Positions 1 to 64,000 of a stretch of DNA of 64,000 bases are shown here, one piece after another (the first letter of the stretch is position 1; every line of letters begins with the position of its first letter). Position numbers and translations under genes: made by a program. The notes beneath the pieces were generated by a model. It did not search any database, had not been told where the DNA came from, and saw only the letters and a program-made list of their open reading frames with translations. The stretch is from an uncultured Fibrobacter sp. (GTDB taxonomy: Bacteria > Fibrobacterota > Fibrobacteria > Fibrobacterales > Fibrobacteraceae): the NCBI GenBank assembly GCA_900313675.1, contig OMSO01000002.1, forward strand, positions 62,001 to 126,000, written 5' to 3'.

Positions 1-332
1 CCCTCGGGGAAAATCCAGCTGGTCACGATCACGTGGCTTGCTCCTGCGTCCAGGTATTCCTTCGCGTTGTCGGCGGTAATGCCCCCGCCTACTTGCAGGC
101 CGCCGGGGTAGGCGGCCAAAGCGGCCTTTGCTGCTTCGGTGTTGCCTTTGCCCAGCATAATTACGTGTCCGCCCCTGATGCCGTCTTTCTTGTAGAGCTC
201 GGCAAACCAGGCGGGGGAGCGGTCCGTCTCGAAATTGGTCTTGAGGCCTGCGCCGCTGTCGCTGAGGGAACTTCCCACAATCTGTTTGACGCGGCCGTCG
301 TGCAAATCTATGCAGGGGCGAAACTTGGTCAT
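1..332 (-). CDS. hisA: HisA-type ProFAR isomerase, eukaryotic (HIS6) subtype; C-terminus outside window
   Basis: Only the N-terminal ~110 residues are present; the gene runs off the left edge. The protein would isomerise ProFAR to PRFAR in histidine biosynthesis. The start reads [20 protein letters not shown], followed by [16 protein letters not shown] and [11 protein letters not shown]. These match, from memory, the fungal/plant HIS6 pattern (MTKF.GCIDLH, QVGGGI, ASKVIVTSWLF) better than the short bacterial HisA pattern. The catalytic Asp of the first strand (CIDLHDG) is kept. The ATG overlaps the TGA of the upstream minus-strand gene (ATGA), so it is translationally coupled to the lipocalin-like gene. 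The identification as HisA is firm. The eukaryotic-subtype claim rests on remembered motif similarity. Confidence 0.85.
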
Positions 333-1381
333 CAGTCCTTGACCCCCGTTACGGCCCAGTCGATTTTTTTGGCTTGGGGCCCTTCGGAACGGCCCCTGTA
401 AAAGAGAATCTCGCCGCCGGCGGCAAGCTTCATGGCCTGCCTTGCCACCCAGCTGTCAATCTTGTCCAGCAGGGAGGCCTTCTGGTAAGTCTTGTTCACG
501 GCGAAGGTGAGGGCAGGGACGCCATCTGTCCACTGGATTTCAAGAGCTTCTTTCGGGAATCTTTTGCCGTCGTAATCGCTGCTGCCGTCCTTGAGGCTTG
601 TGGGCCTGGCCACCTTCGCCCCTTCGGGGCCGTTGTAGATGACATATCCCATCAGCTCGCCCTTTGTGCTTAGCGATACACGCCCGGCGTACATGGGGTT
701 TCGCGCGTTGGTGCTGAAGTTGATGGTCCGGCGGACCATGTCGGTAGCCTGTGCGGATTGCCAGATCTGGTCCATGTAGGCGTAGCCCTTTACGGTAAGG
801 GTGTCGTTGTTGTATGCGATTTTGCCCGACACGCGACCGTAGGGAATGTGGATGTATTGGCCAAGCTTTTCCTTGCTCACGTTCCACACGCCGTTGCCGA
901 TGACCTTGCCCGTCTCGGCGCTTTCAAAAGTCACGTCCAGCAAGAATTTTCCGCCCTTGTCGGCGGTAAAGTACACCCGGTGGCCCTTGCCTGGCTTGTT
1001 TTCCATCTTGTATTCGCCCTTGATGTCGATGGTACCCGAATTCTTGTCGGCTTTCAGGCGTTCTGGCGGATACTGGCGGCCAACCGTATAGGTCTTGCCC
1101 TTGAAATTCCAGAAGGTCATGTCGCAGGTCACCTTCTGCCCGGATGCCGGCACCTGCAGCAGGGCGTAGTTCACGAAGGCACGGGTGCCGTTGTCGAACA
1201 CGAACTGGTAACTCCAGGTCTCGTTAAAGTCCTTGCCCACGTTCGGGTGGGGCATAAAGTCGCCTACGGTCAGGTTGCGCACGGCACCCTGCGGGGGAGT
1301 AACCTCGCCGGCACTTGCAAAAACCGTCATAACGGCCAAAAGCCACACGGCCCGAACTAGGATGTGCGTCTGCAGAGTCAT
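332..1381 (-). CDS. Secreted lipocalin-like (AttH/CrtC/Svf1-type) protein, tentative
   Basis: 349 residues. The N-terminus [18 protein letters not shown] is a signal peptide with a likely cleavage after ASA. The remainder is beta-rich, with many alternating hydrophobic residues and motifs such as [18 protein letters not shown] and [12 protein letters not shown]. These recall the two-lobed lipocalin-like AttH/CrtC/Svf1 fold, where a GxGYxDHNWG-like segment sits in the middle, but here that segment is degenerate. Binding or modification of a hydrophobic ligand in the periplasm is therefore only a suggestion. The ATG at 1381 is chosen over an upstream in-frame ATG because the signal peptide begins there and a -10 box lies 6 nt upstream. 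It is coupled to hisA through ATGA, although the two have no obvious shared role. Confidence 0.55.
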
Positions 1382-1387
1382 GTTGTA

Positions 1388-1393
1388 AATGTA
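1388..1393 (-). promoter_or_regulatory. -10 box TACATT, 6 nt before the start (leaderless-type)
   Basis: The minus strand reads TACATT-TACAAC-ATG. No Shine-Dalgarno is seen. Transcription starting 6-8 nt after the box would begin at or next to the ATG. One of eleven similar sites in the window. Confidence 0.5.
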
Positions 1394-1400
1394 GTAAATA

Positions 1401-1475
1401 GGGGGGGTAGGGGCTAGGATTGTCATCCTCGCGAAGGCGAGGATCCGTTTGAGGTTAGGATTTAGTGGTTAGTGG
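1401..1475. repeat. Degenerate TAGGGG/GGTTAG repeat with an ATCCTCGC hairpin
   Basis: A G-rich tract with TAGGGGCTAGGAT is followed by an inverted repeat (ATCCTCGC at 1425-1432 with GCGAGGAT at 1437-1444) and then GGTTAGGATTTAGTGGTTAG. The same TAGGATC-type units recur near 8636, 15540 and 23710, and the ATCCTCGC/GCGAGGAT hairpin recurs at 8713-8756. The rest of 1476-1532 is low-complexity (GTGGAATGTG-like) sequence with no gene. Confidence 0.7.
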
Positions 1476-1532
1476 TTAGGGAAATGTGGAATGTGAAGTG
1501 TAGAATGTGGGTTTTCGATGCTCGAGGAAAAA

Positions 1533-1557
1533 GAAAAACCCGCAGGGGCCTGCGGGT
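1533..1557 (-). terminator. Intrinsic terminator of the first FISUMP lipoprotein
   Basis: Stem ACCCGCAG/CTGCGGGT with a 4-nt loop. On the minus strand it is followed by a T-rich tract (complement of AAGAAAAA). It lies just past the stop at 1587. An almost identical terminator follows the paralogous gene at 3254-3277. Confidence 0.85.
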
Positions 1558-1586
1558 CTTGTGTTTAGTTGAAATGCTGCGAGGTG

Positions 1587-3200
1587 TTAGTCTTCGCCAG
1601 CAGTGTCCTTGATGCAACGGACAGAGCGAGCAAAAGTGGTAGTTGTCCACGTATACATGTTTGCGTCACTACGACCTTGGGTTGAAAGAAAATACGTATA
1701 AGTACCATCCGTGACCACAAGATAGGCTGTTTTTCCCAGGTTTTCATATTTTCCATTCATACGGTCACCCGCGGGCTTTAAGTTAAAGCCGTATTGATTA
1801 TTACCATTAACATCTGAACCATCGTATTTATTCCAACCAGTGGTTGATCTAAGCATGTAGTTTGTTAGATCACTACCCGAATCATTTTTGATATAAGTCA
1901 ATAAGGTATTGAAGTCACTTGCAGAAGGAACCTTCCAACCAGTCGGGCAAACAGGGGACGTGGTGTTGACTGCTACATCCCAATCATAGAGACGGCCATA
2001 CTCCGTGCAATTGTCGGGGTCGTCGTTATAGCAGAAGCTTCCTTCCGCTGTCGCGTAGTTCAGGTTCTCGGCCATCCAGGTCTGTTCGCCAATGGTGACA
2101 TGCTTATAGAGCGTGCCTGTTCCACGGGTGTCGCAGAATACCTTAGTGGGGTCGTACGTTTTGCCATCGCACAGGGGATAAGCTGTGCCATTGCTGCAGA
2201 ACTTGGTCCTCTTGGCGTAAACGGATGTACCACATTTACCTTGCGGTGCGATATCCGTGTAAACGGCATCTCCTTTCTCCATACCAGTAAGCATCAGAAC
2301 GAAGACATTGGAGTCAGAAGTTGCATATACGGTTTTCTCTGTAAGGAAGTATCCCACGTCAGGAACCAAGAATGATCCCCACCTATCCAGAGCCTTGTTA
2401 GCTGTGGTTAAAAGGCTTCTAGATGTAATATTGAGATTTTCAAATTTATTGGCTTTTGTAAAGATCGATTCAAGCGTTGTAAGACTGATATCGTCATTTA
2501 GTGTGGCCTTTGTTCCGTCTTCGCTCCAGGTAACATAGTCGTCAATAACGCTGAAATTTACGTGGCGCTTGAGGCTGGAGCTGCTTGCACTAGAGGGCGA
2601 GCTACTTTCGGCGCTGGAGGGCGAACTGTCGCCGCTGGAGTCCGTGCTGGAGGGCGAACTGTCATCGCTGGAGTCCGTGCTGGAGGGCGAGCTGTCGCCA
2701 CCTTCACCGCCTTCACCGGAGCCACCTTCGCCGCTACCGGAGCCGCTTCCGCCACTGCTCTTTTTGGAGCTGCTGGAGTTGCCGGTTTTGCAACGGCGTC
2801 CCGTGCATTCTTCGCTGGAGGAACTTTCGGGCTCTTCGCTGTCGCTAGACTCCACGTCTTCGTCCGTATTCTTGCTGCTGGAGGATTTGGGCTTGGCCGG
2901 GGTGGCGGGCTTCAGCAGGTCTTCCAGTTCTTCGAGCTTGGCCTTGACTTCGTCTTCGTCCAGGCCTTCCTTGAACTGTTCCACGGTGGCGGAGTCGGTG
3001 ACTTCGATCCACTTGTTCTCGAAGCAGGCGAAATAGGTATCGCCAGCCTTGGCCACTTCCATCTCGCAGGTGTCGGGGAGGGCGGCCTCGGTCTTGAATT
3101 CGGGGATGCTGTTGCTGGCACCGCTGCTGCTGTCGTCGCAGGCGGTCATGCAGGCGGCAGCCGTGAGGGCCATCGCCGACGTCCAGAGTAGTTTTTTCAT
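1587..3200 (-). CDS. FISUMP-domain lipoprotein, copy A
   Basis: 537 residues. The N-terminus MKKLLWTSAMALTAAACMTAC is a lipoprotein signal (acylated Cys 17 or 21). Next come a ~110-residue charged region, a long Ser/Glu/Gly-rich linker (about 110-210) typical of Fibrobacter surface proteins, a middle domain of unknown role, and a C-terminal FISUMP (TIGR02145) domain from ~360. That domain shows GEQTWMAENLNY, GRLYDW, CPTGWKVPS and SVRCIKD. FISUMP domains have no firmly established biochemical function; a C-type-lectin-like fold and surface display are plausible inferences. Residues 1-130 are nearly identical to the tandem paralogue at 3326-5035, while the middle and C-terminal parts differ. 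The start has a good Shine-Dalgarno (AGGAGAAAATC). Confidence 0.85.
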   Translation of the reverse strand: MKKLLWTSAMALTAAACMTACDDSSSGASNSIPEFKTEAALPDTCEMEVAKAGDTYFACFENKWIEVTDSATVEQFKEGLDEDEVKAKLEELEDLLKPATPAKPKSSSSKNTDEDVESSDSEEPESSSSEECTGRRCKTGNSSSSKKSSGGSGSGSGEGGSGEGGEGGDSSPSSTDSSDDSSPSSTDSSGDSSPSSAESSSPSSASSSSLKRHVNFSVIDDYVTWSEDGTKATLNDDISLTTLESIFTKANKFENLNITSRSLLTTANKALDRWGSFLVPDVGYFLTEKTVYATSDSNVFVLMLTGMEKGDAVYTDIAPQGKCGTSVYAKRTKFCSNGTAYPLCDGKTYDPTKVFCDTRGTGTLYKHVTIGEQTWMAENLNYATAEGSFCYNDDPDNCTEYGRLYDWDVAVNTTSPVCPTGWKVPSASDFNTLLTYIKNDSGSDLTNYMLRSTTGWNKYDGSDVNGNNQYGFNLKPAGDRMNGKYENLGKTAYLVVTDGTYTYFLSTQGRSDANMYTWTTTTFARSVRCIKDTAGED

Positions 3201-3253
3201 GATTTTCTCCTTTTGGGGGTGGACTCCCCCTGTTAATTTGCCACGAAATATAG

Positions 3254-3277
3254 AAAAACCCGCAGGGGTCTGCGGGT
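3254..3277 (-). terminator. Intrinsic terminator of the second FISUMP lipoprotein
   Basis: Stem ACCCGCAG/CTGCGGGT (3258-3265 with 3270-3277) followed on the minus strand by TTTTTC. It separates the two tandem paralogues, so each is probably transcribed on its own. It is a close copy of the terminator at 1533-1557, so the duplicated unit probably included the 3' region. Confidence 0.85.
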
Positions 3278-3325
3278 CTTGTGCTGTCGTACCGCACTAG
3301 ATGCGGCATCTAGCTTAATCTGCTC

Positions 3326-5035
3326 TTAGTCCTTGACGCAGCGGACTGAATGAGCTCTCCAATTTAAATAGCTTATTAAAAGAGCTGCGTCTTCTTTTAT
3401 GGACATGGAATAATACTCGTAAACGTCAGAACCTTCTGTTGCACTCCAGAACATCGCCGAGTCATCAAATTTGAAGCCGTTGCTTCCTTGGGTGTAGTAC
3501 ATTCCACCAGGCAATGTCGAAAACCCGTAATCATCGGTGCCGTTCTTTCCTGTGGGCCAACCGTAAGAGGCTTTTAGCTTTGCTCCTGCTGTATTATCTT
3601 CGTCAAACACTGTAGCGCCGTCAGCAGAAGCAATCAGCACTTCAAATTCGTTCTTTGACGGCAAATGCCAACCAGTGGGGCAAGCGTTATTCGAAGCCTG
3701 TTCCCAAGTATAAAGTCTTCCATGTTTTTCGCAGTTTTCAGCTTCGTTGTTATAGCAATAGCTTCCTTCCGTCGTTTCGTAGTTCATGTTCTCGGCCATC
3801 CAGGTCTGTTCGCCGATGGTGACCTGACGGTAGATGGTTCCAAATCTGAGGGGATCACCGACAACGCCGGTTTTGGTGCGGGGATCTACGAATCCTTGTC
3901 CCCACTCGTAGGTGCCGTCGCCCTTTTCGTAGCAGACCCAATAGTTGTCGCCATACACCGTTGAACCTTGTTTAAATGCACGACCCCTGTCACCGACATT
4001 ATCTTTTGTGCAGAGCCTTCTCATGGGGGAAGCGCCGACAGGTGCTACGGTGTACTCATCATTCTTGCAAAGAGGAGAGCTATATATAACTCCGTTGTAT
4101 GTGTAAATTTCGGTTTTCCCGTTCCACTCAGGAACTAGTTGACCTAGCATTTTCCCACCACTGCTAAGGACTGTTCCGTTGCCATCCGTAAGAACGTTCA
4201 GGTCGGAGTTGAAGGCTTTCCCTGTGAAGGGGTCTGTCCAATTGTCAGGGTTATTTATAAAATTAGCGTCGTAGATCTTCTGTATGGTGTTCTTGAAAGC
4301 TTCACAGGTGGCGCCGAAGGCGTAGTGGAGCTTTGTCACCTCGGCCCACTTGGACCCGTCACAGGCATAGTACTTGCCTGCTTTAGTTTCGTCCGGTGTC
4401 AAGGAGCCCGTACTGGTGAATTCCCCTGTCCACTTGACGGTGTCCTTGAGGGTGGCGTCGCAAGTGCCCAGCTTTTCAAGGTCCGCTTCGCTAGGACCGC
4501 TGGTGGCGCTAGAAGGCGAACTAGATGGAGAACTAGAAGGCGAACTGCCGCCTTCGCCACCCTCACCGGAACCGCTTCCGCCGCTGGGCTTCTTGGAACT
4601 GCTGGATTTGCCGTCGCTGCCGCAGCGGCGGCCGGTGCATTCTTCTTCGCTGGCGGAGCTTTCGGGTTCATCGCTGTCGCTGGAGTCTACGTCTTCGTCC
4701 GTCTTCTTGCTGCTGGAGGACTTGGGCTTGGCCGGGGTGGCGGGCTTCAGCAGGTCTTCCAGTTCTTCGAGCTTGGCCTTAATCTCGTCTTCATCAAGAC
4801 CTTCCTTGAGCTGTTCCACGGTGGCGGAGTCGGTAACCTCGATCCACTTGTTCTCGAAGCAGGCGAAATAGGTGTCGCCGGCCTTGGCCACTTCCATCTC
4901 GCAAGTGTCGGGGAGGGCGGCTTCGGTCTTGAATTCGGGGATACTGTTGCTGGCGCCGCTGCTACTGTCGTCGCAGGCGGTCATACAGGCGGCAGCCGTG
5001 AGGGCCATCGCCGACGTCCAGAGTAGTTTTTTCAT
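3326..5035 (-). CDS. FISUMP-domain lipoprotein, copy B
   Basis: 569 residues from the ATG at 5035, which has AGGAGAAATT upstream; the longer in-frame start at 5080 lies before the Shine-Dalgarno and is rejected. Same lipoprotein signal and charged N-terminal ~130 residues as copy A. A Ser/Gly/Pro-rich linker follows, then a middle region with short Cys-containing repeats (GKYYACDGSKWAEVTK resembles the N-terminal TYFACFENKWIEVT). A FISUMP domain runs from ~397 to the end with GEQTWMAENMNY, GRLYTW, CPTGWHLPS, DDYGFSTLPGG, MFWSAT and SVRCVKD. It is probably an outer-membrane or surface lipoprotein. Function unknown. Confidence 0.85.
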   Translation of the reverse strand: MKKLLWTSAMALTAAACMTACDDSSSGASNSIPEFKTEAALPDTCEMEVAKAGDTYFACFENKWIEVTDSATVEQLKEGLDEDEIKAKLEELEDLLKPATPAKPKSSSSKKTDEDVDSSDSDEPESSASEEECTGRRCGSDGKSSSSKKPSGGSGSGEGGEGGSSPSSSPSSSPSSATSGPSEADLEKLGTCDATLKDTVKWTGEFTSTGSLTPDETKAGKYYACDGSKWAEVTKLHYAFGATCEAFKNTIQKIYDANFINNPDNWTDPFTGKAFNSDLNVLTDGNGTVLSSGGKMLGQLVPEWNGKTEIYTYNGVIYSSPLCKNDEYTVAPVGASPMRRLCTKDNVGDRGRAFKQGSTVYGDNYWVCYEKGDGTYEWGQGFVDPRTKTGVVGDPLRFGTIYRQVTIGEQTWMAENMNYETTEGSYCYNNEAENCEKHGRLYTWEQASNNACPTGWHLPSKNEFEVLIASADGATVFDEDNTAGAKLKASYGWPTGKNGTDDYGFSTLPGGMYYTQGSNGFKFDDSAMFWSATEGSDVYEYYSMSIKEDAALLISYLNWRAHSVRCVKD

Positions 5036-5144
5036 AATTTCTCCTTTTGTAAGGTTTTTGTATTTTTCACCCAATGACATATATAGATTATTTCACCTAA
5101 GTCGGATTGTGACGCGTGATACATTGTGCCTAAAATCACAGAGG

Positions 5145-6077
5145 CTACTCCACCAGCTTCTTGTCCAGCAGCGGGAAAATCCGGTTCAGTTCCAGCAGGT
5201 CCATAATCCGGTCGAAATCCCCGAAAAAGAATTCCGCCTGGTCCAGGGGCTGGTGAAAGTCCAGGGAGGTAGAGGGCGTCAGTATGCCCTTTTCCACCAG
5301 GGCGCCGATGGTGCGGGTGGTGAGGGTCATGCCGTGCATGGATTTCTTGGATTCCTTTTTTAGGTCTGCCGTAGAGATGGCGCTGAGCCCGTTTCTAAGC
5401 GGGTCCTTGCTCCGCTGCGAAAGCCTGATAAATACCGTTAGCACCATCTGGTCGGTCATGGAAAGGATGTTGGGGCTGATCTTTTGTTCCAGGGCGCGGT
5501 AGCGCAGCGTCTCGTAAAGCAGGTGCACCAGTTCCGGGGACTGCACCTGCAGCGAATTTTCTTGAATCTTGAGGACGCCCAGTTCCTGGAGGACCTTGAA
5601 CAGCTTGTGGCATTCTTCGGGGCGGGTGCCGTTCATGCGGGCGGCCCGTGCAGAAACAGTTGCCATGGGAGCGGTGTTGCCGCCCTGTTCCTTCAGAATG
5701 CCAGAGAGCAGGTAAAGTAACGAAGGCAGGGCCTGCACCAGGTTGCTCTTGCGGGCGTTTTCTTCGCCGATGTGGTTCCGGCGGATCAGAAATTCGATGA
5801 TGGACCGGAGCCACGAGGGCTTTTCGTCCAGGATGGCCTTAAGTTGTTCGTGTTCCACCACCTGGATTTCGCAGTCTTCTTCGGCCTTCAGGGTGTATTC
5901 CCTGGGGGCGTGTTCCAGCAGGCTGAACACGTCTATGATGTCGCCCGGCTCGAACAGCCTTGGGTTCGCGGCCGTGTGGGCGCTGCCTGTCCCTGAAAGA
6001 GTGCCCGAAATGACGATGTAGAGGGAACTGGCGAAGTCCCCTTCCAGGCACAGGAAATCACCGGCGGAGAGTTTCAT
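5145..6077 (-). CDS. Cyclic-nucleotide-binding-like regulator, second of a pair
   Basis: 310 residues. The N-terminal ~100 residues have the cNMP-binding beta-roll pattern (GDFLCLEGDFASSLYIVISG, then FEPGDIIDVFSLLEH), as in Crp/Fnr proteins. I do not see a standard Crp helix-turn-helix after it. Instead there is an alpha-helical region (LVQALPSLLYLLSGILKE) and a C-terminal ~150-residue segment that could hold a divergent winged helix (ECHKLFKVLQELGVLKIQ). The canonical phosphate-binding RxA pair is not obvious, so the ligand is uncertain. The start overlaps the stop of the related upstream gene (TAATG), so the two are co-translated and may form a heteromer. Its position after rplS suggests co-transcription with ribosomal genes. 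Confidence 0.7.
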   Translation of the reverse strand: MKLSAGDFLCLEGDFASSLYIVISGTLSGTGSAHTAANPRLFEPGDIIDVFSLLEHAPREYTLKAEEDCEIQVVEHEQLKAILDEKPSWLRSIIEFLIRRNHIGEENARKSNLVQALPSLLYLLSGILKEQGGNTAPMATVSARAARMNGTRPEECHKLFKVLQELGVLKIQENSLQVQSPELVHLLYETLRYRALEQKISPNILSMTDQMVLTVFIRLSQRSKDPLRNGLSAISTADLKKESKKSMHGMTLTTRTIGALVEKGILTPSTSLDFHQPLDQAEFFFGDFDRIMDLLELNRIFPLLDKKLVE

Positions 6078-6982
6078 TACAGCACCCCCCTCAGGTTGAT
6101 TTCGTAGCGCAGCGCCAGTAGAAAATATTCAATTTTCTTGGAATCCGGGGCGAAAAGGTCGCCCTTGGAGTTTATGAACCAGCCGAGGCCCTGCATCTTT
6201 ATCCAGTCGGCGGCGGTGAGGGCGATGTTGTTCTTCTGGAAAAAGGCGAGCCATGCCGGAGGGTCTTGGGACAAGTCACTTTCGGTTATAGACAACCTAA
6301 CAAGGGCCTTCTTCTGGTTCAGCGTGAGCTGCAGAGGCGGCCAGGGTTTTTCTTGCGCTTCGGATTCCAGGTAGTCCACGAACAGTTCTAAAAGTTCGGG
6401 CTGGGTGACCGTCACCACGGGGTCCATCCCGGCAATCTCCACGAACTTGCGGCGGCTGAGTGCCTTCAGGTCTTCCTTGACTTCGGGGGCGCAGGCCTTG
6501 GTCTGCCAGCAAAATTCCTGCACAAGGCTTTCTAGCGGGTAGGGCTCGCCCTTTTTCAGGTGCCTGCAGAATTCGGAGAGGCTCACGAGGGAATTAGCGG
6601 CCCGGCTACGGCGGAGGGCTTCTTTCCGTTGGCGGTTTCTGGCCGAAAGCTCGCGGATAACGGCCAAAAGCCACAGGGGAATGCTCTTGAGTTCGGACTC
6701 CATGCAGTCTTCGCTCACTACGGTGATTTCGGAATCCCGGGTGGCCTCCAGGTCGTAGCGGAAAGGTTCCCGCTCCAACAGGGCGGCTACCCCCACCAGG
6801 TCGCCGGGCTGCATGGTAAAGTGCACCTTGCGGGGAGTCAGGGAATTGTCCACTGCCGCAAGTTCGCCCTTGTCCAGGATGATGATTTTTCGCTCCTGGT
6901 CGTCGTGGGAATATACAACAAAACCCGCCTTCACGCTTGAGTGCGTGGGCGGGATAACTTGTTGTCGGGAATTCCCGTTCAT
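6077..6982 (-). CDS. Cyclic-nucleotide-binding-like regulator, first of a pair
   Basis: 301 residues. The N-terminal beta-roll resembles a cNMP-binding domain (KIIILDKGELAAVDN, MQPGDLVGVAALLEREPFRYDLEA), though more degenerate than its partner at 5145-6077. Overall length and layout match the partner: beta-roll, helical connector (LLAVIRELSARNRQRKEALRR), then a ~160-residue C-terminal region without a recognisable standard HTH. It starts 25 nt after rplS and is probably the fifth gene of the rpsP-rimM-trmD-rplS transcript. The pair looks like an ancient duplication that may have split ligand sensing and output. Specific function unknown. Confidence 0.65.
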   Translation of the reverse strand: MNGNSRQQVIPPTHSSVKAGFVVYSHDDQERKIIILDKGELAAVDNSLTPRKVHFTMQPGDLVGVAALLEREPFRYDLEATRDSEITVVSEDCMESELKSIPLWLLAVIRELSARNRQRKEALRRSRAANSLVSLSEFCRHLKKGEPYPLESLVQEFCWQTKACAPEVKEDLKALSRRKFVEIAGMDPVVTVTQPELLELFVDYLESEAQEKPWPPLQLTLNQKKALVRLSITESDLSQDPPAWLAFFQKNNIALTAADWIKMQGLGWFINSKGDLFAPDSKKIEYFLLALRYEINLRGVL

Positions 6983-7007
6983 CGGGAAATCACCCCCGAA
7001 AGCCTAA

Positions 7008-7355
7008 TTAGGCCTCGCGTTCGTCGATACGGGCGGCCTTACCGCGGAGGTTACGCATGTAGTAGATGCGAGACTGGCGGACCTTACCGGCACGATCCAA
7101 GACGATGGATTCGATACGGGGGGAGTTCACCGGGAAAATGCGTTCCACGGCGACGGCGCCGGACATCTTGCGGACCGTGAGGGTCTTGGAAATGCCGGAG
7201 TTCTTCTGCTGGATCACAACGCCCTTGAAAGGCTGGATGCGTTCCTTGGTTCCTTCGATAACCTTTACGTTCACAGTGACGGTGTCACCGGCGCGGAAGC
7301 TGGGGGCTTCGGCCTTTACGTTTTCGTTATGGATAGCTTCGATGTTCAGGGACAT
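7008..7355 (-). CDS. rplS: 50S ribosomal protein L19
   Basis: 115 residues, the usual length. Diagnostic segments are FRAGDTVTVNVKV, EGTKERIQPFKGVVI, RKMSGAVAVERIFPVNSP, and the C-terminal YYMRNLRGKAARI. L19 sits at the 30S-50S interface. It follows trmD by 16 nt in the conserved order rpsP-rimM-trmD-rplS. The start has AGAGGT as Shine-Dalgarno. Confidence 0.98.
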   Translation of the reverse strand: MSLNIEAIHNENVKAEAPSFRAGDTVTVNVKVIEGTKERIQPFKGVVIQQKNSGISKTLTVRKMSGAVAVERIFPVNSPRIESIVLDRAGKVRQSRIYYMRNLRGKAARIDEREA

Positions 7356-7371
7356 AATGTGTACCTCTTAA

Positions 7372-8076
7372 TTATTTGTCGCCAAATTTAGCATTTAATT
7401 TGAATTTTTCAAGGATGTCGGGGCGTCTTTCCTCGGTTCTTTTCAAGGATTCCTGCTTCCGCCATTCAGAAATGTTCTTGTGGTGACCCGAAAGCAGCAC
7501 TTCGGGTACCTTTTTGCCCTCGAAAACCTCGGGGCGGGTATAGACCGGCCAACCCAGTAGCCCCTGGGCAAAGGAGTCCGTGTCGCCGGATTCCCGGTTC
7601 CCGAGGGCCCCGTCTTTTAGCCGAACCACGGCGTCGGTCAGGAGCATGGCGGGCAGTTCGCCTCCGCTCACCACGAAATCCCCGATGGAAATTTCCATGT
7701 CCACCTCGGACTGGCGTATGCGGTCGTCGATTCCCTTGTAGTGCCCGCACACGATGACCAGGTGTTCTTCCTTGGAAAGGTCTGCGGCAATCTGGTGGGT
7801 GAGGGGGATACCGTCTGCGGTCATGTAGATGACCTTGCCGCCGTCTTCCTTGACGCCCGTGCTACGGATAGCCTGAGCCAGGGGTTCAGGTCTGAGCACC
7901 ATCCCCGGTTCGCCACCGTAGGGCACGTCGTCCACCTGGCCGTAGTCGTTCACGGCAAAGTCCCGCAAAAACACGGTGTTGAACTGCAGGATTCCCTTGC
8001 TCTGGGCGCGGCCCATGATGGATTGCTTCATGGGGGCAAACATCTCGGGGAATATGGTGATGCAGTCGATTCTCAT
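7372..8076 (-). CDS. trmD: tRNA (guanine-N1)-methyltransferase
   Basis: 234 residues. It methylates G37 of tRNAs using SAM, which prevents frameshifting. It starts MRIDCITIFPEMFAPM and carries the SPOUT trefoil-knot motifs YGGEPGMVLRPEP, IVCGHYKGIDDR and FVVSGGELPAMLLTDA, with the C-terminal LLSGHHKNISEWR. The start at 8076 is chosen because it begins the conserved MRID sequence and forms ATGA with the rimM stop; six codons of the open frame lie upstream. Part of the rpsP operon. Confidence 0.97.
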   Translation of the reverse strand: MRIDCITIFPEMFAPMKQSIMGRAQSKGILQFNTVFLRDFAVNDYGQVDDVPYGGEPGMVLRPEPLAQAIRSTGVKEDGGKVIYMTADGIPLTHQIAADLSKEEHLVIVCGHYKGIDDRIRQSEVDMEISIGDFVVSGGELPAMLLTDAVVRLKDGALGNRESGDTDSFAQGLLGWPVYTRPEVFEGKKVPEVLLSGHHKNISEWRKQESLKRTEERRPDILEKFKLNAKFGDK

Positions 8077-8633
8077 GAGCGCTCCTCGGGGCACAGCGCC
8101 CGCAGGTAGTCGCCGTCGCAGACGATGGCCCGGTTTTCTTCGTCAATTTCTGACACGCAGTCCTCAATCCAGGGGGCAAGGATGGGCTTCTTGGAAAACT
8201 CCCCCTGGGCTTCTTCGGCAAACTTGATGAGGAAGGCGTCTACAGTGGGCAGTTCCTGCACCTCCAGCACTTCGCCTACGGTGCGTCCGTCCGTGAGTTT
8301 TACCGCAAAGCCTGCCAGGTCGTCCAGGTAGAATTCCCCTTCAGGGGCGGGAATCCGCTCGTCGGGGCTTACCATCAGGCTCCCGTTCACCAGGGGCCGC
8401 AAGGATTCCGGAGTGTCGAAACCCTTGAACTTCAGGTGCCAGAGCGCCCCCGCCAGCTTGGACTCTTCCACTTCCAGTTCCACGAACTGCCCGTTCACCT
8501 TTTCCACCACCACGGCCTTCAACAGCTTGTGCCGCTCCGGGTCATGGGTCGTGGGCCGGGCCTTGATAAAGCCCTTGACACCATGGCTTCCCATGAGTTC
8601 ACAGACGGTGATGTAGTTGGAGTAGTCGGGCAT
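8073..8633 (-). CDS. rimM: 16S rRNA processing protein RimM
   Basis: 186 residues. RimM helps mature the 30S head by binding S19. The N-terminal RimM domain (GSHGVKGFIKARPTT) and the C-terminal PRC-barrel (GEFYLDDLAGFAVK, GEVLEVQELPTVDAFLI, PWIEDCVSEID) are both clear. It overlaps trmD by 4 nt. Unlike the usual tight packing it lies ~208 bp downstream of rpsP, across a terminator and degenerate repeats, so rimM may need readthrough or its own promoter. Confidence 0.95.
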   Translation of the reverse strand: MPDYSNYITVCELMGSHGVKGFIKARPTTHDPERHKLLKAVVVEKVNGQFVELEVEESKLAGALWHLKFKGFDTPESLRPLVNGSLMVSPDERIPAPEGEFYLDDLAGFAVKLTDGRTVGEVLEVQELPTVDAFLIKFAEEAQGEFSKKPILAPWIEDCVSEIDEENRAIVCDGDYLRALCPEERS

Positions 8634-8793
8634 TGGGTAGGGGATAGGGGTTAGGGGCTAGGATCTAGGGGTTAGGATCTAGGGGCTAGGGCTGCGGGTT
8701 TTAAACATCGTCATCCTCGCCCATTCGACAAGCTCAGGGCAGGCTCCGGCGAGGATCCGCTGGAGCGGAAAACTTTGCGGAGACGCCTCTAGA
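8634..8793. repeat. TAGGATC/TAGGGG repeat array plus ATCCTCGC hairpin element
   Basis: 8636-8690 holds several imperfect copies of a TAGGATCTAGGGGT unit. 8713-8756 is bounded by ATCCTCGC and GCGAGGAT, the same stem as at 1425-1444 but with a 28-nt loop containing CATTCGACAAGCTCAGGG. The block sits between rpsP and rimM. No gene seen. Confidence 0.75.
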
Positions 8794-8794
8794 C

Positions 8795-8825
8795 GAAAAA
8801 AGTCCTGCGCACGAGGCACAGGACT
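8795..8825 (-). terminator. Intrinsic terminator after rpsP
   Basis: Stem AGTCCTG (8801-8807) with CAGGACT (8819-8825), extended by inner pairs. On the minus strand it is followed by TTTTTT. It lies 17 nt past rpsP and may reduce transcription into rimM-trmD-rplS. Confidence 0.75.
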
Positions 8826-8841
8826 CCGCAAAAGGGTGCGA

Positions 8842-9273
8842 TTAGGCTTCGGCCGGGGCTTCAGCGGTAGCTTCGGCAGGAGCTTCGGCAGCGGCGGCTT
8901 CCTTGGCGGCCTTTTCAGCTTCGATCTTGGCGAGAGCCTTGGGACCGAGCTTGGCCTTCTTGGCCTTGTCGGCCTTAGGAGTGGCGACCTTGCCTTCGAT
9001 GGAACGGCCGGCGCGGAGCTCGTGGAAGAGTTCCATGATGCCCACCTTCTTCAGGAGGCTGCGGACGGTGTCAGAGGGCTGAGCGCCGGTCTGGAGCCAC
9101 TTGAGGACCTTTTCCTGCTCGAAACGGATTTCGGGCTTTTTCAGGTTGGGGTTGTAGAAACCCACCTGTTCGATAAAGCTGTCGTCGCGGGCCTTGCGGC
9201 TGTCGATGACCACGGCGCGGTAGATGGGGTTGTGACGCTTGCCAAAGCGAGCGAGACGGATAACAGTTGCCAT
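8842..9273 (-). CDS. rpsP: 30S ribosomal protein S16
   Basis: 143 residues, longer than the usual ~80-90. The first ~85 residues are typical S16 (MATVIRLARFGKRHNPIYR, GFYNPN, WLQTGAQPSDTVRSLL). The rest is a low-complexity Ala/Lys/Glu tail (KADKAKKAKLGPKALAKIEA, then repeats of AEAPAEA), likely disordered. It is the first gene of the operon and has a recognisable promoter at 9314-9342. Confidence 0.97.
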   Translation of the reverse strand: MATVIRLARFGKRHNPIYRAVVIDSRKARDDSFIEQVGFYNPNLKKPEIRFEQEKVLKWLQTGAQPSDTVRSLLKKVGIMELFHELRAGRSIEGKVATPKADKAKKAKLGPKALAKIEAEKAAKEAAAAEAPAEATAEAPAEA

Positions 9274-9313
9274 TTTAACCTCTTTTAGGGTTGATTGTTT
9301 CTTTTTGAGGCCA

Positions 9314-9342
9314 AATATAACAACAAAAAACTTGTGTGTAAA
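9314..9342 (-). promoter_or_regulatory. rpsP promoter (TTTACA-N17-TATATT)
   Basis: On the minus strand, -35 TTTACA (9337-9342) and -10 TATATT (9314-9319) are spaced exactly 17 nt. Predicted start near 9307 gives a ~34-nt leader with AGAGG before the rpsP ATG. The -35 overlaps the hairpin at 9338-9373. Confidence 0.65.
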
Positions 9343-9373
9343 GGACGGAATGTAAAATTTTTCCGTTCTTTAC
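9338..9373 (-). terminator. 13-bp hairpin upstream of rpsP, possible terminator of the upstream gene
   Basis: GTAAAGGACGGAA (9338-9350) pairs with TTCCGTTCTTTAC (9361-9373), with one G-U and a 10-nt loop. On the minus strand a T6 run follows 7 nt later. It could terminate the gene ending at 9466. It also covers the rpsP -35 box, so it may have a regulatory effect as DNA or RNA. Confidence 0.5.
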
Positions 9374-9465
9374 AGATAAACTAACATTGAGCTAGCGGGG
9401 CCGAAATGCCCTAAAAATGATGATTTTGACCGAAAATCGCCAATTTAAACACGAAGATGCCGTTT

Positions 9466-10083
9466 TTATGGTTCTATGGTGAGTAGATTTTCTATCCAGG
9501 CATCCCTTTTTTTTCGGAGGGCTTCCAGGGACTTTTCATCGGCGCGGCTTTCTTCGCAAGCGTTTACAAGCTGCCTGTAACTCAACAAAAGTGTCTTGGC
9601 TTTGGGATAGTCCGGTTCGAGATGCTTGAGAGCTTCCTCGATGGCCCGGTCAGAATATAGCCTGGAAATTCCCTCCAGGGAGTGCTCGATGTAGGCCTTC
9701 TTGTCCCCCTCTTTCAGGGCGTTTTCTGCTTCATCAAACTCCAAGGGACGAATCTGGTCTATCCACTTGGATTGCTCTACGTAAAGTTCGTCCCAGGCCT
9801 CTAGTCCGGCCTTTTGGTTGGCCAGAGTCAGCTGTTTTTCCAGTAAGGGCTTGTAGGACTGGACCTCTTGGTCCGACCCGGATTCCTTGAGAAAATCCCC
9901 CAAGTTTGAGAGATTTGTTTCGGTGGGGTCGTTGAGCAGGCATTCCTTGAGTACGGCCAGCTTGTCTTTTGGCGCCAGGTTCTTGTAGGCTTGGCCGCGG
10001 GCGTTGTTTGCCTTGACATGCGCCCAGAAAATGCGCACAAAGAGCAACACAAAAAGCAGGGTGACGATAAGAGTCCAATTCAT
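9466..10083 (-). CDS. Membrane-anchored helical hypothetical protein
   Basis: 205 residues, not recognised. A single N-terminal transmembrane segment (WTLIVTLLFVLLFVRIFWAHV) with few flanking charges would anchor it. The remaining ~180 residues are rich in charged helices that look TPR-like (AVLKECLLNDPTETNLSNLG, ALKEGDKKAYIEHSLEGI, LKHLEPDYPKAKTLLLSY). It probably sits in the inner membrane with a soluble helical domain. The start has no Shine-Dalgarno, and a perfect TATAAT lies 7 nt upstream, so its mRNA may be leaderless. It is flanked by independent units, so context gives no role. Confidence 0.7.
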   Translation of the reverse strand: MNWTLIVTLLFVLLFVRIFWAHVKANNARGQAYKNLAPKDKLAVLKECLLNDPTETNLSNLGDFLKESGSDQEVQSYKPLLEKQLTLANQKAGLEAWDELYVEQSKWIDQIRPLEFDEAENALKEGDKKAYIEHSLEGISRLYSDRAIEEALKHLEPDYPKAKTLLLSYRQLVNACEESRADEKSLEALRKKRDAWIENLLTIEP

Positions 10084-10090
10084 GGGGAAA

Positions 10091-10096
10091 ATTATA
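10091..10096 (-). promoter_or_regulatory. Consensus -10 box TATAAT, 7 nt before the start (leaderless-type)
   Basis: The minus strand reads TATAAT-TTTCCCC-ATG. The box is perfect and no Shine-Dalgarno can fit between the expected start site and the ATG. Confidence 0.6.
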
Positions 10097-10167
10097 GGAA
10101 ATAGGCTTGTTTTGGGTCACAGAAAAACGACAAAGGCCCTTATTTCCGTAATTTTTCAAAAAAGGTG

Positions 10168-10197
10168 CTGGCAGAATCCTTTTTTTGGGGTTATATT
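10168..10197 (+). promoter_or_regulatory. Putative promoter of the fibro-slime gene
   Basis: -10 TATATT at 10192-10197 with a weak -35 CTGGCA at 10168-10173 (18-nt spacer). The ~45-nt leader holds a small hairpin (ACCTAT/ATAGGT, 10215-10230) immediately before the GGTGGAG Shine-Dalgarno, which could affect access to it. Confidence 0.45.
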
Positions 10198-10244
10198 TAC
10201 CTAGGTCTAATTATACCTATGCATATAGGTGGAGATTGAGTTAT

Positions 10245-12818
10245 ATGAAAAAGTATTCCTGGTTAATGGCAGGTATGGTTCTGGCGGGAGTATCCCTTTC
10301 TTCTGCTGAAAAAATAGCCCAGTTGGACATTGTGGTCCGCGACTTTTCCGTGACCCACCCGGACTTCGAAAATTTCTCGGAAGAATATGCTGCAGGCCAT
10401 GGCGGAGATATCATGAACTATGGTAAGCCTGGTTATGATGCTGGTTGGTTTAATAATGAAGCCATGCATAGAAGTTGCGGAAATGGAACTTCGTTGAGTG
10501 GAGCCCAAATTGGTGCAAATGGCTTGCCAATGTCTATTAATGCCGCTCTCCCGGCTTACTTGCAGCAAACGAGCCCTGGCCCGGTGTTGGTTTATGGAGA
10601 CTGTAGTGAAACCGGAGGAAAGACGCGTGGTTATCACAACGCTACTGCTGAAGTGAATGGTGAAAAATGCCAAAAAGCAACCTGGGAAAACCCCGTTTAC
10701 TACACTCCAGGCATGGTGAATAGTCATCTCGCTTTTGATGCACCGGTAAATGGGGAATACGATATGTACGACGGTGTGCATATCCAGAAAGCTGCAGATC
10801 TCTGCGACAACACTCTTTTTGAAGGGTGGTATAGCGATATAAACGATGGACCTTACAAGAACTATCGAATCAACCGGACTCTAGACCTGCCTCAGGTGGC
10901 TGGAACCAACTACTATCAGGTGGATTACAACTACAACAATGGTGGTTACTCACCCTTGGATTCTGTAAATGCGGACCGGACCCGTTTTGGAAATGCCGCT
11001 TGTGTTCCTGAGGTTCAAGAAGCGAGCAACAAGGGATGCTTGCAGTATGGTCCCCAGTCCTTGTCAATTTTCTGCCCGCCTTATGGATACCAGTATGCTG
11101 ATAAACAAACGGACTTTAGTGGTGCTAACACCTATGCCCTTTGCACATCATGGCTTGACAATGGTGGCCCGAAGGTAGAAGGGGCTGCACAGGCCGCTGC
11201 TGACGCCAATGGCGTCCTTGGCTCCCAGCATCTCCGCAACTACGGCTTTACTATGATGGGTTATGCCAAGTTCAAGTATAAGCCCGAAAATCAGGTTCCT
11301 AACCACGAAGTCTTTGAATTCACTGGTGACGACGATATGTGGATTTTCGTGGATGGCGTGCTGGCTGTGGATTTGGGCGGCACCCATTTGGCTGCCCCTG
11401 GTCGTGTGGATGTAGAAGTTTTGGCCCAGAACAACCACGGTTGCCACGAGGGTGAACCATTGGCCGGCTATAGCAACTGCGTTGCCGGGTCTGCAACATG
11501 GCAGCCCAATACCTGGCACCACCTGCACTTCTTCTATGCCGACCGTCAGACCGACGGCTCCAACATGTTCATGCGAACCTCCCTTTCGGAACTGGCTCCT
11601 TCTAAGTATGGCCAGCCCACTGTGACCGACGTGATGGTGACCATCAAGGATGGTAAGACGGTGGCCAGCATGTTCTTGAACACGGCTTTGAACCAGGAAA
11701 CTCTAGATGCTATCAGGGCCAACGCCGCAGCCGCAGCTGCCTGTGCTGGTCAGAGCACTTGCAAGCTTGGCGCCGGTGGTGCTGTTCCTGTGATTATCGT
11801 GACTCGAAACAAGTATGATGCCAATGGTAATGTTATCGGACAAGATACCTTGGGCCTTGTGGTGACGGAAATGTCTGCTGGCGAAGACAAGGGCGCTGAT
11901 GGTGTGATGTATTCCTTCAGCGGCGTTCTGGTGGACAAGGACGGCAAGGTGGACGCCTCTGGCCTGAGAGGTGGTGACGGTATGGCGTTCAACTATATCG
12001 CAAGTTCGGAGGCCGAAAACTACACCGGTATCTGGAATGAATTGATGACCTTTAAGATTACCTCAGTGTCGGGCAAGAGTGTGGAAGGGTTCCCTGAAGA
12101 ATGGGCGAAGGCGACCTTCTCCGTGGATTACGAAGAAGTTTCGGTGCCTCAGGACAAGTCTATCAACCGTCCGGATTTTGCCCAGCAGTCCCAGAAACTG
12201 ACGGATATTGCCGGAGGCGACGACCTTTCTCCTTCGGCTACGGGTGAACTTCAGATGTATTCCATTCCGCTTGTAGCCGGTCAGGACCCCATGAATATGT
12301 CTCAGGCTGATATGTTAAAGTACGCTACTGCCGGTGCCGAAGGGACCTTCACCAAGACCGGTAAGGGCCTCCCGGACGGGCAGCCCCTGTGCTTCGCCGA
12401 AAATGGTGTGGAAAGCTGCGTGAGCTATGCATTCACCACGACCCAGCCTTTCCGTGTAAACGTTCGCGTGTTTGACCACATGGGTCACTTTGTGAACCAG
12501 TACAACCAGCAGATGACTGCCGAAGAATTCAAGGCTGCGCTAGGTCCTCAGGCTTCTCCGGGCAATGTTTGTGAAAGTCCCGATGGCCCGATTCCTGCAT
12601 ACGGTTCTGGTGCCATGCTGGTGGCTATGAAGTTGTACCCTGTTTCCCAGAAGGGACGCAAGCTTGCAACGGGCCCCTACATTTACCAGATTACCATTAT
12701 TCGTGAAGAAGCAACCCCCTGCTACATGAGCTTTGGCCAGACTCCGCAGCTCCTGGAACAGAATTACAGCCGCACTTCTGAAACCCATACCCGTGGTTAC
12801 CACAGGATCAAGAAGTAG
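10245..12818 (+). CDS. Fibro-slime domain protein (secreted)
   Basis: 857 residues from the ATG at 10245, preceded by GGTGGAG; the longer frame from 10185 lacks a Shine-Dalgarno. Signal peptide MKKYSWLMAGMVLAGVSLSSA. The fibro-slime domain (TIGR02148), about residues 20-460, includes FEFTGDDDMWIFVDGVLAVD, LGGTHLAAPGRV and NTWHHLHFFYADRQTDGSNM, which resembles the PA14-like carbohydrate-binding beta-sandwich. The C-terminal half (YDANGNVIGQDTLGLVV, FRVNVRVFDHMGHFVNQYNQ, TGPYIYQITI) looks like Ig/FlgD-type beta domains. In Fibrobacter such proteins are outer-membrane associated and linked to adhesion to plant cell wall. Adhesion is a family inference; the sequence itself supports only export and the domain type. 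Monocistronic, ending in a clear terminator. Confidence 0.9.
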   Translation: MKKYSWLMAGMVLAGVSLSSAEKIAQLDIVVRDFSVTHPDFENFSEEYAAGHGGDIMNYGKPGYDAGWFNNEAMHRSCGNGTSLSGAQIGANGLPMSINAALPAYLQQTSPGPVLVYGDCSETGGKTRGYHNATAEVNGEKCQKATWENPVYYTPGMVNSHLAFDAPVNGEYDMYDGVHIQKAADLCDNTLFEGWYSDINDGPYKNYRINRTLDLPQVAGTNYYQVDYNYNNGGYSPLDSVNADRTRFGNAACVPEVQEASNKGCLQYGPQSLSIFCPPYGYQYADKQTDFSGANTYALCTSWLDNGGPKVEGAAQAAADANGVLGSQHLRNYGFTMMGYAKFKYKPENQVPNHEVFEFTGDDDMWIFVDGVLAVDLGGTHLAAPGRVDVEVLAQNNHGCHEGEPLAGYSNCVAGSATWQPNTWHHLHFFYADRQTDGSNMFMRTSLSELAPSKYGQPTVTDVMVTIKDGKTVASMFLNTALNQETLDAIRANAAAAAACAGQSTCKLGAGGAVPVIIVTRNKYDANGNVIGQDTLGLVVTEMSAGEDKGADGVMYSFSGVLVDKDGKVDASGLRGGDGMAFNYIASSEAENYTGIWNELMTFKITSVSGKSVEGFPEEWAKATFSVDYEEVSVPQDKSINRPDFAQQSQKLTDIAGGDDLSPSATGELQMYSIPLVAGQDPMNMSQADMLKYATAGAEGTFTKTGKGLPDGQPLCFAENGVESCVSYAFTTTQPFRVNVRVFDHMGHFVNQYNQQMTAEEFKAALGPQASPGNVCESPDGPIPAYGSGAMLVAMKLYPVSQKGRKLATGPYIYQITIIREEATPCYMSFGQTPQLLEQNYSRTSETHTRGYHRIKK

Positions 12819-12861
12819 TCGGTCAAAAGACTTCGGAAACGGTTTCTTAATTAGACTCGAT

Positions 12862-12892
12862 GCCCTGGATGAAAGCCATCCAGGGCGTTTTT
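12862..12892 (+). terminator. Intrinsic terminator after the fibro-slime gene
   Basis: Perfect 9-bp stem GCCCTGGAT/ATCCAGGGC (12862-12870 with 12878-12886), 7-nt loop, then GTTTTT. Confidence 0.92.
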
Positions 12893-12996
12893 GATGTTGC
12901 CTACCTTATTTTGCCGGTTATGTACAAAAAAAAGAATTGCATTTCTTTTGGGGAATGTTATTTTTAGAGTATTCTTTTATACTAAAGAGGGTTCAG

Positions 12997-13584
12997 ATGA
13001 AATCCGATGTTTGTGAGCTTTCCGTCAATGCCACTGACCTTAAAACAATACTGAAAGAAACGGCCAAGTCCGCCGCCTATAGGGAACTGGACAAGAAGGA
13101 AACCTACCGCCTTCGTCTGTTGGCCGAAGAGCTGGTGGAAATGCTTCCGGCACTGCTTCGTTTTTCAGAAGGCAAGTTCTGGGTAGAAAGCGTAGGTAAG
13201 AGTTTTGAACTTCATGTGACCTTGCGCCCGAACCAACTCCTGACCGCGGAACGCCGTGAAAAGTTGTTGGATGTTTCGACATCCAAGACCAATGCCGCTG
13301 CCGTAGGTATTATGGCCAAAATTCGCCTGGCTGCTGAGTTTATGTTGGTTGATTACGAAAGAAGCGCCAGTATGTCCGAAACTTTCTATATCCCGGGGAC
13401 ACCCTCGGTGGTCAGTCTGGCTGACCCCCTGTGGACCCTCAATGCCTACCGTGAAGGCGCTAAGAAGGCCAAGGGCGAAACTTGGGACGAACTGGAAAAG
13501 TCCATCGTGGCAAACCTGGCCGATGACGTGGTAGTGGCCCTGCAGGGTGGACAAGTAGACATCGTGGTAAAAAAGGCCTTTTAG
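12997..13584 (+). CDS. Uncharacterised GHKL-like ATPase-fold protein
   Basis: 195 residues from ATG 12997 (AGAGGG upstream). YRLRLLAEELVEMLPALLRF resembles the N-box helix of histidine-kinase-like ATPases. SKTNAAAVGIMAKI, near residue 105, resembles a family pattern seen in proteins of other phyla in which NAAAxGxMxKI follows a VSTS motif. The usual N-box Asn is not evident, so ATP binding is uncertain. It sits 24 nt upstream of a PAS/HD-GYP gene and is probably co-transcribed, which suggests a partner-switch or anti-sigma-like module controlling or reading the HD-GYP protein. Confidence 0.55.
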   Translation: MKSDVCELSVNATDLKTILKETAKSAAYRELDKKETYRLRLLAEELVEMLPALLRFSEGKFWVESVGKSFELHVTLRPNQLLTAERREKLLDVSTSKTNAAAVGIMAKIRLAAEFMLVDYERSASMSETFYIPGTPSVVSLADPLWTLNAYREGAKKAKGETWDELEKSIVANLADDVVVALQGGQVDIVVKKAF

Positions 13585-13607
13585 CTTAAAGTAAGTCGGG
13601 TCTGGTT

Positions 13608-14912
13608 ATGGAAGGAAAAATTCATTCACAAATTAGTGACATCATCGTCAAGGACATGATGGAAGGGGTGATTGCCGTCAATTGCGAAGGTGTCATCAGC
13701 TATGTGAACAACGCCACAGAGATGATTCTCAAAAAAACAAGGGACCAGCTAGAAGGCAAGTCCGTGGTGTCCGCTTTCTTTGAGTCTGAACTCAATGACG
13801 AGTTCAACCAGACCATTATGGATGCTATTTATGACAAGGATGGCGCTGTACATGAAGGCCTTGTTCCATACTGTGCCAATGGAAAAATCATCCAATTGCA
13901 CATGATTGCCTCCATTCTTCGTGAAAATGGGAAGAAGGTTGGGGTCATTGTGGTGATTGGAGATGTGACGGAATTTGTAGAGCAGAGAGCCCGCGCCGCA
14001 GAACAGACCCAGCGGTTGCTGGACTCCGTAGTCCGGACTCTTTCTCAGGCTATCGATGAACGATCGTCCTATACGGCAAACCATACCCGTAATATGGTCC
14101 AGATTGCCGAAAGTTTTTTGGATTGGTTGGACAAGATGGACCATCCTTGGAAATTTGAGGAATCTCGTCGCCGCAGTTTTCTTATGAGTGTCTGGCTTCA
14201 TGATGTAGGTAAGCTTGCAGTGCCTCTAGAAATCATGGACAAGGAAAGCAAGCTGGGCGCCCAGATGAAGGTAATCGAGGACCGGTTTGTCAAGATTTCC
14301 CTGCTGGATGAAATTGCCGTATACCGCGGAGAAATTACCGCCGAAGAAAAGGAAGTCCGCAAGAAGGATCGGGATATTGCTTTGGACGAAATTCGTCGCA
14401 TCAATCGTGCAGAGTTTGTTCCCGATGAAAAACTGGAACTTCTGAAAAAAATTATGGTGGAAAAGTACCATGATGAAAGCGGCGAAGAAAAGCCTATTTT
14501 AACGGAAGAAGAAATTGAAAATCTTTCTATCCGAAAAGGAACATTGAATGACAGGGAGCGTGCCGTTATCCAGAGCCATGCGGTTGTGACCGGGAGAATC
14601 CTTGACCAAATTCAGTTCCCTAACGAATATTGTCACGTGCCGATATGGGCCTCTGAACATCATGAACTCTTAAGTGGACGGGGCTATCCGTACCATTTGA
14701 GCGGCGAACAGATTCCAAAAGAAGTTCGCCTCTTGACCATCTTGGATATTTTTGAAGCCCTGACGGCAAAGGACCGCCCCTACAAGAGGCCAATGCCTAT
14801 AGAAAAGGCATTTTCCATTTTGGAAAGCATGGTGAAAGCGGGTGACTTGGATGGGGAAATTCTAGGCCTGTTTAAGGAAAGTAAGGCCTGGGAAAAGGTT
14901 ACCCTAGGATAG
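13608..14912 (+). CDS. PAS and HD-GYP domain protein
   Basis: 434 residues. An N-terminal PAS domain (~12-125: MMEGVIAVNCEGVISYVNNA, GVIVVIGDVTEFVEQ) is followed by a helical linker and an HD-GYP domain. The metal-binding HD is in VWLHDVGKLAVP (~200), with a further His in NHTRNMVQ. The GYP signature reads HHELLSGRGYP (~350), and LDIFEALTAKDRPYK follows. HD-GYP enzymes hydrolyse cyclic di-GMP. The first position after HHE deviates (usual HHExxDGxGYP; here Ser for Asp). About 80-90 extra, highly charged residues lie between HD and GYP compared with typical domains. Cytoplasmic, no TM segments. The 3' end overlaps the convergent pseudouridine synthase gene by 14 nt. Confidence 0.85.
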   Translation: MEGKIHSQISDIIVKDMMEGVIAVNCEGVISYVNNATEMILKKTRDQLEGKSVVSAFFESELNDEFNQTIMDAIYDKDGAVHEGLVPYCANGKIIQLHMIASILRENGKKVGVIVVIGDVTEFVEQRARAAEQTQRLLDSVVRTLSQAIDERSSYTANHTRNMVQIAESFLDWLDKMDHPWKFEESRRRSFLMSVWLHDVGKLAVPLEIMDKESKLGAQMKVIEDRFVKISLLDEIAVYRGEITAEEKEVRKKDRDIALDEIRRINRAEFVPDEKLELLKKIMVEKYHDESGEEKPILTEEEIENLSIRKGTLNDRERAVIQSHAVVTGRILDQIQFPNEYCHVPIWASEHHELLSGRGYPYHLSGEQIPKEVRLLTILDIFEALTAKDRPYKRPMPIEKAFSILESMVKAGDLDGEILGLFKESKAWEKVTLG

Positions 14913-15453
14913 GGGTCGTGATTTGTCGCCACTGTCCGGGCTGTAAATCGCCAAGGGTGATATTCCCGATTTTTACACGGATTAACCGAAGTGTCGGAAA
15001 CCCGACGGCAGCGGTCATGTGCCGCACCTGACGGTTCTTGCCCTCGATAAGGGTCAGCTGCACCCAGCTGGTGGGAATGTTTGCCCGGAACCGCACTGGC
15101 GGGTTCCGGGGCCAGAGCCAGTCCGGCTCGGTGGCAATTTCGGCCTTGCAGGGCTTGGTACGGTATCCCTTGATGGAGACGCCCTTTTGTAGTTGCCTGA
15201 TGGCCTCCTCGGTAATTTGCCCGTCGACCTGGGCTAGGTAGGTCCGGGGGTGTTCGAATTCCGGATCTAGAAGTTTCTTGATGAGTTTGCCGTTGTCCGT
15301 CAAGAGCAGGGCCCCTTCGCTGTCATGGTCCAGCCTGCCAGCCGCATAAACACCGGCAGGGAACCCGAAGGTGTCCAGGGCGGGGTGGCCTGCTTCGGGA
15401 GTGAACTGGCTCAGCACTCCATAGGGCTTGTTGAAAAGGATAACGGTGGACAT
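14899..15453 (-). CDS. rluE: RluE-type 23S rRNA pseudouridine synthase
   Basis: 184 residues, the usual short RsuA/RluE length without an S4 domain. It starts STVILFNKPYGVLSQFT. The catalytic Asp is in AGRLDHDSEGALLLT, and EGKNRQVRHMTAAVGFPTLRLIRVKIG is intact. RluE modifies U2457 in E. coli 23S rRNA; the exact target here is inferred. Convergent with the HD-GYP gene with a 14-nt overlap. There is no Shine-Dalgarno and a TACATT box lies 8 nt upstream. Confidence 0.85.
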   Translation of the reverse strand: MSTVILFNKPYGVLSQFTPEAGHPALDTFGFPAGVYAAGRLDHDSEGALLLTDNGKLIKKLLDPEFEHPRTYLAQVDGQITEEAIRQLQKGVSIKGYRTKPCKAEIATEPDWLWPRNPPVRFRANIPTSWVQLTLIEGKNRQVRHMTAAVGFPTLRLIRVKIGNITLGDLQPGQWRQITTPILG

Positions 15454-15461
15454 TTGACAGA

Positions 15462-15467
15462 AATGTA
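15462..15467 (-). promoter_or_regulatory. -10 box TACATT, 8 nt before the start (leaderless-type)
   Basis: The minus strand reads TACATT-TCTGTCAA-ATG for the rluE-like gene. No Shine-Dalgarno is present. Confidence 0.45.
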
Positions 15468-15508
15468 GGTAAATTTATGGAACCTACACAAGCCTCGAAC
15501 CCCGAACC

Positions 15509-15606
15509 TCTTGCAACCTGCATCCCTAATACCTACAACCTGTAACCTACTACCTAACCCCTAGATCCTAGCCCCTAAATCCTAACCCCTAGATCCTAAC
15601 CCCTAA
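15509..15606. repeat. CCTAGATCC/CCCCTAA degenerate repeat array
   Basis: Runs of CCTAACCCCTAGATCC-type units (about five imperfect copies at 15547-15606), preceded by looser ACCTACAACCTGTAACCTAC units. It is the reverse complement of the family at 8636-8690. It ends 3 nt before the ATG at 15610, so no ordinary Shine-Dalgarno is available to that gene. Confidence 0.8.
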
Positions 15607-15609
15607 CCC

Positions 15610-16110
15610 ATGCTTGACTTTACCGGACTTCTAGATTACGCCTTTGCAGAACGCCTGTATGATTCGACCTACCATGGGCTGGAACATTGGCACCAGGTGG
15701 AGTTCAATGGGCTATTGCTCGCTTCCAAGACGGGGGCGGACATTACGGTGGTTCGGCTTTTTGCTCTGTTCCATGACTGCAGGCGAATGGACGATGCCTA
15801 CGACGGCGAACATGGCCCACGGGCGGTTGAATTTATAGACCGGTGCATCGCCGAAAAACGATTCGAGCTGGATGCAGAAAGGCTGGAAAAACTCCGCATG
15901 GCTTGCCGCCTCCATACCACGGAGCGGCAAACGGGAGATATTACCGTAGATACCTGCTTTGACGCAGACCGTCTGGACTTGGGCCGTGTAGGGATTTGCC
16001 CCATGGAAGAAAAGATGGCCACCGATGCCGGCAAAAAAATCGCCCGCAAGCTTGCTTTGCTGCAAGTCCCCGTTTTTCATCAGCGTGAATGGATACGTAG
16101 TCTAAGGTAA
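15610..16110 (+). CDS. HD-domain phosphohydrolase-like protein
   Basis: 166 residues. HGLEHWHQV (His ~17 and 20), FALFHDCRRMDD (the HD pair ~56) and DADRLDLGRVGI (~118) are the H..HD..D pattern of a metal-dependent phosphohydrolase. DGEHGPRAVEF supplies another His. The substrate is not evident; small HD proteins like this often act on nucleotides. It is translationally coupled to the following HAD phosphatase (TAATG), which supports a nucleotide or phosphate-ester role. The start follows a repeat array with no Shine-Dalgarno, so the start or its expression signal is unusual. Confidence 0.7.
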   Translation: MLDFTGLLDYAFAERLYDSTYHGLEHWHQVEFNGLLLASKTGADITVVRLFALFHDCRRMDDAYDGEHGPRAVEFIDRCIAEKRFELDAERLEKLRMACRLHTTERQTGDITVDTCFDADRLDLGRVGICPMEEKMATDAGKKIARKLALLQVPVFHQREWIRSLR

Positions 16111-16763
16111 TGCTTCGAAATACTCCCGATAAGATTTGGCTTTTTGATTATGACCTTACACTATATGGTGCTGAGGAACGCTGTGTTATAGAATCCCTTG
16201 ATCATCGGATATCGCTTTTTGTTCAAAAGACAGTCGGGACGGATTTTGAGACGGCCCACAAGATCCGAACAGACTATCTAGAACAGTTCGGCACCACTCT
16301 TGCGGGACTTATGGCAAGGAACAACGTGGATCCGGATGTTTTTTTTGATTTTATTCACGAACCGGAATATCTGATTTATCCCAAGAAAGCTCCTGAAAAA
16401 AAGAAGCTTTTACAGAGCCTAAGGGGACGCCGATATGTTTTTACCAATGGTAGGCATGATTGGAGTGAAGCGGGAATGGCTCATATGGAAATTGATGGCG
16501 AAATTGATGGAGTGTTTGATTTAAAACAGCTTGGTTGGGAAGGAAAACCACATGCCAGTGCCTACTCAAAAATGGAAAGATGGGTTTCGGAAAAGGGTTC
16601 TAATATAGTCTTGCTTGAAGATTCCCTTCGTAACTTAAAACCGGCGCATGACCGAGGTTGGACGACGGTTTATGTGAACCCCGCCCCAGAAACTCCTGAA
16701 TGGGTGGACTATCATATTCCGCACTTGCTGAACTTGCCTGATATATTGAGTCCGTCTATGTGA
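16110..16763 (+). CDS. HAD-superfamily pyrimidine 5'-nucleotidase-like phosphatase
   Basis: 217 residues. HAD motif I is FDYDLTLYG (nucleophile Asp 14 and general-acid Asp 16), motif II is FTNGRHDW, motif III Lys is in WEGKPHASAYSK, and motif IV is IVLLEDSLRNLKPAHDRGW. The DYDLTLY spelling and cap arrangement match the SDT1-like pyrimidine 5'-nucleotidase group. It would dephosphorylate nucleoside monophosphates or similar phosphates; substrate inferred. It shares TAATG with the upstream HD gene and has no other signals. Confidence 0.8.
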   Translation: MLRNTPDKIWLFDYDLTLYGAEERCVIESLDHRISLFVQKTVGTDFETAHKIRTDYLEQFGTTLAGLMARNNVDPDVFFDFIHEPEYLIYPKKAPEKKKLLQSLRGRRYVFTNGRHDWSEAGMAHMEIDGEIDGVFDLKQLGWEGKPHASAYSKMERWVSEKGSNIVLLEDSLRNLKPAHDRGWTTVYVNPAPETPEWVDYHIPHLLNLPDILSPSM

Positions 16764-16774
16764 TTTAAAAAAGC

Positions 16775-16780
16775 TATCTT
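16775..16780 (+). promoter_or_regulatory. -10 box TATCTT, 6 nt before ATG 16787 (leaderless-type)
   Basis: TATCTT-TTGAAA-ATG. This favours ATG 16787 over the in-frame TTG at 16781, which directly abuts the box. Confidence 0.35.
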
Positions 16781-16786
16781 TTGAAA

Positions 16787-17941
16787 ATGATTCGTCTGAT
16801 TTCCTTTATTGCCTTTTTTAGTTTTCTTTGTTCGATGCTAGCGGTTGCTGCACCTGCTCCGGCTGTTCGTAATGGGTTCAACAATATGACGGTAACGACG
16901 GAGTATTCTGAGCTGCTTAAAGAGAAAAATGCTCGGAACGATTCGTTGCTTCCTGCTTTAGATGGCGATAAGGCGTTTGCGGAGGTCCTTCGACTGAATC
17001 CAAATTTTTGGAGCTTGGGAGGGGCTTTAAATAAAGAGGAATCTTTAGTGACTAAACTCAACGCGAAGGTTATTTTCATTGATGGTATTCGGGAAGAACC
17101 TTTTTGTGAAATCGACAAAAATACAGGAAACAATGCAGGTGAGTGGAATGTCCGTATCGGTGTAGACTTTGTTTCGGGTGGTTCCAACACTGTACATATT
17201 CACGTTCAGCAATGTTTGGATTACGTGAGGGATCAGCTAGGCTATGCCATCAAGAAGGGAGACAAGGTTGTGTTTGTCCCGCCAAAAAAAATTTTGGACA
17301 AAATCAAGGAAAGCGAAATCCCAGATGCCATAGATGTAGACTTGCAGCAGACCCTTCTTAAAGCTCATGAGGATGTCAACTTGACGGGAAAATGTCCAGG
17401 AGATATTGAAGCTTATATCATTTTGATGAATGTGTATGAACAAGTCAAAAATCAGAAAATGGATTATGTGGTTATCAATGATCAACTGAATAAGCAGCGC
17501 AACGGGACTGGTCGGGTCCAAAGCTGTGCCTTTAGCCGAGAATGGAACAAACGATATCAAGAGAGTGCCAGCTTTGAATGTGACATTGACAAAGATAGGT
17601 GTCTCTATCGGCAGGAAAACGACGGAAATACGGAATGGCAGATAAATTACGAAAAGGATAGGTTCGAGTACATTAATAAAAAATTTTTGTTTTTTAACTT
17701 GAATCCTAAAAGCATCCACAAGGGCGGAACTATGCTGGATTTACGCCTGCTTCGCCTTTCTACAAATCTTTTTTTGGAGGCGTACCTGAACCTAAAAGGT
17801 GAGCCCGTGACTCTAGGATTGATAATTGTTCCTGGGGATAAGACAATAGAAGACTATGAAGATGAGGAAGATGAAGAAGACTCCGAGGACCAGGGTGGAG
17901 ACGATACCGAAGAAACTGAAGAAATAAGGCCTTTTGACTAA
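16787..17941 (+). CDS. Exported hypothetical protein with acidic tail
   Basis: 384 residues from ATG 16787; an in-frame TTG at 16781 would add two residues. Signal peptide MIRLISFIAFFSFLCSMLAVA, then APAPAVRNG. No family recognised. Four cysteines appear in the mature part (EPFCEID, VQQCLDY, GKCPGD, SFECDIDKDRCLY), so disulfides in the periplasm are possible. The last ~30 residues are very acidic (DYEDEEDEEDSEDQGGDDTE). It follows the HAD gene by 23 nt but probably has its own promoter. The plus-strand AT-rich spacer to the next gene (17942-18042) shows no clear terminator. Confidence 0.65.
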   Translation: MIRLISFIAFFSFLCSMLAVAAPAPAVRNGFNNMTVTTEYSELLKEKNARNDSLLPALDGDKAFAEVLRLNPNFWSLGGALNKEESLVTKLNAKVIFIDGIREEPFCEIDKNTGNNAGEWNVRIGVDFVSGGSNTVHIHVQQCLDYVRDQLGYAIKKGDKVVFVPPKKILDKIKESEIPDAIDVDLQQTLLKAHEDVNLTGKCPGDIEAYIILMNVYEQVKNQKMDYVVINDQLNKQRNGTGRVQSCAFSREWNKRYQESASFECDIDKDRCLYRQENDGNTEWQINYEKDRFEYINKKFLFFNLNPKSIHKGGTMLDLRLLRLSTNLFLEAYLNLKGEPVTLGLIIVPGDKTIEDYEDEEDEEDSEDQGGDDTEETEEIRPFD

Positions 17942-18042
17942 AGAATTTCCTCAAAAAACGGTAAATGGGCTGGTGTTTTTTTTGATTTTCTCCTGTTTTT
18001 ATTATATATTTAAGGAAAAGATGATTGCATAAGGAGCATTCC

Positions 18043-18858
18043 ATGAATCGTTTTGTCAAGTTCTCTCTGGTGGCTGCAGTTTTGGCTGCGCCAAGCATTG
18101 CTGATGAACAGTTCGGCGGCCTGGGAATAACTATCTACCAGGTTCCTCAGGGCGTCCATGTAGTCCAGGTGATTCCTGGAACCCCTGCGGCAGAAACGGA
18201 ACTCCAGGCCGGAGATGATATTATAGCTGTAGATGGAATGAGCTTGAAAGGTCTGGATATCGATGAATCAAAAGCCATGCTTCGTGGGCAGGTGAACAAA
18301 CCGGTAGAAATCACCTTTGTGAATTCCGGAGATACCTTGAAGGCTACTCTCCGCCGCACCCAAATTACGGTGAAAGAGTTCGAGAGCAACCAGGTTGAGT
18401 CATGGTATGGCAAAAAGAAAGAATTCGATGCCCAGGAACTGGAAACCTATGCCAGTGCCAATGGCGGCAACAAGCAATTAGTAGCCGTTCTCAAGCGTGG
18501 ATCCCTAATCAAGAATGACGAAACGGTGAATGCCGTTGACATCAACGGGATTTATGTAGATAAGGCCGATGCATTTGCGCCTAAAGCCGCAGACAAATCC
18601 AAGGCAAACAAGCCGGGTTCAGCAAAACTCAAGGGCTTTACGCGTAATGCGATTAGCTTTGACTTGAAATCTGCAGGTACGGCAATCGTCACTGTTATGA
18701 ACACGGATGGAGCCGTGATGTCTACCGTGGTGGCAGAAAATGCACAACCTGGATTTAACAGCGTCACGTGGAATGCCGAGAATGTTCCCAGTGGTCGCTA
18801 TATGGTAACCATTGAACATAATGGCACGGTTAGCGGTAAGAACGCCGTGCTCAAGTAA
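18043..18858 (+). CDS. Exported PDZ-domain protein with T9SS-like C-terminal domain
   Basis: 271 residues from ATG 18043, with a strong AAGGAG. Signal peptide MNRFVKFSLVAAVLAAPSIA. PDZ domain ~20-105: FGGLGITIYQVPQGVHVVQV, IPGTPAAETELQAGDDIIAV, DGMSLKGL. The middle (~125-165) is of unknown role. The C-terminal ~75 residues (FTRNAISFDLKSAGTAIVTV, NVPSGRYMVTIEHNGTVSGK, ending AVLK) have the FlgD/Por-secretion-type fold with SGxYxVxI, seen at the ends of type IX-secreted proteins. No protease domain is present, so it may be a scaffold or adaptor. Extracellular or surface location is inferred. Confidence 0.75.
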   Translation: MNRFVKFSLVAAVLAAPSIADEQFGGLGITIYQVPQGVHVVQVIPGTPAAETELQAGDDIIAVDGMSLKGLDIDESKAMLRGQVNKPVEITFVNSGDTLKATLRRTQITVKEFESNQVESWYGKKKEFDAQELETYASANGGNKQLVAVLKRGSLIKNDETVNAVDINGIYVDKADAFAPKAADKSKANKPGSAKLKGFTRNAISFDLKSAGTAIVTVMNTDGAVMSTVVAENAQPGFNSVTWNAENVPSGRYMVTIEHNGTVSGKNAVLK

Positions 18859-18897
18859 TCGACGATTGCGTTAGACGCAGTTGCTTTGCCGAAAACT

Positions 18898-20187
18898 CTA
18901 GAGCCTTTCGCCTATAAGGGCGAAGGGCTCTGCTTTTGTAATGCGCACTTGTAGAGCTTTGCCTGCCGGGATGTCCCCCTGCAGGGCCACGGGGCGGTAG
19001 GCGCAGTTACGTGCGATGGTGGTGCCCGCCCGGTGGCCTTGTTTTTCGGTCACGACCGTGCAGGTCTTGCCGACCCAGCGCTGGTTGTTTTCTTGGGCGA
19101 TTTGCTGGAAGGCGTCGAACAGCTTTGCGGAGCGTTCGTGCTTTACGCTGTCTGAAACGGCAGGCGCGTCGGCGGCGTTTGCCTCTTCCATGCGGGCGGC
19201 AACGGTTCCCTTGCGGGCCACGAACCGCGTAATGTTGCAGACGGTGGGGCGGGTCTCCTTCAGCAGGTCAAGGGTCTCTTGAAAGTCGGCATCTGTTTCG
19301 CCGGGGAAACCTACAATCAGGTCTGTACTGAGGGTGAACAGCGGGAACTTTTCTTGCAACTCCAGCGCAAAGTTACGGAAGTCTTCTACGGAGTGTTTGC
19401 GGTTCATGAGCTGCAGAACGCGCTCGCTCCCGCTCTGGACAGGAACGTGCAAGAACTGGTAGAGCCGTTCGTCTTGGAAACATTCCAGCAATGCATCTTT
19501 ATAGCCGAGGATGTGCCTCGGGTTTCCCATGCCCAGCCGGATCTTGTAGTTTCCGGGAACCTGGGCGAGAATTTTTTGCGTGAGGTTTGCAAGGTTCGTG
19601 CCGGTGTCAAAACCGTAGCAGGCGCAGTCCTGCCCGCTGAGCTGAATCTCCAGGCATCCGTCGTCCACCAGGCGCTGGACCTGTTCTACAATGGCGTCTT
19701 CGGGCTGGCTTTGGAGCCGTCCTTTTACCAGCTTCGTGGAGCAGAAGGCACAGGCATCCAGGCAGCCTTCCTCGATGTTCACGATGCCTACGAAGGGGGA
19801 CTGCCGGAGGATTCGTATGTCATTCTGGAGCCCATTTGGGGCGATAGAATCCAAGGACTCTAGCGCTTTCAAGCTCGTGAACGTTATCTTGTCCGAAATC
19901 TTGCGGGCTTCTTCCTGGAAATCCTTGGGGGCGCATCCTGTTATAAAGACGGGTGCCTGCGGGAAAGCCGCTACCGCCTGCTGCAAAAGCTTCAGTGCGG
20001 TTCCGTTTCCCTTGACGGTGCACACGTTCAGGTAAAAGGCAAGGGGCTGCTCCGTCGGGAATTCAAAAGAGATGGAACAATCCGGATGTTGGGCGGATAG
20101 CGCCCGGGCGATTTTTTCTCCGTCGCCGAAGTTGGCGGCACAGCCCTGGCTGAGAACTGCAATGACAGGCGATGCGGCGGAACTCAT
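18898..20187 (-). CDS. mtaB: tRNA t6A37 methylthiotransferase, archaeal/eukaryotic CDKAL1-like (e-MtaB) type
   Basis: 429 residues from ATG 20187, which makes ATGA with the upstream gene. A radical-SAM enzyme that would convert t6A37 to ms2t6A37 in tRNA. The N-terminal UPF0004 domain has Cys in LSQGCAANFGDGEK, YLNVCTVKGNG and FITGCAPKD. The radical-SAM cluster CxxxCxxC is in EEGCLDACAFCSTK, and a TRAM domain lies at the C-terminus (WVGKTCTVVTEKQG, LQVRITKAEPF). LVKGRLQSQPED, IQLSGQDCACYGFDTGTNL, RLGMGNPRHIL and FLHVPVQSGSERVL match the CDKAL1/archaeal group more closely than bacterial MtaB or MiaB. The terminator of the convergent PDZ gene lies in its 3' end. Confidence 0.85.
   Translation of the reverse strand: MSSAASPVIAVLSQGCAANFGDGEKIARALSAQHPDCSISFEFPTEQPLAFYLNVCTVKGNGTALKLLQQAVAAFPQAPVFITGCAPKDFQEEARKISDKITFTSLKALESLDSIAPNGLQNDIRILRQSPFVGIVNIEEGCLDACAFCSTKLVKGRLQSQPEDAIVEQVQRLVDDGCLEIQLSGQDCACYGFDTGTNLANLTQKILAQVPGNYKIRLGMGNPRHILGYKDALLECFQDERLYQFLHVPVQSGSERVLQLMNRKHSVEDFRNFALELQEKFPLFTLSTDLIVGFPGETDADFQETLDLLKETRPTVCNITRFVARKGTVAARMEEANAADAPAVSDSVKHERSAKLFDAFQQIAQENNQRWVGKTCTVVTEKQGHRAGTTIARNCAYRPVALQGDIPAGKALQVRITKAEPFALIGERL
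18900..18936 (+). terminator. Terminator of the PDZ gene, inside the 3' end of the convergent gene
   Basis: A 13-bp stem AGAGCCTTTCGCC/GGCGAAGGGCTCT (18900-18912 with 18919-18931, one G-U) followed by GCTTTT. It overlaps the last codons and stop of the minus-strand methylthiotransferase gene. It could also act weakly on the minus strand. Confidence 0.85.
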
Positions 20188-21560
20188 CTTTCGAACCGCT
20201 CCAGGGTGATTCCCGGATAGTAATGGCTCAGGATTTCGATGTAGCTCTGACCCGCCTGGGCCCTGGCCCGCACGCCCATCTGGCACATGCCTACGCCGTG
20301 GCCGAATCCCTTGCCTTCGAGAATCCACTTGCTGCCGTCCTTCTTGACGGTAAAGAAACTGGAGGGGAGGATTGTTCCGCCCTTGCGGAAAAGCCAGCGG
20401 ACCTTGTCGCCGCGGACTTCGAAAGTTCCCGCGTCCGTAGTGACCGCAAGTATCAAGATGCGCCCGCTCTTGAGCGTATCCCTGACGGTAATGTCCTTGA
20501 CTTTCTTGAAGGGGGCGACTTTCGCCTTGGAATCCCTGGCGTTCTGGACAAAGAGTTTCACCAGTTCGTCACTTTCGAAGGTCCGTTCCCACTTGCTGTA
20601 GCTGGACTCCTTGCACCAGGGCGTTCCATCGCTTCGCAGGTCCGGCTTGCTCTTGAGGTAGGGGAGGTTCGGCTTTTCCCAGGTGTCCAGCGTCTCGGAC
20701 ATGCCTCCGCAGGTGGAGTGGTAGTAGGCGGTAATGAACTCGCCATTATACATCATGACTTCGCCCTTGGTCTCCTTGACGGCGCGGTCTGTCAGGGACG
20801 TAGCGCTCTGGAGACCCTTATACACCTGGTCCTTGGTGTCGGCGAACACGTCAAAGCCCAGGGACTCCCGGCTCCCGAAATGCTTGTAGGCGTAGGTGCG
20901 GGCGGCTACCGCCTGGGCCTTCAGCGCTTCGAACCGGCTGCTGTCCAGCTGGCCGATTTCGTAAGGGATCACGCCCCGCAGGTAGTCTTCCATGTCCACC
21001 GTATTGATGGCGTTGATTTTCCCGTTGTTGTAGGAGATGGTAAAAAATCCAGGATAGCAAGAGGTAGAAAGCAGCTTTTGCGTCGGCGCGATAGAGACGC
21101 ACTTGCCGTCGTCGATATCCTTTTTAACGGCGGTAAAAGAATTTTCCTTCCCCTGGAATTTCAACTCCTTGCCCTTGACGGTAATATGGATAACCTCTCC
21201 GCCTTTTGAAAGGTACAGTTCCTTGACGTCGGTATAGACCCCTACACGAAGAGGCCTATTCAAGTTCGTCGGTATCTTTTCCGCCTGGACTCGGGCCAAA
21301 GTATCTCCGGATACCGTCTTGATTTGCGTGGACGCAGGGGCTTCCCTCGGGCCTTTTGCTTGGACGTCGGAAACGTTCGTCGCTTCGATGGGCCTGAAAT
21401 CTACAATCTCGGGTTCTTCGGCGCTGGAGTCTTTTTTGATGGTCTTGATCGCGGGAGCGGGCATGTCCGGCAGCTCAAAATCCTCTGCGGCACTTGTCGT
21501 TACGATAAGCGCCAGAAGAAAAAGAAATGTTGTTTTGTAACCGGGCATGACATTACCCAT
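20184..21560 (-). CDS. SpoIID/LytB-domain exported protein
   Basis: 458 residues. Signal peptide in the first ~25 residues (YKTTFLFLLALIVTTSAA). A Pro/Ser-rich spacer precedes a SpoIID/LytB domain: LRVGVYTDVKELYL, VDMEDYLRGVIPYEIGQLDS (with the catalytic-type Glu), ALKAQAVAARTYAY, YYHSTCGGMSE and GFGHGVGMCQMGVRARAQ. SpoIID proteins are lytic transglycosylases acting on denuded peptidoglycan; non-sporulating bacteria keep them for cell-wall remodelling. Start at 21560, with GAGGTG upstream that is itself part of a dispersed repeat; ATG 21548 is an alternative. It lies 39 nt downstream of def and is coupled to the CDKAL1-like gene. Confidence 0.88.
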   Translation of the reverse strand: MGNVMPGYKTTFLFLLALIVTTSAAEDFELPDMPAPAIKTIKKDSSAEEPEIVDFRPIEATNVSDVQAKGPREAPASTQIKTVSGDTLARVQAEKIPTNLNRPLRVGVYTDVKELYLSKGGEVIHITVKGKELKFQGKENSFTAVKKDIDDGKCVSIAPTQKLLSTSCYPGFFTISYNNGKINAINTVDMEDYLRGVIPYEIGQLDSSRFEALKAQAVAARTYAYKHFGSRESLGFDVFADTKDQVYKGLQSATSLTDRAVKETKGEVMMYNGEFITAYYHSTCGGMSETLDTWEKPNLPYLKSKPDLRSDGTPWCKESSYSKWERTFESDELVKLFVQNARDSKAKVAPFKKVKDITVRDTLKSGRILILAVTTDAGTFEVRGDKVRWLFRKGGTILPSSFFTVKKDGSKWILEGKGFGHGVGMCQMGVRARAQAGQSYIEILSHYYPGITLERFER

Positions 21561-21599
21561 AGCTCACACCTCAAAGCGAGCCTGCGAGCGCCCTCATAC
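21561..21599. repeat. Short copy of the GC-rich CTTTGAGG repeat family
   Basis: The minus strand reads CGCTCGCAGGCTCGCTTTGAGGTG... This resembles parts of the repeats at 32007-32160, 50694-50755 and 62080-62225 (CTTTGAGGTGTGAG, CGCAGGCTC). It supplies the Shine-Dalgarno of the SpoIID gene. Confidence 0.6.
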
Positions 21600-22142
21600 C
21601 TATTTACCTTTCTTCAGCTTCGCCTGGGTCTCTTTGGCCATCTTGCGGAGCTTGGACTGGTTCATGGTGCGGTCGGCAGTAGAAATCTTGTCCACGAAAA
21701 GGTCGCCGTTCAGGTGATCCGATTCGTGCTGGATGCAGCGGGCAAAAAGGCCTTCGCAGTTGTGAATTTCTTGAGGCTCTCCGTTGATGTCGAAAAAGCG
21801 GACGCACACCTTGTTGGGCCGGACCACATTGCAGAAAATGTCCGGGAAAGAAAGACATCCTTCGTCATAATCCACAGGCTTGGCGTCTTCTTCCGCTTCC
21901 CATTCCGGGTTGAACATGATGTAGGGCTTGGGATCCTCTTCGCCGGGAATAGCGGTATCGATGACCACCAAACGGATGTTCTTACCTATTTGGGGTGCGG
22001 CAAGGCCGCAGCCCGGCGCGTCGTACATGGTTTCCAGCATGTCCTTGGCCAGCTGGCGGAGTTCCGGAGTAATCTCGGTAACGGGTTCGCTCTTTTTGCG
22101 GAGAACCGGGTCACCGTAAATGCGGATAGGTAAAATCGCCAT
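21600..22142 (-). CDS. def: Peptide deformylase
   Basis: 180 residues. It removes the formyl group from nascent N-terminal Met. All three motifs are intact: GCGLAAPQIG (~45), EGCLSFP (~94, metal Cys) and QHESDHLNG (~138, HExxH). There is a ~20-residue Lys-rich C-terminal tail. It starts 2 nt after yajC and is probably co-transcribed with yajC, spoIID and the tRNA-modifying enzyme. Confidence 0.97.
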   Translation of the reverse strand: MAILPIRIYGDPVLRKKSEPVTEITPELRQLAKDMLETMYDAPGCGLAAPQIGKNIRLVVIDTAIPGEEDPKPYIMFNPEWEAEEDAKPVDYDEGCLSFPDIFCNVVRPNKVCVRFFDINGEPQEIHNCEGLFARCIQHESDHLNGDLFVDKISTADRTMNQSKLRKMAKETQAKLKKGK

Positions 22143-22144
22143 GA

Positions 22145-22513
22145 TTACTTCTTTTCTTCGGTCTTGGTGTCGGCTGCAGGAGCGTTCATGATTCTGAGGA
22201 TGGTGCTCTTTTCAAAGTCGATCAGCGTGGTGGAGCCGGTACGGACCGTGACGATGTTGTCTTCCATGGAGGTGATGGTGCCGATGATGCCGGCGGTGGT
22301 CATCACCTTGTCGCCCTTCTTCAGTTCCTTGCGCATCTGGTCCATTTGCTTCATTTCTTTCTGCTTGGGGCGGATAAAGAACAGCCACATGACCACGAAC
22401 AAAAGGATAAGGGGCAAGAAGCTTGCGATGGCGCTGGGCTGCTCGGGAGCGGCCTCTTCGGCAAAGGCCATGGCAGAAGCGGACAGGGTAATCAAAAGGG
22501 TCTTGATTTTCAT
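22145..22513 (-). CDS. yajC: Sec translocase auxiliary subunit YajC
   Basis: 122 residues. Inner-membrane accessory of SecDF. One strong transmembrane segment (SFLPLILLFVVMWLFFIRP, ~33-51) is followed by the family hallmark QKEMKQMDQMRKELKKGDKV and MTTAGIIGTI. An additional N-terminal signal-like stretch (MKIKTLLITLSASAMAFA) precedes it, as in some other phyla. The start has AAAGG upstream. First gene of the yajC-def-spoIID-mtaB run. Confidence 0.95.
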   Translation of the reverse strand: MKIKTLLITLSASAMAFAEEAAPEQPSAIASFLPLILLFVVMWLFFIRPKQKEMKQMDQMRKELKKGDKVMTTAGIIGTITSMEDNIVTVRTGSTTLIDFEKSTILRIMNAPAADTKTEEKK

Positions 22514-22577
22514 AATAAAACCTTTATTAAATGTGGATGAATATTACGGGCTCAAATTTAGAAAAAAGGTGGCTGCG

Positions 22578-23561
22578 CTACAGAGGCAGGTCTTTTCCGA
22601 GACCCATTTTCAGTTCGGTCCGGCGGCGGATTACCATTTCGTTGAAAAGGTCCGTAAGGCTGTCTTCGATGCTGATCATGGGTTTCCAGCCCAGGTTCGT
22701 CATCTTGGTGGGGTCCCCAATCAGCAGGGGAATGTCGTTGACCCGTTCGTACTTGGAATCAAAACGGAAATCCACGCTCACGTCAGCGATGTCCACCAGC
22801 ATTTCTACCAGTTCCCGGATGGTGTACGACTTGCCGCTGCAGATGTTGAAGGTCTCGCCGGATTCAGCGGTGTTCAGCACCTGAATCATACCGCGGGCCA
22901 CGTCACGCACGTCCACCACGTCACGGCTGATGTCGAGGCTTCCGGAATAGATAACGGGTTCGCTACCGTAGAACTTGATTTTTACCAGCTGGTAAGTGAT
23001 AGAGGGAATCACGAAACGGCGGCTGTGGTGGGGCCCGGTAAAGTGGAATGGGCGCACAAAGACAATGTGGAGTCCGCTGGCATTGATAAACTGGTGCCCC
23101 AGGAGTTCCATGCATGCCTTGGAAGTGGCGTATGGAGTCATGGGGTTCGGGCGGTCTTCTTCTTTGTGCAGGTAAGTCAGGTGTTGTTCCGTACGTCCGT
23201 AGATTTCGCTGGAACTGAGCAGCATGATTCGTGCTTTGGGGCATGCCTGCCGTGCCGCTTCCAGCAGGTTCTGGGTCCCGAGCAGGTTGATGTTCAGGGT
23301 TTCGTAGGGTTTCTGGTACGAAAGCCCCACGGAGGATTGGCTGGCCAGGTGGTAAATATGGGTAGGAGCCACCTTCTGGAGCATCTCATAGACGTCCTTG
23401 AAGTTCAAAAGGTTTCCGGTGAGGTATTGCACACCGTCCACCTTCTGCCAAGGCTGGGGCTGCTCGTCGCTAAAGCTGAACAGCTCGTGATTCGTGCCGC
23501 TCAGGCTGGAGAGGATATGAAATCCCAGAGCCCCTGTACCACCTGTTACCAAAATACTCAT
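22578..23561 (-). CDS. NAD-dependent sugar-nucleotide epimerase/dehydratase/reductase (SDR)
   Basis: 327 residues. The N-terminal Rossmann fold begins MSILVTGGTGALG. The catalytic region has LLSSSEIYGR and the YATSK (YxxxK) pair; RPFHFTGPHHSRRFVIPS and SRDVVDVRDVARGM follow. The overall pattern fits GDP-4-keto-6-deoxymannose reductase-like or related NDP-sugar enzymes, so it is a possible distant paralogue of the rmd gene at 35252-36142. The substrate cannot be assigned. The start has AGAGGA upstream. It stands alone, 183 bp after aroKB across degenerate repeats. Confidence 0.75.
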   Translation of the reverse strand: MSILVTGGTGALGFHILSSLSGTNHELFSFSDEQPQPWQKVDGVQYLTGNLLNFKDVYEMLQKVAPTHIYHLASQSSVGLSYQKPYETLNINLLGTQNLLEAARQACPKARIMLLSSSEIYGRTEQHLTYLHKEEDRPNPMTPYATSKACMELLGHQFINASGLHIVFVRPFHFTGPHHSRRFVIPSITYQLVKIKFYGSEPVIYSGSLDISRDVVDVRDVARGMIQVLNTAESGETFNICSGKSYTIRELVEMLVDIADVSVDFRFDSKYERVNDIPLLIGDPTKMTNLGWKPMISIEDSLTDLFNEMVIRRRTELKMGLGKDLPL

Positions 23562-23744
23562 TCTAGTCCTCTGTTATCAGTTGTCAGTTATCGGTTATGA
23601 GTTTCGAGTTGTAGCGGAAACAAGAGACTTTAAAATTCAGAAGCAGTATATTATTTTCCTCTCATTACGCACTACACATTACTCACAACTGACTACTCAC
23701 TACATATCCCGCATCCCTAGCCCCTAGATCCTAACCTCTAGATC
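23562..23744. repeat. Two low-complexity repeat blocks between aroKB and the SDR gene
   Basis: 23570-23610 carries GTTATCAGTTGTCAGTTATCGG-like units split into short copies of TTATCAGTT. 23661-23703 carries ACTACACATTACTCAC-like units. 23707-23757 carries the CCCCTAGATCCTAACC family, running into the last codons of aroKB. No gene. Confidence 0.7.
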
Positions 23745-25358
23745 CTAACCCCTAATCGCTTCCCACGCTTTTGCTACTGTTTCCTTTTCAATATTAACAA
23801 CTTTTTCGACCTTCCCAATCTCTGTAGGCAAAATATAAACTCTTGTGCCCTTTTCTGCCTTTTTGTCCACGGCCATGGCATTCCAGGCCTGCTCCGTATC
23901 CACGTTGTAGGTTTTCGGGAATCCGAGGCGGTCCAAAAGGTCGTTCTGCCTGGATTCTTCTTCGGCGGAGAGTTTGCCCAGGAGTACGGCTGCACGGGCG
24001 GCTACCCGCATGCCGAGACTTACGGCTATGCCGTGGCTGAACATGTTGTAGTTGGTGAGTTTTTCGATGGCATGTCCGAAGGTGTGACCGTAGTTCAAAA
24101 TGGCCCGGAGACCGGATTCCTTCTCGTCGATGCCCACGACTTCGGCCTTGATCTGGCAGCTCCTGAAAATCAGGTGACGCAACACGCCATCATCATGTTT
24201 CTTGATGCCTTCTACGTTTTCTTCGATGTAGCGGAAAAATTCCTTGTCGTAGATGACACCGTACTTGACGATTTCGGCAAGGCCTGCCAGGTATTCGTTT
24301 TCGGGAAGGGTGGCAAGCACCGCCAGGTCGCACACTACGGCCTTGGGCTGGTAGAATGCCCCGATCATGTTCTTGCCTTCGGGGTGGTTTACCGCCACCT
24401 TGCCACCTACGGAACTATCCACCATAGAAAGGAGGGTGGTCGGGAACTGGATAAAGGAAATTCCCCGCTGGTAGGTGGCGGCTCCAAAGCCCGCCATGTC
24501 GCCTACCACGCCACCGCTGAACTGTAACAGACAGCTCTTTCGGGTGTAGTTCCGGTGCAGCAAGAAACTGAAAAGCTGGTTCAGGTTATGGAGGGTTTTG
24601 TTCCGCTCTCCAGCCTGGAACTTGAAGATAGGGCAACGGCCCGCCTGGCCCCGCAACTGCGAGAGCATTTCGTTCTGGACCTTTGCGATGGTGGTGTCCG
24701 TACAGACCAGAAATTCGTTGGACGGGGCCAGCCGAAGGCCTTCCAGAAGGGCCTTGGAATCGGGAATGATGTTCCTGCCGATAAAGATGGGGTAGCGCCC
24801 GCCACTAGAGGGGCACACATCCAGGGCATGATTGCTCCAGAACTTTTTCATGTGCAGGATTTTTTCGATGACATGGGCTTCGGTGTAGTCGTTGGAACTT
24901 TCTACGCTGAAGTCGGCCTGGGCGTAGTTGGGTTCACGCTCTTTCAGCATGATCTTGATTTTGGCAAGGCGTTCCTCGTCGCTCAGGTTGGCAAGCAGGG
25001 GCCGTGTGTTCTTGCGCCCGATGCGTTCCGAAAGAATTTCGGGCTTGGCCCACAGGCGGATGATGAGGCCGTTTTCCCGGATAATCTTGATGTTGTCGGC
25101 CTGGGTGAGTGCGCCGCCGCCCAAGGAGACTACCTGGGGCGTTTCGTTACTGCAGATTTCGGCGATGATTTCTTTTTCCTTCGCCCGGAAAAAAGCTTCT
25201 CCTTCTTGTGCGAATATTTCGGAGATGGACTTTCCGACCCGCTCCACGATAAGGCTGTCGGTGTCAACGAAGGGGCGCTCAAGTCGTTCTGCCAGAGCCC
25301 TGCCGGTGCGGCTCTTGCCGCTGGCCATGAAACCCGTAAAGAAAATATGCCTTCTCAT
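23745..25358 (-). CDS. aroKB: Fused shikimate kinase / 3-dehydroquinate synthase
   Basis: 537 residues from ATG 25358, coupled to aroE by TAATG. Residues ~1-165 are shikimate kinase: P-loop GFMASGKSRTG, DTDSLIVERVG, VVSLGGGAL and NTRPLLANLS. A short linker follows, and residues ~180-537 are 3-dehydroquinate synthase: GGVVGDMAGFGAATYQRGI, FPTTLLSMVDSSVGGKVAVN, AEIVKYGVIYD and LNYGHTFGHAIE (zinc His). The enzyme would carry out the second and fifth steps of the shikimate pathway on one chain. The fourth-step enzyme AroE is the next gene upstream, so three pathway activities are co-expressed. No frameshift is involved; the junction is continuous. Confidence 0.95.
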   Translation of the reverse strand: MRRHIFFTGFMASGKSRTGRALAERLERPFVDTDSLIVERVGKSISEIFAQEGEAFFRAKEKEIIAEICSNETPQVVSLGGGALTQADNIKIIRENGLIIRLWAKPEILSERIGRKNTRPLLANLSDEERLAKIKIMLKEREPNYAQADFSVESSNDYTEAHVIEKILHMKKFWSNHALDVCPSSGGRYPIFIGRNIIPDSKALLEGLRLAPSNEFLVCTDTTIAKVQNEMLSQLRGQAGRCPIFKFQAGERNKTLHNLNQLFSFLLHRNYTRKSCLLQFSGGVVGDMAGFGAATYQRGISFIQFPTTLLSMVDSSVGGKVAVNHPEGKNMIGAFYQPKAVVCDLAVLATLPENEYLAGLAEIVKYGVIYDKEFFRYIEENVEGIKKHDDGVLRHLIFRSCQIKAEVVGIDEKESGLRAILNYGHTFGHAIEKLTNYNMFSHGIAVSLGMRVAARAAVLLGKLSAEEESRQNDLLDRLGFPKTYNVDTEQAWNAMAVDKKAEKGTRVYILPTEIGKVEKVVNIEKETVAKAWEAIRG

Positions 25359-26230
25359 TAGATACCCTCCATTCCCTTGCGCATGATATTCAACAGTTCT
25401 TCGTCGGTATGCCCTTTCACTTGCTCGGGGAACCATTTCTTGAAACTTTCCAAACCCTGGTGCACCAGCATGCCTTCGCCAGTAACGGTCTTGCAGCCCT
25501 TTTCGGCGGCCAGTTTCAGGAGCTTTGTCTTGGGCGGTGCATAGACGATGTCGCAGATGACTTGTCCAGGGTTCAGGCTGTCCTTGTCAAGAGGGGATTC
25601 GTCTTCGTTAGGCGTCATGCCCACGGAGGTGGCGTTGATGATAATCTTGTATTCCCTGGAAACGCTAGGGAATTCCTGGAAGGTGAATACGGAAATTTTT
25701 TCGCCGCCTTTGAACAGCGGGTTCAGTGAACCAGCCAGGGCTTCGCCCTTGTCCTTGTTGCGGCACACGATGGCGAGCCTGTTGCCTTGTTCCATCAGGG
25801 TGTAGGCGATGGCCTTTGCCGCTCCGCCGTTTCCAAGAAGGGCGACAGTGGTGTTTGCAGGTTGCACTCCGTTTTCTTCCAGGTTGCGGATACAACCGTA
25901 GGGGTCCGTTGTGGTTCCGCAGAGGGTGCCGCCAACGGTCCCGTCTTTCCAGTAAAGTGTGTTTACGCTTCCGGTAAACTTACTGATGGGGCTAAGTTCG
26001 TCCACCAGTTCCATGACGGGAGTCTTGTAAGGAATGGTAACGTTTGCCCCCCTGAATTTCATGGCCCTGAAACCTTGGATAGCCTGGGCGAAATTCTCCG
26101 GTTCTGGCCCAAAGGGCAGGTACGCCGCGTTGATTCCAAGCGCCTTGAAAAGCGCATTGTGCATGAGGGGGGATTTGCTATGGGCAATAGGGTGCCCGAA
26201 AACGCAAAGGGTTTCCGTTTTTCCGTTCAC
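25358..26230 (-). CDS. aroE: Shikimate dehydrogenase
   Basis: 290 residues. NADPH-dependent reduction of 3-dehydroshikimate. The shikimate-binding start GHPIAHSKSPLMHNALF, the catalytic Lys in NVTIPYKTPVM, the Rossmann loop LLGNGGAAKAIAY and the NATSVGMTP motif are all present; GEGMLVHQGLESFKKW is at the end. The start is GTG at 26230 with AGAGG eight bases upstream. It forms an operon with aroKB. The 100-nt gap to sufD (26231-26330) holds only AT-rich sequence. Confidence 0.96.
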   Translation of the reverse strand: MNGKTETLCVFGHPIAHSKSPLMHNALFKALGINAAYLPFGPEPENFAQAIQGFRAMKFRGANVTIPYKTPVMELVDELSPISKFTGSVNTLYWKDGTVGGTLCGTTTDPYGCIRNLEENGVQPANTTVALLGNGGAAKAIAYTLMEQGNRLAIVCRNKDKGEALAGSLNPLFKGGEKISVFTFQEFPSVSREYKIIINATSVGMTPNEDESPLDKDSLNPGQVICDIVYAPPKTKLLKLAAEKGCKTVTGEGMLVHQGLESFKKWFPEQVKGHTDEELLNIMRKGMEGI

Positions 26231-26330
26231 ATGAACCTCTTTTGTCCGCCCACCTGGGGCTGAACTCTAAACAATACATCAATAAAGATATAAAAAAGAG
26301 GAATGGTTTGTTCAAAAGACTAAAATTTTC

Positions 26331-27314
26331 CTATAAGCTCGCTACCACCTGTTCCAGGCGTTCCTTGGCGGGGGAGTCGGGCATGGGCATGAACAGTTCC
26401 TTCGCAAATGCCTGGGTCAGGAGTTCCCTGGCCTTTTCGACGGGTATTCCCCTGCTGGTCAGGTAGAAGAGCTGTTCGGCATCCAGTTCCCCGCAGGTGT
26501 TCCCGTGGGTGCATTCCACGTCGTCGTGGTAGATTTTCAGCACTGGCTTTACGGACACGGAACTGCCTTCGGAAAGGAGGATGGTGTTCACCAGCTGGGA
26601 CGAAAACACCTTGGAGCAGTTTGCGCCCGCCACCACGCTACCGTCGTAGCTGGCATTGGACTTTCCGTTCAGCAGGTTCCTGGCGAACTGGACGCTTTCG
26701 GTTTCGGGCGCTTCGTGCCTGATGGTGATGCGGTGGTGTACGGAATCGTCTCCATCGAGTACGTTCAGGGAGCGGATTTCTAGCCGGGCACCGTTTCCTT
26801 TCAAGAAGGCGTCCAGGCTGGTGCGCTTGATTCCGGAACCCCGCTCGATTTCGGAGAAATAAACTTTCGAACCCGCCTCCTGCACGATTCGGAAATGGCG
26901 GAACCTCAGGGGCACGCCGTCGGCAGGGTTTGCGAAGAATATGTGGACGGTGGCGTTTTCTTGAACGTGAATGTCGAACCGTTCTGCGCAGATTTCGTGG
27001 GCCACCTTGTTGTCGAGAATCTCGAGGCTGGCCGTTGCGTTCTTGCCGATGTCCAGCACGGTATGGCCAAAGTCGTTGTTGCACTTGAGCATGGCCATTT
27101 CGTTTGCACCGTCGGCAATATCCTGCTTCATGGTCCGCGCATTAAACGCTATGGGCAGGAGTGCCGCAAAATCCTCTTCGTCGGAATAGTCTGCGGTATC
27201 GTTGCAGGTTTCGGGGAATTCCGGCATAGGAATTTTTGCCACGGGGAAAAACGTCCACAACTCGTTGTTGCGGCGGGGCATGCCGATTTGCTTGATGCGG
27301 GAAATGGCGTCCAT
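26331..27314 (-). CDS. sufD: Fe-S cluster assembly protein SufD
   Basis: 327 residues, slightly short for SufD. Scaffold partner of SufBC in iron-sulfur cluster assembly. The C-terminal signature DDVECTHGNTCGELDAEQLF and YLTSRGIP matches SufB/SufD, with the conserved His after Cys-Thr. The beta-helix core (SYDGSVVAGANCSKVFSSQL) is typical. The lack of a SufB-type N-terminal region argues for SufD. It starts TAATG-coupled after sufC. No sufB is found in the window. Confidence 0.85.
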   Translation of the reverse strand: MDAISRIKQIGMPRRNNELWTFFPVAKIPMPEFPETCNDTADYSDEEDFAALLPIAFNARTMKQDIADGANEMAMLKCNNDFGHTVLDIGKNATASLEILDNKVAHEICAERFDIHVQENATVHIFFANPADGVPLRFRHFRIVQEAGSKVYFSEIERGSGIKRTSLDAFLKGNGARLEIRSLNVLDGDDSVHHRITIRHEAPETESVQFARNLLNGKSNASYDGSVVAGANCSKVFSSQLVNTILLSEGSSVSVKPVLKIYHDDVECTHGNTCGELDAEQLFYLTSRGIPVEKARELLTQAFAKELFMPMPDSPAKERLEQVVASL

Positions 27315-28060
27315 TACTTTTCCTCGATCCAGTCGTAACCTTTTTCTTCCAGTTCAAGGGCCAGTTCCGGGCCACCGCTCAAGATGATTTTCCCGTGACG
27401 GAGCACGTGGACAAAGTTGGGCTTGATGTAGTCCAGAAGCCTCTGGTAGTGGGTCACCAGAATCACCGCCTTGTCGGGGCCCATAATGTGGTTGATTCCG
27501 CCGGCCACGATGCGCAGCGCGTCGATGTCCAGGCCGGAATCGGTTTCGTCCAGCAGCGAAACTTTCGGGTCTAAAATGGCCATCTGCAGAATTTCGTTGC
27601 GCTTCTTTTCGCCGCCGGAGTAGCCTTCGTTTACGCCGCGGTCTCGGTAGCGTTCGTCCATTTCCAGAAGCTCCATCTTTTCGTCGATGAGCTTCTTGAA
27701 TTCGGCTTCTCCGATTTCGGGCTGGCCCAAGAAGGCGCGCTTGCTGTTCAGCGCCATCTTCAGGAATTCCACATTGTTTACGCCGGGAATTTCCGTAGGG
27801 TACTGGGTGCTGATGAACAGCCCGCTGTTGGCCCGCTCGTTGATTTCCATCTGGAGCAGGTCCTTGCCGTCTAGCGTGACAGAACCGCCATCTACATGAT
27901 AGGCGGGGTGACCGGCGATGACCTTGGAGAGGGTGCTCTTACCGGAGCCGTTTGGGCCCATGATGGCGTGGACTTCTCCCGCCTTGACTTCCAGATTGAT
28001 TCCTTTCAGAATCTGGGTTCCGTCTTCGATGCTTGCCTTTAGGTCTTTAATGGATAACAT
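27314..28060 (-). CDS. sufC: Fe-S cluster assembly ATPase SufC
   Basis: 248 residues from ATG 28060. ABC-type ATPase: Walker A GPNGSGKST, signature GYSGGEKKRNE, Walker B/D-loop LLDETDSGLDIDALR, H-loop VTHYQRLL. It powers conformational change in the SufBCD complex. Its start lies 14 nt inside the 3' end of dnaG, so translation may be coupled to dnaG. An upstream in-frame ATG at 28099 would lie deeper in dnaG and would add residues not seen in the family. Confidence 0.95.
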   Translation of the reverse strand: MLSIKDLKASIEDGTQILKGINLEVKAGEVHAIMGPNGSGKSTLSKVIAGHPAYHVDGGSVTLDGKDLLQMEINERANSGLFISTQYPTEIPGVNNVEFLKMALNSKRAFLGQPEIGEAEFKKLIDEKMELLEMDERYRDRGVNEGYSGGEKKRNEILQMAILDPKVSLLDETDSGLDIDALRIVAGGINHIMGPDKAVILVTHYQRLLDYIKPNFVHVLRHGKIILSGGPELALELEEKGYDWIEEK

Positions 28061-29912
28061 GGATGAGCCTATCCTTGCTGCTGATAATTCTGTCTGCAAA
28101 TTGGTTGATGTCGATGCCGCCTTTCTTGTAGGAGGCGTCCAGTTTCTGTAATTCCTGCGTGAACGCGTAAAGGTCCATGCGCTTTTGGATTCCTTCGGCG
28201 CTGTCCAGCTGGATGTTCTTTTTCTCCCTGTCGCAAAAACGCAACATGAGCACCATGAGGGTGTCGTAGAACTCGTTGATTTCCTTGGGCGGTGTCCAGG
28301 ATTCTTCGGGCAGGCCTTCCATAAATAGTTGGCCCTGCCTTGGCAGGATTTCGTAAAGCGTTTGGGGCGAAAAGTAACCCGTTTCGGCGTAGTGGGCGAT
28401 GGCGGTGTTCACGAATTCGTCTACGACGGAAGATTCCAAAAGCTGGATGCCGCTTTCGGCCAGGTTCATGTCGAAAAATTCGCAGGCCCTGTCCAGCAAC
28501 GTGGGATTTCGGTACAGCAGGTTTGCAAACCGGAATTCCAGGGGCGGAATCAGGTTCCACTGGACCATGGCCGCTTCTTCTTGAAGGACTTCTTTCGCTT
28601 GTTCCTGTTCGGCGGAAGGCTTGTGCTTCACGTGGATTTGCTGGACGTCGTTTAAGGACCTGCTGGTGTCGAAACGCTCCGAAAGGAGCTTTACGTACTG
28701 GTTCCGAAGTTCCGTGTTCCCGATGCTCTTGATGAGGGACTTGGCGTAGGTGATAAAGCTTGCCCGGGCCTCGATGCTGGAAAGGTCCTTCATGTGGGAA
28801 AGGTAGCTGAGCCAGTCTTCGGCATTCTTCAGTTCGTCGCGGAAGGCGTCTGCGCCCCGCTCGTTCACGAAGTTGTCGGGGTCGATCTTGGTGCCGTCGG
28901 GTCTCGAAAGGGCGAATACCTTCGGGCCGATTCCCTTGGGGAGCACGATTTCCAGGGAGCGGAGGGTGGCCTTTTGGCCTGCCGCGTCGCCGTCGAAGAC
29001 CAGGAAAGCGGTTTTTGCATAGCGGGAAAGGATGCTGGCGTGGTTCTCGGTAAGGGCAGTGCCCGAGGCCGCCACCACGTTCTGCACGCCGCCCTGGTAA
29101 AGGCTTATCAGGTCGAAATAACCTTCTACGATGATGACCGCGTTTTCTTTGGCGATGGCGTTCTTGCTGTGGTTCAACCCGAAAAGGATGTCACTCTTAT
29201 GGTAAAGGATAGTTTCCGGGCTGTTCATGTATTTTGCCGGACTCTTGCCGGAAAGGTCGCGCCCCCCGAAGGCAACCACCACGCCGGAAATGTTCTGGAT
29301 GGCAATCATCAGGCGGTCCCGGAACTTGTCGGAAATACCGCCGTTCTCTTTTTCTACGGCAAGGCCCGCCTTGACGCATTCCTTGGGAGAGAACCCTTTC
29401 TTGGCGGCGTAGCCTACGAAACCTTCGCGGCCGTCGGGAGCATAGCCGATGTGGAACTGCTTGCGGGTTGGTTCGGAAATATGGCGGCTGCCCAGATACT
29501 GCAGTGCCTTGGGGCTGCGGGTCAGCTGTTCTTTGAACCACTCGCAGGCCAGTTCGTTCAGCTTGCGGACCAGTTCCCGCTCTTCGGTGATTTCGGCCCG
29601 TTCGGGGTTGCCCACGCTGGGCAACTCAAAACTGCAAAAATCCGCCACCCATTTTACGGCGGCGTTAAAGTCGATTTTTTCGTGTTCCTGCACGAACTTG
29701 AACACGTCTCCGCCGGCACCGCAGGCAAAGCACTTGTAGATGCCCAGGGTGGGGTTTACATACATGGAGGGGGAGTGGTCGTCGTGGAAGGGGCACACCC
29801 CAACGTAGCGTCCGTTGCCCGACCTTTTCAGGGGCAAAAACTGCTCAATGACGGCCGTGATGTCGGCTTCGGATTTGAGCTGTTGGATGACTTCGTTAGG
29901 GTAGAAGGGCAT
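28047..29912 (-). CDS. dnaG: DNA primase
   Basis: 621 residues. It synthesises RNA primers for replication. The zinc-binding domain (CPFHDDHSPSMYVN, then YKCFACGAGGD, residues ~40-65) has the CHCC ligands. The RNA-polymerase core follows with FGGRDLSGKSPAKYMNSPET. The TOPRIM motifs are IIVEGYFDLISLYQGG and VFDGDAAGQKA. The C-terminal ~200 residues are the divergent helicase-interaction domain. It begins a dnaG-sufC-sufD transcript. The start has no Shine-Dalgarno and TAAATT lies 6 nt upstream. Confidence 0.97.
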   Translation of the reverse strand: MPFYPNEVIQQLKSEADITAVIEQFLPLKRSGNGRYVGVCPFHDDHSPSMYVNPTLGIYKCFACGAGGDVFKFVQEHEKIDFNAAVKWVADFCSFELPSVGNPERAEITEERELVRKLNELACEWFKEQLTRSPKALQYLGSRHISEPTRKQFHIGYAPDGREGFVGYAAKKGFSPKECVKAGLAVEKENGGISDKFRDRLMIAIQNISGVVVAFGGRDLSGKSPAKYMNSPETILYHKSDILFGLNHSKNAIAKENAVIIVEGYFDLISLYQGGVQNVVAASGTALTENHASILSRYAKTAFLVFDGDAAGQKATLRSLEIVLPKGIGPKVFALSRPDGTKIDPDNFVNERGADAFRDELKNAEDWLSYLSHMKDLSSIEARASFITYAKSLIKSIGNTELRNQYVKLLSERFDTSRSLNDVQQIHVKHKPSAEQEQAKEVLQEEAAMVQWNLIPPLEFRFANLLYRNPTLLDRACEFFDMNLAESGIQLLESSVVDEFVNTAIAHYAETGYFSPQTLYEILPRQGQLFMEGLPEESWTPPKEINEFYDTLMVLMLRFCDREKKNIQLDSAEGIQKRMDLYAFTQELQKLDASYKKGGIDINQFADRIISSKDRLIHVIH

Positions 29913-29918
29913 GGCCCA

Positions 29919-29924
29919 AATTTA
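29919..29924 (-). promoter_or_regulatory. -10 box TAAATT, 6 nt before the dnaG start (leaderless-type)
   Basis: The minus strand reads TAAATT-TGGGCC-ATG. It lies back-to-back with the der -10 box at 29966-29971 in the 67-bp divergent spacer. Confidence 0.5.
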
Positions 29925-29965
29925 GCTTTTTACGTTTGAAAATCTAATGATTCCGTATTCTTTTC

Positions 29966-29971
29966 TATATT
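29966..29971 (+). promoter_or_regulatory. -10 box TATATT, 8 nt before the der start (leaderless-type)
   Basis: TATATT-TGTTTGCG-ATG at 29980. No Shine-Dalgarno. This favours the ATG at 29980 over the in-frame ATG at 29947, which is upstream of the box. Confidence 0.5.
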
Positions 29972-29979
29972 TGTTTGCG

Positions 29980-31407
29980 ATGAAGTTACCTGTGGTGTGT
30001 ATTATCGGACGGCCCAATGTCGGGAAGTCCTCTCTTTTTAATCGGATTTTAGGCCGCAGGGCTGCCGTGGTTTCTGACCGTGACGGTGTGACTCGCGATA
30101 GGCATTACCAGAACGCAAATTACAAGGGCCACGAGTTTACGGTGGTAGATACCGGCGGTTTTTTGCCGGACGATACCATCGATGTCCTGGCCGATAGTGT
30201 CCGTACCCAGATTTTTAACGCCGTCGAAGAATCGGATCTGGTCCTTTTTATGGTGGATGTTCGCGTAGGCATTACCAAGTTGGACCAGCAGTTTGCAAGG
30301 CTTATCCGCAAGTTGGACAAGAAGGTGATTCTGGTGGCCAACAAGAGCGAAAATCTGGGCGACCGTCAGGAAAGTTACGAGTTCTTGAAACTGGGCTTTG
30401 GACAACCCCGCACTATCAGTGCCTTGACGGGTTATGCCTGCCTTTCTTTGATGGATGAAATTGTCGCAGTGCTTCCGACCCCTGTGCGTGGGGAACGGAA
30501 AGAGGAACGGCCCATCCGTTTCGCTATCCTTGGTCGCCCCAATGCTGGCAAGAGCACCCTGTTGAACCGCCTGATGGGCGAAGAACGGGCCGTGGTTTCG
30601 GACATTCCTGGCACCACCCGCGACTCCATCGATTGCACCTTTACCGTAAACGGCGTCAAGTTCGTGGTGACCGATACGGCAGGTCTTCGCAAAAAGGCGA
30701 AGGTAGACGACGAGGTAGAAATCTTTAGCAACATGCGCACCATGGAAAGCATCCGCAGGTCTGACCTGTCGGTGCTTCTGGTAGACTGCACCCGAGGGCT
30801 CCAGGTTCAGGACTTTAGAATCATTACCGAAATCCGCAAGGCGGGGAAGGGCCTGGTTCTTGTGCTGAACAAGTGGGATATTCTGCCCGACAAGACCGAA
30901 AAGTCCTTCGACCGCATGGTCAAGGAAATGCTGGAACGGGAACCCATGCTGGAGTACGTTCCCATTCTTTCCATCAGCGCCAAGGAAGGCCTTCGCGTAA
31001 ACCGGGTTATCCAGTCTATTCAGACGGTATATGCCAACTGCCGCCGCGTGCTGGGCCGTGACCGAGTGGCCGAAAGTTTTGCGAATTTCTTGCAAGAAAA
31101 GGCGCCTCCCAGCCACAACGCCCGTGTGGTGGCCTTGACCCGAGCCTGCCAGATTCTGGTGGAGCCTCCCGTGATTGCCATTGAGACCCGCACACCGGAA
31201 TTGGTGGACGAATCTTACAAGCGTTACCTGCTTAAAAAGTTTTACGAAGAATTCCAGCTACAGGGTGCACCCCTCCGCTTGAATTTTGACCAGAAGTTAA
31301 CCCTCAGAAAGGACGAAGAACTTGAACAGTTTGCTGAGTCTTCCGATAGCGTACTTGTTGGGGTCGATCCCCAGCGCGATTTGGATCGCAAAAATCGCGA
31401 AAGGTAA
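29980..31407 (+). CDS. der: GTPase Der (EngA)
   Basis: 475 residues. Tandem G domains: first GRPNVGKSSLFNR, DTGGFLPDD, NKSE; second GRPNAGKSTLLNR, DTAGLRKKAK, NKWD. A C-terminal KH-like domain (PELVDESYKRYLLKKFYEEF) follows. Der acts in 50S subunit maturation. The Walker and switch motifs are intact. The start at 29980 gives the standard MKLPVVCIIGRPNVGKS. The 3' end overlaps plsY by 86 nt. Confidence 0.97.
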   Translation: MKLPVVCIIGRPNVGKSSLFNRILGRRAAVVSDRDGVTRDRHYQNANYKGHEFTVVDTGGFLPDDTIDVLADSVRTQIFNAVEESDLVLFMVDVRVGITKLDQQFARLIRKLDKKVILVANKSENLGDRQESYEFLKLGFGQPRTISALTGYACLSLMDEIVAVLPTPVRGERKEERPIRFAILGRPNAGKSTLLNRLMGEERAVVSDIPGTTRDSIDCTFTVNGVKFVVTDTAGLRKKAKVDDEVEIFSNMRTMESIRRSDLSVLLVDCTRGLQVQDFRIITEIRKAGKGLVLVLNKWDILPDKTEKSFDRMVKEMLEREPMLEYVPILSISAKEGLRVNRVIQSIQTVYANCRRVLGRDRVAESFANFLQEKAPPSHNARVVALTRACQILVEPPVIAIETRTPELVDESYKRYLLKKFYEEFQLQGAPLRLNFDQKLTLRKDEELEQFAESSDSVLVGVDPQRDLDRKNRER

Positions 31408-31990
31408 GGACTTTGACATTCGGGACTACGGTTCCAAGAATGCGGGTCTCACCAACACGTTCCGCGTGCTGGGCTGGAAACCGGCACTTCCGGTAGTGTT
31501 CCTGGATTTGCTCAAGGGTTTCTTTGGGCCTTGGATTGCCATGCAGATGTGTGCCTCTCAGGTGAATGCCGGTGGTGCGGACTACTCTCATTGGGTGCCG
31601 CTGGTTGCGGGTCTCTTGGTCATCTTGGGCCATAGTTTCACTTGCTTTGCGGGGTTCCGCGGGGGCAAGGGCGTGCTTGCCGCTCTCGGTGTCTTTCTGG
31701 CCCTTTGCCCAATTACTGCCCTTGCGGCCTTTGGGGTGTGGATTGTCCTTACGGTTTCTACCAAGTATGTTTCGGTTGGGAGCATTGGCGCTTGCATTGC
31801 CCTCGGGGCTTTTGCCGTGATGGGCTACTTGAAGTTGCCGTTCCCGCCGGACAACATCAACCTGGGACTCATGATTACTTGCCTTATTGTGGCGGTTTTT
31901 GTGATTGTGAAGCACAAATCCAACATCAAGCGGCTTTTGAACGGCACGGAGAACGGATTTGGGTCTAAAAGGAAGACTCCGAAGGCATAA
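31322..31990 (+). CDS. plsY: Acyl-phosphate glycerol-3-phosphate acyltransferase
   Basis: 222 residues. It acylates glycerol-3-phosphate in phospholipid synthesis, in the inner membrane. Family motifs: PIAYLLGSIPSAIWIAK (start), DYGSKNAGLTNTFRVLG, GHSFTCFAGFRGGKGVLAALG, and several hydrophobic helices. The only start that keeps the first helix is TTG 31322, inside der, preceded by AAAGGA about 10 nt away. The 86-nt overlap suggests coupling to der. A basic tail (SKRKTPKA) ends it. It is near gpsA, which makes its substrate. Confidence 0.93.
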   Translation: MNSLLSLPIAYLLGSIPSAIWIAKIAKGKDFDIRDYGSKNAGLTNTFRVLGWKPALPVVFLDLLKGFFGPWIAMQMCASQVNAGGADYSHWVPLVAGLLVILGHSFTCFAGFRGGKGVLAALGVFLALCPITALAAFGVWIVLTVSTKYVSVGSIGACIALGAFAVMGYLKLPFPPDNINLGLMITCLIVAVFVIVKHKSNIKRLLNGTENGFGSKRKTPKA

Positions 31991-32006
31991 ATATTGTAGA
32001 TTGTTA

Positions 32007-32160
32007 TAGGGGTCGCACCTTGCGGTGCTTTGAGCTATGAGGTCGGGCTTCGCCCTGTGAGGTTTGAGTTATAGTTTGGCGCCAAGGGCGCGATTATGAA
32101 ACCTCAAAGCGAAGCGTCCTCAAACCTCAAAGGGAGCCGAAGGCGACCGCGCACACAGCT
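32007..32160. repeat. GC-rich modular hairpin repeat upstream of gpsA
   Basis: Contains GCACCTTGCGGTGCTTTGAG, GAGGTCGGGCTTCGCCC, TTTGGCGCCAAGGGCGCG and CCTCAAAGGGAGCC followed by GGCGACCG. Each module is a short inverted repeat. The same modules recur in the same order at 62080-62225 and in part at 50694-50755. The repeat ends 20 nt before the gpsA start. Confidence 0.8.
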
Positions 32161-32179
32161 TCTTATTAGGAACAAAATT

Positions 32180-33211
32180 ATGAAAGTAACTGTACTTGGA
32201 ACTGGCGGCTGGGGACTTACCCTTGGTCAGGTGGTTTATGAAAATAAGTGCGAAGTCTCCTTCTGGACTAACTCGCAGGCCGAAGTGGATTTGCTTTCCA
32301 CAGAACACCAGTACAAGGATAAGTTGCCCGGTGTGATTTTCCCGGCAGATTTTAAATACACTACCGACATGAACGCCGCCCTCGATGGTTGCGACATGGT
32401 GCTTATTGTGGTGCCCTCCCAGTTTATGGGCGGTGTCGCCAAGAATCTCGGTAAGTGGACACCGGCCAAAGGTAAAGAACCCGTGGTGGTGTGTGCTACC
32501 AAGGGCATTCTCGAAGGCACGAACCAGCTCATGAGCGAAGTCCTTTTGGAAAACGTTCCCTGGCTTACCGAAGACAAAATGGTGGCCTTTAGCGGGCCTT
32601 CCCATGCCGAAGAGGTGAGCCGCCATATCCTTACGGCTATTGTGGCCGCCTGCGTAAATGAAGAATCCGCAAAGTTTGTGCAGAAGGTCATGAGCTGCAG
32701 CTACCTGCGTGTGTACAGCTCTACGGATATTGTGGGCATTGAACTCTGTGGTTCTGTGAAAAACGTTATCGCCATTGCCTCTGGCGTGCTTTACGGCCTT
32801 GAAGCCAGTGGCAAGTACAAGATTGGAGACAACACCCGTGCAGCCCTCTTGACTCGCGGTCAGGCAGAAATGTGCCGCCTGGGCAAGGCCCTCGGAGCAA
32901 AGTCCGAAACTTTCGCTGGCCTTGCCGGTATGGGCGATTTGATTGTGACCTGCCTTTCCCAGCACAGCCGTAACCGCTATGTGGGGGAACACATTGGTAA
33001 GGGCGAAACCATCGAGCAGGTGCTTGCCGGCATGAAAATGGTGGCCGAAGGCGTGCCCACCTGCAAGAGCACCAAGGCCCTTGCCGACAAGCTGGGTGTA
33101 GAAATGCCCATTGTGAACTCCGTCCATGCCCTCCTTTTCGAAGGCAAGAAGGTGGACGATGTCATCAAGGACATGTGGGGTCGCGAACTCAAGGAAGAAG
33201 TCTGGGGCTAA
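32180..33211 (+). CDS. gpsA: Glycerol-3-phosphate dehydrogenase [NAD(P)+]
   Basis: 343 residues from ATG 32180; the longer frame from 32096 runs back into repeat sequence and is rejected. It makes sn-glycerol-3-phosphate from DHAP, the substrate of PlsY. Rossmann motif VLGTGGWGLTLG, VVCATKGIL, FSGPSHAEEVSR, GSVKNVIAIASG (catalytic Lys) and GLAGMGDLIVTCLSQHSRNR. The start has AGGAAC upstream. The 3' end overlaps the convergent flippase-like gene by 4 nt. Confidence 0.97.
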   Translation: MKVTVLGTGGWGLTLGQVVYENKCEVSFWTNSQAEVDLLSTEHQYKDKLPGVIFPADFKYTTDMNAALDGCDMVLIVVPSQFMGGVAKNLGKWTPAKGKEPVVVCATKGILEGTNQLMSEVLLENVPWLTEDKMVAFSGPSHAEEVSRHILTAIVAACVNEESAKFVQKVMSCSYLRVYSSTDIVGIELCGSVKNVIAIASGVLYGLEASGKYKIGDNTRAALLTRGQAEMCRLGKALGAKSETFAGLAGMGDLIVTCLSQHSRNRYVGEHIGKGETIEQVLAGMKMVAEGVPTCKSTKALADKLGVEMPIVNSVHALLFEGKKVDDVIKDMWGRELKEEVWG

Positions 33212-34149
33212 TCCTTCTTACTTCCGGCAAGTACCACGGCACCTTGTAAAGCCTGGAACACCATGGGTATGTAGCCCAATAATGCTGCGGCAAGCACTGT
33301 GTCGGCAGGTATTCCAAGTAGCCCGGTAAAGAGACTCACGTTTACGCCTTCGCGAATGCCGATGCCGTTAATGGAAATCGGGAGCATCGATACCGTGATG
33401 GTGATGGTCATGAATACGGTAATGGTAGCTATATCAACAGGGACACCTACAGCCTGGAAATAGGCGTAGTGTATGGCGATAGAAGAGAGTTGCAGCCAAA
33501 TGGAATCCAGCCCCGAAAGCGCAAAGGCCTTTTTGTACCCGCGGTAAATTGAAAAGGCGTCCTGTAGCTTGAGCAGGAATGGAACCTTGCTCGTGATTGT
33601 TCCGGGTAGCTTTATTTTATCTGAAAAAAGTCCACCGACGATAACAAGTAGAGAGAGAATGGCAACACCACAGACCGCTCCCGTGTACAAGGCTGGAATC
33701 TGGTAGCGTGAAATTACGAAGGGCAGTGTTGCAAAAAAACAAAGGAACATGGCCAAGAGTCCCATCACTCGGGAAATGGCTACGGCAGCAACAGAATTGG
33801 CCATATTTCCAAAACGTCGCCCGAAGGCAATGGTCTTTACCGCATCGCCACCAAAACCGCTTGGAAGCAAATTGTTAAAGAAATACCCGAGGGCGATGTA
33901 GGCGTAGAAGGTGCAGAACTTGATTTTCTTTCCTTCGTCAAGCAGTAGCCCGCGCCAACGGTTGGCCTGTATGGCCATGCTGAACACAGTACAGGCGAGA
34001 ATCAGGCCAATCCATGGGAGGGCGGTTGCTGTCCAGTGACCGCATACTTCGACAAAGGGAACTTTCCAGAAAATGTAGGCAAGGCCACCGAAACTCACGA
34101 CGAATTTCAGAACAGTTAGAAGAATCTTCTTAATCTTACCTTGATTCAC
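33208..34149 (-). CDS. YbhN/UPF0104-family flippase-like membrane protein
   Basis: 313 residues with about seven or eight hydrophobic segments, in the LPG-synthase transmembrane-region family (PF03706). Motifs include ANRWRGLLLDEG, GYFFNNLLPSGFGGDAVKT and SISINGIGIREG-like SMLPISINGIGIREG, which are conserved in this family. Some members flip lipid-linked molecules or aminoacylate lipids; no aminoacyltransferase domain is present here. It is last in the gmd-rmd-GT4 operon (8-nt gap), so it may move a rhamnosylated lipid intermediate across the inner membrane. That role is inferred from context. Confidence 0.75.
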   Translation of the reverse strand: MNQGKIKKILLTVLKFVVSFGGLAYIFWKVPFVEVCGHWTATALPWIGLILACTVFSMAIQANRWRGLLLDEGKKIKFCTFYAYIALGYFFNNLLPSGFGGDAVKTIAFGRRFGNMANSVAAVAISRVMGLLAMFLCFFATLPFVISRYQIPALYTGAVCGVAILSLLVIVGGLFSDKIKLPGTITSKVPFLLKLQDAFSIYRGYKKAFALSGLDSIWLQLSSIAIHYAYFQAVGVPVDIATITVFMTITITVSMLPISINGIGIREGVNVSLFTGLLGIPADTVLAAALLGYIPMVFQALQGAVVLAGSKKD

Positions 34150-34157
34150 GCTTTACC

Positions 34158-35243
34158 TTATTTTGCTGCGATTTCGGTTGCAATCTCTCGGATTTGCCTA
34201 GCGCTATTTTCCCAAGTGAAATTTTTTACCCAAGCGTCAATCTCTTTGTCGTACTTACCCTTGTCCTCAATGGCACTTTCCAATATGTGGGCGATACTTG
34301 CCGGGTCTTTCGGGTCAAAGTATTTCGCAACGTTCCCGCCGACTTCGGGGAGTGATGAAACATTGGAGCAGGCAACAGGGGTTCCGCAGGCAAAAGCTTC
34401 CAGTACAGGGAGGCCGAAACCTTCGTAGAGGGACGGAAGCACAAACAGGTCGGCAAGGTTGTAGAAATTTACCAAGTCTTCTTGGCTTACCATACCGGCA
34501 TGAATAGTGAGGTCTTCTAATCCGAGTTCCTTTTCTCGCGTGTCGCGGGTCCGTCCGTCAAAAGCCTTGCCTACAAGTACAAGCCTGCAGTTTTCTTTGC
34601 CTTTCATCTGGGCGAATCCTTCAAGGAGCCCGTTCAGGTTCTTGTGGGGGAGTAGGTTCCCTACATAGAGTATAATCTTCTTGTCGCAGGGAATTTGGAA
34701 TTTTTCGTACAGGTATTCAATTTCGCTTTGGGGCTTTCGAACGAACTCGCTTCCGACGCCGAGGGGAACTACCGTCATTTTCGATTCGTCTGCTTTGTAG
34801 AATCGCAAAAGGTCCCGTTTGGTGCTTTCAGAGTCTGTGAGAATCCGGTCGGCACGTTTGCAGATAAACCAGAAGATGAATTTGAAGTACAGGTGCACCA
34901 ACTTCATTGGTAAGAATTCGGGATACACCAAGTGGGTGAGGTCGTGGACCGTCACCATCATTTTCCCACGATAAAAAAGCGGTATGTTGCAGTGGGGAAC
35001 GTGCAAAACTTCGGGCTTTTCTTTACGGAGCCTGCTATAGGGGAACTTGAGCTGTTCCTTGTAGCCGTAGATGCCGCACTTGAAGGGTATATGCGTCGGA
35101 ACTTCTTTGTACGCTTCCAGTTCTTTCTGATCACCGAGGGCTACGTTGTAGCCTACGTCACGCAACCAATGTTGGATACAGGTGCCGATTCCGGAGCGGT
35201 TCACCATGCGGGCGTCTATGGCGATTTTCGGGAAATCACCCAT
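34158..35243 (-). CDS. GT4-family glycosyltransferase
   Basis: 361 residues, GT-B fold. The N-terminal IAIDARMVNRSGIGTCIQHW, the middle HVPHCNIPLF and VTVHDLTHLVYPEFLP are donor/acceptor-side landmarks. ILYVGNLLPHKNLNGLLEGF and the EX7E-like PSLYEGFGLPVLEAFACGTP are typical of mannosyl- and rhamnosyltransferases. It is 8 nt after rmd, so GDP-D-rhamnose or GDP-mannose is the likely donor. The acceptor is unknown. Soluble or peripheral at the inner membrane. Confidence 0.88.
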   Translation of the reverse strand: MGDFPKIAIDARMVNRSGIGTCIQHWLRDVGYNVALGDQKELEAYKEVPTHIPFKCGIYGYKEQLKFPYSRLRKEKPEVLHVPHCNIPLFYRGKMMVTVHDLTHLVYPEFLPMKLVHLYFKFIFWFICKRADRILTDSESTKRDLLRFYKADESKMTVVPLGVGSEFVRKPQSEIEYLYEKFQIPCDKKIILYVGNLLPHKNLNGLLEGFAQMKGKENCRLVLVGKAFDGRTRDTREKELGLEDLTIHAGMVSQEDLVNFYNLADLFVLPSLYEGFGLPVLEAFACGTPVACSNVSSLPEVGGNVAKYFDPKDPASIAHILESAIEDKGKYDKEIDAWVKNFTWENSARQIREIATEIAAK

Positions 35244-35251
35244 CGTGGCTC

Positions 35252-36141
35252 CTAGACCTCAGACCTGTAATGGTCAAACATTTTCTTGAGTGTTTTTCGA
35301 ATGTCGGTGCCGTTCCAATATTTTTGAATACGGCTGTTGTCGGCGCAGAGGTAGGGCGTTTCGACAGGGCGTACTTTTTCGGGATCCACTACGATTTCAA
35401 TATCGACTGGCGTTAACTTTAAGATTACGTCTTTCAGCAGGTCTTCAATCTTGTGGGCGATACCGGAACCTACATTGTAGATGTCGAATTCGTTTTCGTT
35501 CTCAAGTAGCATGCGGTAGACATGGACCACGTCTTCTACGTCCGAAAAATCCCGCCGGGCACTCAGGTTTCCTACAAGAATCTTGCCGGGCTTGCCCGAC
35601 TTGTCAATTTCGGCGACCTGCTTTACAAAGCTCGGAAGCGCAAAAGCGGTGGTCTGTCCGACGCCCGTGTGGTTGAAAGAACGGGTACACACAATGCTCA
35701 TAGCATATTTCTTGCGGTATAGTTGTGCAAAGTTTTCTTGGGCGATTTTCGAGATGCCGTAGGGGTTGCTGGCCTCTAGCGGGTCTGTTTCCTTAAGCTT
35801 TGTTGCGCCTTCGGGAACGGCGTATTCTTCGGCGCTCCCGATTAAAAGCGTCTTTGCCAGCGGTGCGTACTTGCGGACAGCTTCTAGCAGGTTCAGCGTT
35901 CCGTTTACGTTCACGCTGATGGTGTCGGCTGGGCTTTTCCATGAGGCTCCAACTGAACTGATGGCGGCAAGATTCACAACGGCGTCGGGTGTTGTGCCTT
36001 CGATGAGCGCATCCACCTGGTCTGCGTTTAGCAGGTTCAGTTCGGGAAGGTCCGCCTGAACGACGGAATGTCCTGCGGATTCAAGTTCGCGGGTTAAATA
36101 CCGCCCTACGAATCCAGATGCCCCGACGATGACGACTTTCA

Positions 36142-36142
<1 letters not shown>
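35252..36142 (-). CDS. rmd: GDP-4-keto-6-deoxy-D-mannose reductase
   Basis: 296 residues from ATG 36142, which forms ATGA with gmd; an in-frame TTG one codon upstream is less likely. SDR fold: VVIVGASGFVGRYLTREL, LIGSAEEYAV, NPYGISK and CTRSFNHTGVGQ. FALPSFVKQVAEI and ARRDFSDVEDVV are typical of Rmd. Together with Gmd it makes GDP-D-rhamnose; the sequence alone does not exclude another GDP-6-deoxyhexose product. Operon with gmd, a glycosyltransferase and a flippase-like protein. Confidence 0.85.
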
Positions 36143-37179
<1,037 letters not shown>

Positions 37180-37191
37180 TTATGAATTTAC

Positions 37192-37197
37192 TAAATT
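37192..37197 (+). promoter_or_regulatory. -10 box TAAATT, 6 nt before the dnaE start (leaderless-type)
   Basis: TAAATT-GCAGCT-ATG at 37204. No Shine-Dalgarno. Confidence 0.45.
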
Positions 37198-37203
37198 GCA
37201 GCT

Positions 37204-40200
37204 ATGGCTTTTGTTCACCTGCAAGTTCATTCCGAGTTTTCCGTTTTAAAATCATCGGCCCGTCTCGACGGCATATTGGAAGCTGCCGCTGCAGAAAATG
37301 CTCCAGCGGTAGCCCTTACCGACCACGGCGCCATGTTTGGCATCCTGGAAATCCAGACCCGCGGAAAAGACCTGAACAAGAAACGCAAGGAACAGGGACT
37401 CCCGCCAGTCAAGACCATCTACGGCTGTCATGTCTATGTGGATTCGCCAAGCGCAAACCAGAAAGACCCGACAACTTATGAACGACTAACCCTTCTGGTA
37501 GAAAACGAGGTGGGGTATTACAATCTGCTTCGCATAGTGAGTTTCCGCTACGAAGATGGAGACCGCTGGGCCGAAATCCCGTCGGTCCCGCTGTCGGTGG
37601 TAAATGAACACAAAGAAGGTATTATCGCCATTGCAGGGGATTTCTTTAGCCGCTACGGTCAGAATGTGGCTGCCGGCCGTAACAGTGTTGCCCGGGAATA
37701 CATAGAATCCCTGGACAAAATTTTTGACCGGGACCATCTTTACCTTTCGGTTTGCGATAACGGAATTCCCCAGCAGAAATTGCTGAATGACTACAATGTG
37801 CAGTTGGCAGGGGAACTTGGCCGAGAAGTGGTGGCCGTGGCCGATGTCCATTACATCAAGCAAGAAGATGCCCAGGCCCACAAGGTTTTGCGTTGCATTT
37901 CCCTTAAAGAGACTCTGAACGATTTCACGGACAAGCGGTTCCCCACGGACCAGTTTTATTTCAGAACCGAACAAGAGATGGTGGCGCTGTTCGGCCACAT
38001 TCCTGGCGCTATCGAAAACACGGTAAAGATTGCGGAACGCTGTAATTTCACAGTAAAAACCGGCATTGGCGACGAATATTGGCCCCGGTTCAAGATTCCC
38101 GAAGATTTTTTGGCCTCTGAAGAATACCAGAGTATCAAGGCCATTATGAAGTCGGAATACGATGCGGAGTACCCTGTTGTTCGCGAACGGGAACGGCTTG
38201 GCATAATTAAGGATAAAGCGAAAAAACTAAAGGAAGCCTATTGCGCCGAGAAGGGCATAGATGAAAAATCCTTGACCGAAGAAGAAAAGGCGGAATTCAC
38301 AAACCAAGCCTCGCAGGAAGCCTTTACTGACGACGACAACAAGGCTTGGGAGAAAAACGTGCGTCGCTGGTGTAAACCGGGTGGTGACGCCGATATCTAC
38401 ATTACGCACCTGTGCAACCAGCGTCTTAAATGGCGTTTCCCCAACGAAGATTTTAAGTTCCCTGCCCACGATACCGAAGTGGCGGCCCGCATGTACAAGG
38501 AGCTGAATTGTATCCGCAACATGAACGTGGCGGGCTATCTCTTGATTGTGTGGGACTTTATCAACTGGTCCAGGGAACACGGAATTCCTGTGGGGCCTGG
38601 CCGTGGATCTGCTGCGGGCTCTCTTGTCACCTACATTATCGGCATTACCGACATCGACCCTCTCACTTTCGACCTCCTTTTCGAACGGTTCCTGAACCCG
38701 GAACGCGTGTCCATGCCCGATATCGATACGGACTTTTCGGATAGGGACCGCGGTCGCGTGATTGACTACGTGACCGAAAAATACGGCAAGGAGTGCGTGG
38801 GCCAGATTATCACCTACGGTATGCTCAAGTCCAAGGCGGTGATTACCGATGTGGCCCGCGTTTTGGGTATTCCGCCGCAAGAAGCGAAAGCGATTACCAA
38901 GTTATTCCCGCAGCGGACTTTGAATTTCAGCTTGAAGCAGGCCTGGACGGGTAAAGACAAGAAGGGAAACAACCTGGAAGACGGTTATAGCCCGGAACCC
39001 TTGCAGGCCATGATCAACAGCCGTGCCAGTTACCAGAACTTGTGGGACATCGCCAAAAAGCTAGAGGATTTGCCTCGCCAGACAGGCGTGCACGCCTGTG
39101 GTGTGGTGATTACGCCGACTCCGATTTATAACCTTGCGCCTTTATACCGTGCCGCTCCCGAAGATACGCCGGTGGTGATGTACGACAAGCATTACGCCGA
39201 AGATATCGGGCTTCTGAAGATGGACTTCTTGGGCCTTATCAACTTGTCCATCATTCAAGACACGGTGAACATGGTCAAGAAGAACCGTGGCATCGAGCTG
39301 GACATGGGCCATATCCCGCTGGACGACAAGGAAACCTTTGACCTGCTGGGTAAGGGCATGACCACGACGGTGTTCCAGTTTGAATCTCCGGGTATGCAAA
39401 AGTACCTGCGAGAACTGAAGCCGACCCGAATTTTTGACCTTATCGCTATGAACGCCCTGTACCGTCCGGGGCCGTTGGAACAGATTCCCCACTTTATTGC
39501 CCGTAAGCAGGGTAAAGAAGAAATTGACTGTTACCACCCTGACTTGGAACAGGTGCTTGGCGAAACCTACGGTGTGATTGTTTACCAGGAACAGGTGATG
39601 AAACTGGCCCAGATTCTGGGCGGATACACCCTGGGTGGTGCTGACAATATCCGTCGTATCATGGCAAAGAAAATGCCTGAGAAGATGGAAAGACTGAAAC
39701 CGGAGTTTTTCACGAAATGTGAAGCCAATGGCTATGACCATGCGTTGATCCAAAAAGTGTGGGACGCGGTGCTTCCGTTCTGCGGTTACGCCTTCAACAA
39801 GAGCCATGCTGCCGCCTACGCCTATGTGGCTTACCAGACCGCTTACCTAAAAGCCCATTACGGCCCAGAATACATGGCCGCTTCCATGACGTCGAAGATG
39901 GGCAAGACCGAAGATATCGTCACCATCATCCAGGAATGCAAGCGCTTGGGCATCCCCGTGCTTTCTCCGGATATCAATTCGTCTCAAGGAATTTTTACCG
40001 CCAATACCAAGCACCAGATTCTCTTTGGTCTTGCGGGAATCCGCAACGTGGGAATAGGCGTGGTAGAAGACGTGGTGGCAGCCCGTGAAAAGGGAGGCCC
40101 TTTCAAGTCTATCTTTGATTTCTGTAAGCGGGTGGCGGAATACCAAGGTTCCCTGAAAGAAAAACGCCCGCCTCTCAGCAAAAAGACTTTGGAATGCCTG

Positions 40201-41079
40201 ATTATGGCAGGCGCTTTGGATGGCCTGCCAGGGAGCAGGGCTGTGCTGATGGCTACGGTGGATAGGGCGCTAGAAGTGGCTGCCCGCTATCAAGAAGACA
40301 AGTCCAAAGGACAGATGTCTCTCTTTGATATGGGCGGGGCTGATTCCTCTATTTCTAACATTGCCGAAGTCTTGGAAGAAGCCGAGGAATGGGGCAGCGT
40401 AGAAATGCTCAACAAGGAGCGTGAAGTTCTTGGGCTCTGCCTTTCTGGGCACCCGCTAGACGAATTCCGCCCCGAATTGATCGGTTTTACCACCTGCAGC
40501 CTGAGCCAAGAAGAATTGGCCCGTAAAGAGGGCTGCGTGGTGGCCGTCGGTGGAATCGTCACGCGGATGCGTTCTGTAGAAACTAAGCGCGGCGCTACCA
40601 TCGGCTTTGGCGAAATGCAGGATTTCCAAGGCGAAGTGGGACTGTTCTTCAAGAAAGACACCTGGGAAAGTTTCCGGGACAAGATTTCCGAAGACGACCG
40701 CATTTTGGTGAAGGGAACGCTGGAATACCAGCGGGATAGAGAGAAGAACATTACCGAGCAGATGCAGGTGGTGGTAGAAGAGGCCTACCAGCTGGACTAT
40801 GTCCGTGAGCGTATGGTCAAATACATCCACGCCAACATCTATTCCTCCATGCTTTCAGAAGAATTCTTGCAGAAGCTGGAAATGGGAATGCAACAGTTCG
40901 AGGCGTTCGAAGGTGAACCTGGCAGTGAACTGGTTCTGCACATAGAGACGGAATCATGTTACGAACATGGGCTGACACTTCACAAATACAAACTGTCCTA
41001 TTCTCAAGATGTACTGAATTGGCTCAAGCAAGACATGGGCGCCTCTAAGGTCTGGGTTTCCGGGAAACCCCGCAGGTAG
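37204..41079 (+). CDS. dnaE: DNA polymerase III alpha subunit
   Basis: 1291 residues, a DnaE1-type replicative polymerase. The N-terminal PHP domain begins FVHLQVHSEFSVL; the first His of the usual HLHVH is Gln here, while ALTDHGAMFG and VADVHYIK are kept, so PHP metal binding may be impaired. The palm has GPGRGSAAGSLV and MPDIDTDFSDRDRGRVIDYV (catalytic Asp). PRQTGVHACGVVI, GMTTTVFQFESPGM and CGYAFNKSHAAAYAYVAYQT are typical alpha-subunit segments. A helix-hairpin-helix and an OB domain (GGIVTRMRSVETKRG) are near the C-terminus. No 3'-5' exonuclease insert. Followed 5 nt later by lpxB. Confidence 0.97.
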   Translation: MAFVHLQVHSEFSVLKSSARLDGILEAAAAENAPAVALTDHGAMFGILEIQTRGKDLNKKRKEQGLPPVKTIYGCHVYVDSPSANQKDPTTYERLTLLVENEVGYYNLLRIVSFRYEDGDRWAEIPSVPLSVVNEHKEGIIAIAGDFFSRYGQNVAAGRNSVAREYIESLDKIFDRDHLYLSVCDNGIPQQKLLNDYNVQLAGELGREVVAVADVHYIKQEDAQAHKVLRCISLKETLNDFTDKRFPTDQFYFRTEQEMVALFGHIPGAIENTVKIAERCNFTVKTGIGDEYWPRFKIPEDFLASEEYQSIKAIMKSEYDAEYPVVRERERLGIIKDKAKKLKEAYCAEKGIDEKSLTEEEKAEFTNQASQEAFTDDDNKAWEKNVRRWCKPGGDADIYITHLCNQRLKWRFPNEDFKFPAHDTEVAARMYKELNCIRNMNVAGYLLIVWDFINWSREHGIPVGPGRGSAAGSLVTYIIGITDIDPLTFDLLFERFLNPERVSMPDIDTDFSDRDRGRVIDYVTEKYGKECVGQIITYGMLKSKAVITDVARVLGIPPQEAKAITKLFPQRTLNFSLKQAWTGKDKKGNNLEDGYSPEPLQAMINSRASYQNLWDIAKKLEDLPRQTGVHACGVVITPTPIYNLAPLYRAAPEDTPVVMYDKHYAEDIGLLKMDFLGLINLSIIQDTVNMVKKNRGIELDMGHIPLDDKETFDLLGKGMTTTVFQFESPGMQKYLRELKPTRIFDLIAMNALYRPGPLEQIPHFIARKQGKEEIDCYHPDLEQVLGETYGVIVYQEQVMKLAQILGGYTLGGADNIRRIMAKKMPEKMERLKPEFFTKCEANGYDHALIQKVWDAVLPFCGYAFNKSHAAAYAYVAYQTAYLKAHYGPEYMAASMTSKMGKTEDIVTIIQECKRLGIPVLSPDINSSQGIFTANTKHQILFGLAGIRNVGIGVVEDVVAAREKGGPFKSIFDFCKRVAEYQGSLKEKRPPLSKKTLECLIMAGALDGLPGSRAVLMATVDRALEVAARYQEDKSKGQMSLFDMGGADSSISNIAEVLEEAEEWGSVEMLNKEREVLGLCLSGHPLDEFRPELIGFTTCSLSQEELARKEGCVVAVGGIVTRMRSVETKRGATIGFGEMQDFQGEVGLFFKKDTWESFRDKISEDDRILVKGTLEYQRDREKNITEQMQVVVEEAYQLDYVRERMVKYIHANIYSSMLSEEFLQKLEMGMQQFEAFEGEPGSELVLHIETESCYEHGLTLHKYKLSYSQDVLNWLKQDMGASKVWVSGKPRR

Positions 41080-41084
41080 TTTCT

Positions 41085-42227
41085 GTGCAAGAACCGTTTG
41101 TCCTTTTCTGTGCAGGGGAAGATTCCGGAGACGTTCTGGGGGAGGCCTTTGTACAGTCCATAGTCCAGCGGGGAATGCTCCCGGTGGGTACGGGTGGCAG
41201 CCGCATGCAGAATGCGGGACTTGTTCCTATGGCAGAATTTAACGAGCTTCCCGTTTCTGGATTTCTGGACGTTTTGCCTCGGACGGCTAAGCTCCAAAAA
41301 GTTTATCGAAAGCTCAAAGACCTGCTATGTTCTGAGGAATGCAAGGCCTTTATTGCTATCGACTATCCCGGCTTTAACATGAAACTTTGCCAGGTCGCAA
41401 AAAAGATGGGGAAGCCGGTACTTTATGTAGCGCCACCCCAGATTTGGGCCTGGAAACCGGGTCGCGCCCAAAAACTGGACGGTGTGAATCTTGCCGTACT
41501 TTTCCAGTTTGAAAAAGAGGCCTATGCGCAAAAGGGCGTCAATGCCGACGTCTTGCTCCATCCGTTTCTGTTGCACGAAAACCTGTACCATACTTTGCCC
41601 TATTCGGAACAGTTGAATTCCAGTGAAGAAACCTTGCTTCTTTTTCCGGGGAGCAGGCTTTCTCAGGCCAAACGAAACATGGACTTGTTCATAAGAGTAG
41701 CGGAGGCGTGGCTAAAAATGCGTTCACCGCAGGCCGCTACAAGTAAAAAAGTCAAACTGATTGTCCCTCGTGAATCCCTGATGCCGCCCTTGGAAAGTTA
41801 TTTCCAAAAAATAGGGGAGGTGGAACGCCAACAGTTTTCTGTTCAGGTGGCGCCCGAAGATTCCGAAGAACGTCGCATGCTGTTCGGTTCGGCATCTATA
41901 GCCCTTGCCACTCCGGGGACGATAACACTTGAGCTCGCTCTTTCGGGAACGCCTCTGGTGGTTGCCACAAAGCCCGATTTTTTGACCTACATTCTGGGCT
42001 CTTTGCTTGTGAAAACCAGAACCTTCGCCATGCCCAACATTTTAATGGGAATTTCGCTGATTCCTGAATTTATAGGTAGAAGCACAACAAAAATGGCTCG
42101 TCAAATTTTAGCGACTATGGAAGTTCAAGACCTTGCTAAATCAAGGCAGTTGGCCGTGTCCTTGACGGATCGCCTCGGCAAAGGCTTTGTTCCGGATTGT
42201 TTTGTGGATAAATTATTTAACGGCTGA
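41085..42227 (+). CDS. lpxB: Lipid-A-disaccharide synthase
   Basis: 380 residues, starting at GTG 41085. It joins UDP-diacylglucosamine and lipid X, so the organism makes lipid A. GT-B fold. CAGEDSGDVLGEAFVQSI, FIAIDYPGFNMKL, VAPPQIWAWKPGRAQKL, LLFPGSRLSQAKRNMDLF and ALATPGTITLELALSGTPLVV are all family landmarks. It follows dnaE by 5 nt and overlaps the convergent mutL by 11 nt. Confidence 0.96.
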   Translation: MQEPFVLFCAGEDSGDVLGEAFVQSIVQRGMLPVGTGGSRMQNAGLVPMAEFNELPVSGFLDVLPRTAKLQKVYRKLKDLLCSEECKAFIAIDYPGFNMKLCQVAKKMGKPVLYVAPPQIWAWKPGRAQKLDGVNLAVLFQFEKEAYAQKGVNADVLLHPFLLHENLYHTLPYSEQLNSSEETLLLFPGSRLSQAKRNMDLFIRVAEAWLKMRSPQAATSKKVKLIVPRESLMPPLESYFQKIGEVERQQFSVQVAPEDSEERRMLFGSASIALATPGTITLELALSGTPLVVATKPDFLTYILGSLLVKTRTFAMPNILMGISLIPEFIGRSTTKMARQILATMEVQDLAKSRQLAVSLTDRLGKGFVPDCFVDKLFNG

Positions 42228-44061
42228 ATTTCTTGGCCAGTTCGTCCAGAGAAATCCGCATAAGGGTCGGAGTGCCGTAGGGAGATTTTAACGGGTCTTC
42301 GGTAGCCATCAGCTGGCTTACTAGCCTGGACATTTCTTCGGGTTTCAGCTTGTCGCCCGCCTGGAAGGCGTTAGTTTTGGCCCAGGCTTTCGCCATGGAC
42401 TCTTGAACCTTGGCGAGGTCTGCTTTCCCTCCATTCTCGATACAGTCTTCCAAGAACTCGTGGACCGACTTTGCTGCTCTGGAAATAGGCAGGTTACAGG
42501 GGATGGACCTGATCTGGAATTCCGAACCACCGAAAGGCTCTACATAAAATCCCAGGGTTTTCAGGGAATCTTTTACAAAGTCGAAAATTTCTCGTTCCAT
42601 TCTGGAAAATTCGGTGAGCTCCGGAAACAACAGCTCTTGACTGTCGATGGAGCCTCCGTTCTTCAGAATCTCCAGAGCCTGTTCGTATAGAATTCGGCTA
42701 TGGGCGGCATGTTGGTCAATGACCAAAAGCCCTTCGGAATCTTCGCCTACAATATAAGTGTTTGCCGTCTGGAAAACGGCTGGGGGTGCCCAGGGGGTGT
42801 TTTCGGGTTCGGGGGCTTCTTTGTTCCAGAGGGGGTCCTGCAGGGAATCTTCCAGAGAAATAAGCTTGCCTGCTTCGGGCTGTGAAAACAGGTCCTGGAC
42901 TTCGTCTTTGTCGGGAGTGTAACGGCTGGTTCCGCTGTCCTTGAACCGCGGAGCCGAGGCGTTGAATTCCTGAAATTTCGGAGATGCAATGGGGGATTGG
43001 TCACTGGTCGGGACTTCTGTTCCGACTCCGCCTGCTATTTCTGAACTTAAATCGATAAGGGGAGAATTCTTTTCTAAATCCTCTCTAAAAGTTTCCCGAA
43101 TGGCGTGGGTCACTACCAGGAATACCAGGTTCTGGTTTGCAAAACGGACTTCCCTTTTGGCGGGGTGCACGTTGACGTCGAACTCCATGTCTGGCATGTC
43201 CAGGAATAGGACCGTCACAGGCTTGCAGTTGACGCCGTAGGGCTCATAAGCCTGGCTGATGGCCTTGGCGATGGCCTTGTTCTCAATGGGCCTGTTCCGC
43301 AGGTATAGGTACTGGTGATACCGTTTGCCGTTTTGTTCCGTAGTAGGCGAAATAAAGCCGGTCACGTGGACGCCAGCTTCGGTGTAGTCCACCGGGAGCA
43401 TCTTTTTGGCAATGCCCGACCCGATGGCTTCGGCGATGCGGGTCCGGAGCTCTCCGGGGACTCCGATAAATACGGACTTTTCGCCTACCTTGTAGTCGAT
43501 ACGGATTTCGGGGTGGGCCAGCGCAATTTTCAAGACGACGTCTAGAATCTTGGAGGATTCCGCCACCTCGCTTCCGAGAAATGTCCTCCGGACAGGGGTG
43601 TTGTAAAAAAGGTCTTCGATAAGGAAAGTTGTACCTCGGCTGGCGGCCACACCTTCTCTTTCGATGACGTTTCCGCCATGAAGCACAATGCGGTTGCTTT
43701 CGCCCTGGTCCGTGGCGCTGGTGATTGTCATTTTAGACACGGCAGCGATTGAGGCTACCGCTTCGCCGCGGAACCCGTTGGTGTGCAGGTGGAATAGGTC
43801 GTCGGCACTGCTCAACTTAGAGGTGGTGTGCCGCAGGTAGCACAGGTCCAGGTCTGCCTGTCCCATGCCCTTGCCGTTGTCGGACACTACGATTTTTTGC
43901 TTGCCGCCCTGCTCGATTTGCACCTGGATACGGGTTGCGCCAGCGTCTATGGCGTTCTCCAAAAGCTCCTTGACTGCCGATGCAGGTCGCTCAATTACCT
44001 CGCCTGCGGCGATTTTATTGATGATTTCATCGGGCAAAATGTGTATTTTGGCGGATTCCAC
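42217..44061 (-). CDS. mutL: DNA mismatch repair protein MutL
   Basis: 614 residues from GTG 44061. GHKL ATPase N-terminus: IINKIAAGEVIERPASAVKE (Glu and Asn of motif I follow in LLENAIDAGA), VVSDNGKGM, LHTNGFRGEAVASIAAVS and SRGTTFLIEDLFYNTPVRR. The C-terminal domain keeps a DQHA motif, but it reads DQHAAHSRILYE, so the metal-binding Glu is Ser. The late CPHGRPT motif is SPYGTPT. It therefore may lack the nicking activity of many MutL proteins. GTG is preferred over the in-frame TTG 44067 because TATATT lies 6 nt upstream of GTG and directly abuts TTG. Confidence 0.95.
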   Translation of the reverse strand: MESAKIHILPDEIINKIAAGEVIERPASAVKELLENAIDAGATRIQVQIEQGGKQKIVVSDNGKGMGQADLDLCYLRHTTSKLSSADDLFHLHTNGFRGEAVASIAAVSKMTITSATDQGESNRIVLHGGNVIEREGVAASRGTTFLIEDLFYNTPVRRTFLGSEVAESSKILDVVLKIALAHPEIRIDYKVGEKSVFIGVPGELRTRIAEAIGSGIAKKMLPVDYTEAGVHVTGFISPTTEQNGKRYHQYLYLRNRPIENKAIAKAISQAYEPYGVNCKPVTVLFLDMPDMEFDVNVHPAKREVRFANQNLVFLVVTHAIRETFREDLEKNSPLIDLSSEIAGGVGTEVPTSDQSPIASPKFQEFNASAPRFKDSGTSRYTPDKDEVQDLFSQPEAGKLISLEDSLQDPLWNKEAPEPENTPWAPPAVFQTANTYIVGEDSEGLLVIDQHAAHSRILYEQALEILKNGGSIDSQELLFPELTEFSRMEREIFDFVKDSLKTLGFYVEPFGGSEFQIRSIPCNLPISRAAKSVHEFLEDCIENGGKADLAKVQESMAKAWAKTNAFQAGDKLKPEEMSRLVSQLMATEDPLKSPYGTPTLMRISLDELAKKFSR

Positions 44062-44067
44062 GCCCAA

Positions 44068-44073
44068 AATATA
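44068..44073 (-). promoter_or_regulatory. -10 box TATATT, 6 nt before the mutL GTG (leaderless-type)
   Basis: The minus strand reads TATATT-TTGGGC-GTG. The opposite strand of the 99-bp spacer has TATATT at 44104-44109 for the divergent gene. Confidence 0.45.
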
Positions 44074-44103
44074 GCCATTTTTTGTTTTTTATATTTTTTT
44101 TAC

Positions 44104-44109
44104 TATATT
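44104..44109 (+). promoter_or_regulatory. -10 box TATATT for the gene at 44161
   Basis: ACTATATTG in an AT-rich tract, 51 nt before the GTG. The leader contains GAGTGAGG as Shine-Dalgarno, so this gene is of the ordinary leadered type. Confidence 0.35.
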
Positions 44110-44160
44110 GCTACAAGAGACTAACGCCAATCCTAGGCGGCTTGTCGGAGTGAGGTTATC

Positions 44161-45462
44161 GTGTTATCGAATCTGTTTTTACAGTTTACGCATATTGAGC
44201 TGCTGATTTCTTACCCTGTCAAGGACCTCTTGACTTTGGTAAAAAAAGACCCTCGCTTTACGGTAAAGACTCTAAATGACATTTACTTTGAAGATTCCTT
44301 CGTTGATGAGAGCGTTCACCGTCTGATTATGAATACGGTGGTGAACTGGCTTTATGAGCGGGGCGAAAATCCCGATGCCTTTGTGCAGCGTATTATCGAC
44401 CGCTGCGCCGCTTTTGAAGGGGTTCCTGCCCGTAGTGTGCTGCGCTCTTACCTTCCTTATGTGTCTCAGTTCTATGCCACCAAGGATGTGCGTCAGCTCT
44501 GCCTGGATATTATCCCCAAGCGTTACCCCCTGCTTACCGATCCCAAGTTCCTCCGTCGTGAAGTTGTTGATGGAAACCGAAAGGAATATTTCTCGTTCCG
44601 TTTCGATTCTCCGGGCATGTTGGTGACGAACCCCATGCGGTGGTTCAACGGTTTAGTACAAATTGGCCCTATCCTTTTGGATACTCCGCCCTACGAACAC
44701 ATGGAATTTAAGGCTGCTCAGACCTCTTTCATCGAAGCTTTGGAGAACAGGGCGACCGCCGAAATGCGGGACGACGGCTTTGTTTATGTGAACGGCCGAG
44801 CCGTGGGTAAGAATATGACTTTCGGGGACTGCCTCGAAGAAAATGGTCTGCAGTGGGAATTTGATGCCGAAAAGAAAATGTCTTGCGTCAAGGCCCTCGA
44901 AGACGTGGTAGATGAGAAGGTCGGTGCGGTTCTTATCCATAAGGGCTGCTACTATGGTGCTCCTGCTGCAATCGTATTTTTTGATTACAAGGCCGATGTG
45001 GTGGCACCGGAACCCTTTAATAAACTGATGAGTGCCGTGGTCAAGCAGGAATTCGATTCCTGGCAGCCTATCCAGAAGGCCCAGGAACAGCTCCTAGAGG
45101 GCATGAACGACTCCGTGACGGTCATTTACTACAAGAGCGACGACTCCATTTCGGTGAACAGCAAGCACCTGATGCGCAACGTGCCTGCTCGAATCCTTAG
45201 GAACTTGCTCCGCGAATACACCGCTACAGGCCGTGAAGAATACGAAAACCGCGAATTCAAGAGGGATCCGGCTATTTGTATGGACCCGCTCCGCCCGAAC
45301 TTCGAAAGCCGCCTGAACCGCGTCATTGCCCATATTAACGGCACCGACGACAAGGACGGCAATGTTACGGAAGGCGTCAAGAAGTATTTTGAAATTGAAC
45401 GTCACCGCCGTGGCGGGTTCAGGTTTGTACCTAAGTGCAAGATTATATTTAGAGAAGAGTAG
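44161..45462 (+). CDS. Hypothetical cytoplasmic protein, possible C-terminal winged helix
   Basis: 433 residues from GTG 44161, with GAGG upstream. Family not recognised. No signal peptide or TM segment. The N-terminal ~110 residues are helical (FLQFTHIELLISYPVKDLLT, SVHRLIMNTVVNWLYERG). The middle (~130-300) contains FSFRFDSPGMLVTNPMRWF and repeated GDCLEENGLQWEFD-type segments. The last ~95 residues, VPARILRNLLREYTATGREE, then NFESRLNRVIAHI and RRGGFRFVPKCKIIF, resemble a winged-helix DNA-binding unit ending in a GxRF strand, so a regulatory role is possible. It is divergent from mutL and has no operon partner. Confidence 0.6.
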   Translation: MLSNLFLQFTHIELLISYPVKDLLTLVKKDPRFTVKTLNDIYFEDSFVDESVHRLIMNTVVNWLYERGENPDAFVQRIIDRCAAFEGVPARSVLRSYLPYVSQFYATKDVRQLCLDIIPKRYPLLTDPKFLRREVVDGNRKEYFSFRFDSPGMLVTNPMRWFNGLVQIGPILLDTPPYEHMEFKAAQTSFIEALENRATAEMRDDGFVYVNGRAVGKNMTFGDCLEENGLQWEFDAEKKMSCVKALEDVVDEKVGAVLIHKGCYYGAPAAIVFFDYKADVVAPEPFNKLMSAVVKQEFDSWQPIQKAQEQLLEGMNDSVTVIYYKSDDSISVNSKHLMRNVPARILRNLLREYTATGREEYENREFKRDPAICMDPLRPNFESRLNRVIAHINGTDDKDGNVTEGVKKYFEIERHRRGGFRFVPKCKIIFREE

Positions 45463-45543
45463 AACTCTTTGTAAGAAAGAAATAGAAATTTAAATAAGAA
45501 AAACAAAAGTTCCAAAACCCCAAAGAATTGGTATATTATAGGC

Positions 45544-45680
45544 GTTGGGATATTAATGGGTAATTCTTAGGACAATTTATATCATTGCTCCCCTCCTGAT
45601 GAGTTCTAAGTTCTTTTAATTTCTCAATATTTTCTCCTTCTTAGGAAAGGTCCCCCGCGAGGGGGGCCTTTCTTATTTTA
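45544..45680 (+). ncRNA. Candidate small RNA with C-rich loop
   Basis: No open frame of note occurs in 45463-45739. A -10-like TATATT (45532-45537) is followed by a possible start near 45544 and a strong intrinsic terminator at 45645-45677, giving a ~135-nt transcript. A predicted stem CTTAGGAC/GTTCTAAG (45566-45573 with 45603-45610) presents a 29-nt loop containing CTCCCCTCCT (45588-45597), complementary to Shine-Dalgarno sequences. The -35 region is weak, and the RNA could instead be a long 3' UTR of the gene ending at 45462. Confidence 0.4.
45645..45677 (+). terminator. Strong intrinsic terminator
   Basis: GAAAGGTCCCCC (45645-45656), loop GCGA, GGGGGGCCTTTC (45661-45672), then TTATTTT. 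It ends the candidate small RNA or the gene ending at 45462. Confidence 0.9.
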
Positions 45681-45682
45681 AC

Positions 45683-45713
45683 AAAAAAAATCCGCGCTAA
45701 TGCACGGATTTTT
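45683..45713 (-). terminator. Intrinsic terminator for thrC (possibly bidirectional)
   Basis: Stem AAAAATCCG/CGGATTTTT (45686-45694 with 45705-45713) with T-runs in both directions; on the minus strand it follows the restored thrC stop at 45740. Confidence 0.8.
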
Positions 45714-45739
45714 CAGATTGCTAATGGTCGGAAATAGAA

Positions 45740-47025
45740 TTAGCGCCTTCTCTCGCCCATCTCTTTTTTGAGGATGTCCATGACGGCGCCCAGGTCTGCC
45801 GGGGCCTTGAACACGGGGTTCGCGAACTTGGAGGCTATGTTCTCGAGTTTCTTTTCGTGGTAGCCGACCTTGAATTCGGTGAACTTGAGGCCGTGTGCCG
45901 TGCTGATGACGACCACGTTACACCCGTATGCGGACAGCAGTAAAGACCGATGCGGTCACCGCGGTGGGCGGCGTTTGCGAGTTCTTCTTCGGTGACGCTC
46001 ACGACCATGCCGTTCGTCTTCTGGATGGCGCGCACGGCCTTCGGGTAGCTGACCGGGTTACCGATCTGGATGGCTGAGGCAAGCGTCTTCTTCGCCTGCA
46101 TGGGGACCAGCTTGTCGAAGCCGCGTTCGTATGCCTGGTAGAACGGGTTCGCGTTTTCGGCCTGGGCCACGATGATGCGCGGGATGCGATCGATGAGGCC
46201 CATGGCCTTGCAGTCTTCGAAACCCTTGGCGAGTGCGCTCACGTTGCCGAGGTTTCCGCCCGGGATAATCACGGTGTCGGGCACCTTCCAGCCCATTTCC
46301 TGGCAGATTTCCGGAGAAATTGTCTTCTGACCTTCAACGCGGAGGCTGTTCATGGAGTTGGCGAGGTAGATGCGGTTGTCGGCGGTGACCTGCTGGACAA
46401 TCTTCATGCAACCGTCAAAGTCGGTGTCGAGGGCGAGCACGATGCTGCCGTTGCTAATCGGCTGGATCAGCTGGGCAACGCTGGTCTTCCCGGCGGGGAG
46501 GAACACGATGCTCGGGATGCCGGCCTTGGCGCAGTAGGCGCTCAAGGCTGCGGAAGTGTCACCGGTAGAGGCGCAAGCCACAGCGTCGATCTCGTGAATC
46601 TTCTTTTTAATAATGTGGTTCACCTGGCTTACGAGAACCGTCATGCCCAGGTCCTTGAAGCTACCCGTGTGGGAGTTGCCGCAAAGCTTGACCTTCAGGC
46701 TTGCGATGCCGAGATCACGAGCCAGCGGGGCCGCGTCAAAGAGCGGGCTCCAGCCTTCGCGCATGGTCACGATGTCTTCGAGGGGCATGTCGGGGAGCAC
46801 CATTTCGCGCTTGCTCCAAATGCCACTCATGTCGGCAGGTTCAAAGCTCATGCGACGTTCGGCAAAGAGCTTTTTCCATTCGTCGGGGCTCTTGCTGGCA
46901 AGGGCGCTGCGGTCGTGCTCGACTTCGAGCAGGCTTCCGTCCACCTTACTGCGGTAAATGACGTCGGTCAGCGGGTAGGTGTCGTCCCCGTTGATGTTCC
47001 TGAAATGGGCGTTGAATTGGGCCAT
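45740..47025 (-). pseudogene. thrC: Threonine synthase with a 3' deletion and frameshift
   Basis: PLP enzyme converting O-phosphohomoserine to threonine. The open frame from ATG 47025 (AGAGGA upstream) is intact through HTGSFKDLGMTVLVSQV (PLP Lys) and GDRIGLYCCPHTGV, then turns into a nonsense tail (TWSSSARHTASSS) and stops at 45835. The missing C-terminus is found in another frame: VVVISTAHGLKFTEFKVGYH onward, to GAVMDILKKEMGERRR ending at 45740. The break is near 45920. In homologues about 20 residues separate PHTGV from VVVSTAHGLKF; here they are absent, so a ~60-nt deletion (not a multiple of three) is the simplest explanation, or an assembly error. The minus-strand promoter -10 TATATT is at 47052-47057. 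Confidence 0.85.
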
Positions 47026-47051
47026 AATGTCCTCTTGATTTTACGAGCGCA

Positions 47052-47057
47052 AATATA
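47052..47057 (-). promoter_or_regulatory. -10 box TATATT of thrC
   Basis: The minus strand reads GCTATATTTGCG ~27 nt upstream of the ATG, leaving room for the AGAGGA Shine-Dalgarno. The rest of the 251-bp divergent spacer to the phosphohexomutase is AT-rich with no gene. Confidence 0.4.
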
Positions 47058-47276
47058 GCAATATTGGTGTTTAGCAATATGGTAACTGTTACAAAAAATG
47101 AATCCCCTGTCCAGTTGGACGGTTTTGATTTTTTTTGAATTTAGACGGGTTTCTGTAACAAAAAAAACAGATTTTTCAAGATTCCATGGCTTCCATTCTT
47201 GTTATTGGGAATAAGTGCGTTTTCTGTGTTGATGCATTTTGCTAAATTTTCCTTGCTAAACTTAAAAGGAACCGTT

Positions 47277-48890
47277 ATGGATAATATTACCCAGATTTGG
47301 AAGAAAATTCAGTCCCCCGAGTTTAATCCTGCCACAGATATGGGTCTGGTTGAACAGGTGAAACAGGTCGCTCTGACCTCCCAGGAACCCGCCAAGGTGA
47401 GTTTTGGTACCTCCGGCTGGCGCGGCGAAATCGGTTCCGAATTTACGCTCCGTAATCTGCAGGTGGTGGGTGCGGCAATCGTCCGACTCTATAAGGAAGC
47501 TACTCCAGAACTTTTTGAAGCTCTCGGCGTGAAGGACTTTGCCGAACTCCAGAAGAAGGGCGTGGTCGTAGGTCACGACAACCGCTTGCTCGGTCACGAA
47601 TTCTGCGAAGCCGTGGCTGACCAGTTTGCCAAGGCCGGCGTGAAGGTCTACTACGGTGGCGAAATGCCCACACCGGAATTCAGCGCCTGCATCGAGATGC
47701 TCGGTGCCGCTTGTTCCATCAATATGACTCCGAGCCACAACCCGAGCCACTACAACGGTATCAAGTTCAACCCGGCCGACGGCGGTCCTGCTGGTCCGGA
47801 AATCACGAACGTCATTACCAAGCTCAGCAACGAAATGATGGCCACCTGGAAGTTTGAACCGGTGGGCAAGGTTGACTGGGAGATTATCGATTCCCTTAAG
47901 ATTTACAAGGAATTCCTTGTGAAGCAGGGAACCATCAAGTTCGACCGCATCAAGGATTTCATCAAGAAGGGCCGCCTGACCCTCGTTTGCGACCACGTGC
48001 ACGGTTCTACCCGTCGCCGTCCGGCCGCCCTCCTCGACAATCCGGAATGCCTCATTACGCTTCGTAACGAAGACGACTCCCTGTTCGGCGGTATCGCCCC
48101 CGAACCTTCCAGCAAGAACCTGGAAAAGGTCCGCAAGGTGCTGGACGAAAGCAAGTCCTGGTTCCGCCTGGGTGCCATCTTTGACCCGGATGGTGACCGT
48201 ATCCGTTTCTACGACGGCACCCGCGAAATCGACATGAACCAGTTCGGCGCTATCGCTTTCCACTACATGGCTACCTGGCGCAAGGAACAGGGCTGTGTCG
48301 CCAAGTCCGTTGCTACTTCTAACTTTGTGAACATCATCGCCGAAAAGCTGGGCGTGCCCGTGATGGAAACTCCGGTGGGCTTCAAGAACTTCCGCCCGTG
48401 GCTCAGCCGCAATGCGAAGCAGAAGGCCCTCGTCGCTTTCGAAGAATCCGACGGTATTTCGGGCCTCAACAACACGCTGGAAAAGGATGCCCAGTTCGGT
48501 CTCCTCATCGCCCTTGAAATTATGGCTACCACGGGCAAGAACCTGGGTGAATACTTGGACGCCCTGTACGAAGAATATGGCCGCTTCTACCCGACCCGCT
48601 CGGGCTTCGAAGTGGACAAGTCTCTCGTTGGCGAACCGCTCAAGGCCAAGGTGAACGCTATTGCCGATATCGCAAAGCCGGGTGCAAAGGTCATGGTCGG
48701 TTCTAACGAAAAGACCGTGAAGCAGCTCCTCACGCTCGATGGCGTGAAGGTCATCTTCGACGATGACTCCTGGATGCTGGTGCGTCCGTCGGGTACCGAA
48801 CCGAAGGTTCGCATTTATACGGAATGCCGCAACCCGGATGAAAAGGATCCGATGTTCGAGGCTGCCAAGGCTCTGTTCTTCAAGAATTAA
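47277..48890 (+). CDS. Phosphoglucomutase/phosphomannomutase family protein
   Basis: 537 residues from ATG 47277 with AAAGGA. Alpha-D-phosphohexomutase with all four loops: catalytic Ser in NMTPSHNPSHYNG, metal loop IFDPDGDRIR, sugar loop FEESDGISG and phosphate loop RPSGTEPKVRIY. The N-terminal SFGTSGWRGEIG is typical. It would interconvert glucose-1/6-phosphates or mannose-1/6-phosphates; the sequence alone does not choose. Mannose-1-phosphate would feed the GDP-mannose used by gmd. It is followed 32 nt later by the K/DE-repeat gene. Confidence 0.93.
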   Translation: MDNITQIWKKIQSPEFNPATDMGLVEQVKQVALTSQEPAKVSFGTSGWRGEIGSEFTLRNLQVVGAAIVRLYKEATPELFEALGVKDFAELQKKGVVVGHDNRLLGHEFCEAVADQFAKAGVKVYYGGEMPTPEFSACIEMLGAACSINMTPSHNPSHYNGIKFNPADGGPAGPEITNVITKLSNEMMATWKFEPVGKVDWEIIDSLKIYKEFLVKQGTIKFDRIKDFIKKGRLTLVCDHVHGSTRRRPAALLDNPECLITLRNEDDSLFGGIAPEPSSKNLEKVRKVLDESKSWFRLGAIFDPDGDRIRFYDGTREIDMNQFGAIAFHYMATWRKEQGCVAKSVATSNFVNIIAEKLGVPVMETPVGFKNFRPWLSRNAKQKALVAFEESDGISGLNNTLEKDAQFGLLIALEIMATTGKNLGEYLDALYEEYGRFYPTRSGFEVDKSLVGEPLKAKVNAIADIAKPGAKVMVGSNEKTVKQLLTLDGVKVIFDDDSWMLVRPSGTEPKVRIYTECRNPDEKDPMFEAAKALFFKN

Positions 48891-48922
48891 GGAATGTTTG
48901 AGTTTAAACAAAAAAGGATAGG

Positions 48923-49891
48923 ATGATGAAAAAAATACTATGCATGCTTTTTATGGCTGTTGCTGTGCTGAGCTTTGCACAGGGAAACACCAAGCCGGAG
49001 TTCCAGGCTTTTGCTAGTTCGCTATTAAAATTGAAACCTGCCGAAGGTGGCTGGCAGAAGTTCTCTCTCAAGGTCGAAATTGCTCCTTGGGCGTTCCAGG
49101 CGATTGGTGAGGTCCATATTGTGGCTGGTGATGCAGAACTGTTGAACTCGGCCCTTTATGATGGAACGCTTTATTCCGTGGTTGCTTATATTCCGGCCCC
49201 TGCCGCCGGAACAGACGGCAAGGAATATCAGGTGGGCGTTTTTGACATGATGCTCTTCTTGGAAGACGAACCCACTCAGGTGCGTAACGTGAAGTTCCGT
49301 CTCCTGCCCCCGGCCAACGACGAATGGGCTATGGGTATTTTCAAGGACGCTATTGCTTCCGGTACGGCTCTGGGTTCCGTTTGGGGTGGCGCTTACGAAG
49401 ACGAAATCACCAAGGCTTCTGCCGTTCCTATGGACAAAAAACAGCTTCAGGCCAACTTGAAGAAGAAAGAACGTCCTGAGCCGGCACCTGCAGCCGAGCC
49501 TGCACCGGTTGCAAAGAAGAAAAAGAAACGCTCCTATGACGAAGATGAAGAAGATGAAGATGGTTCTAACCTGACGGTCAAGGAAAAGCGCCGTCGTGCA
49601 ATGATGCAGAAAAAACGGGAAGCCGCAGCAGAAGAGGCGGAAGAAGAGGAAGAACCTGTAGTGAAGAAGAAAAAGAAACGCTCCTATGACGAAGACGAGG
49701 AAGAAGCTCCTGTTGTGAAGAAGAAAAAGAAGAAGCGTTCTTATGACGAAGACGAGGAAGAGGCTCCTGTCGTGAAGAAGAAAAAGAAGAAAAAATCTTA
49801 CGACGAAGATGAAGAGGAACCTGTCGTAAAGAAGAAAAAGAAGAAGAAAAAGAAAAAAGTCGTCTACGAAGATGACGAGGAAGAGGAATAG
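48923..49891 (+). CDS. Exported protein with K/DE-rich tandem repeats
   Basis: 322 residues; a second in-frame ATG follows directly. Signal peptide MKKILCMLFMAVAVLSFAQG. Residues ~25-165 form a compact domain (WQKFSLKVEIAPWAFQAIGE, EYQVGVFDMMLFLEDEPTQV) of unknown type. The rest is an alternation of basic and acidic blocks, KKKKKRSYDEDEEEAPVVKK-like, about five copies of a ~18-residue unit (DNA 49512-49890), ending in a run of ~10 Lys and then VVYEDDEEEE. Such tracts suggest a polyampholyte that binds a charged polymer or surface; no known function. The repeat could vary in copy number by slippage. Confidence 0.75.
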   Translation: MMKKILCMLFMAVAVLSFAQGNTKPEFQAFASSLLKLKPAEGGWQKFSLKVEIAPWAFQAIGEVHIVAGDAELLNSALYDGTLYSVVAYIPAPAAGTDGKEYQVGVFDMMLFLEDEPTQVRNVKFRLLPPANDEWAMGIFKDAIASGTALGSVWGGAYEDEITKASAVPMDKKQLQANLKKKERPEPAPAAEPAPVAKKKKKRSYDEDEEDEDGSNLTVKEKRRRAMMQKKREAAAEEAEEEEEPVVKKKKKRSYDEDEEEAPVVKKKKKKRSYDEDEEEAPVVKKKKKKKSYDEDEEEPVVKKKKKKKKKKVVYEDDEEEE

Positions 49892-49944
49892 TATTCCTGA
49901 AGAGTTTAACAAAACATCAACTTTAAACCCCGATAGAGGTATTT

Positions 49945-50688
49945 ATGTCTGGTCACTCCAAATGGGCCACCACCAAACGCAAGAAAGCTAAGACAGACGT
50001 CGCCCGCGCCAAGGCGTGGAACAAGCTGATTAAGGAAATCTCCATTGCCGCCAAGCTCGGCGGTGGAAACCCCGACGCAAACCCCCGTCTGCGTGCTGCT
50101 ATCCTTAAGTCCAAGAGCCAGAGCTTGCCCACCAAGAACATTGAAAGCGCCATCGCCAAGGGTACAGGTGCCAACTCCGGTACCGAAATGACGGAGCCGC
50201 TGTACGAAGGACGCGGTCCGGCCGGTGTTGCCATTATGGTGCAGTGCCTGACCGACAACAAGGTCCGTACCGTAGCCGAAGTCCGTAACATCTTCAACAA
50301 GAACGGCGGTTCCATGGGCGAATCCGGTTCCGTTTCTTGGGCCTTTACCTACAAGGGCGTGATTATTGTCGATGCCGAAAAGTATCCCGAAGAAAAGGTG
50401 ATGGACCTGGTGTTGGAAGCCGGTGCCGAAGACATGTCCACCGAAGACGGCGTGCACGAAATCTCTACCAGCCCCGAAGCCTTCGACGCCGTTTCCAAGG
50501 CTCTTGAAGCTGCAGGAATCGAAATGATGAGTGCCGAACTCAGCTACGTTGCCAACGACCCTGTAAAACTCGGTCATGACGACGCCCAGAAGCTTTTGAA
50601 GCTCATCGACAAGTTCGAAGATCACGACGACGTGCAGGACGTGTACCACAACGCCGAGATCGACGAAGCGGACATGGACGCGGAGTAG
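49945..50688 (+). CDS. yebC: YebC/PmpR-family transcription/translation factor
   Basis: 247 residues. It begins SGHSKWATTKRKKAKTDVAR. Family segments: WNKLIKEISIAAKLGGGNPD, NPRLRAAI, YEGRGPAGVAIMVQCLTDN, NIFNKNGGSMGESGSVSW, and an acidic C-terminus (DDVQDVYHNAEIDEADMDAE). Members are reported as transcriptional regulators and as ribosome-associated factors aiding translation of proline stretches. AGAGG precedes the ATG. Followed by a repeat and a terminator. Confidence 0.95.
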   Translation: MSGHSKWATTKRKKAKTDVARAKAWNKLIKEISIAAKLGGGNPDANPRLRAAILKSKSQSLPTKNIESAIAKGTGANSGTEMTEPLYEGRGPAGVAIMVQCLTDNKVRTVAEVRNIFNKNGGSMGESGSVSWAFTYKGVIIVDAEKYPEEKVMDLVLEAGAEDMSTEDGVHEISTSPEAFDAVSKALEAAGIEMMSAELSYVANDPVKLGHDDAQKLLKLIDKFEDHDDVQDVYHNAEIDEADMDAE

Positions 50689-50693
50689 AGGCT

Positions 50694-50755
50694 TGAGGTC
50701 GGGCTACGCCCTTTGGGGTGTGAGCTCGGTCGCAGGCTCCCTTTGAGTAAAGCTT
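50694..50755. repeat. Partial copy of the GC-rich hairpin repeat
   Basis: GAGGTCGGGCTACGCCC is followed by GGGGTGTGAGCTCGGTCGC and CAGGCTCCCTTTGAG. The modules match those at 32007-32160 and 62080-62225, with the end module in inverted order. Confidence 0.7.
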
Positions 50756-50759
50756 AAAG

Positions 50760-50787
50760 CCGATTGCCAAGTGCAGTCGGTTTTTTG
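50760..50787 (+). terminator. Intrinsic terminator of yebC
   Basis: CCGATTGC/GCAGTCGG (50760-50767 with 50773-50780, one G-U) followed by TTTTTTG. Confidence 0.82.
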
Positions 50788-50838
50788 TTTAACCAATTCT
50801 AGTAAGTATTAATTAGTAGCTGCCGCGCTATGCGCGGC

Positions 50839-52104
50839 CTATCGTCCCAGCGTTTCACGGTAGCTGTGGACTGCGGCCTTGTAGGTGCTGACGGCCTTGG
50901 AAATGCGTTCGGCGATGTCTTTTTGGCCCTTGTCGGTTATCATGTAGGCTTCGTCTTCGGGGTTGCTGATGAACCCGATTTCAAAGAGGACCGCTGGCAT
51001 CAGCGCACCCACCAGCACCATGAATCCGGCACCGCCCACGCCGCCGGCCTGCCTGCGGATTTTTCCGCCATCCATGGCCTTGAGCATCTCTTCGGTGAAC
51101 ATGTAGCTGTTCTGCTTATACTTTTCTAGGCGGGCTTCCAGCTTGAACCATTCGATGGGGGAGAGTTCTTCTTTGGCGTTCTTTTCGCCGTAGAGCGTGG
51201 CCACCTTGTTTTCACGACGGGCGATGGCCTTGTCTTCTTCGCTTTCGGGGGCGCGCAGCACGTAAACGTGGTAACCCTTGACTTGTTTTTTACGCTCGGC
51301 GGTAGCGTCGATGGCGTTGCAGTGCAGGCTGATGAACAGGTCGCCGTCCCACTGGTTCGCAAGATTCGCCCGCTGGCCTAGCTCAATGAATACGTCCTTG
51401 TCGCGGGTCATCTTGACGTTGAAACCTTCTTTTTCCAGTTCTTTTTTCAAAAGCTTTCCGATGGCGAGCACGATGTCCTTTTCGTTGGACTTTTTACCCT
51501 GGGCGCCGGTATCCTTTCCACCGTGACCGGGGTCGATGACGATGGTCTTGACTTCGCGGGTCCCTGCGGTTTCGTTTTTCGGGGTAGCAACAGGCGTGGC
51601 AGCGGCGGGTGTGACTGTGGGTGCGGCAACTGCTGCAGGAGCTGCCGCGCTTGGAGCGGGAGCAGCGCTTGAGCTGGAGGCTACGGCGGAACTGGACACG
51701 GCCGCGACGCTTGAACTAGACGTAAGCGTCGCGCTGGAGCTGGACTGCGTCGCGGAGCTAGAAACTGGTGCCGCGTTTGAACTGCTGGGCTTTGCGCCTG
51801 GGAAAAGCTTGTAGGCGTCGTCTCTTGAAATCCAGAGGTGGCCGTTTTCAAGCTTGGGACTTGCCGCAAGCTCCATCACGTTGCTGTTGTGGGAAACGAA
51901 GGGAATCCCGACGGCGAACTTGGCTGTATCCTTGGCGGTAACCAAGATGAAGGTCTTTTGGATGGGGAACCAGTGGAAGGATGCCCCGGCATCTTTGGAA
52001 AGGGCTTCGGCATCCAAAAAGTCGTTCGAGGCCGCACTGGGAGAGCCCCATGCGAAGGTGACGCAGACAAGGCATGCGAATATGGCGGCGACCAGTCTTT
52101 TCAT
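50839..52104 (-). CDS. N-acetylmuramoyl-L-alanine amidase (Amidase_3)
   Basis: 421 residues. Signal peptide MKRLVAAIFACLVCVTFAWG. An N-terminal ~85-residue region (AMIN or copper-amine-oxidase-N-like, tentative) is followed by a long Ser/Ala/Pro linker (~105-190). The catalytic domain from ~195 has zinc ligands in VIDPGHGGKDTGAQG, MTRDKDVFIELGQRANLAN, LFISLHCNAID and LFEIGFISNPEDE. It cleaves the amide between MurNAc and L-Ala in peptidoglycan and would act in the periplasm during cell separation. It overlaps smpB by 4 nt (ATGA). Confidence 0.93.
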   Translation of the reverse strand: MKRLVAAIFACLVCVTFAWGSPSAASNDFLDAEALSKDAGASFHWFPIQKTFILVTAKDTAKFAVGIPFVSHNSNVMELAASPKLENGHLWISRDDAYKLFPGAKPSSSNAAPVSSSATQSSSSATLTSSSSVAAVSSSAVASSSSAAPAPSAAAPAAVAAPTVTPAAATPVATPKNETAGTREVKTIVIDPGHGGKDTGAQGKKSNEKDIVLAIGKLLKKELEKEGFNVKMTRDKDVFIELGQRANLANQWDGDLFISLHCNAIDATAERKKQVKGYHVYVLRAPESEEDKAIARRENKVATLYGEKNAKEELSPIEWFKLEARLEKYKQNSYMFTEEMLKAMDGGKIRRQAGGVGGAGFMVLVGALMPAVLFEIGFISNPEDEAYMITDKGQKDIAERISKAVSTYKAAVHSYRETLGR

Positions 52105-52574
52105 CGCAGGTGCACCTTTGCCGCCCGGGCCATTTCCAGTTTGGCGTCACGGTTGATGATGTCTTGCCGCTTGTCCCGCTGGTCCTTGCCGCGGCAGATT
52201 CCCATCTCCAGCTTGGCGCGGCGGTTCTTGAAGTAGAGCTTCAGGGGGATCAGCGTGCAGCCCTTCTGCTCCTTGGCCTTGCGCATCTTGGCGATTTCGT
52301 GCACATGGGCCAAGAGCTTGCGGCGCCTTGCCGGGAAATGGTTGAAGCGGTTTGCGAAAACGTACTCATCGATATGGGCGCCCACCAACCAGAGCTCGTT
52401 CTTTTTCTCGTCGATGTCGATCCAGGCTTCGCCCAGGGTGCACTTGCCGTCGCGAATGGACTTGACCTCTGAACCGATAAGCATGATACCCACTTCGAAG
52501 GTTTCGTCCACGAAGTAGAGGTGCTGCGCCTTGCGGTTCACGATGACAGGTGTACTCTGTTCCTTTTTAGCCAT
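52101..52574 (-). CDS. smpB: SsrA-binding protein SmpB
   Basis: 157 residues, typical length. It delivers tmRNA to stalled ribosomes. Motifs: NRKAQHLYFVDETFEVGI, GSEVKSIRDGKCTLGEAW, and the C-terminal basic tail GKDQRDKRQDIINRDAKLEM. tmRNA itself is not in this window. It starts 4 nt after obg on the minus strand and is coupled to the amidase gene. Confidence 0.97.
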   Translation of the reverse strand: MAKKEQSTPVIVNRKAQHLYFVDETFEVGIMLIGSEVKSIRDGKCTLGEAWIDIDEKKNELWLVGAHIDEYVFANRFNHFPARRRKLLAHVHEIAKMRKAKEQKGCTLIPLKLYFKNRRAKLEMGICRGKDQRDKRQDIINRDAKLEMARAAKVHLR

Positions 52575-52577
52575 AGG

Positions 52578-53624
52578 TTAGGCCTTCTTTTTCCAGCCGC
52601 CTTTTTTGCTTTCGCCGCTGGAACTGCTCTTGCTTTCCCAGCCCACTTTTTTCTTTTGCACATGGGGCACGGCATCGTCCAGGGCCTGCTGCAGTTCCTT
52701 GCAACCGTCGCCTGTAATGGCAGAGGTCACGATGACCTTTTCCCTGTGCTTCTTGAATTCCTTGATGGACTCTTCGATTCCAAGGTCGCTCTTGTTCAGG
52801 GCGATCACGTAGGACTTTTGAGCGAGCTTCGGGTGGAACGCCTTCAGTTCGCTCTTGAGCACGGTAAACTGCTCGTAGGCATTTTCGGCAAAGCCGTCGA
52901 TGACGAACAGCAGGGTATGGGTGCGTTCGATGTGCTTCAGGAACTGGTGACCCAGGCCCTTGCCTTCACTGGCTCCTTCCAGAAGCCCCGGGATGTCGGC
53001 CACCACAAAGCTGTGACCGTTCATCTGCACAATGCCGAGCACCGGTTCCAGCGTGGTGAACGGATAGTCTCCGACTTTGGGGCGGCCGCTAGAAATCTTG
53101 TTCACCAGGCTGGACTTGCCTGCGTTGGGGAACCCTACCAGGCCCACGTCGGCCATAAGCTTCAATTCTAAGAAAAGCTCTCTCTTTTCGCCCTTTTCGC
53201 CGGGGGTGCACTTGCGGGGCGCTTGCACCTTCGGGGTGGCGAAATGCTGGTTGCCCATGCCGCCCTTGCCGCCACGGGCCGCAATCCATTTCTGGCCTGC
53301 TTCGGTGAGGTCTGCGAGGATTCGCCCTTCGGCGTCCTTGACGATGGTTCCGCGGGGGACATCCACAATCAGGTCTTCGGCAGAAGCTCCGGTGCAGCGC
53401 TTGGCGCCACCGGGCTGGCCGTTTTTCGCCTTGTACAGGCGGGCGTTCCCCATGTCCAGGAGGGTGGAATACTGTTCGTTCACTCGGAGTATCACGTGAC
53501 CGCCGCGTCCGCCGTCACCACCGTCGGGCCCTCCCAGGGGCACGAACTTTTCGCGGTGGAAACTGACAATGCCGTCACCGCCCTTGCCGGAGCGCACTTC
53601 AATGGATTTTTCGTCTAGGAACAT
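52578..53624 (-). CDS. obg: GTPase Obg/CgtA
   Basis: 348 residues from ATG 53624; the open frame extends another ~114 codons upstream into the neighbouring lipoprotein gene, but the Obg fold starts MFLDEKSIEVRSGKGGDG. The glycine-rich Obg domain is followed by the G domain (GFPNAGKSSLVNK, DIPGLLEGASEG, NKSDLG). The C-terminal tail is short, Ser/Lys-rich (KKKVGWESKSSSSGESKKGG). Obg binds the 50S subunit and acts in assembly and stress. TACATT lies 6 nt before the ATG, which supports a separate, leaderless start. Confidence 0.96.
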   Translation of the reverse strand: MFLDEKSIEVRSGKGGDGIVSFHREKFVPLGGPDGGDGGRGGHVILRVNEQYSTLLDMGNARLYKAKNGQPGGAKRCTGASAEDLIVDVPRGTIVKDAEGRILADLTEAGQKWIAARGGKGGMGNQHFATPKVQAPRKCTPGEKGEKRELFLELKLMADVGLVGFPNAGKSSLVNKISSGRPKVGDYPFTTLEPVLGIVQMNGHSFVVADIPGLLEGASEGKGLGHQFLKHIERTHTLLFVIDGFAENAYEQFTVLKSELKAFHPKLAQKSYVIALNKSDLGIEESIKEFKKHREKVIVTSAITGDGCKELQQALDDAVPHVQKKKVGWESKSSSSGESKKGGWKKKA

Positions 53625-53630
53625 GCGACA

Positions 53631-53636
53631 AATGTA
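53631..53636 (-). promoter_or_regulatory. -10 box TACATT, 6 nt before the obg start (leaderless-type)
   Basis: The minus strand reads TACATT-TGTCGC-ATG. No Shine-Dalgarno is seen in the 41-nt spacer. Confidence 0.45.
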
Positions 53637-53665
53637 GAAAAAAATGTTATCGGGATATCCCGTTT

Positions 53666-55291
53666 CTACTTGTTGCAGGTCCCGTACTTGCTGATGGAAT
53701 GAATCTTTGACGAAATGTTCGTGCCGGGTTTCTCGAAACTGATTTCCACGCGGCTGATGTTTTTCACGACGCTGTCGCGTTCGACGCGGAGCCCGAAGCC
53801 TTCCTGGACAAAGTCGCTCCACTTGATGTTTGCGGTCACGAGCTGCTCCGTTGCGGGCAGTTGCGCCTTGTAGTAGTCGTATTCCGTCAGCTTGTTGTCG
53901 TCGGGGAAGCGGATGTTTATAAAGAAACTTTCGTTTGCGGTGTAGGTGATGCATACGCCGCCCCATTCGGTCAGGTCGTTGCCACGCTGTTCATCGCCGG
54001 AAATTTCGAAAAAGATTCTTGCGTAGGGGTGGCTGTCGCCGAGGCGCGCGATGGTGTAGATGTAGCCGTACTTGTCGCGGGATGCCGATTCGTAGCCGTA
54101 ACCCTTGTCGCCCGCGGGCCAGCTGAGCGCCGATGCGGAGTCCGTATAGAAATGCAAGAAGCCGTAAGTGTCGCTGCCGTCGTCGATTTGCGTGTTGACG
54201 CGGCTGCAGGTGCGGCCAAGGTCCGGGGCCATCACGTTCATGCAGTTCTTGGCGCAGTACATGGAGCCGGTGCAGTCCAGTTCGGCGATGGTGTCCAGCT
54301 CGACGACCGGGAAGATTACGGTGTCGCCGCCGTCAAATTTCTGCTCCAGGATCCAGTGGCTATCTAGGCAGCGGAATATGGAGCGGTAGTAGGCGGATTT
54401 TTCGCTGGTGTCGGGGAGTAGCGCACCGGCACGTTTTTCGGTGCAGCGGCCAAGCCCGTAAACGTCGTTCCAGAACGCTTCCATGACGGGCTCGAATGCG
54501 GGAACGGTGTCCGCGAAATCCCACGCCTCGATATTTTTGCGTATTTTTGGGGCGTTCGCTTCGAAGGCGTTGTCGGCAAGGGTCGCCTTCAATTGTTCGC
54601 TGTTCCAGAAACCGTCTTCTTCCAGGTCGTTTGCAAAGTCTGCCAGCTGTTCGCTGAATTCCGCTTCGGTTCGGTTCAGCTGCATCAAGACGGAGATGGC
54701 GAGCAGGGCAGCGTCCCCGTCACTGTCGCCGAAGATGTTCAGGTCTTCGAATCCTCTTGAAATGTCAGTAATCCCGAATGCGGCGAAAATTTCCCGCTCC
54801 GCTTGCGATTTTGCCTCACCGATTTTCATGGACTTATTGCGCACCAGCCATTGCGTACGCTCGTAGGCGAGGTGCGTGAGCAGGTTGATGTTCGCGGTTT
54901 CGCGGTCTTCCAAATCGGTCAGCGCGTTCAATTTTATCTGGCTTGTCGAACGTTCGCCGGTGACTTCGCTCCAGTAGAACCCTTCGGCTTCGAGCAGCGC
55001 ATAGGGGGCGTCCAGGTTGATGTTGGAAATATTGAATTCGCCCTTGTTGCTTGCGACCTTTCCCGTAAATGTCTTACCCGTTTGCACCAGGTTGTCGCCA
55101 TCGACTTCATATAAAGTTACGGTTGAGCCGCTCACGAACGGACCCTTCTGCGAAACACCCGCCACGGTCTTGTCGGCGATGGCGTTTTCGGCTTCGGTGG
55201 AACCTCCCGTTGTCTTTTTGTCATCACCGCATCCAGCAAGGTAGAACACAGCCGTGAACAGGATTAGGGAGAATGTTTTAAACTGTTTCAT
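53666..55291 (-). CDS. Lipoprotein, partner of the TIGR02147 regulator
   Basis: 541 residues. Lipoprotein signal FKTFSLILFTAVFYLAGCGDD (Cys 21, LAGC lipobox). After a short linker, VSQKGPFVSGSTVTLYEVDG is a beta-strand carboxypeptidase-regulatory-like domain. The middle (~105-290) is helical with TANINLLTHLAYERTQ. The C-terminal half has several Cys pairs (LDCTGSMYCAKNCMNVM) and a beta-rich WPAGDKGYGYESASRDKYGY region that resembles a carbohydrate-binding jellyroll but is not firmly assigned. Its start overlaps the regulator's stop by 14 nt, so the two are co-expressed. An outer-membrane or surface function is likely; the substrate is unknown. Confidence 0.7.
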   Translation of the reverse strand: MKQFKTFSLILFTAVFYLAGCGDDKKTTGGSTEAENAIADKTVAGVSQKGPFVSGSTVTLYEVDGDNLVQTGKTFTGKVASNKGEFNISNINLDAPYALLEAEGFYWSEVTGERSTSQIKLNALTDLEDRETANINLLTHLAYERTQWLVRNKSMKIGEAKSQAEREIFAAFGITDISRGFEDLNIFGDSDGDAALLAISVLMQLNRTEAEFSEQLADFANDLEEDGFWNSEQLKATLADNAFEANAPKIRKNIEAWDFADTVPAFEPVMEAFWNDVYGLGRCTEKRAGALLPDTSEKSAYYRSIFRCLDSHWILEQKFDGGDTVIFPVVELDTIAELDCTGSMYCAKNCMNVMAPDLGRTCSRVNTQIDDGSDTYGFLHFYTDSASALSWPAGDKGYGYESASRDKYGYIYTIARLGDSHPYARIFFEISGDEQRGNDLTEWGGVCITYTANESFFINIRFPDDNKLTEYDYYKAQLPATEQLVTANIKWSDFVQEGFGLRVERDSVVKNISRVEISFEKPGTNISSKIHSISKYGTCNK

Positions 55292-56120
55292 TTTTCTTTT
55301 CCTTGCTGAGCTTCTTGGTGAGCGGGAACAACTGAAGGTTCAGTTCGTAAACGCGCTCCGTCTCGTCTTCGTTCGTGGCGAGCGCGATTATCTTTCGCCT
55401 AAAGTAAGCAAGCTCCTTCAAAATTTTTTGATAAGTCTTTTCGGTAATTCCTAGCGTGATGGTAGAGAAATTCCGTTCTGCAACGGGAACTTTGTCCAGC
55501 GTATTCAGCGCGAGTTCGCCCATTTGCCTGTGAAAACTGCGGACGGACGGGGCGACAATGGAAATTCTTCCCGTAGAAAGGGATTTGGATGTTTGCCTGT
55601 ATCTGTTTCCACGTTTTTTTAGGAATCCGTTCTTGATTAAAAAACTAAGAGAATCGCGTGCGCTTTCGGCAGTAATTTCCGGGAAGGAGGCTAATGCGAT
55701 TTTTTCGGGACTTGGATTCTTGATAGCCGGGGCAAGTTCTCGAATGACGGCATTTACCCAATTGGCGAAATAGTCGTAAAGCCCCGCCCCGAGAACGTTT
55801 ACTTTATGAACTTTGGCGATTTCCATCATGTCGGCAAAAACCAGATTGCGAATGTCGTCGCGTTTTGCCTGATTGAATTTCGCCAAAAGCAAGAAAAAAT
55901 CTAGTTCGTAACTTGTCAGGTCCATGGCTTCGGCGATGCGCATGGCCGTGTCTTCGGCAAGGCCGCTCTTGCCGTCGCAAACCAGTTTCAGGAATATGGG
56001 AGATTTGATTCTTGCTTTTTCCGCAAAGGCCCGCCACGAAAGGTTCTGGGTTTCTTTTTTTTCGTGGTAGAAATCCAGGATGTACTTTCGAAAATCGTCA
56101 TATTCGAGAATGGATCGCAT
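55278..56120 (-). CDS. TIGR02147-family putative transcriptional regulator
   Basis: 280 residues. The N-terminus (SILEYDDFRKYILDFYHEKK, LSWRAFAEKARIKSPIFLKL, VCDGKSGLAEDTAMRIAEAM) has an HTH-like arrangement. ELDFFLLLAKFNQAKRDD and the C-terminal LALNTLDKVPVAERNFSTIT and LGITEKTYQKILKEL match the TIGR02147 family, which is expanded in Fibrobacter and Bdellovibrio-like bacteria. Cytoplasmic. It is coupled to the lipoprotein gene. No Shine-Dalgarno; TATATT lies 6 nt upstream. TGTATCAT sites in the adjoining spacer could be its operators. Confidence 0.8.
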   Translation of the reverse strand: MRSILEYDDFRKYILDFYHEKKETQNLSWRAFAEKARIKSPIFLKLVCDGKSGLAEDTAMRIAEAMDLTSYELDFFLLLAKFNQAKRDDIRNLVFADMMEIAKVHKVNVLGAGLYDYFANWVNAVIRELAPAIKNPSPEKIALASFPEITAESARDSLSFLIKNGFLKKRGNRYRQTSKSLSTGRISIVAPSVRSFHRQMGELALNTLDKVPVAERNFSTITLGITEKTYQKILKELAYFRRKIIALATNEDETERVYELNLQLFPLTKKLSKEKKNETV

Positions 56121-56477
56121 ATTGCAAATATAGAATTATCTGACAAAAAATGGAAACTGAAGGCTTTTTTTGTTTGTATCATATAAATGTATTATAAATA
56201 CAAAATTTACACAAACTGTAGGTTTCTACATAAGATGCAAAAACAATATCGTTTTATGATACAGTTTAAAAAAATATGGTGTATATTTTGCAAAAAATGG
56301 CTTTTTTAGAATGTTTTTTCGCTAAATTCTGTATCATTGTGAGTTGACGGCTTAGACTAGTTAAAAATTTTGGACTAGCAAAACACAGATTACAAACAAA
56401 ATATTTTTTTTAACCAGCGCGTGTATTGCTATGTTTAGTAAAAGATTTTTAACAAAAAAAATAAAGGTAGTCTCTTT
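56121..56477. promoter_or_regulatory. AT-rich divergent spacer with three TGTATCAT elements
   Basis: No gene seen in 357 bp. TGTATCAT occurs at 56175-56182 and 56330-56337, and its reverse complement ATGATACA at 56256-56263, spaced 81 and 74 bp apart. The minus-strand -10 TATATT is at 56127-56132, 6 nt from the regulator's ATG. AAAGG precedes the plus-strand gene at 56478. The motif lies between the TIGR02147 regulator and the MORN-FISUMP lipoprotein. Confidence 0.5.
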
Positions 56478-58640
56478 ATGAAAAAACTGAAATGGAATTT
56501 TGCTCTTTTGGCAACCCTAACACTCTTCTTCTTTACGGGCTGTCGAGACAAGCACTATGAGTATTACAATAGTGGTAAACCGAGGGAGATTGTAGAGGTT
56601 GACAAGGAAACAGGAAAACCGGACGGTTCCTACAAAGAATTCTACGAAAATGGGAATCTCAAAGTGGAAGGAAATTTTAAAGAAGGAAAACAGCATGGCT
56701 CTTATAAGAAATATTATTCTAATGGCGAAATTCATATAAAGGGATCTTATAAGGATGGGAAACTTGATGGCGTACGTAAAACCTATTATGAAAACGGAGA
56801 ACTAGAAGAGAAAGAAAAATACAAGATGGGAAAAAGGGATGGGTCGTACAAGAAATACGACAAAGAAGGTCAGTTGAGAATTGAAGCATCCTTCGTAAAC
56901 GATAATTTGACTGACGATTATACGGAATATTATTCTAATGGAAAAAAAAGATTTGTTACATCGTATAACGACAGCGGTGCTCTCGATGGAAAATATGAAG
57001 AGTATTATGACGATGGAAATTTAAAGGTTAAGACTTCTTTTAAAAACGATAGGCTAAATGGAACTTATGAAAGTTATTACCCAAAGGGAGATGCTCCGAC
57101 GGCAGAAAAGCAAGCCTTGTTTACGTTCAAGGATAACAAACTGAACGGTGCGACTGAAATTTATATGAATGGAGAACTCTTCTTCAAGGGCGAATTCAAG
57201 AATGGAGATTTTGCACATACAGAATCTCTAAAGGACTCAAGAGATGGTCACAAGTACCCAACAGTTACTATTGGCGGTGTTACATGGATGGCCCAAAATT
57301 TGAATTACAAAACGAAACACAGTATGTGTTATAATAAAAAACATGAAAATTGTGAAAAGTATGGACAACTCTATGATAATAGGGATTATAAAGAAGCTTG
57401 CCCAACGGGCTGGCGATTGCCTACAGGTGACGAGTTTGCGGAGCTTGTTAGCGTGCTGGAGGAATTAAGCGGGAATTTGGATATTATCCCCATTCCCACA
57501 TTGGTTCCTGGTGAAGGAATTTTTGGGGAAAATAGCATTTATCATGATGGTGGTAAATACAAATCAGGTCATAGACCTTACATGACATATGGAGAAAATG
57601 CGAGAAAGAAATTAACGGCTTATTTTTCCAAAGGAAATTATTACGCTCAATCAGATGCTATGAGAAGTGCCGCTTTCAATAAAAGACCATCTGGTAAAGA
57701 AGGGTTTGCGGATAGGAGCAAATATATGAATTGGGATTTGTTTGGCTTTTCGGCAGAACCGATTCCTTATGCGGATGAAGGTTACGAGATCAATTTCCAG
57801 AAGGTGGGCGGCTCGTATTTCACCTCGTCTTCAGGAGAGTCGCTGAAACGGAACCTTTTCTCTGTAAATGGGGACCTGTCATCATCTGAAGCGGTTTATC
57901 AATTGAATTTGGGTTCGCCACGTGAATATGACAATAAGTTGAAAAGGTATAATCGCGGATACTATTATCCAATCCGTTGCGTCAAGGGTAGTGACGGTAA
58001 TGGGGTAGAAAACTCTAATGTTTCCGATAATGCCCCAGAGGCAAACGTCCTCGCTGCTGCGGAAGAGGCTAACTCGGTAAAACAGGACAATCCTACGGAA
58101 AATTCCTTGACGGATTCCCGCGATGGCAAGAAATACAAGACTGTGAATGTCGGCGGTAAAGTCTGGATGGCGGAAAATCTCAACTTCAAGTCTGCCGACA
58201 GCTGGTGCTATGACAATTCCGAACAGAATTGCAATGAGTATGGTCGCCTTTATAGCTGGAACGCGGCCCAGAAGGCTTGCCCGAGTGGCTGGAGAATGGC
58301 GTCCGATAGTGAATGGGGCTCTGTGGCGGGCAATAGCGCTTCTTTCGACATAAAGGCGGCTGGATTCCGCAATGCCAAGGGCAAGTTCGAATTGCTTGGT
58401 AAGCGTGCAGACTTTTGGACTGCTGACGATGTCGGTGACAAGGGTAAGTATCATTATTACAGCGCAAGTGCGGGCACAATGGATAAGAATGCCTATAGCA
58501 AGAAGGGCGCCATGTCCGTCCGTTGTATTCAGGCTTCCGCCTGCGATGATATAGATTGGGATTTGTTCCAAGGGGATAGCCCTTCGGCAGAGGCCTATCG
58601 TGCGGGCCTTGAGGAAAAGGGATGTGTTTCAAGTAAGTAA
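56478..58640 (+). CDS. Lipoprotein with MORN/YwqK-like repeats and two FISUMP domains
   Basis: 720 residues. Lipobox FFFTGC (Cys ~22). Residues ~45-245 are about eight ~23-residue YwqK/MORN-variant repeats (KLDGVRKTYYENGELEEKEK, GSYKKYYSNGEIHIKGSYKD). FISUMP domain 1 runs from ~249 (SRDGHKYPTVTIGGVTWMAQ, CPTGWRLPTGDEF, PIRCVKG); FISUMP domain 2 from ~540 (SRDGKKYKTVNVGGKVWMAE, CPSGWRMASDSEW, SVRCIQA). A short Cys-bearing tail ends it. Domain roles are unknown; repeats and lipid anchor imply a surface-exposed scaffold. Base composition (AT-rich N-terminal half) differs from the more GC-rich second FISUMP domain, which suggests domain shuffling. Confidence 0.85.
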   Translation: MKKLKWNFALLATLTLFFFTGCRDKHYEYYNSGKPREIVEVDKETGKPDGSYKEFYENGNLKVEGNFKEGKQHGSYKKYYSNGEIHIKGSYKDGKLDGVRKTYYENGELEEKEKYKMGKRDGSYKKYDKEGQLRIEASFVNDNLTDDYTEYYSNGKKRFVTSYNDSGALDGKYEEYYDDGNLKVKTSFKNDRLNGTYESYYPKGDAPTAEKQALFTFKDNKLNGATEIYMNGELFFKGEFKNGDFAHTESLKDSRDGHKYPTVTIGGVTWMAQNLNYKTKHSMCYNKKHENCEKYGQLYDNRDYKEACPTGWRLPTGDEFAELVSVLEELSGNLDIIPIPTLVPGEGIFGENSIYHDGGKYKSGHRPYMTYGENARKKLTAYFSKGNYYAQSDAMRSAAFNKRPSGKEGFADRSKYMNWDLFGFSAEPIPYADEGYEINFQKVGGSYFTSSSGESLKRNLFSVNGDLSSSEAVYQLNLGSPREYDNKLKRYNRGYYYPIRCVKGSDGNGVENSNVSDNAPEANVLAAAEEANSVKQDNPTENSLTDSRDGKKYKTVNVGGKVWMAENLNFKSADSWCYDNSEQNCNEYGRLYSWNAAQKACPSGWRMASDSEWGSVAGNSASFDIKAAGFRNAKGKFELLGKRADFWTADDVGDKGKYHYYSASAGTMDKNAYSKKGAMSVRCIQASACDDIDWDLFQGDSPSAEAYRAGLEEKGCVSSK

Positions 58641-58652
58641 AGAGATTCAAAT

Positions 58653-59291
58653 ATGATAAACAAAATGATTCTGTTTGTGTTGATGACCGCGTTGGTTGCC
58701 CTTGCTGCTCCGCAAATGGGGGCCATGACGGATTCGCGTGACGGGAAAAGTTACAGGACCGTAAAAATCGGCAATCAAGTTTGGATGGCGGAGAATCTAG
58801 ATTTTGAAACGAAGCGTAGCTACTGCTACGATGCCGAAGGTGAGAGGTATAAAAAACAGCCGAATTGTAACGACAAGAAATTTGTTAGCGGGCGCCTCTA
58901 TACTTATGAGGCGGCAAAGGGTGCTTGCCCAGGTGGCTGGCACCTGCCTACCATTGCGGAGTTTGAAACCTTGATTAAGACTGCTGGCGGAAAAGAAAAG
59001 GCTGGCAAGAAGCTAAAGTCCACCAAGGGCTGGAATAGCTATGACTACTGGGACGATGATGAAGAAGAAAATGTCACGAAAGACGGAAACGGCTCCGATG
59101 ATTACGGTTTTTCAGCAAAGCCCTTTGGTTATGGTCATGACGCCTATTACGAACATTTAAATGAGGAAACTTATTTCTGGTGTGTTTCGGAAATGGAAGA
59201 CGATTGTTTTAACTTGGGCCGTGAAGAGGAAGCCTTTTTATTACAGCGCTGCCGTAATTATCAAAATTCCATCCGTTGCGTCAAGGACTGA
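58653..59291 (+). CDS. Small exported single FISUMP-domain protein
   Basis: 212 residues. Signal peptide MINKMILFVLMTALVALAA. Almost the entire mature protein is one FISUMP domain: SRDGKSYRTVKIGNQVWMAE, GRLYTYEAAKGACPGGWHLP, DDYGFSAKPFGYG, SIRCVKD. It lies 12 nt after the MORN-FISUMP gene and is probably co-transcribed; its domain may be the source of, or derived from, the neighbour's second domain. AAAGAG before the ATG. Confidence 0.85.
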   Translation: MINKMILFVLMTALVALAAPQMGAMTDSRDGKSYRTVKIGNQVWMAENLDFETKRSYCYDAEGERYKKQPNCNDKKFVSGRLYTYEAAKGACPGGWHLPTIAEFETLIKTAGGKEKAGKKLKSTKGWNSYDYWDDDEEENVTKDGNGSDDYGFSAKPFGYGHDAYYEHLNEETYFWCVSEMEDDCFNLGREEEAFLLQRCRNYQNSIRCVKD

Positions 59292-59306
59292 TTTTCTTCC
59301 GCCCTA

Positions 59307-59343
59307 TTGACTTTTTTAACTTAATAAGTTAAATTTAAGTTAA
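59307..59343 (+). promoter_or_regulatory. Promoter with overlapping TTAACTT/AAGTTAA operator
   Basis: -35 TTGACT (59307-59312), 17-nt spacer, -10 TAAATT (59330-59335). TTAACTT at 59316-59322 and AAGTTAA at 59326-59332 form an inverted repeat inside the spacer, and a further AAGTTAA is at 59337-59343. A repressor binding there would block RNA polymerase. Leader ~16 nt with GGGGTGG Shine-Dalgarno. Confidence 0.6.
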
Positions 59344-59357
59344 AAGAGCGGGGTGGT

Positions 59358-61097
59358 ATGAGTATCGGCGGAATCACCTACAAGACAATCAACGGCAAGC
59401 GTTACGCTTACTACCAGTGGACGGAAAACGGTAAGCAGCGTAGTCGTCGTGTGAAAGACGAGGAATTTGCGGAACTTGCTGCGAAAATTGCGGCGGAACG
59501 AGCACAAAAGGATTCTCTGCGTGGCGTTTTGCAGGGAATGGTGGCGGAACCCGCTGCGGTTTATTCTGCCGCCCCGAATTTCAAGACCGATGTGAAAATC
59601 GGAGCCCAGTTGCCCCGTTTTTTCGCTTCTGTAATGAAGTGGAAAAAACGCGAGTGTTTTGCTACTCTTCACAACTATATCTATGGCGAAAACAATGACC
59701 GCGTCCTGATTCTGTATGGGCTGCGCCGTACGGGGAAGACGACTCTCGTTCGCCAACTTATGGGCGAAATGCCTGCCGAGATGCTTGCGAAAACGGCATT
59801 TGTTCAGTTGAGTTCCCGCCATTCGCTTGCTGATGTCAATCACGATCTCAAGTTGCTGGAATCGCTCGGCTACCGCTACGTGTTTATTGACGAAGTGACC
59901 ATGCTCAGCGATTTTATTGAGGGCGCTGCGCTGTTCTCCGATGTGTTTGCGGCAGGTGGCATGAAGGTAGTCCTTTCGGGGACGGATTCCTTGGGGTTTG
60001 TCTTTTCTGAAGACGAACAGCTTTATGACCGTTGCATTTTGCTGCACACGACCTTTATCCCATATCGTGAATTTGAGAATGTCCTTGGTGTAGCGGGGAT
60101 TGACAAGTTCATTGAGTTCGGCGGTACCATGAGCATGGGTGGCACGAACTACAATATGGACAAGTTTACTTTTGCGACGAAAGAGAGCGCGGACGATTAT
60201 GTGGATTCCGCCATTGCCCGCAATATTCAGCATTCCTTGAAGTGCTATCAGCACGAGGGACATTTTCGCTCGTTGCAAGAACTCTATGACGCGGGGGAGC
60301 TGACGAATTCGATTAATCGCATCGTGGAGGACGTGAATCACCGCTTTACGATAGAGGTGTTGACAAGAACGTTTAAGTCAGGCGACTTGAGCCGTTCCGC
60401 ACAGAATCTGCGTCGCGACAGGTTCAGACCCACGGATGTCTTGGATAGGGTTGATATAGGTGCGGTAACGAAGAGGCTTAAGCATCTTTTGCAGATTCGT
60501 GATAAGGCGGAACTGTCTGTCGGAATAGGCGAGGCTCACCGTGCGGAGATTAAGGAATATTTGGACTTGTTGGACCTTACGTGCGACATCGATGTGGTAA
60601 ACATGTCGAATTTGAATGCGCGTATGTCGCGTACAGTTCTTTCGCAGCCGGGGCTTCGTTACGCTCAGGCGTCAGCGCTTATCCAGAGCTTGTTGCTCGA
60701 CGAGACGTTCAGGAATGTTCCGATAGCCGAGCGCATGTCCATCGAAAAACGAATTCTTGACGAGATTCGTGGTCGCATGATGGAAGAAATTGTATTGCTC
60801 GAGACCAAGATGGCTAGGCCCGAAAAGCAAGTTTTTCAGTTGCAGTTTGCCGTCGGTGAATTCGATATGGTGGTGTTTGACCCGAAAAACGCCTGCTGCG
60901 AAATCTACGAAATCAAGCACAGCGACCAGGTGGCCAAGGAACAGTGCCGTCACTTGCTGGACGCAAAAAAATGCGCCGATACGGAATTCCGCTACGGCAA
61001 GATTTTGAGCAAAAGCATAATATACCGAGGCCCCGCGGGAGCGCTCGGTAATATTAACTATCTGAATGTCGAGGAATATTTAAAGGGCTTGGCCTAG
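59358..61097 (+). CDS. AAA-type ATPase with C-terminal PD-(D/E)XK-like domain (DUF4143-like)
   Basis: 579 residues. The N-terminal ~45 residues (ITYKTINGKRYAYYQWTENG) look like a DNA-binding or AP2/integrase-arm-like segment. The ATPase domain has Walker A YGLRRTGKTTLVRQL and Walker B RYVFIDEVTML, with a sensor-like LSGTDS. The C-terminal half resembles DUF4143 with a nuclease-like core (FAVGEFDMVVFDP, EIYEIKHSDQ: D...ExK). Such proteins are common and variable in gut bacteria, and their role is not established. The gene has its own promoter-operator and overlaps the convergent argC by 4 nt. It may be horizontally acquired or part of a defence or mobile system; that is inference. Confidence 0.75.
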   Translation: MSIGGITYKTINGKRYAYYQWTENGKQRSRRVKDEEFAELAAKIAAERAQKDSLRGVLQGMVAEPAAVYSAAPNFKTDVKIGAQLPRFFASVMKWKKRECFATLHNYIYGENNDRVLILYGLRRTGKTTLVRQLMGEMPAEMLAKTAFVQLSSRHSLADVNHDLKLLESLGYRYVFIDEVTMLSDFIEGAALFSDVFAAGGMKVVLSGTDSLGFVFSEDEQLYDRCILLHTTFIPYREFENVLGVAGIDKFIEFGGTMSMGGTNYNMDKFTFATKESADDYVDSAIARNIQHSLKCYQHEGHFRSLQELYDAGELTNSINRIVEDVNHRFTIEVLTRTFKSGDLSRSAQNLRRDRFRPTDVLDRVDIGAVTKRLKHLLQIRDKAELSVGIGEAHRAEIKEYLDLLDLTCDIDVVNMSNLNARMSRTVLSQPGLRYAQASALIQSLLLDETFRNVPIAERMSIEKRILDEIRGRMMEEIVLLETKMARPEKQVFQLQFAVGEFDMVVFDPKNACCEIYEIKHSDQVAKEQCRHLLDAKKCADTEFRYGKILSKSIIYRGPAGALGNINYLNVEEYLKGLA

Positions 61098-62059
61098 ACC
61101 AGGCTAATTCCTTCGTCAAGTCCGAGGGCGATGTTCATGTTCTGGATGGCGGCGCCGCTGGCACCCTTGCCCAGGTTGTCGATAATCGTCGTCACCTGCA
61201 TCACGGTTTCGTTGCCGAAAACCTGGATGCGGGCGTTGTTGGTGTCGTTACAGACGGTGGCGTCAAGGCGACCGTTGAACAGCACGGGGGCGGCTTCGTA
61301 GGGCATCACCTTCACAAAGCGGCAGCCTTCGTAATGCTTCGCCAAAATTTCGGTAAGGCCTTCCGGGCCCACCTTCTTGGTGAGTTCGTTTGCGAAGATG
61401 GCGACGGTCACGGCCATACCCTTGTAGTATGGCCCAAGCACCGGATTGAAGAACGGCGTGTTTTCAAGTTCGCAGTATTTTTTCATCTCGGGGAGGTGCT
61501 TGTGTGCGAGCGCAAGCGCGTACGGGGCCGGAGCCATGATGGCCTTCGATTCGCCGGCAGCGTGTGCAAGTGCCGCTGCGTCCTCGTATTCGGCGATGAG
61601 CTTCTTGCCTCCGCCGGAATAGCCGGTAATGCTGTAGGCGGCGAGGTTCGCGCTCTTCGGGAGAATTCCTGCTGCGACCAGCGGGTGCACGCCGAGAATG
61701 AATCCGGAGGCGTGACAGCCGGGGTTCGCGATACGCTTGGCCTTCGCGATGGCTTCGCGCTGGGCGGCGGAGAGTTCCGGCATGCCGTAGGTCCAGGCAG
61801 GGTTCACGCGATGTGCCGTAGAGGCGTCTATGACGCAGGTGTCCGGGTTTTCGCAGAGGGCGGCACTTTCGATGGCGGCTGCGTCGGGCAGACACAGGAA
61901 CGTCACGTCGGACTCGTTGATGAGCCTCTTGCGTTCGGCAGTATCCTTGCGGAGTTCGGGGGCAATGCGCAACACTTCGACATCGCTACGCTTCGCGAGC
62001 CGTTCATAAATCTGCAGGCCTGTGGTTCCTGCTTCACCATCTACGAAAACTTTGAACAT
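61094..62059 (-). CDS. argC: N-acetyl-gamma-glutamyl-phosphate reductase, short (type 2) form
   Basis: 321 residues from ATG 62059 with AAGGA; the longer frame from 62170 runs into repeat sequence. It reduces N-acetylglutamyl phosphate in arginine synthesis. The start FKVFVDGEAGTTGLQIYERL is typical of type 2 AGPR. The catalytic Cys is in IANPGCHASGFILGVHPLV; SITGYSGGGKKLIAEYE and the C-terminal NLGKGASGAAIQNMNIALGL are typical. No other arg genes are nearby. Confidence 0.95.
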   Translation of the reverse strand: MFKVFVDGEAGTTGLQIYERLAKRSDVEVLRIAPELRKDTAERKRLINESDVTFLCLPDAAAIESAALCENPDTCVIDASTAHRVNPAWTYGMPELSAAQREAIAKAKRIANPGCHASGFILGVHPLVAAGILPKSANLAAYSITGYSGGGKKLIAEYEDAAALAHAAGESKAIMAPAPYALALAHKHLPEMKKYCELENTPFFNPVLGPYYKGMAVTVAIFANELTKKVGPEGLTEILAKHYEGCRFVKVMPYEAAPVLFNGRLDATVCNDTNNARIQVFGNETVMQVTTIIDNLGKGASGAAIQNMNIALGLDEGISLV

Positions 62060-62079
62060 GGTTTTTCCTTCGGAAAAAG

Positions 62080-62225
62080 GTTTTGAGGACGCACCTGCGG
62101 TGCTTTGAGGTGTGAGGTCGGCACTCCGTGCCTTTGGGTTTGCGCCTATGGCGCGATTATTTTTGCTCAAAGGGAGCCTTGGCGACCGTGCTCATACCCC
62201 AAAGGGGCGAAAGCCCCGTGCTCAT
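62080..62225. repeat. GC-rich modular hairpin repeat upstream of argC
   Basis: GCACCTGCGGTGCTTTGAGG, TGAGGTCGGCACTCCGTGCC, GCGCCTATGGCGCGATTA, CTCAAAGGGAGCC with GGCGACCG and GGGGCGAAAGCCCCG. Modules are in the same order as at 32007-32160. It covers most of the space between ychJ and argC. Confidence 0.8.
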
Positions 62226-62230
62226 GCCTA

Positions 62231-62728
<498 letters not shown>

Positions 62729-62818
62729 AATATAATCCTTGTGTTTGGGTTTTAATCAAAAATATAATTCTCTCGTCTCTCGTCTGTAGGCACGGTAGTG
62801 CCGTTCTCTCGTCTAAAA

Positions 62819-63439
62819 TTACACGACCTTTTTCATGAGCCAGAATTCTTCCTTGCCTTCGCGGCCAGGAATGCTGTTTACGGGCTTGATGCGTTCCACG
62901 ATGTCGAAAACGCCGTCCAAGCGGGCCATGAGTTCGCCCTCGCTGGTGCAGTGGGGAGGCCCCTGCAGGGTCTTTCCGTTCATGAGGGGGTACATGAGGC
63001 AGATGAACAGGCCGTCGTCCTTGAGCATCTTGTAGCAGACTTCAAAAAATTCGTCGCGGCGGCCCGGGTGGATTGCCGAGAAGGTGCCGTAGTCATAGAC
63101 GATGTCGAACAGCTGGCCGCCACGCTTGGGGTCTTTGGGCGAGAGGGTGAACAGGTCCAGGTCCAGAGAGCGGAGGTTCTTGTACTTGCGGCTCAGGTGG
63201 TCCAGTTCATCTACGGCGGTAGGAGCGAAATCTACAGCCAGCACGTCGTGACCTTTATTAGCCCAGGCTTCGGCATCGTAGCCGAAACCCGCTCCAGGAA
63301 TCAGGACCGAGCCGGTAGCGGGGCAGGAAGGGTTCTTGAAGAATTCCAGGAGGGCGGGTGTCGCCTTCTTGAAATTCCAGTAGTCCTTTCCGTCCATGTA
63401 GAGGTTGTCCCAGAATTCGGGGAGGTTCTGCGTTAACAT
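62819..63439 (-). CDS. TPMT-type SAM-dependent methyltransferase
   Basis: 206 residues. The SAM-binding region is VLIPGAGFGYDAEAWANKGH, then DVLAVDFAPTAVDEL. FDIVYDYGTFSAIHPGRRDE and FICLMYPLMNGKTLQGPPHC match the thiopurine S-methyltransferase-type family. The WDNLYMDGKDYWNFKKATP start is also typical. Substrates of bacterial members include metalloids, thiols and small molecules, so the substrate is not assigned. It overlaps rlmN by 7 nt at its start. Confidence 0.82.
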   Translation of the reverse strand: MLTQNLPEFWDNLYMDGKDYWNFKKATPALLEFFKNPSCPATGSVLIPGAGFGYDAEAWANKGHDVLAVDFAPTAVDELDHLSRKYKNLRSLDLDLFTLSPKDPKRGGQLFDIVYDYGTFSAIHPGRRDEFFEVCYKMLKDDGLFICLMYPLMNGKTLQGPPHCTSEGELMARLDGVFDIVERIKPVNSIPGREGKEEFWLMKKVV

Positions 63440-64000
63440 GTTTTACCATCCTTTTTGTACGCGAGTTGTCCGCAGGCGGCCAAGATGTCTCGGCCCCTCG
63501 GGTTGCGGATCGTTATTTGAATTTCGGCGGCACGCACCTTGGCAAGGAAGTCTTCCACTTCTTCGGGGCTGGGCGCGTGCAGTGTGGGGTCGTCACCGTC
63601 GTTAAGCACGATGGCGTTCACCTTCACCCGGCGGGGGGCGCAAATGCGGATAAGTTCCTTGGCGGCCTTGGGGGTGCAGGTGATGTCCTTGATGAGGACG
63701 AATTCGAAAGTTACGTAGTTGTCGGTGCGGCGGATGTATTCGTCCACCGCTTCCAAAAGCTTTTCGATGGGCCAGGTCTTGTTGACCGGCATCACGGAGG
63801 AGCGGTATTCGTTGTTGGTGCTGTTCAGGCTTACCGCAAGGCAGCAGGGGGTGTTACGGTCCACCAGTTCCTTGATCTTGGGCACCACGCCGCTGGTGCT
63901 TACCGTCATGCGCTTGGAGCCCATGTTGAACAGGCTCTGGTTGTGGAGCGTGCAGCAGACCCGGTGTACGTTTTCGAGATTGTTCAGCGGTTCACCCATG
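63433..64000 (-). CDS. rlmN: Dual-specificity RNA methyltransferase RlmN, C-terminal part
   Basis: The last ~188 residues only; the N-terminus and the radical-SAM CxxxCxxC cluster lie outside the window. It methylates A2503 of 23S rRNA and A37 of some tRNAs. Visible motifs are GEPLNN, SKRMTVSTSGVVPKI, CLAVSLNSTNNEYRS, FEFVLIKDITCT and the terminal RNPRGRDILAACGQLA, which holds the conserved methyl-carrying Cys. KVNAIVLNDGDD replaces the usual NLIPxN. Overlaps the methyltransferase gene by 7 nt. Confidence 0.93.
   Translation of the reverse strand, partial: MGEPLNNLENVHRVCCTLHNQSLFNMGSKRMTVSTSGVVPKIKELVDRNTPCCLAVSLNSTNNEYRSSVMPVNKTWPIEKLLEAVDEYIRRTDNYVTFEFVLIKDITCTPKAAKELIRICAPRRVKVNAIVLNDGDDPTLHAPSPEEVEDFLAKVRAAEIQITIRNPRGRDILAACGQLAYKKDGKTC

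Follow-up and report, generated by a model that had tools for sequence, protein, structure and literature searches.

The question raised by this locus is whether a short gene-free interval in the genome of an uncultured Fibrobacter sp. encodes a discrete RNA and, if so, how that RNA might act. Bacteria of this genus are among the main degraders of cellulose in the guts of herbivores. A preliminary description of the window (the whole stretch of 64,000 nucleotides that was analysed) had proposed a candidate small RNA with a C-rich loop complementary to Shine-Dalgarno (SD) sequences. Judged by comparison of genomes, the forward strand at 45532-45679 almost certainly carries a conserved small RNA gene; the comparison firmly establishes the existence of the gene, how it is structured and how widely it is conserved.

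A BLAST-type search with positions 45500-45700 gave good matches throughout Fibrobacter. Fourteen sequences were used to build a covariance model for scanning the genus. It found one strong match (E value 2e-9 or better) each in the genome of the window and in 57 of 60 other genomes of the genus. The three genomes lacking a match, G017, G034 and G042, are 62%, 81% and 71% complete, respectively. The comparison set consists of 58 loci, that of the window included; on the window itself, covariance model R1 matches 45542-45679 with a score of 99.5 bits. All 58 loci share the 18-mer TTTTCTCCTTCTTAGGAA without a single change. When this pattern was scanned with one mismatch allowed, a single site was found in 34 of 37 genomes (the window's own and others of the genus), the exceptions being G017 and G034, which have none, and G033, which has an extra one-mismatch site. 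The reversed 18-mer, used as a control, gave almost no matches in the same scan.

The possibility of paralogues was considered and rejected, as the 18-mer and the covariance model both lead to one real copy per genome. In genome G049, a 25-bp exact copy of the region containing the 18-mer ends a contig (C2, L144), while the full gene is situated on another contig; this second copy is probably an assembly edge. Among GTDB representatives, many Fibrobacter assemblies contain the exact 18-mer; the remaining occurrences, about a dozen scattered single ones in unrelated organisms, have the appearance of chance matches. No homologues were found outside Fibrobacter, where the best matches to the covariance model have E values of about 0.002, lack the conserved module and are taken as noise.

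The predicted transcript (45544-45679, + strand), delimited by the covariance model and single-copy conservation, would start at about 45542-45545. It begins with a rod-shaped hairpin about 85 nucleotides long (45544-45628, +), which is seen in both the fold and the alignment and has asymmetric bulges and covarying helices. The outer helices pair 45544-45550 with 45622-45628 and 45552-45556 with 45616-45620. They are followed by the CTTAGGAC/GTTCTAAG helix and the apical loop UUGCUCCCCUCC (45585-45596, +). The single-stranded CU-rich linker UUUUCUCCUUCUU lies between the rod and an intrinsic terminator (45642-45679, +), which is predicted to have a 15-pair stem with covarying pairs, a GCGA loop and a T tract. 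The 3' module UUUUCUCCUUCUUAGGAA (45630-45647, +), identical in all 58 loci, has its 3' end running into the terminator stem.

Every element named in the preliminary description is recovered. The -10-like TATATT is present at 45532-45537, and CTCCCCTCCT at 45588-45597 is within the loop, as had been claimed. The stem formed by CTTAGGAC (45566-45573) and GTTCTAAG (45603-45610) does pair, but it is only the top of the longer rod. The U-rich spacer corresponds to a U/C-rich segment at 45629-45641, and the strong terminator, previously delimited as 45645-45677, now has its stem at 45642-45675 and its T tract extending to 45679. The second CU-rich segment, beside the terminator, was absent from the earlier account and is conserved more strictly than the loop. 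The loop GCTCCCCTCCTG is near-invariant in most of the 58 loci, and its core, UCCCYUC, is kept in most loci, including most divergent forms. Divergent members retain the C run of the loop but lose the exact CCUCCU (having, for example, CCCUCUU or CCCUCAA).

Of 200 dinucleotide shuffles of the + strand at 45532-45690, 198 fold less well than the actual sequence (-44.9 kcal/mol; z = -2.8). The - strand of the RNA interval folds ordinarily (z = -0.9). Standard pairs occupy 95.1% of the cells of an alignment of 54 distinct sequences, compared with 32-59% when the 3' strands are slid, and the covariation score is 0.352 compared with 0.186 for shuffles, none of 500 shuffles being as high; the alignment was fitted to the covariance model, which biases these values in favour of the structure. 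The helices covary in this alignment: of the 35 pairs of the RNA, counted with those of the terminator, 22 have changes on both sides. A consensus fold of the alignment, computed without the structure of the model, has nearly the same helices. Furthermore, five of the divergent members that did not enter the model (L043, L047, L054, L056 and L057) keep the rod when folded singly, with helix sequences that differ. The loop core is predicted to be unpaired with a mean probability of 0.90 in the 54 sequences, and the linker with 0.75 on average; in the modelled fold both are mostly unpaired, that is, accessible. The stem and the C-rich loop are kept as a unit in 58 of 61 genomes. The checks of covariance and conservation suggested in the preliminary description thus both gave a favourable outcome. 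Together with the covariation and the invariant 18-mer, this conservation upholds the proposal of a small RNA gene that is discrete and has an accessible, conserved C-rich loop.

The interval had also been described as gene-free, and no protein-coding reading of it proved to be conserved across species. A protein on the - strand was considered in view of a rare arrangement, an SD sequence and ATG in the loop region and an SD sequence and TTG or ATG near the terminator, and was rejected because neither the frames nor the stops are conserved. The SD and ATG of the loop region read ATG ATA TAA on the - strand of the window, and the frames vary among species. This arrangement is better read as complementarity of the RNA to a start codon together with its ribosome-binding site.

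The 16S rRNA of the genus ends in ACCUCCUUU (written also GGAUUACCUCCUUU), with the anti-SD sequence ACCUCCUU; the 3' end reported for the class Fibrobacteria is CCUCCUUU (PMC10783764). Six letters of the genus anti-SD are present in each exposed segment. In the loop, the putative anti-SD module 1, these are CCUCCU, with the closing U at 45597 as the last letter. In the linker they are CUCCUU, within UCUCCUU, the putative anti-SD module 2. Upon composition-preserving shuffling of both segments, the double six-letter match was found in 1.1% of cases, showing that C/U richness explains much of it. The resemblance of the exposed segments to the 16S anti-SD is suggestive, not decisive. The idea that the RNA copies the 16S 3' end together with its spacer was also considered and was rejected, as the common letters are limited to CUCCUU and CCUCCU.

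Start regions were sampled from 260 genes in 400 kb of one relative, the first ATG being taken as the start, which will be wrong for some genes. SD-type words peak at -15 to -6 in this sample. For words complementary to the 3' module, the count at -15 to -6 is 38, compared with about 2 per 5-nt bin elsewhere; for those complementary to the loop it is 10, compared with about 0.3 per bin elsewhere. The anti-SD pairing put forward in the preliminary description is plausible, in that both segments match the genus anti-SD and complementary words cluster at ribosome-binding sites. However, apart from the frequency of the match among shuffles, shuffled loops reach the same mean duplex energy at start regions as the real one, and a search of six genomes for targets with long complementarity to the loop or the module gave background or nearly so, the RNA's own locus excepted, and hence no specific target.

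The reading that we favour, with moderate confidence, is that of a stand-alone small RNA gene, core to Fibrobacter, whose likeliest action is pairing at ribosome-binding sites independently of Hfq and CsrA. The RNA would be transcribed from its own promoter to the intrinsic terminator. Its stiff hairpin would display the C-rich apical loop, and the CU-rich linker would lie single-stranded beside the terminator, each copying part of the 16S anti-SD. One or both of these segments would base-pair with the purine-rich ribosome-binding sites of several mRNAs, and the pairing would block 30S binding without either protein. Trans-acting repression of this kind is likely to be the function of the RNA. 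What the computations show is the gene with its structure, accessibility and conservation, and its match to the anti-SD of the genus; we infer transcription, the signal driving the promoter, pairing in trans, repression and the targets.

A tentative alternative, to which a minor share of probability can be given, is that the loop and the 3' module bind an RNA-binding protein, the RNA serving as a cofactor of the protein or as a sponge for it, in the way that CsrB acts on CsrA. The unpaired segments are very strictly conserved, including the UCUUAGGAA half of the invariant module, which SD pairing leaves unexplained, and the search for an mRNA with long complementarity found none; both observations would suit a protein ligand. 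However, the motifs are single rather than repeated as binding sites, and the classical partners were not found: Hfq in 41 genomes scanned, and CsrA in 25 genomes (the window's own and others of the genus). The partner protein on which an Hfq- or CsrA-dependent sRNA relies was therefore not found encoded in the genus genomes scanned. CsrA is present in other members of the class and phylum, unlike in the Fibrobacter genomes scanned. An RNA that is nearly universal in a genus in which neither Hfq nor CsrA was detected, and whose exposed segments are invariant, lends itself to the study of chaperone-free riboregulation, and conservation as strict as this suggests a central role.

The surroundings of the RNA gene bear on a second alternative, namely that the RNA is a 3'UTR element of the upstream gene, mainly terminating or protecting its mRNA, or is processed from that mRNA. 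The upstream gene (44161-45462, +) encodes 433 amino acids without a match to any Pfam or NCBIfam family. In each of the 58 genomes, the gene immediately preceding the RNA on its strand belongs to the same family and is 67% or more identical to the copy in the window; the downstream neighbours vary. A terminator between the upstream gene and the RNA was detected in only 4 of the 58 genomes by a crude scan, making read-through likely, and the RNA may also be part of a read-through 3'UTR. On the other hand, the gap between gene and RNA varies from 38 to 145 nt, conserved promoter elements precede the RNA start, and termination needs neither a conserved exposed loop nor a conserved linker. This second alternative is considered unlikely.

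The promoter elements and the predicted intrinsic terminator are those of a stand-alone gene. The -10 box (45532-45537, +) is located 90-100 nt 5' of the 3' module and reads TATATT in 57 of 58 genomes and TAAATT in the remaining one. An AAATAAG box (45492-45498, +), with a per-position identity of 0.81-1.0 over the 58 genomes, lies 40 nt upstream of the -10 box. Between the two is a -35-region element, AAAAGTTCC (45505-45513, +), which is GGTAGTTC in many relatives; it occupies conserved columns -27 to -19 relative to the -10 box, is GTAGTTC-like near -23, and is separated from AAATAAG by variable sequence. The spaced combination of AATAAG and TATAWT occurs in the window only at the RNA locus, and three times in 400 kb of a relative. 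TTGACA followed by TATATT is found at several tRNA genes of the genus, and TATATT also in SRP RNA promoters. The -10 type of the RNA gene is thus common to tRNA genes, but its -35-region element differs from their TTGACA, which suggests that the RNA's own promoter is probably regulated.

It is very improbable that the RNA is a diverged housekeeping RNA, either 6S or SRP RNA. The 6S family (RF00013) had no match in 19 genomes scanned (the window's own and others of the genus), and the RNA is single-copy and almost universal, both of which would suit this reading. Nevertheless, the 85-nt rod has small bulges and lacks the large central bubble that is the hallmark of 6S RNA, and SRP RNA (RF00169) was located elsewhere in 7 of 8 genomes tested. 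A search of Rfam 15 gave no family at or above its gathering threshold for the RNA. A relative from the same class has a sub-threshold 6S RNA match of 39.8 bits, the cut-off being 46.4 (G064:C53:361-539, L184), which suggests a diverged Fibrobacterota 6S RNA that is not well covered by Rfam. The covariance model of the present RNA does not match this 6S-like locus. An ordinary intergenic hairpin with a terminator, arising by chance in a genome where C-rich words are to be expected as in any other, has a negligible probability and is refuted by conservation with covariation in 58 of 61 genomes.

The RNA is a new family of a known functional kind, the trans-acting sRNAs with C-rich or anti-SD segments; a search of the literature turned up no sRNA described for Fibrobacter. 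It is best read as a trans-acting riboregulator with two anti-SD modules, and it fits a chaperone-free regulator like NmsR, sX13 and 6C/B11, for which this design has been proven. The NmsR sibling sRNAs of Neisseria meningitidis repress translation by SD pairing and likewise have two completely conserved anti-SD segments, a UC-rich loop and a single-stranded UC-rich region (PMC5362039). However, they occur as two sibling copies with three stem-loops in an Hfq-containing host, and no sequence relation to them was found. The sX13 RNA of Xanthomonas has C-rich apical loops, recognises G-rich target motifs near starts and is Hfq-independent, but it consists of three short stem-loops instead of one long rod, and the available part of its report describes no second CU-rich linker module (PMC3771888). 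The mycobacterial RNAs 6C (cited in PMC12395582) and B11 pair with mRNAs through C-rich loops in Hfq-less bacteria. They differ in that the active loop of B11 is within its terminator hairpin and in that their sequences are unrelated, with no match by Rfam scan. The alphaproteobacterial suhB/MmgR family (RF00519) gives weak matches of 17 and 22 bits, limited to the linker and terminator and well below the gathering threshold of 41, and does not have the rod hairpin in common with the RNA.

A more specific suggestion of the preliminary description was that the RNA could selectively repress leadered mRNAs. In 400 kb of a relative, -10-like boxes are in excess at -15 to -11 before starts, and a class of leaderless-type mRNAs probably exists. 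Nothing links the RNA to a split between leadered and leaderless mRNAs, and selective repression is possible but unsupported. A still broader proposal, that of a genus-core global switch in an Hfq-less lineage, in which the RNA, upon activation of its regulated promoter, would compete with ribosomes for SD sites generally and shift translation from leadered to leaderless mRNAs, appears decidedly improbable. If both anti-SD modules do act on ribosome-binding sites, the RNA would offer a natural system for the choice between SD-led and leaderless initiation.

Two further observations concern the window itself. A threonine synthase-like gene with a PALP domain (45740-47025, -) is split by an apparent frameshift, its C-terminal part being in another frame (45740-45916); this could be an assembly error in the metagenome-assembled genome. 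Several starts, for example at 44067 (-), 56120 (-) and 5080 (-), have a TATATT-like -10 box just upstream and no SD sequence, as expected for leaderless mRNAs.
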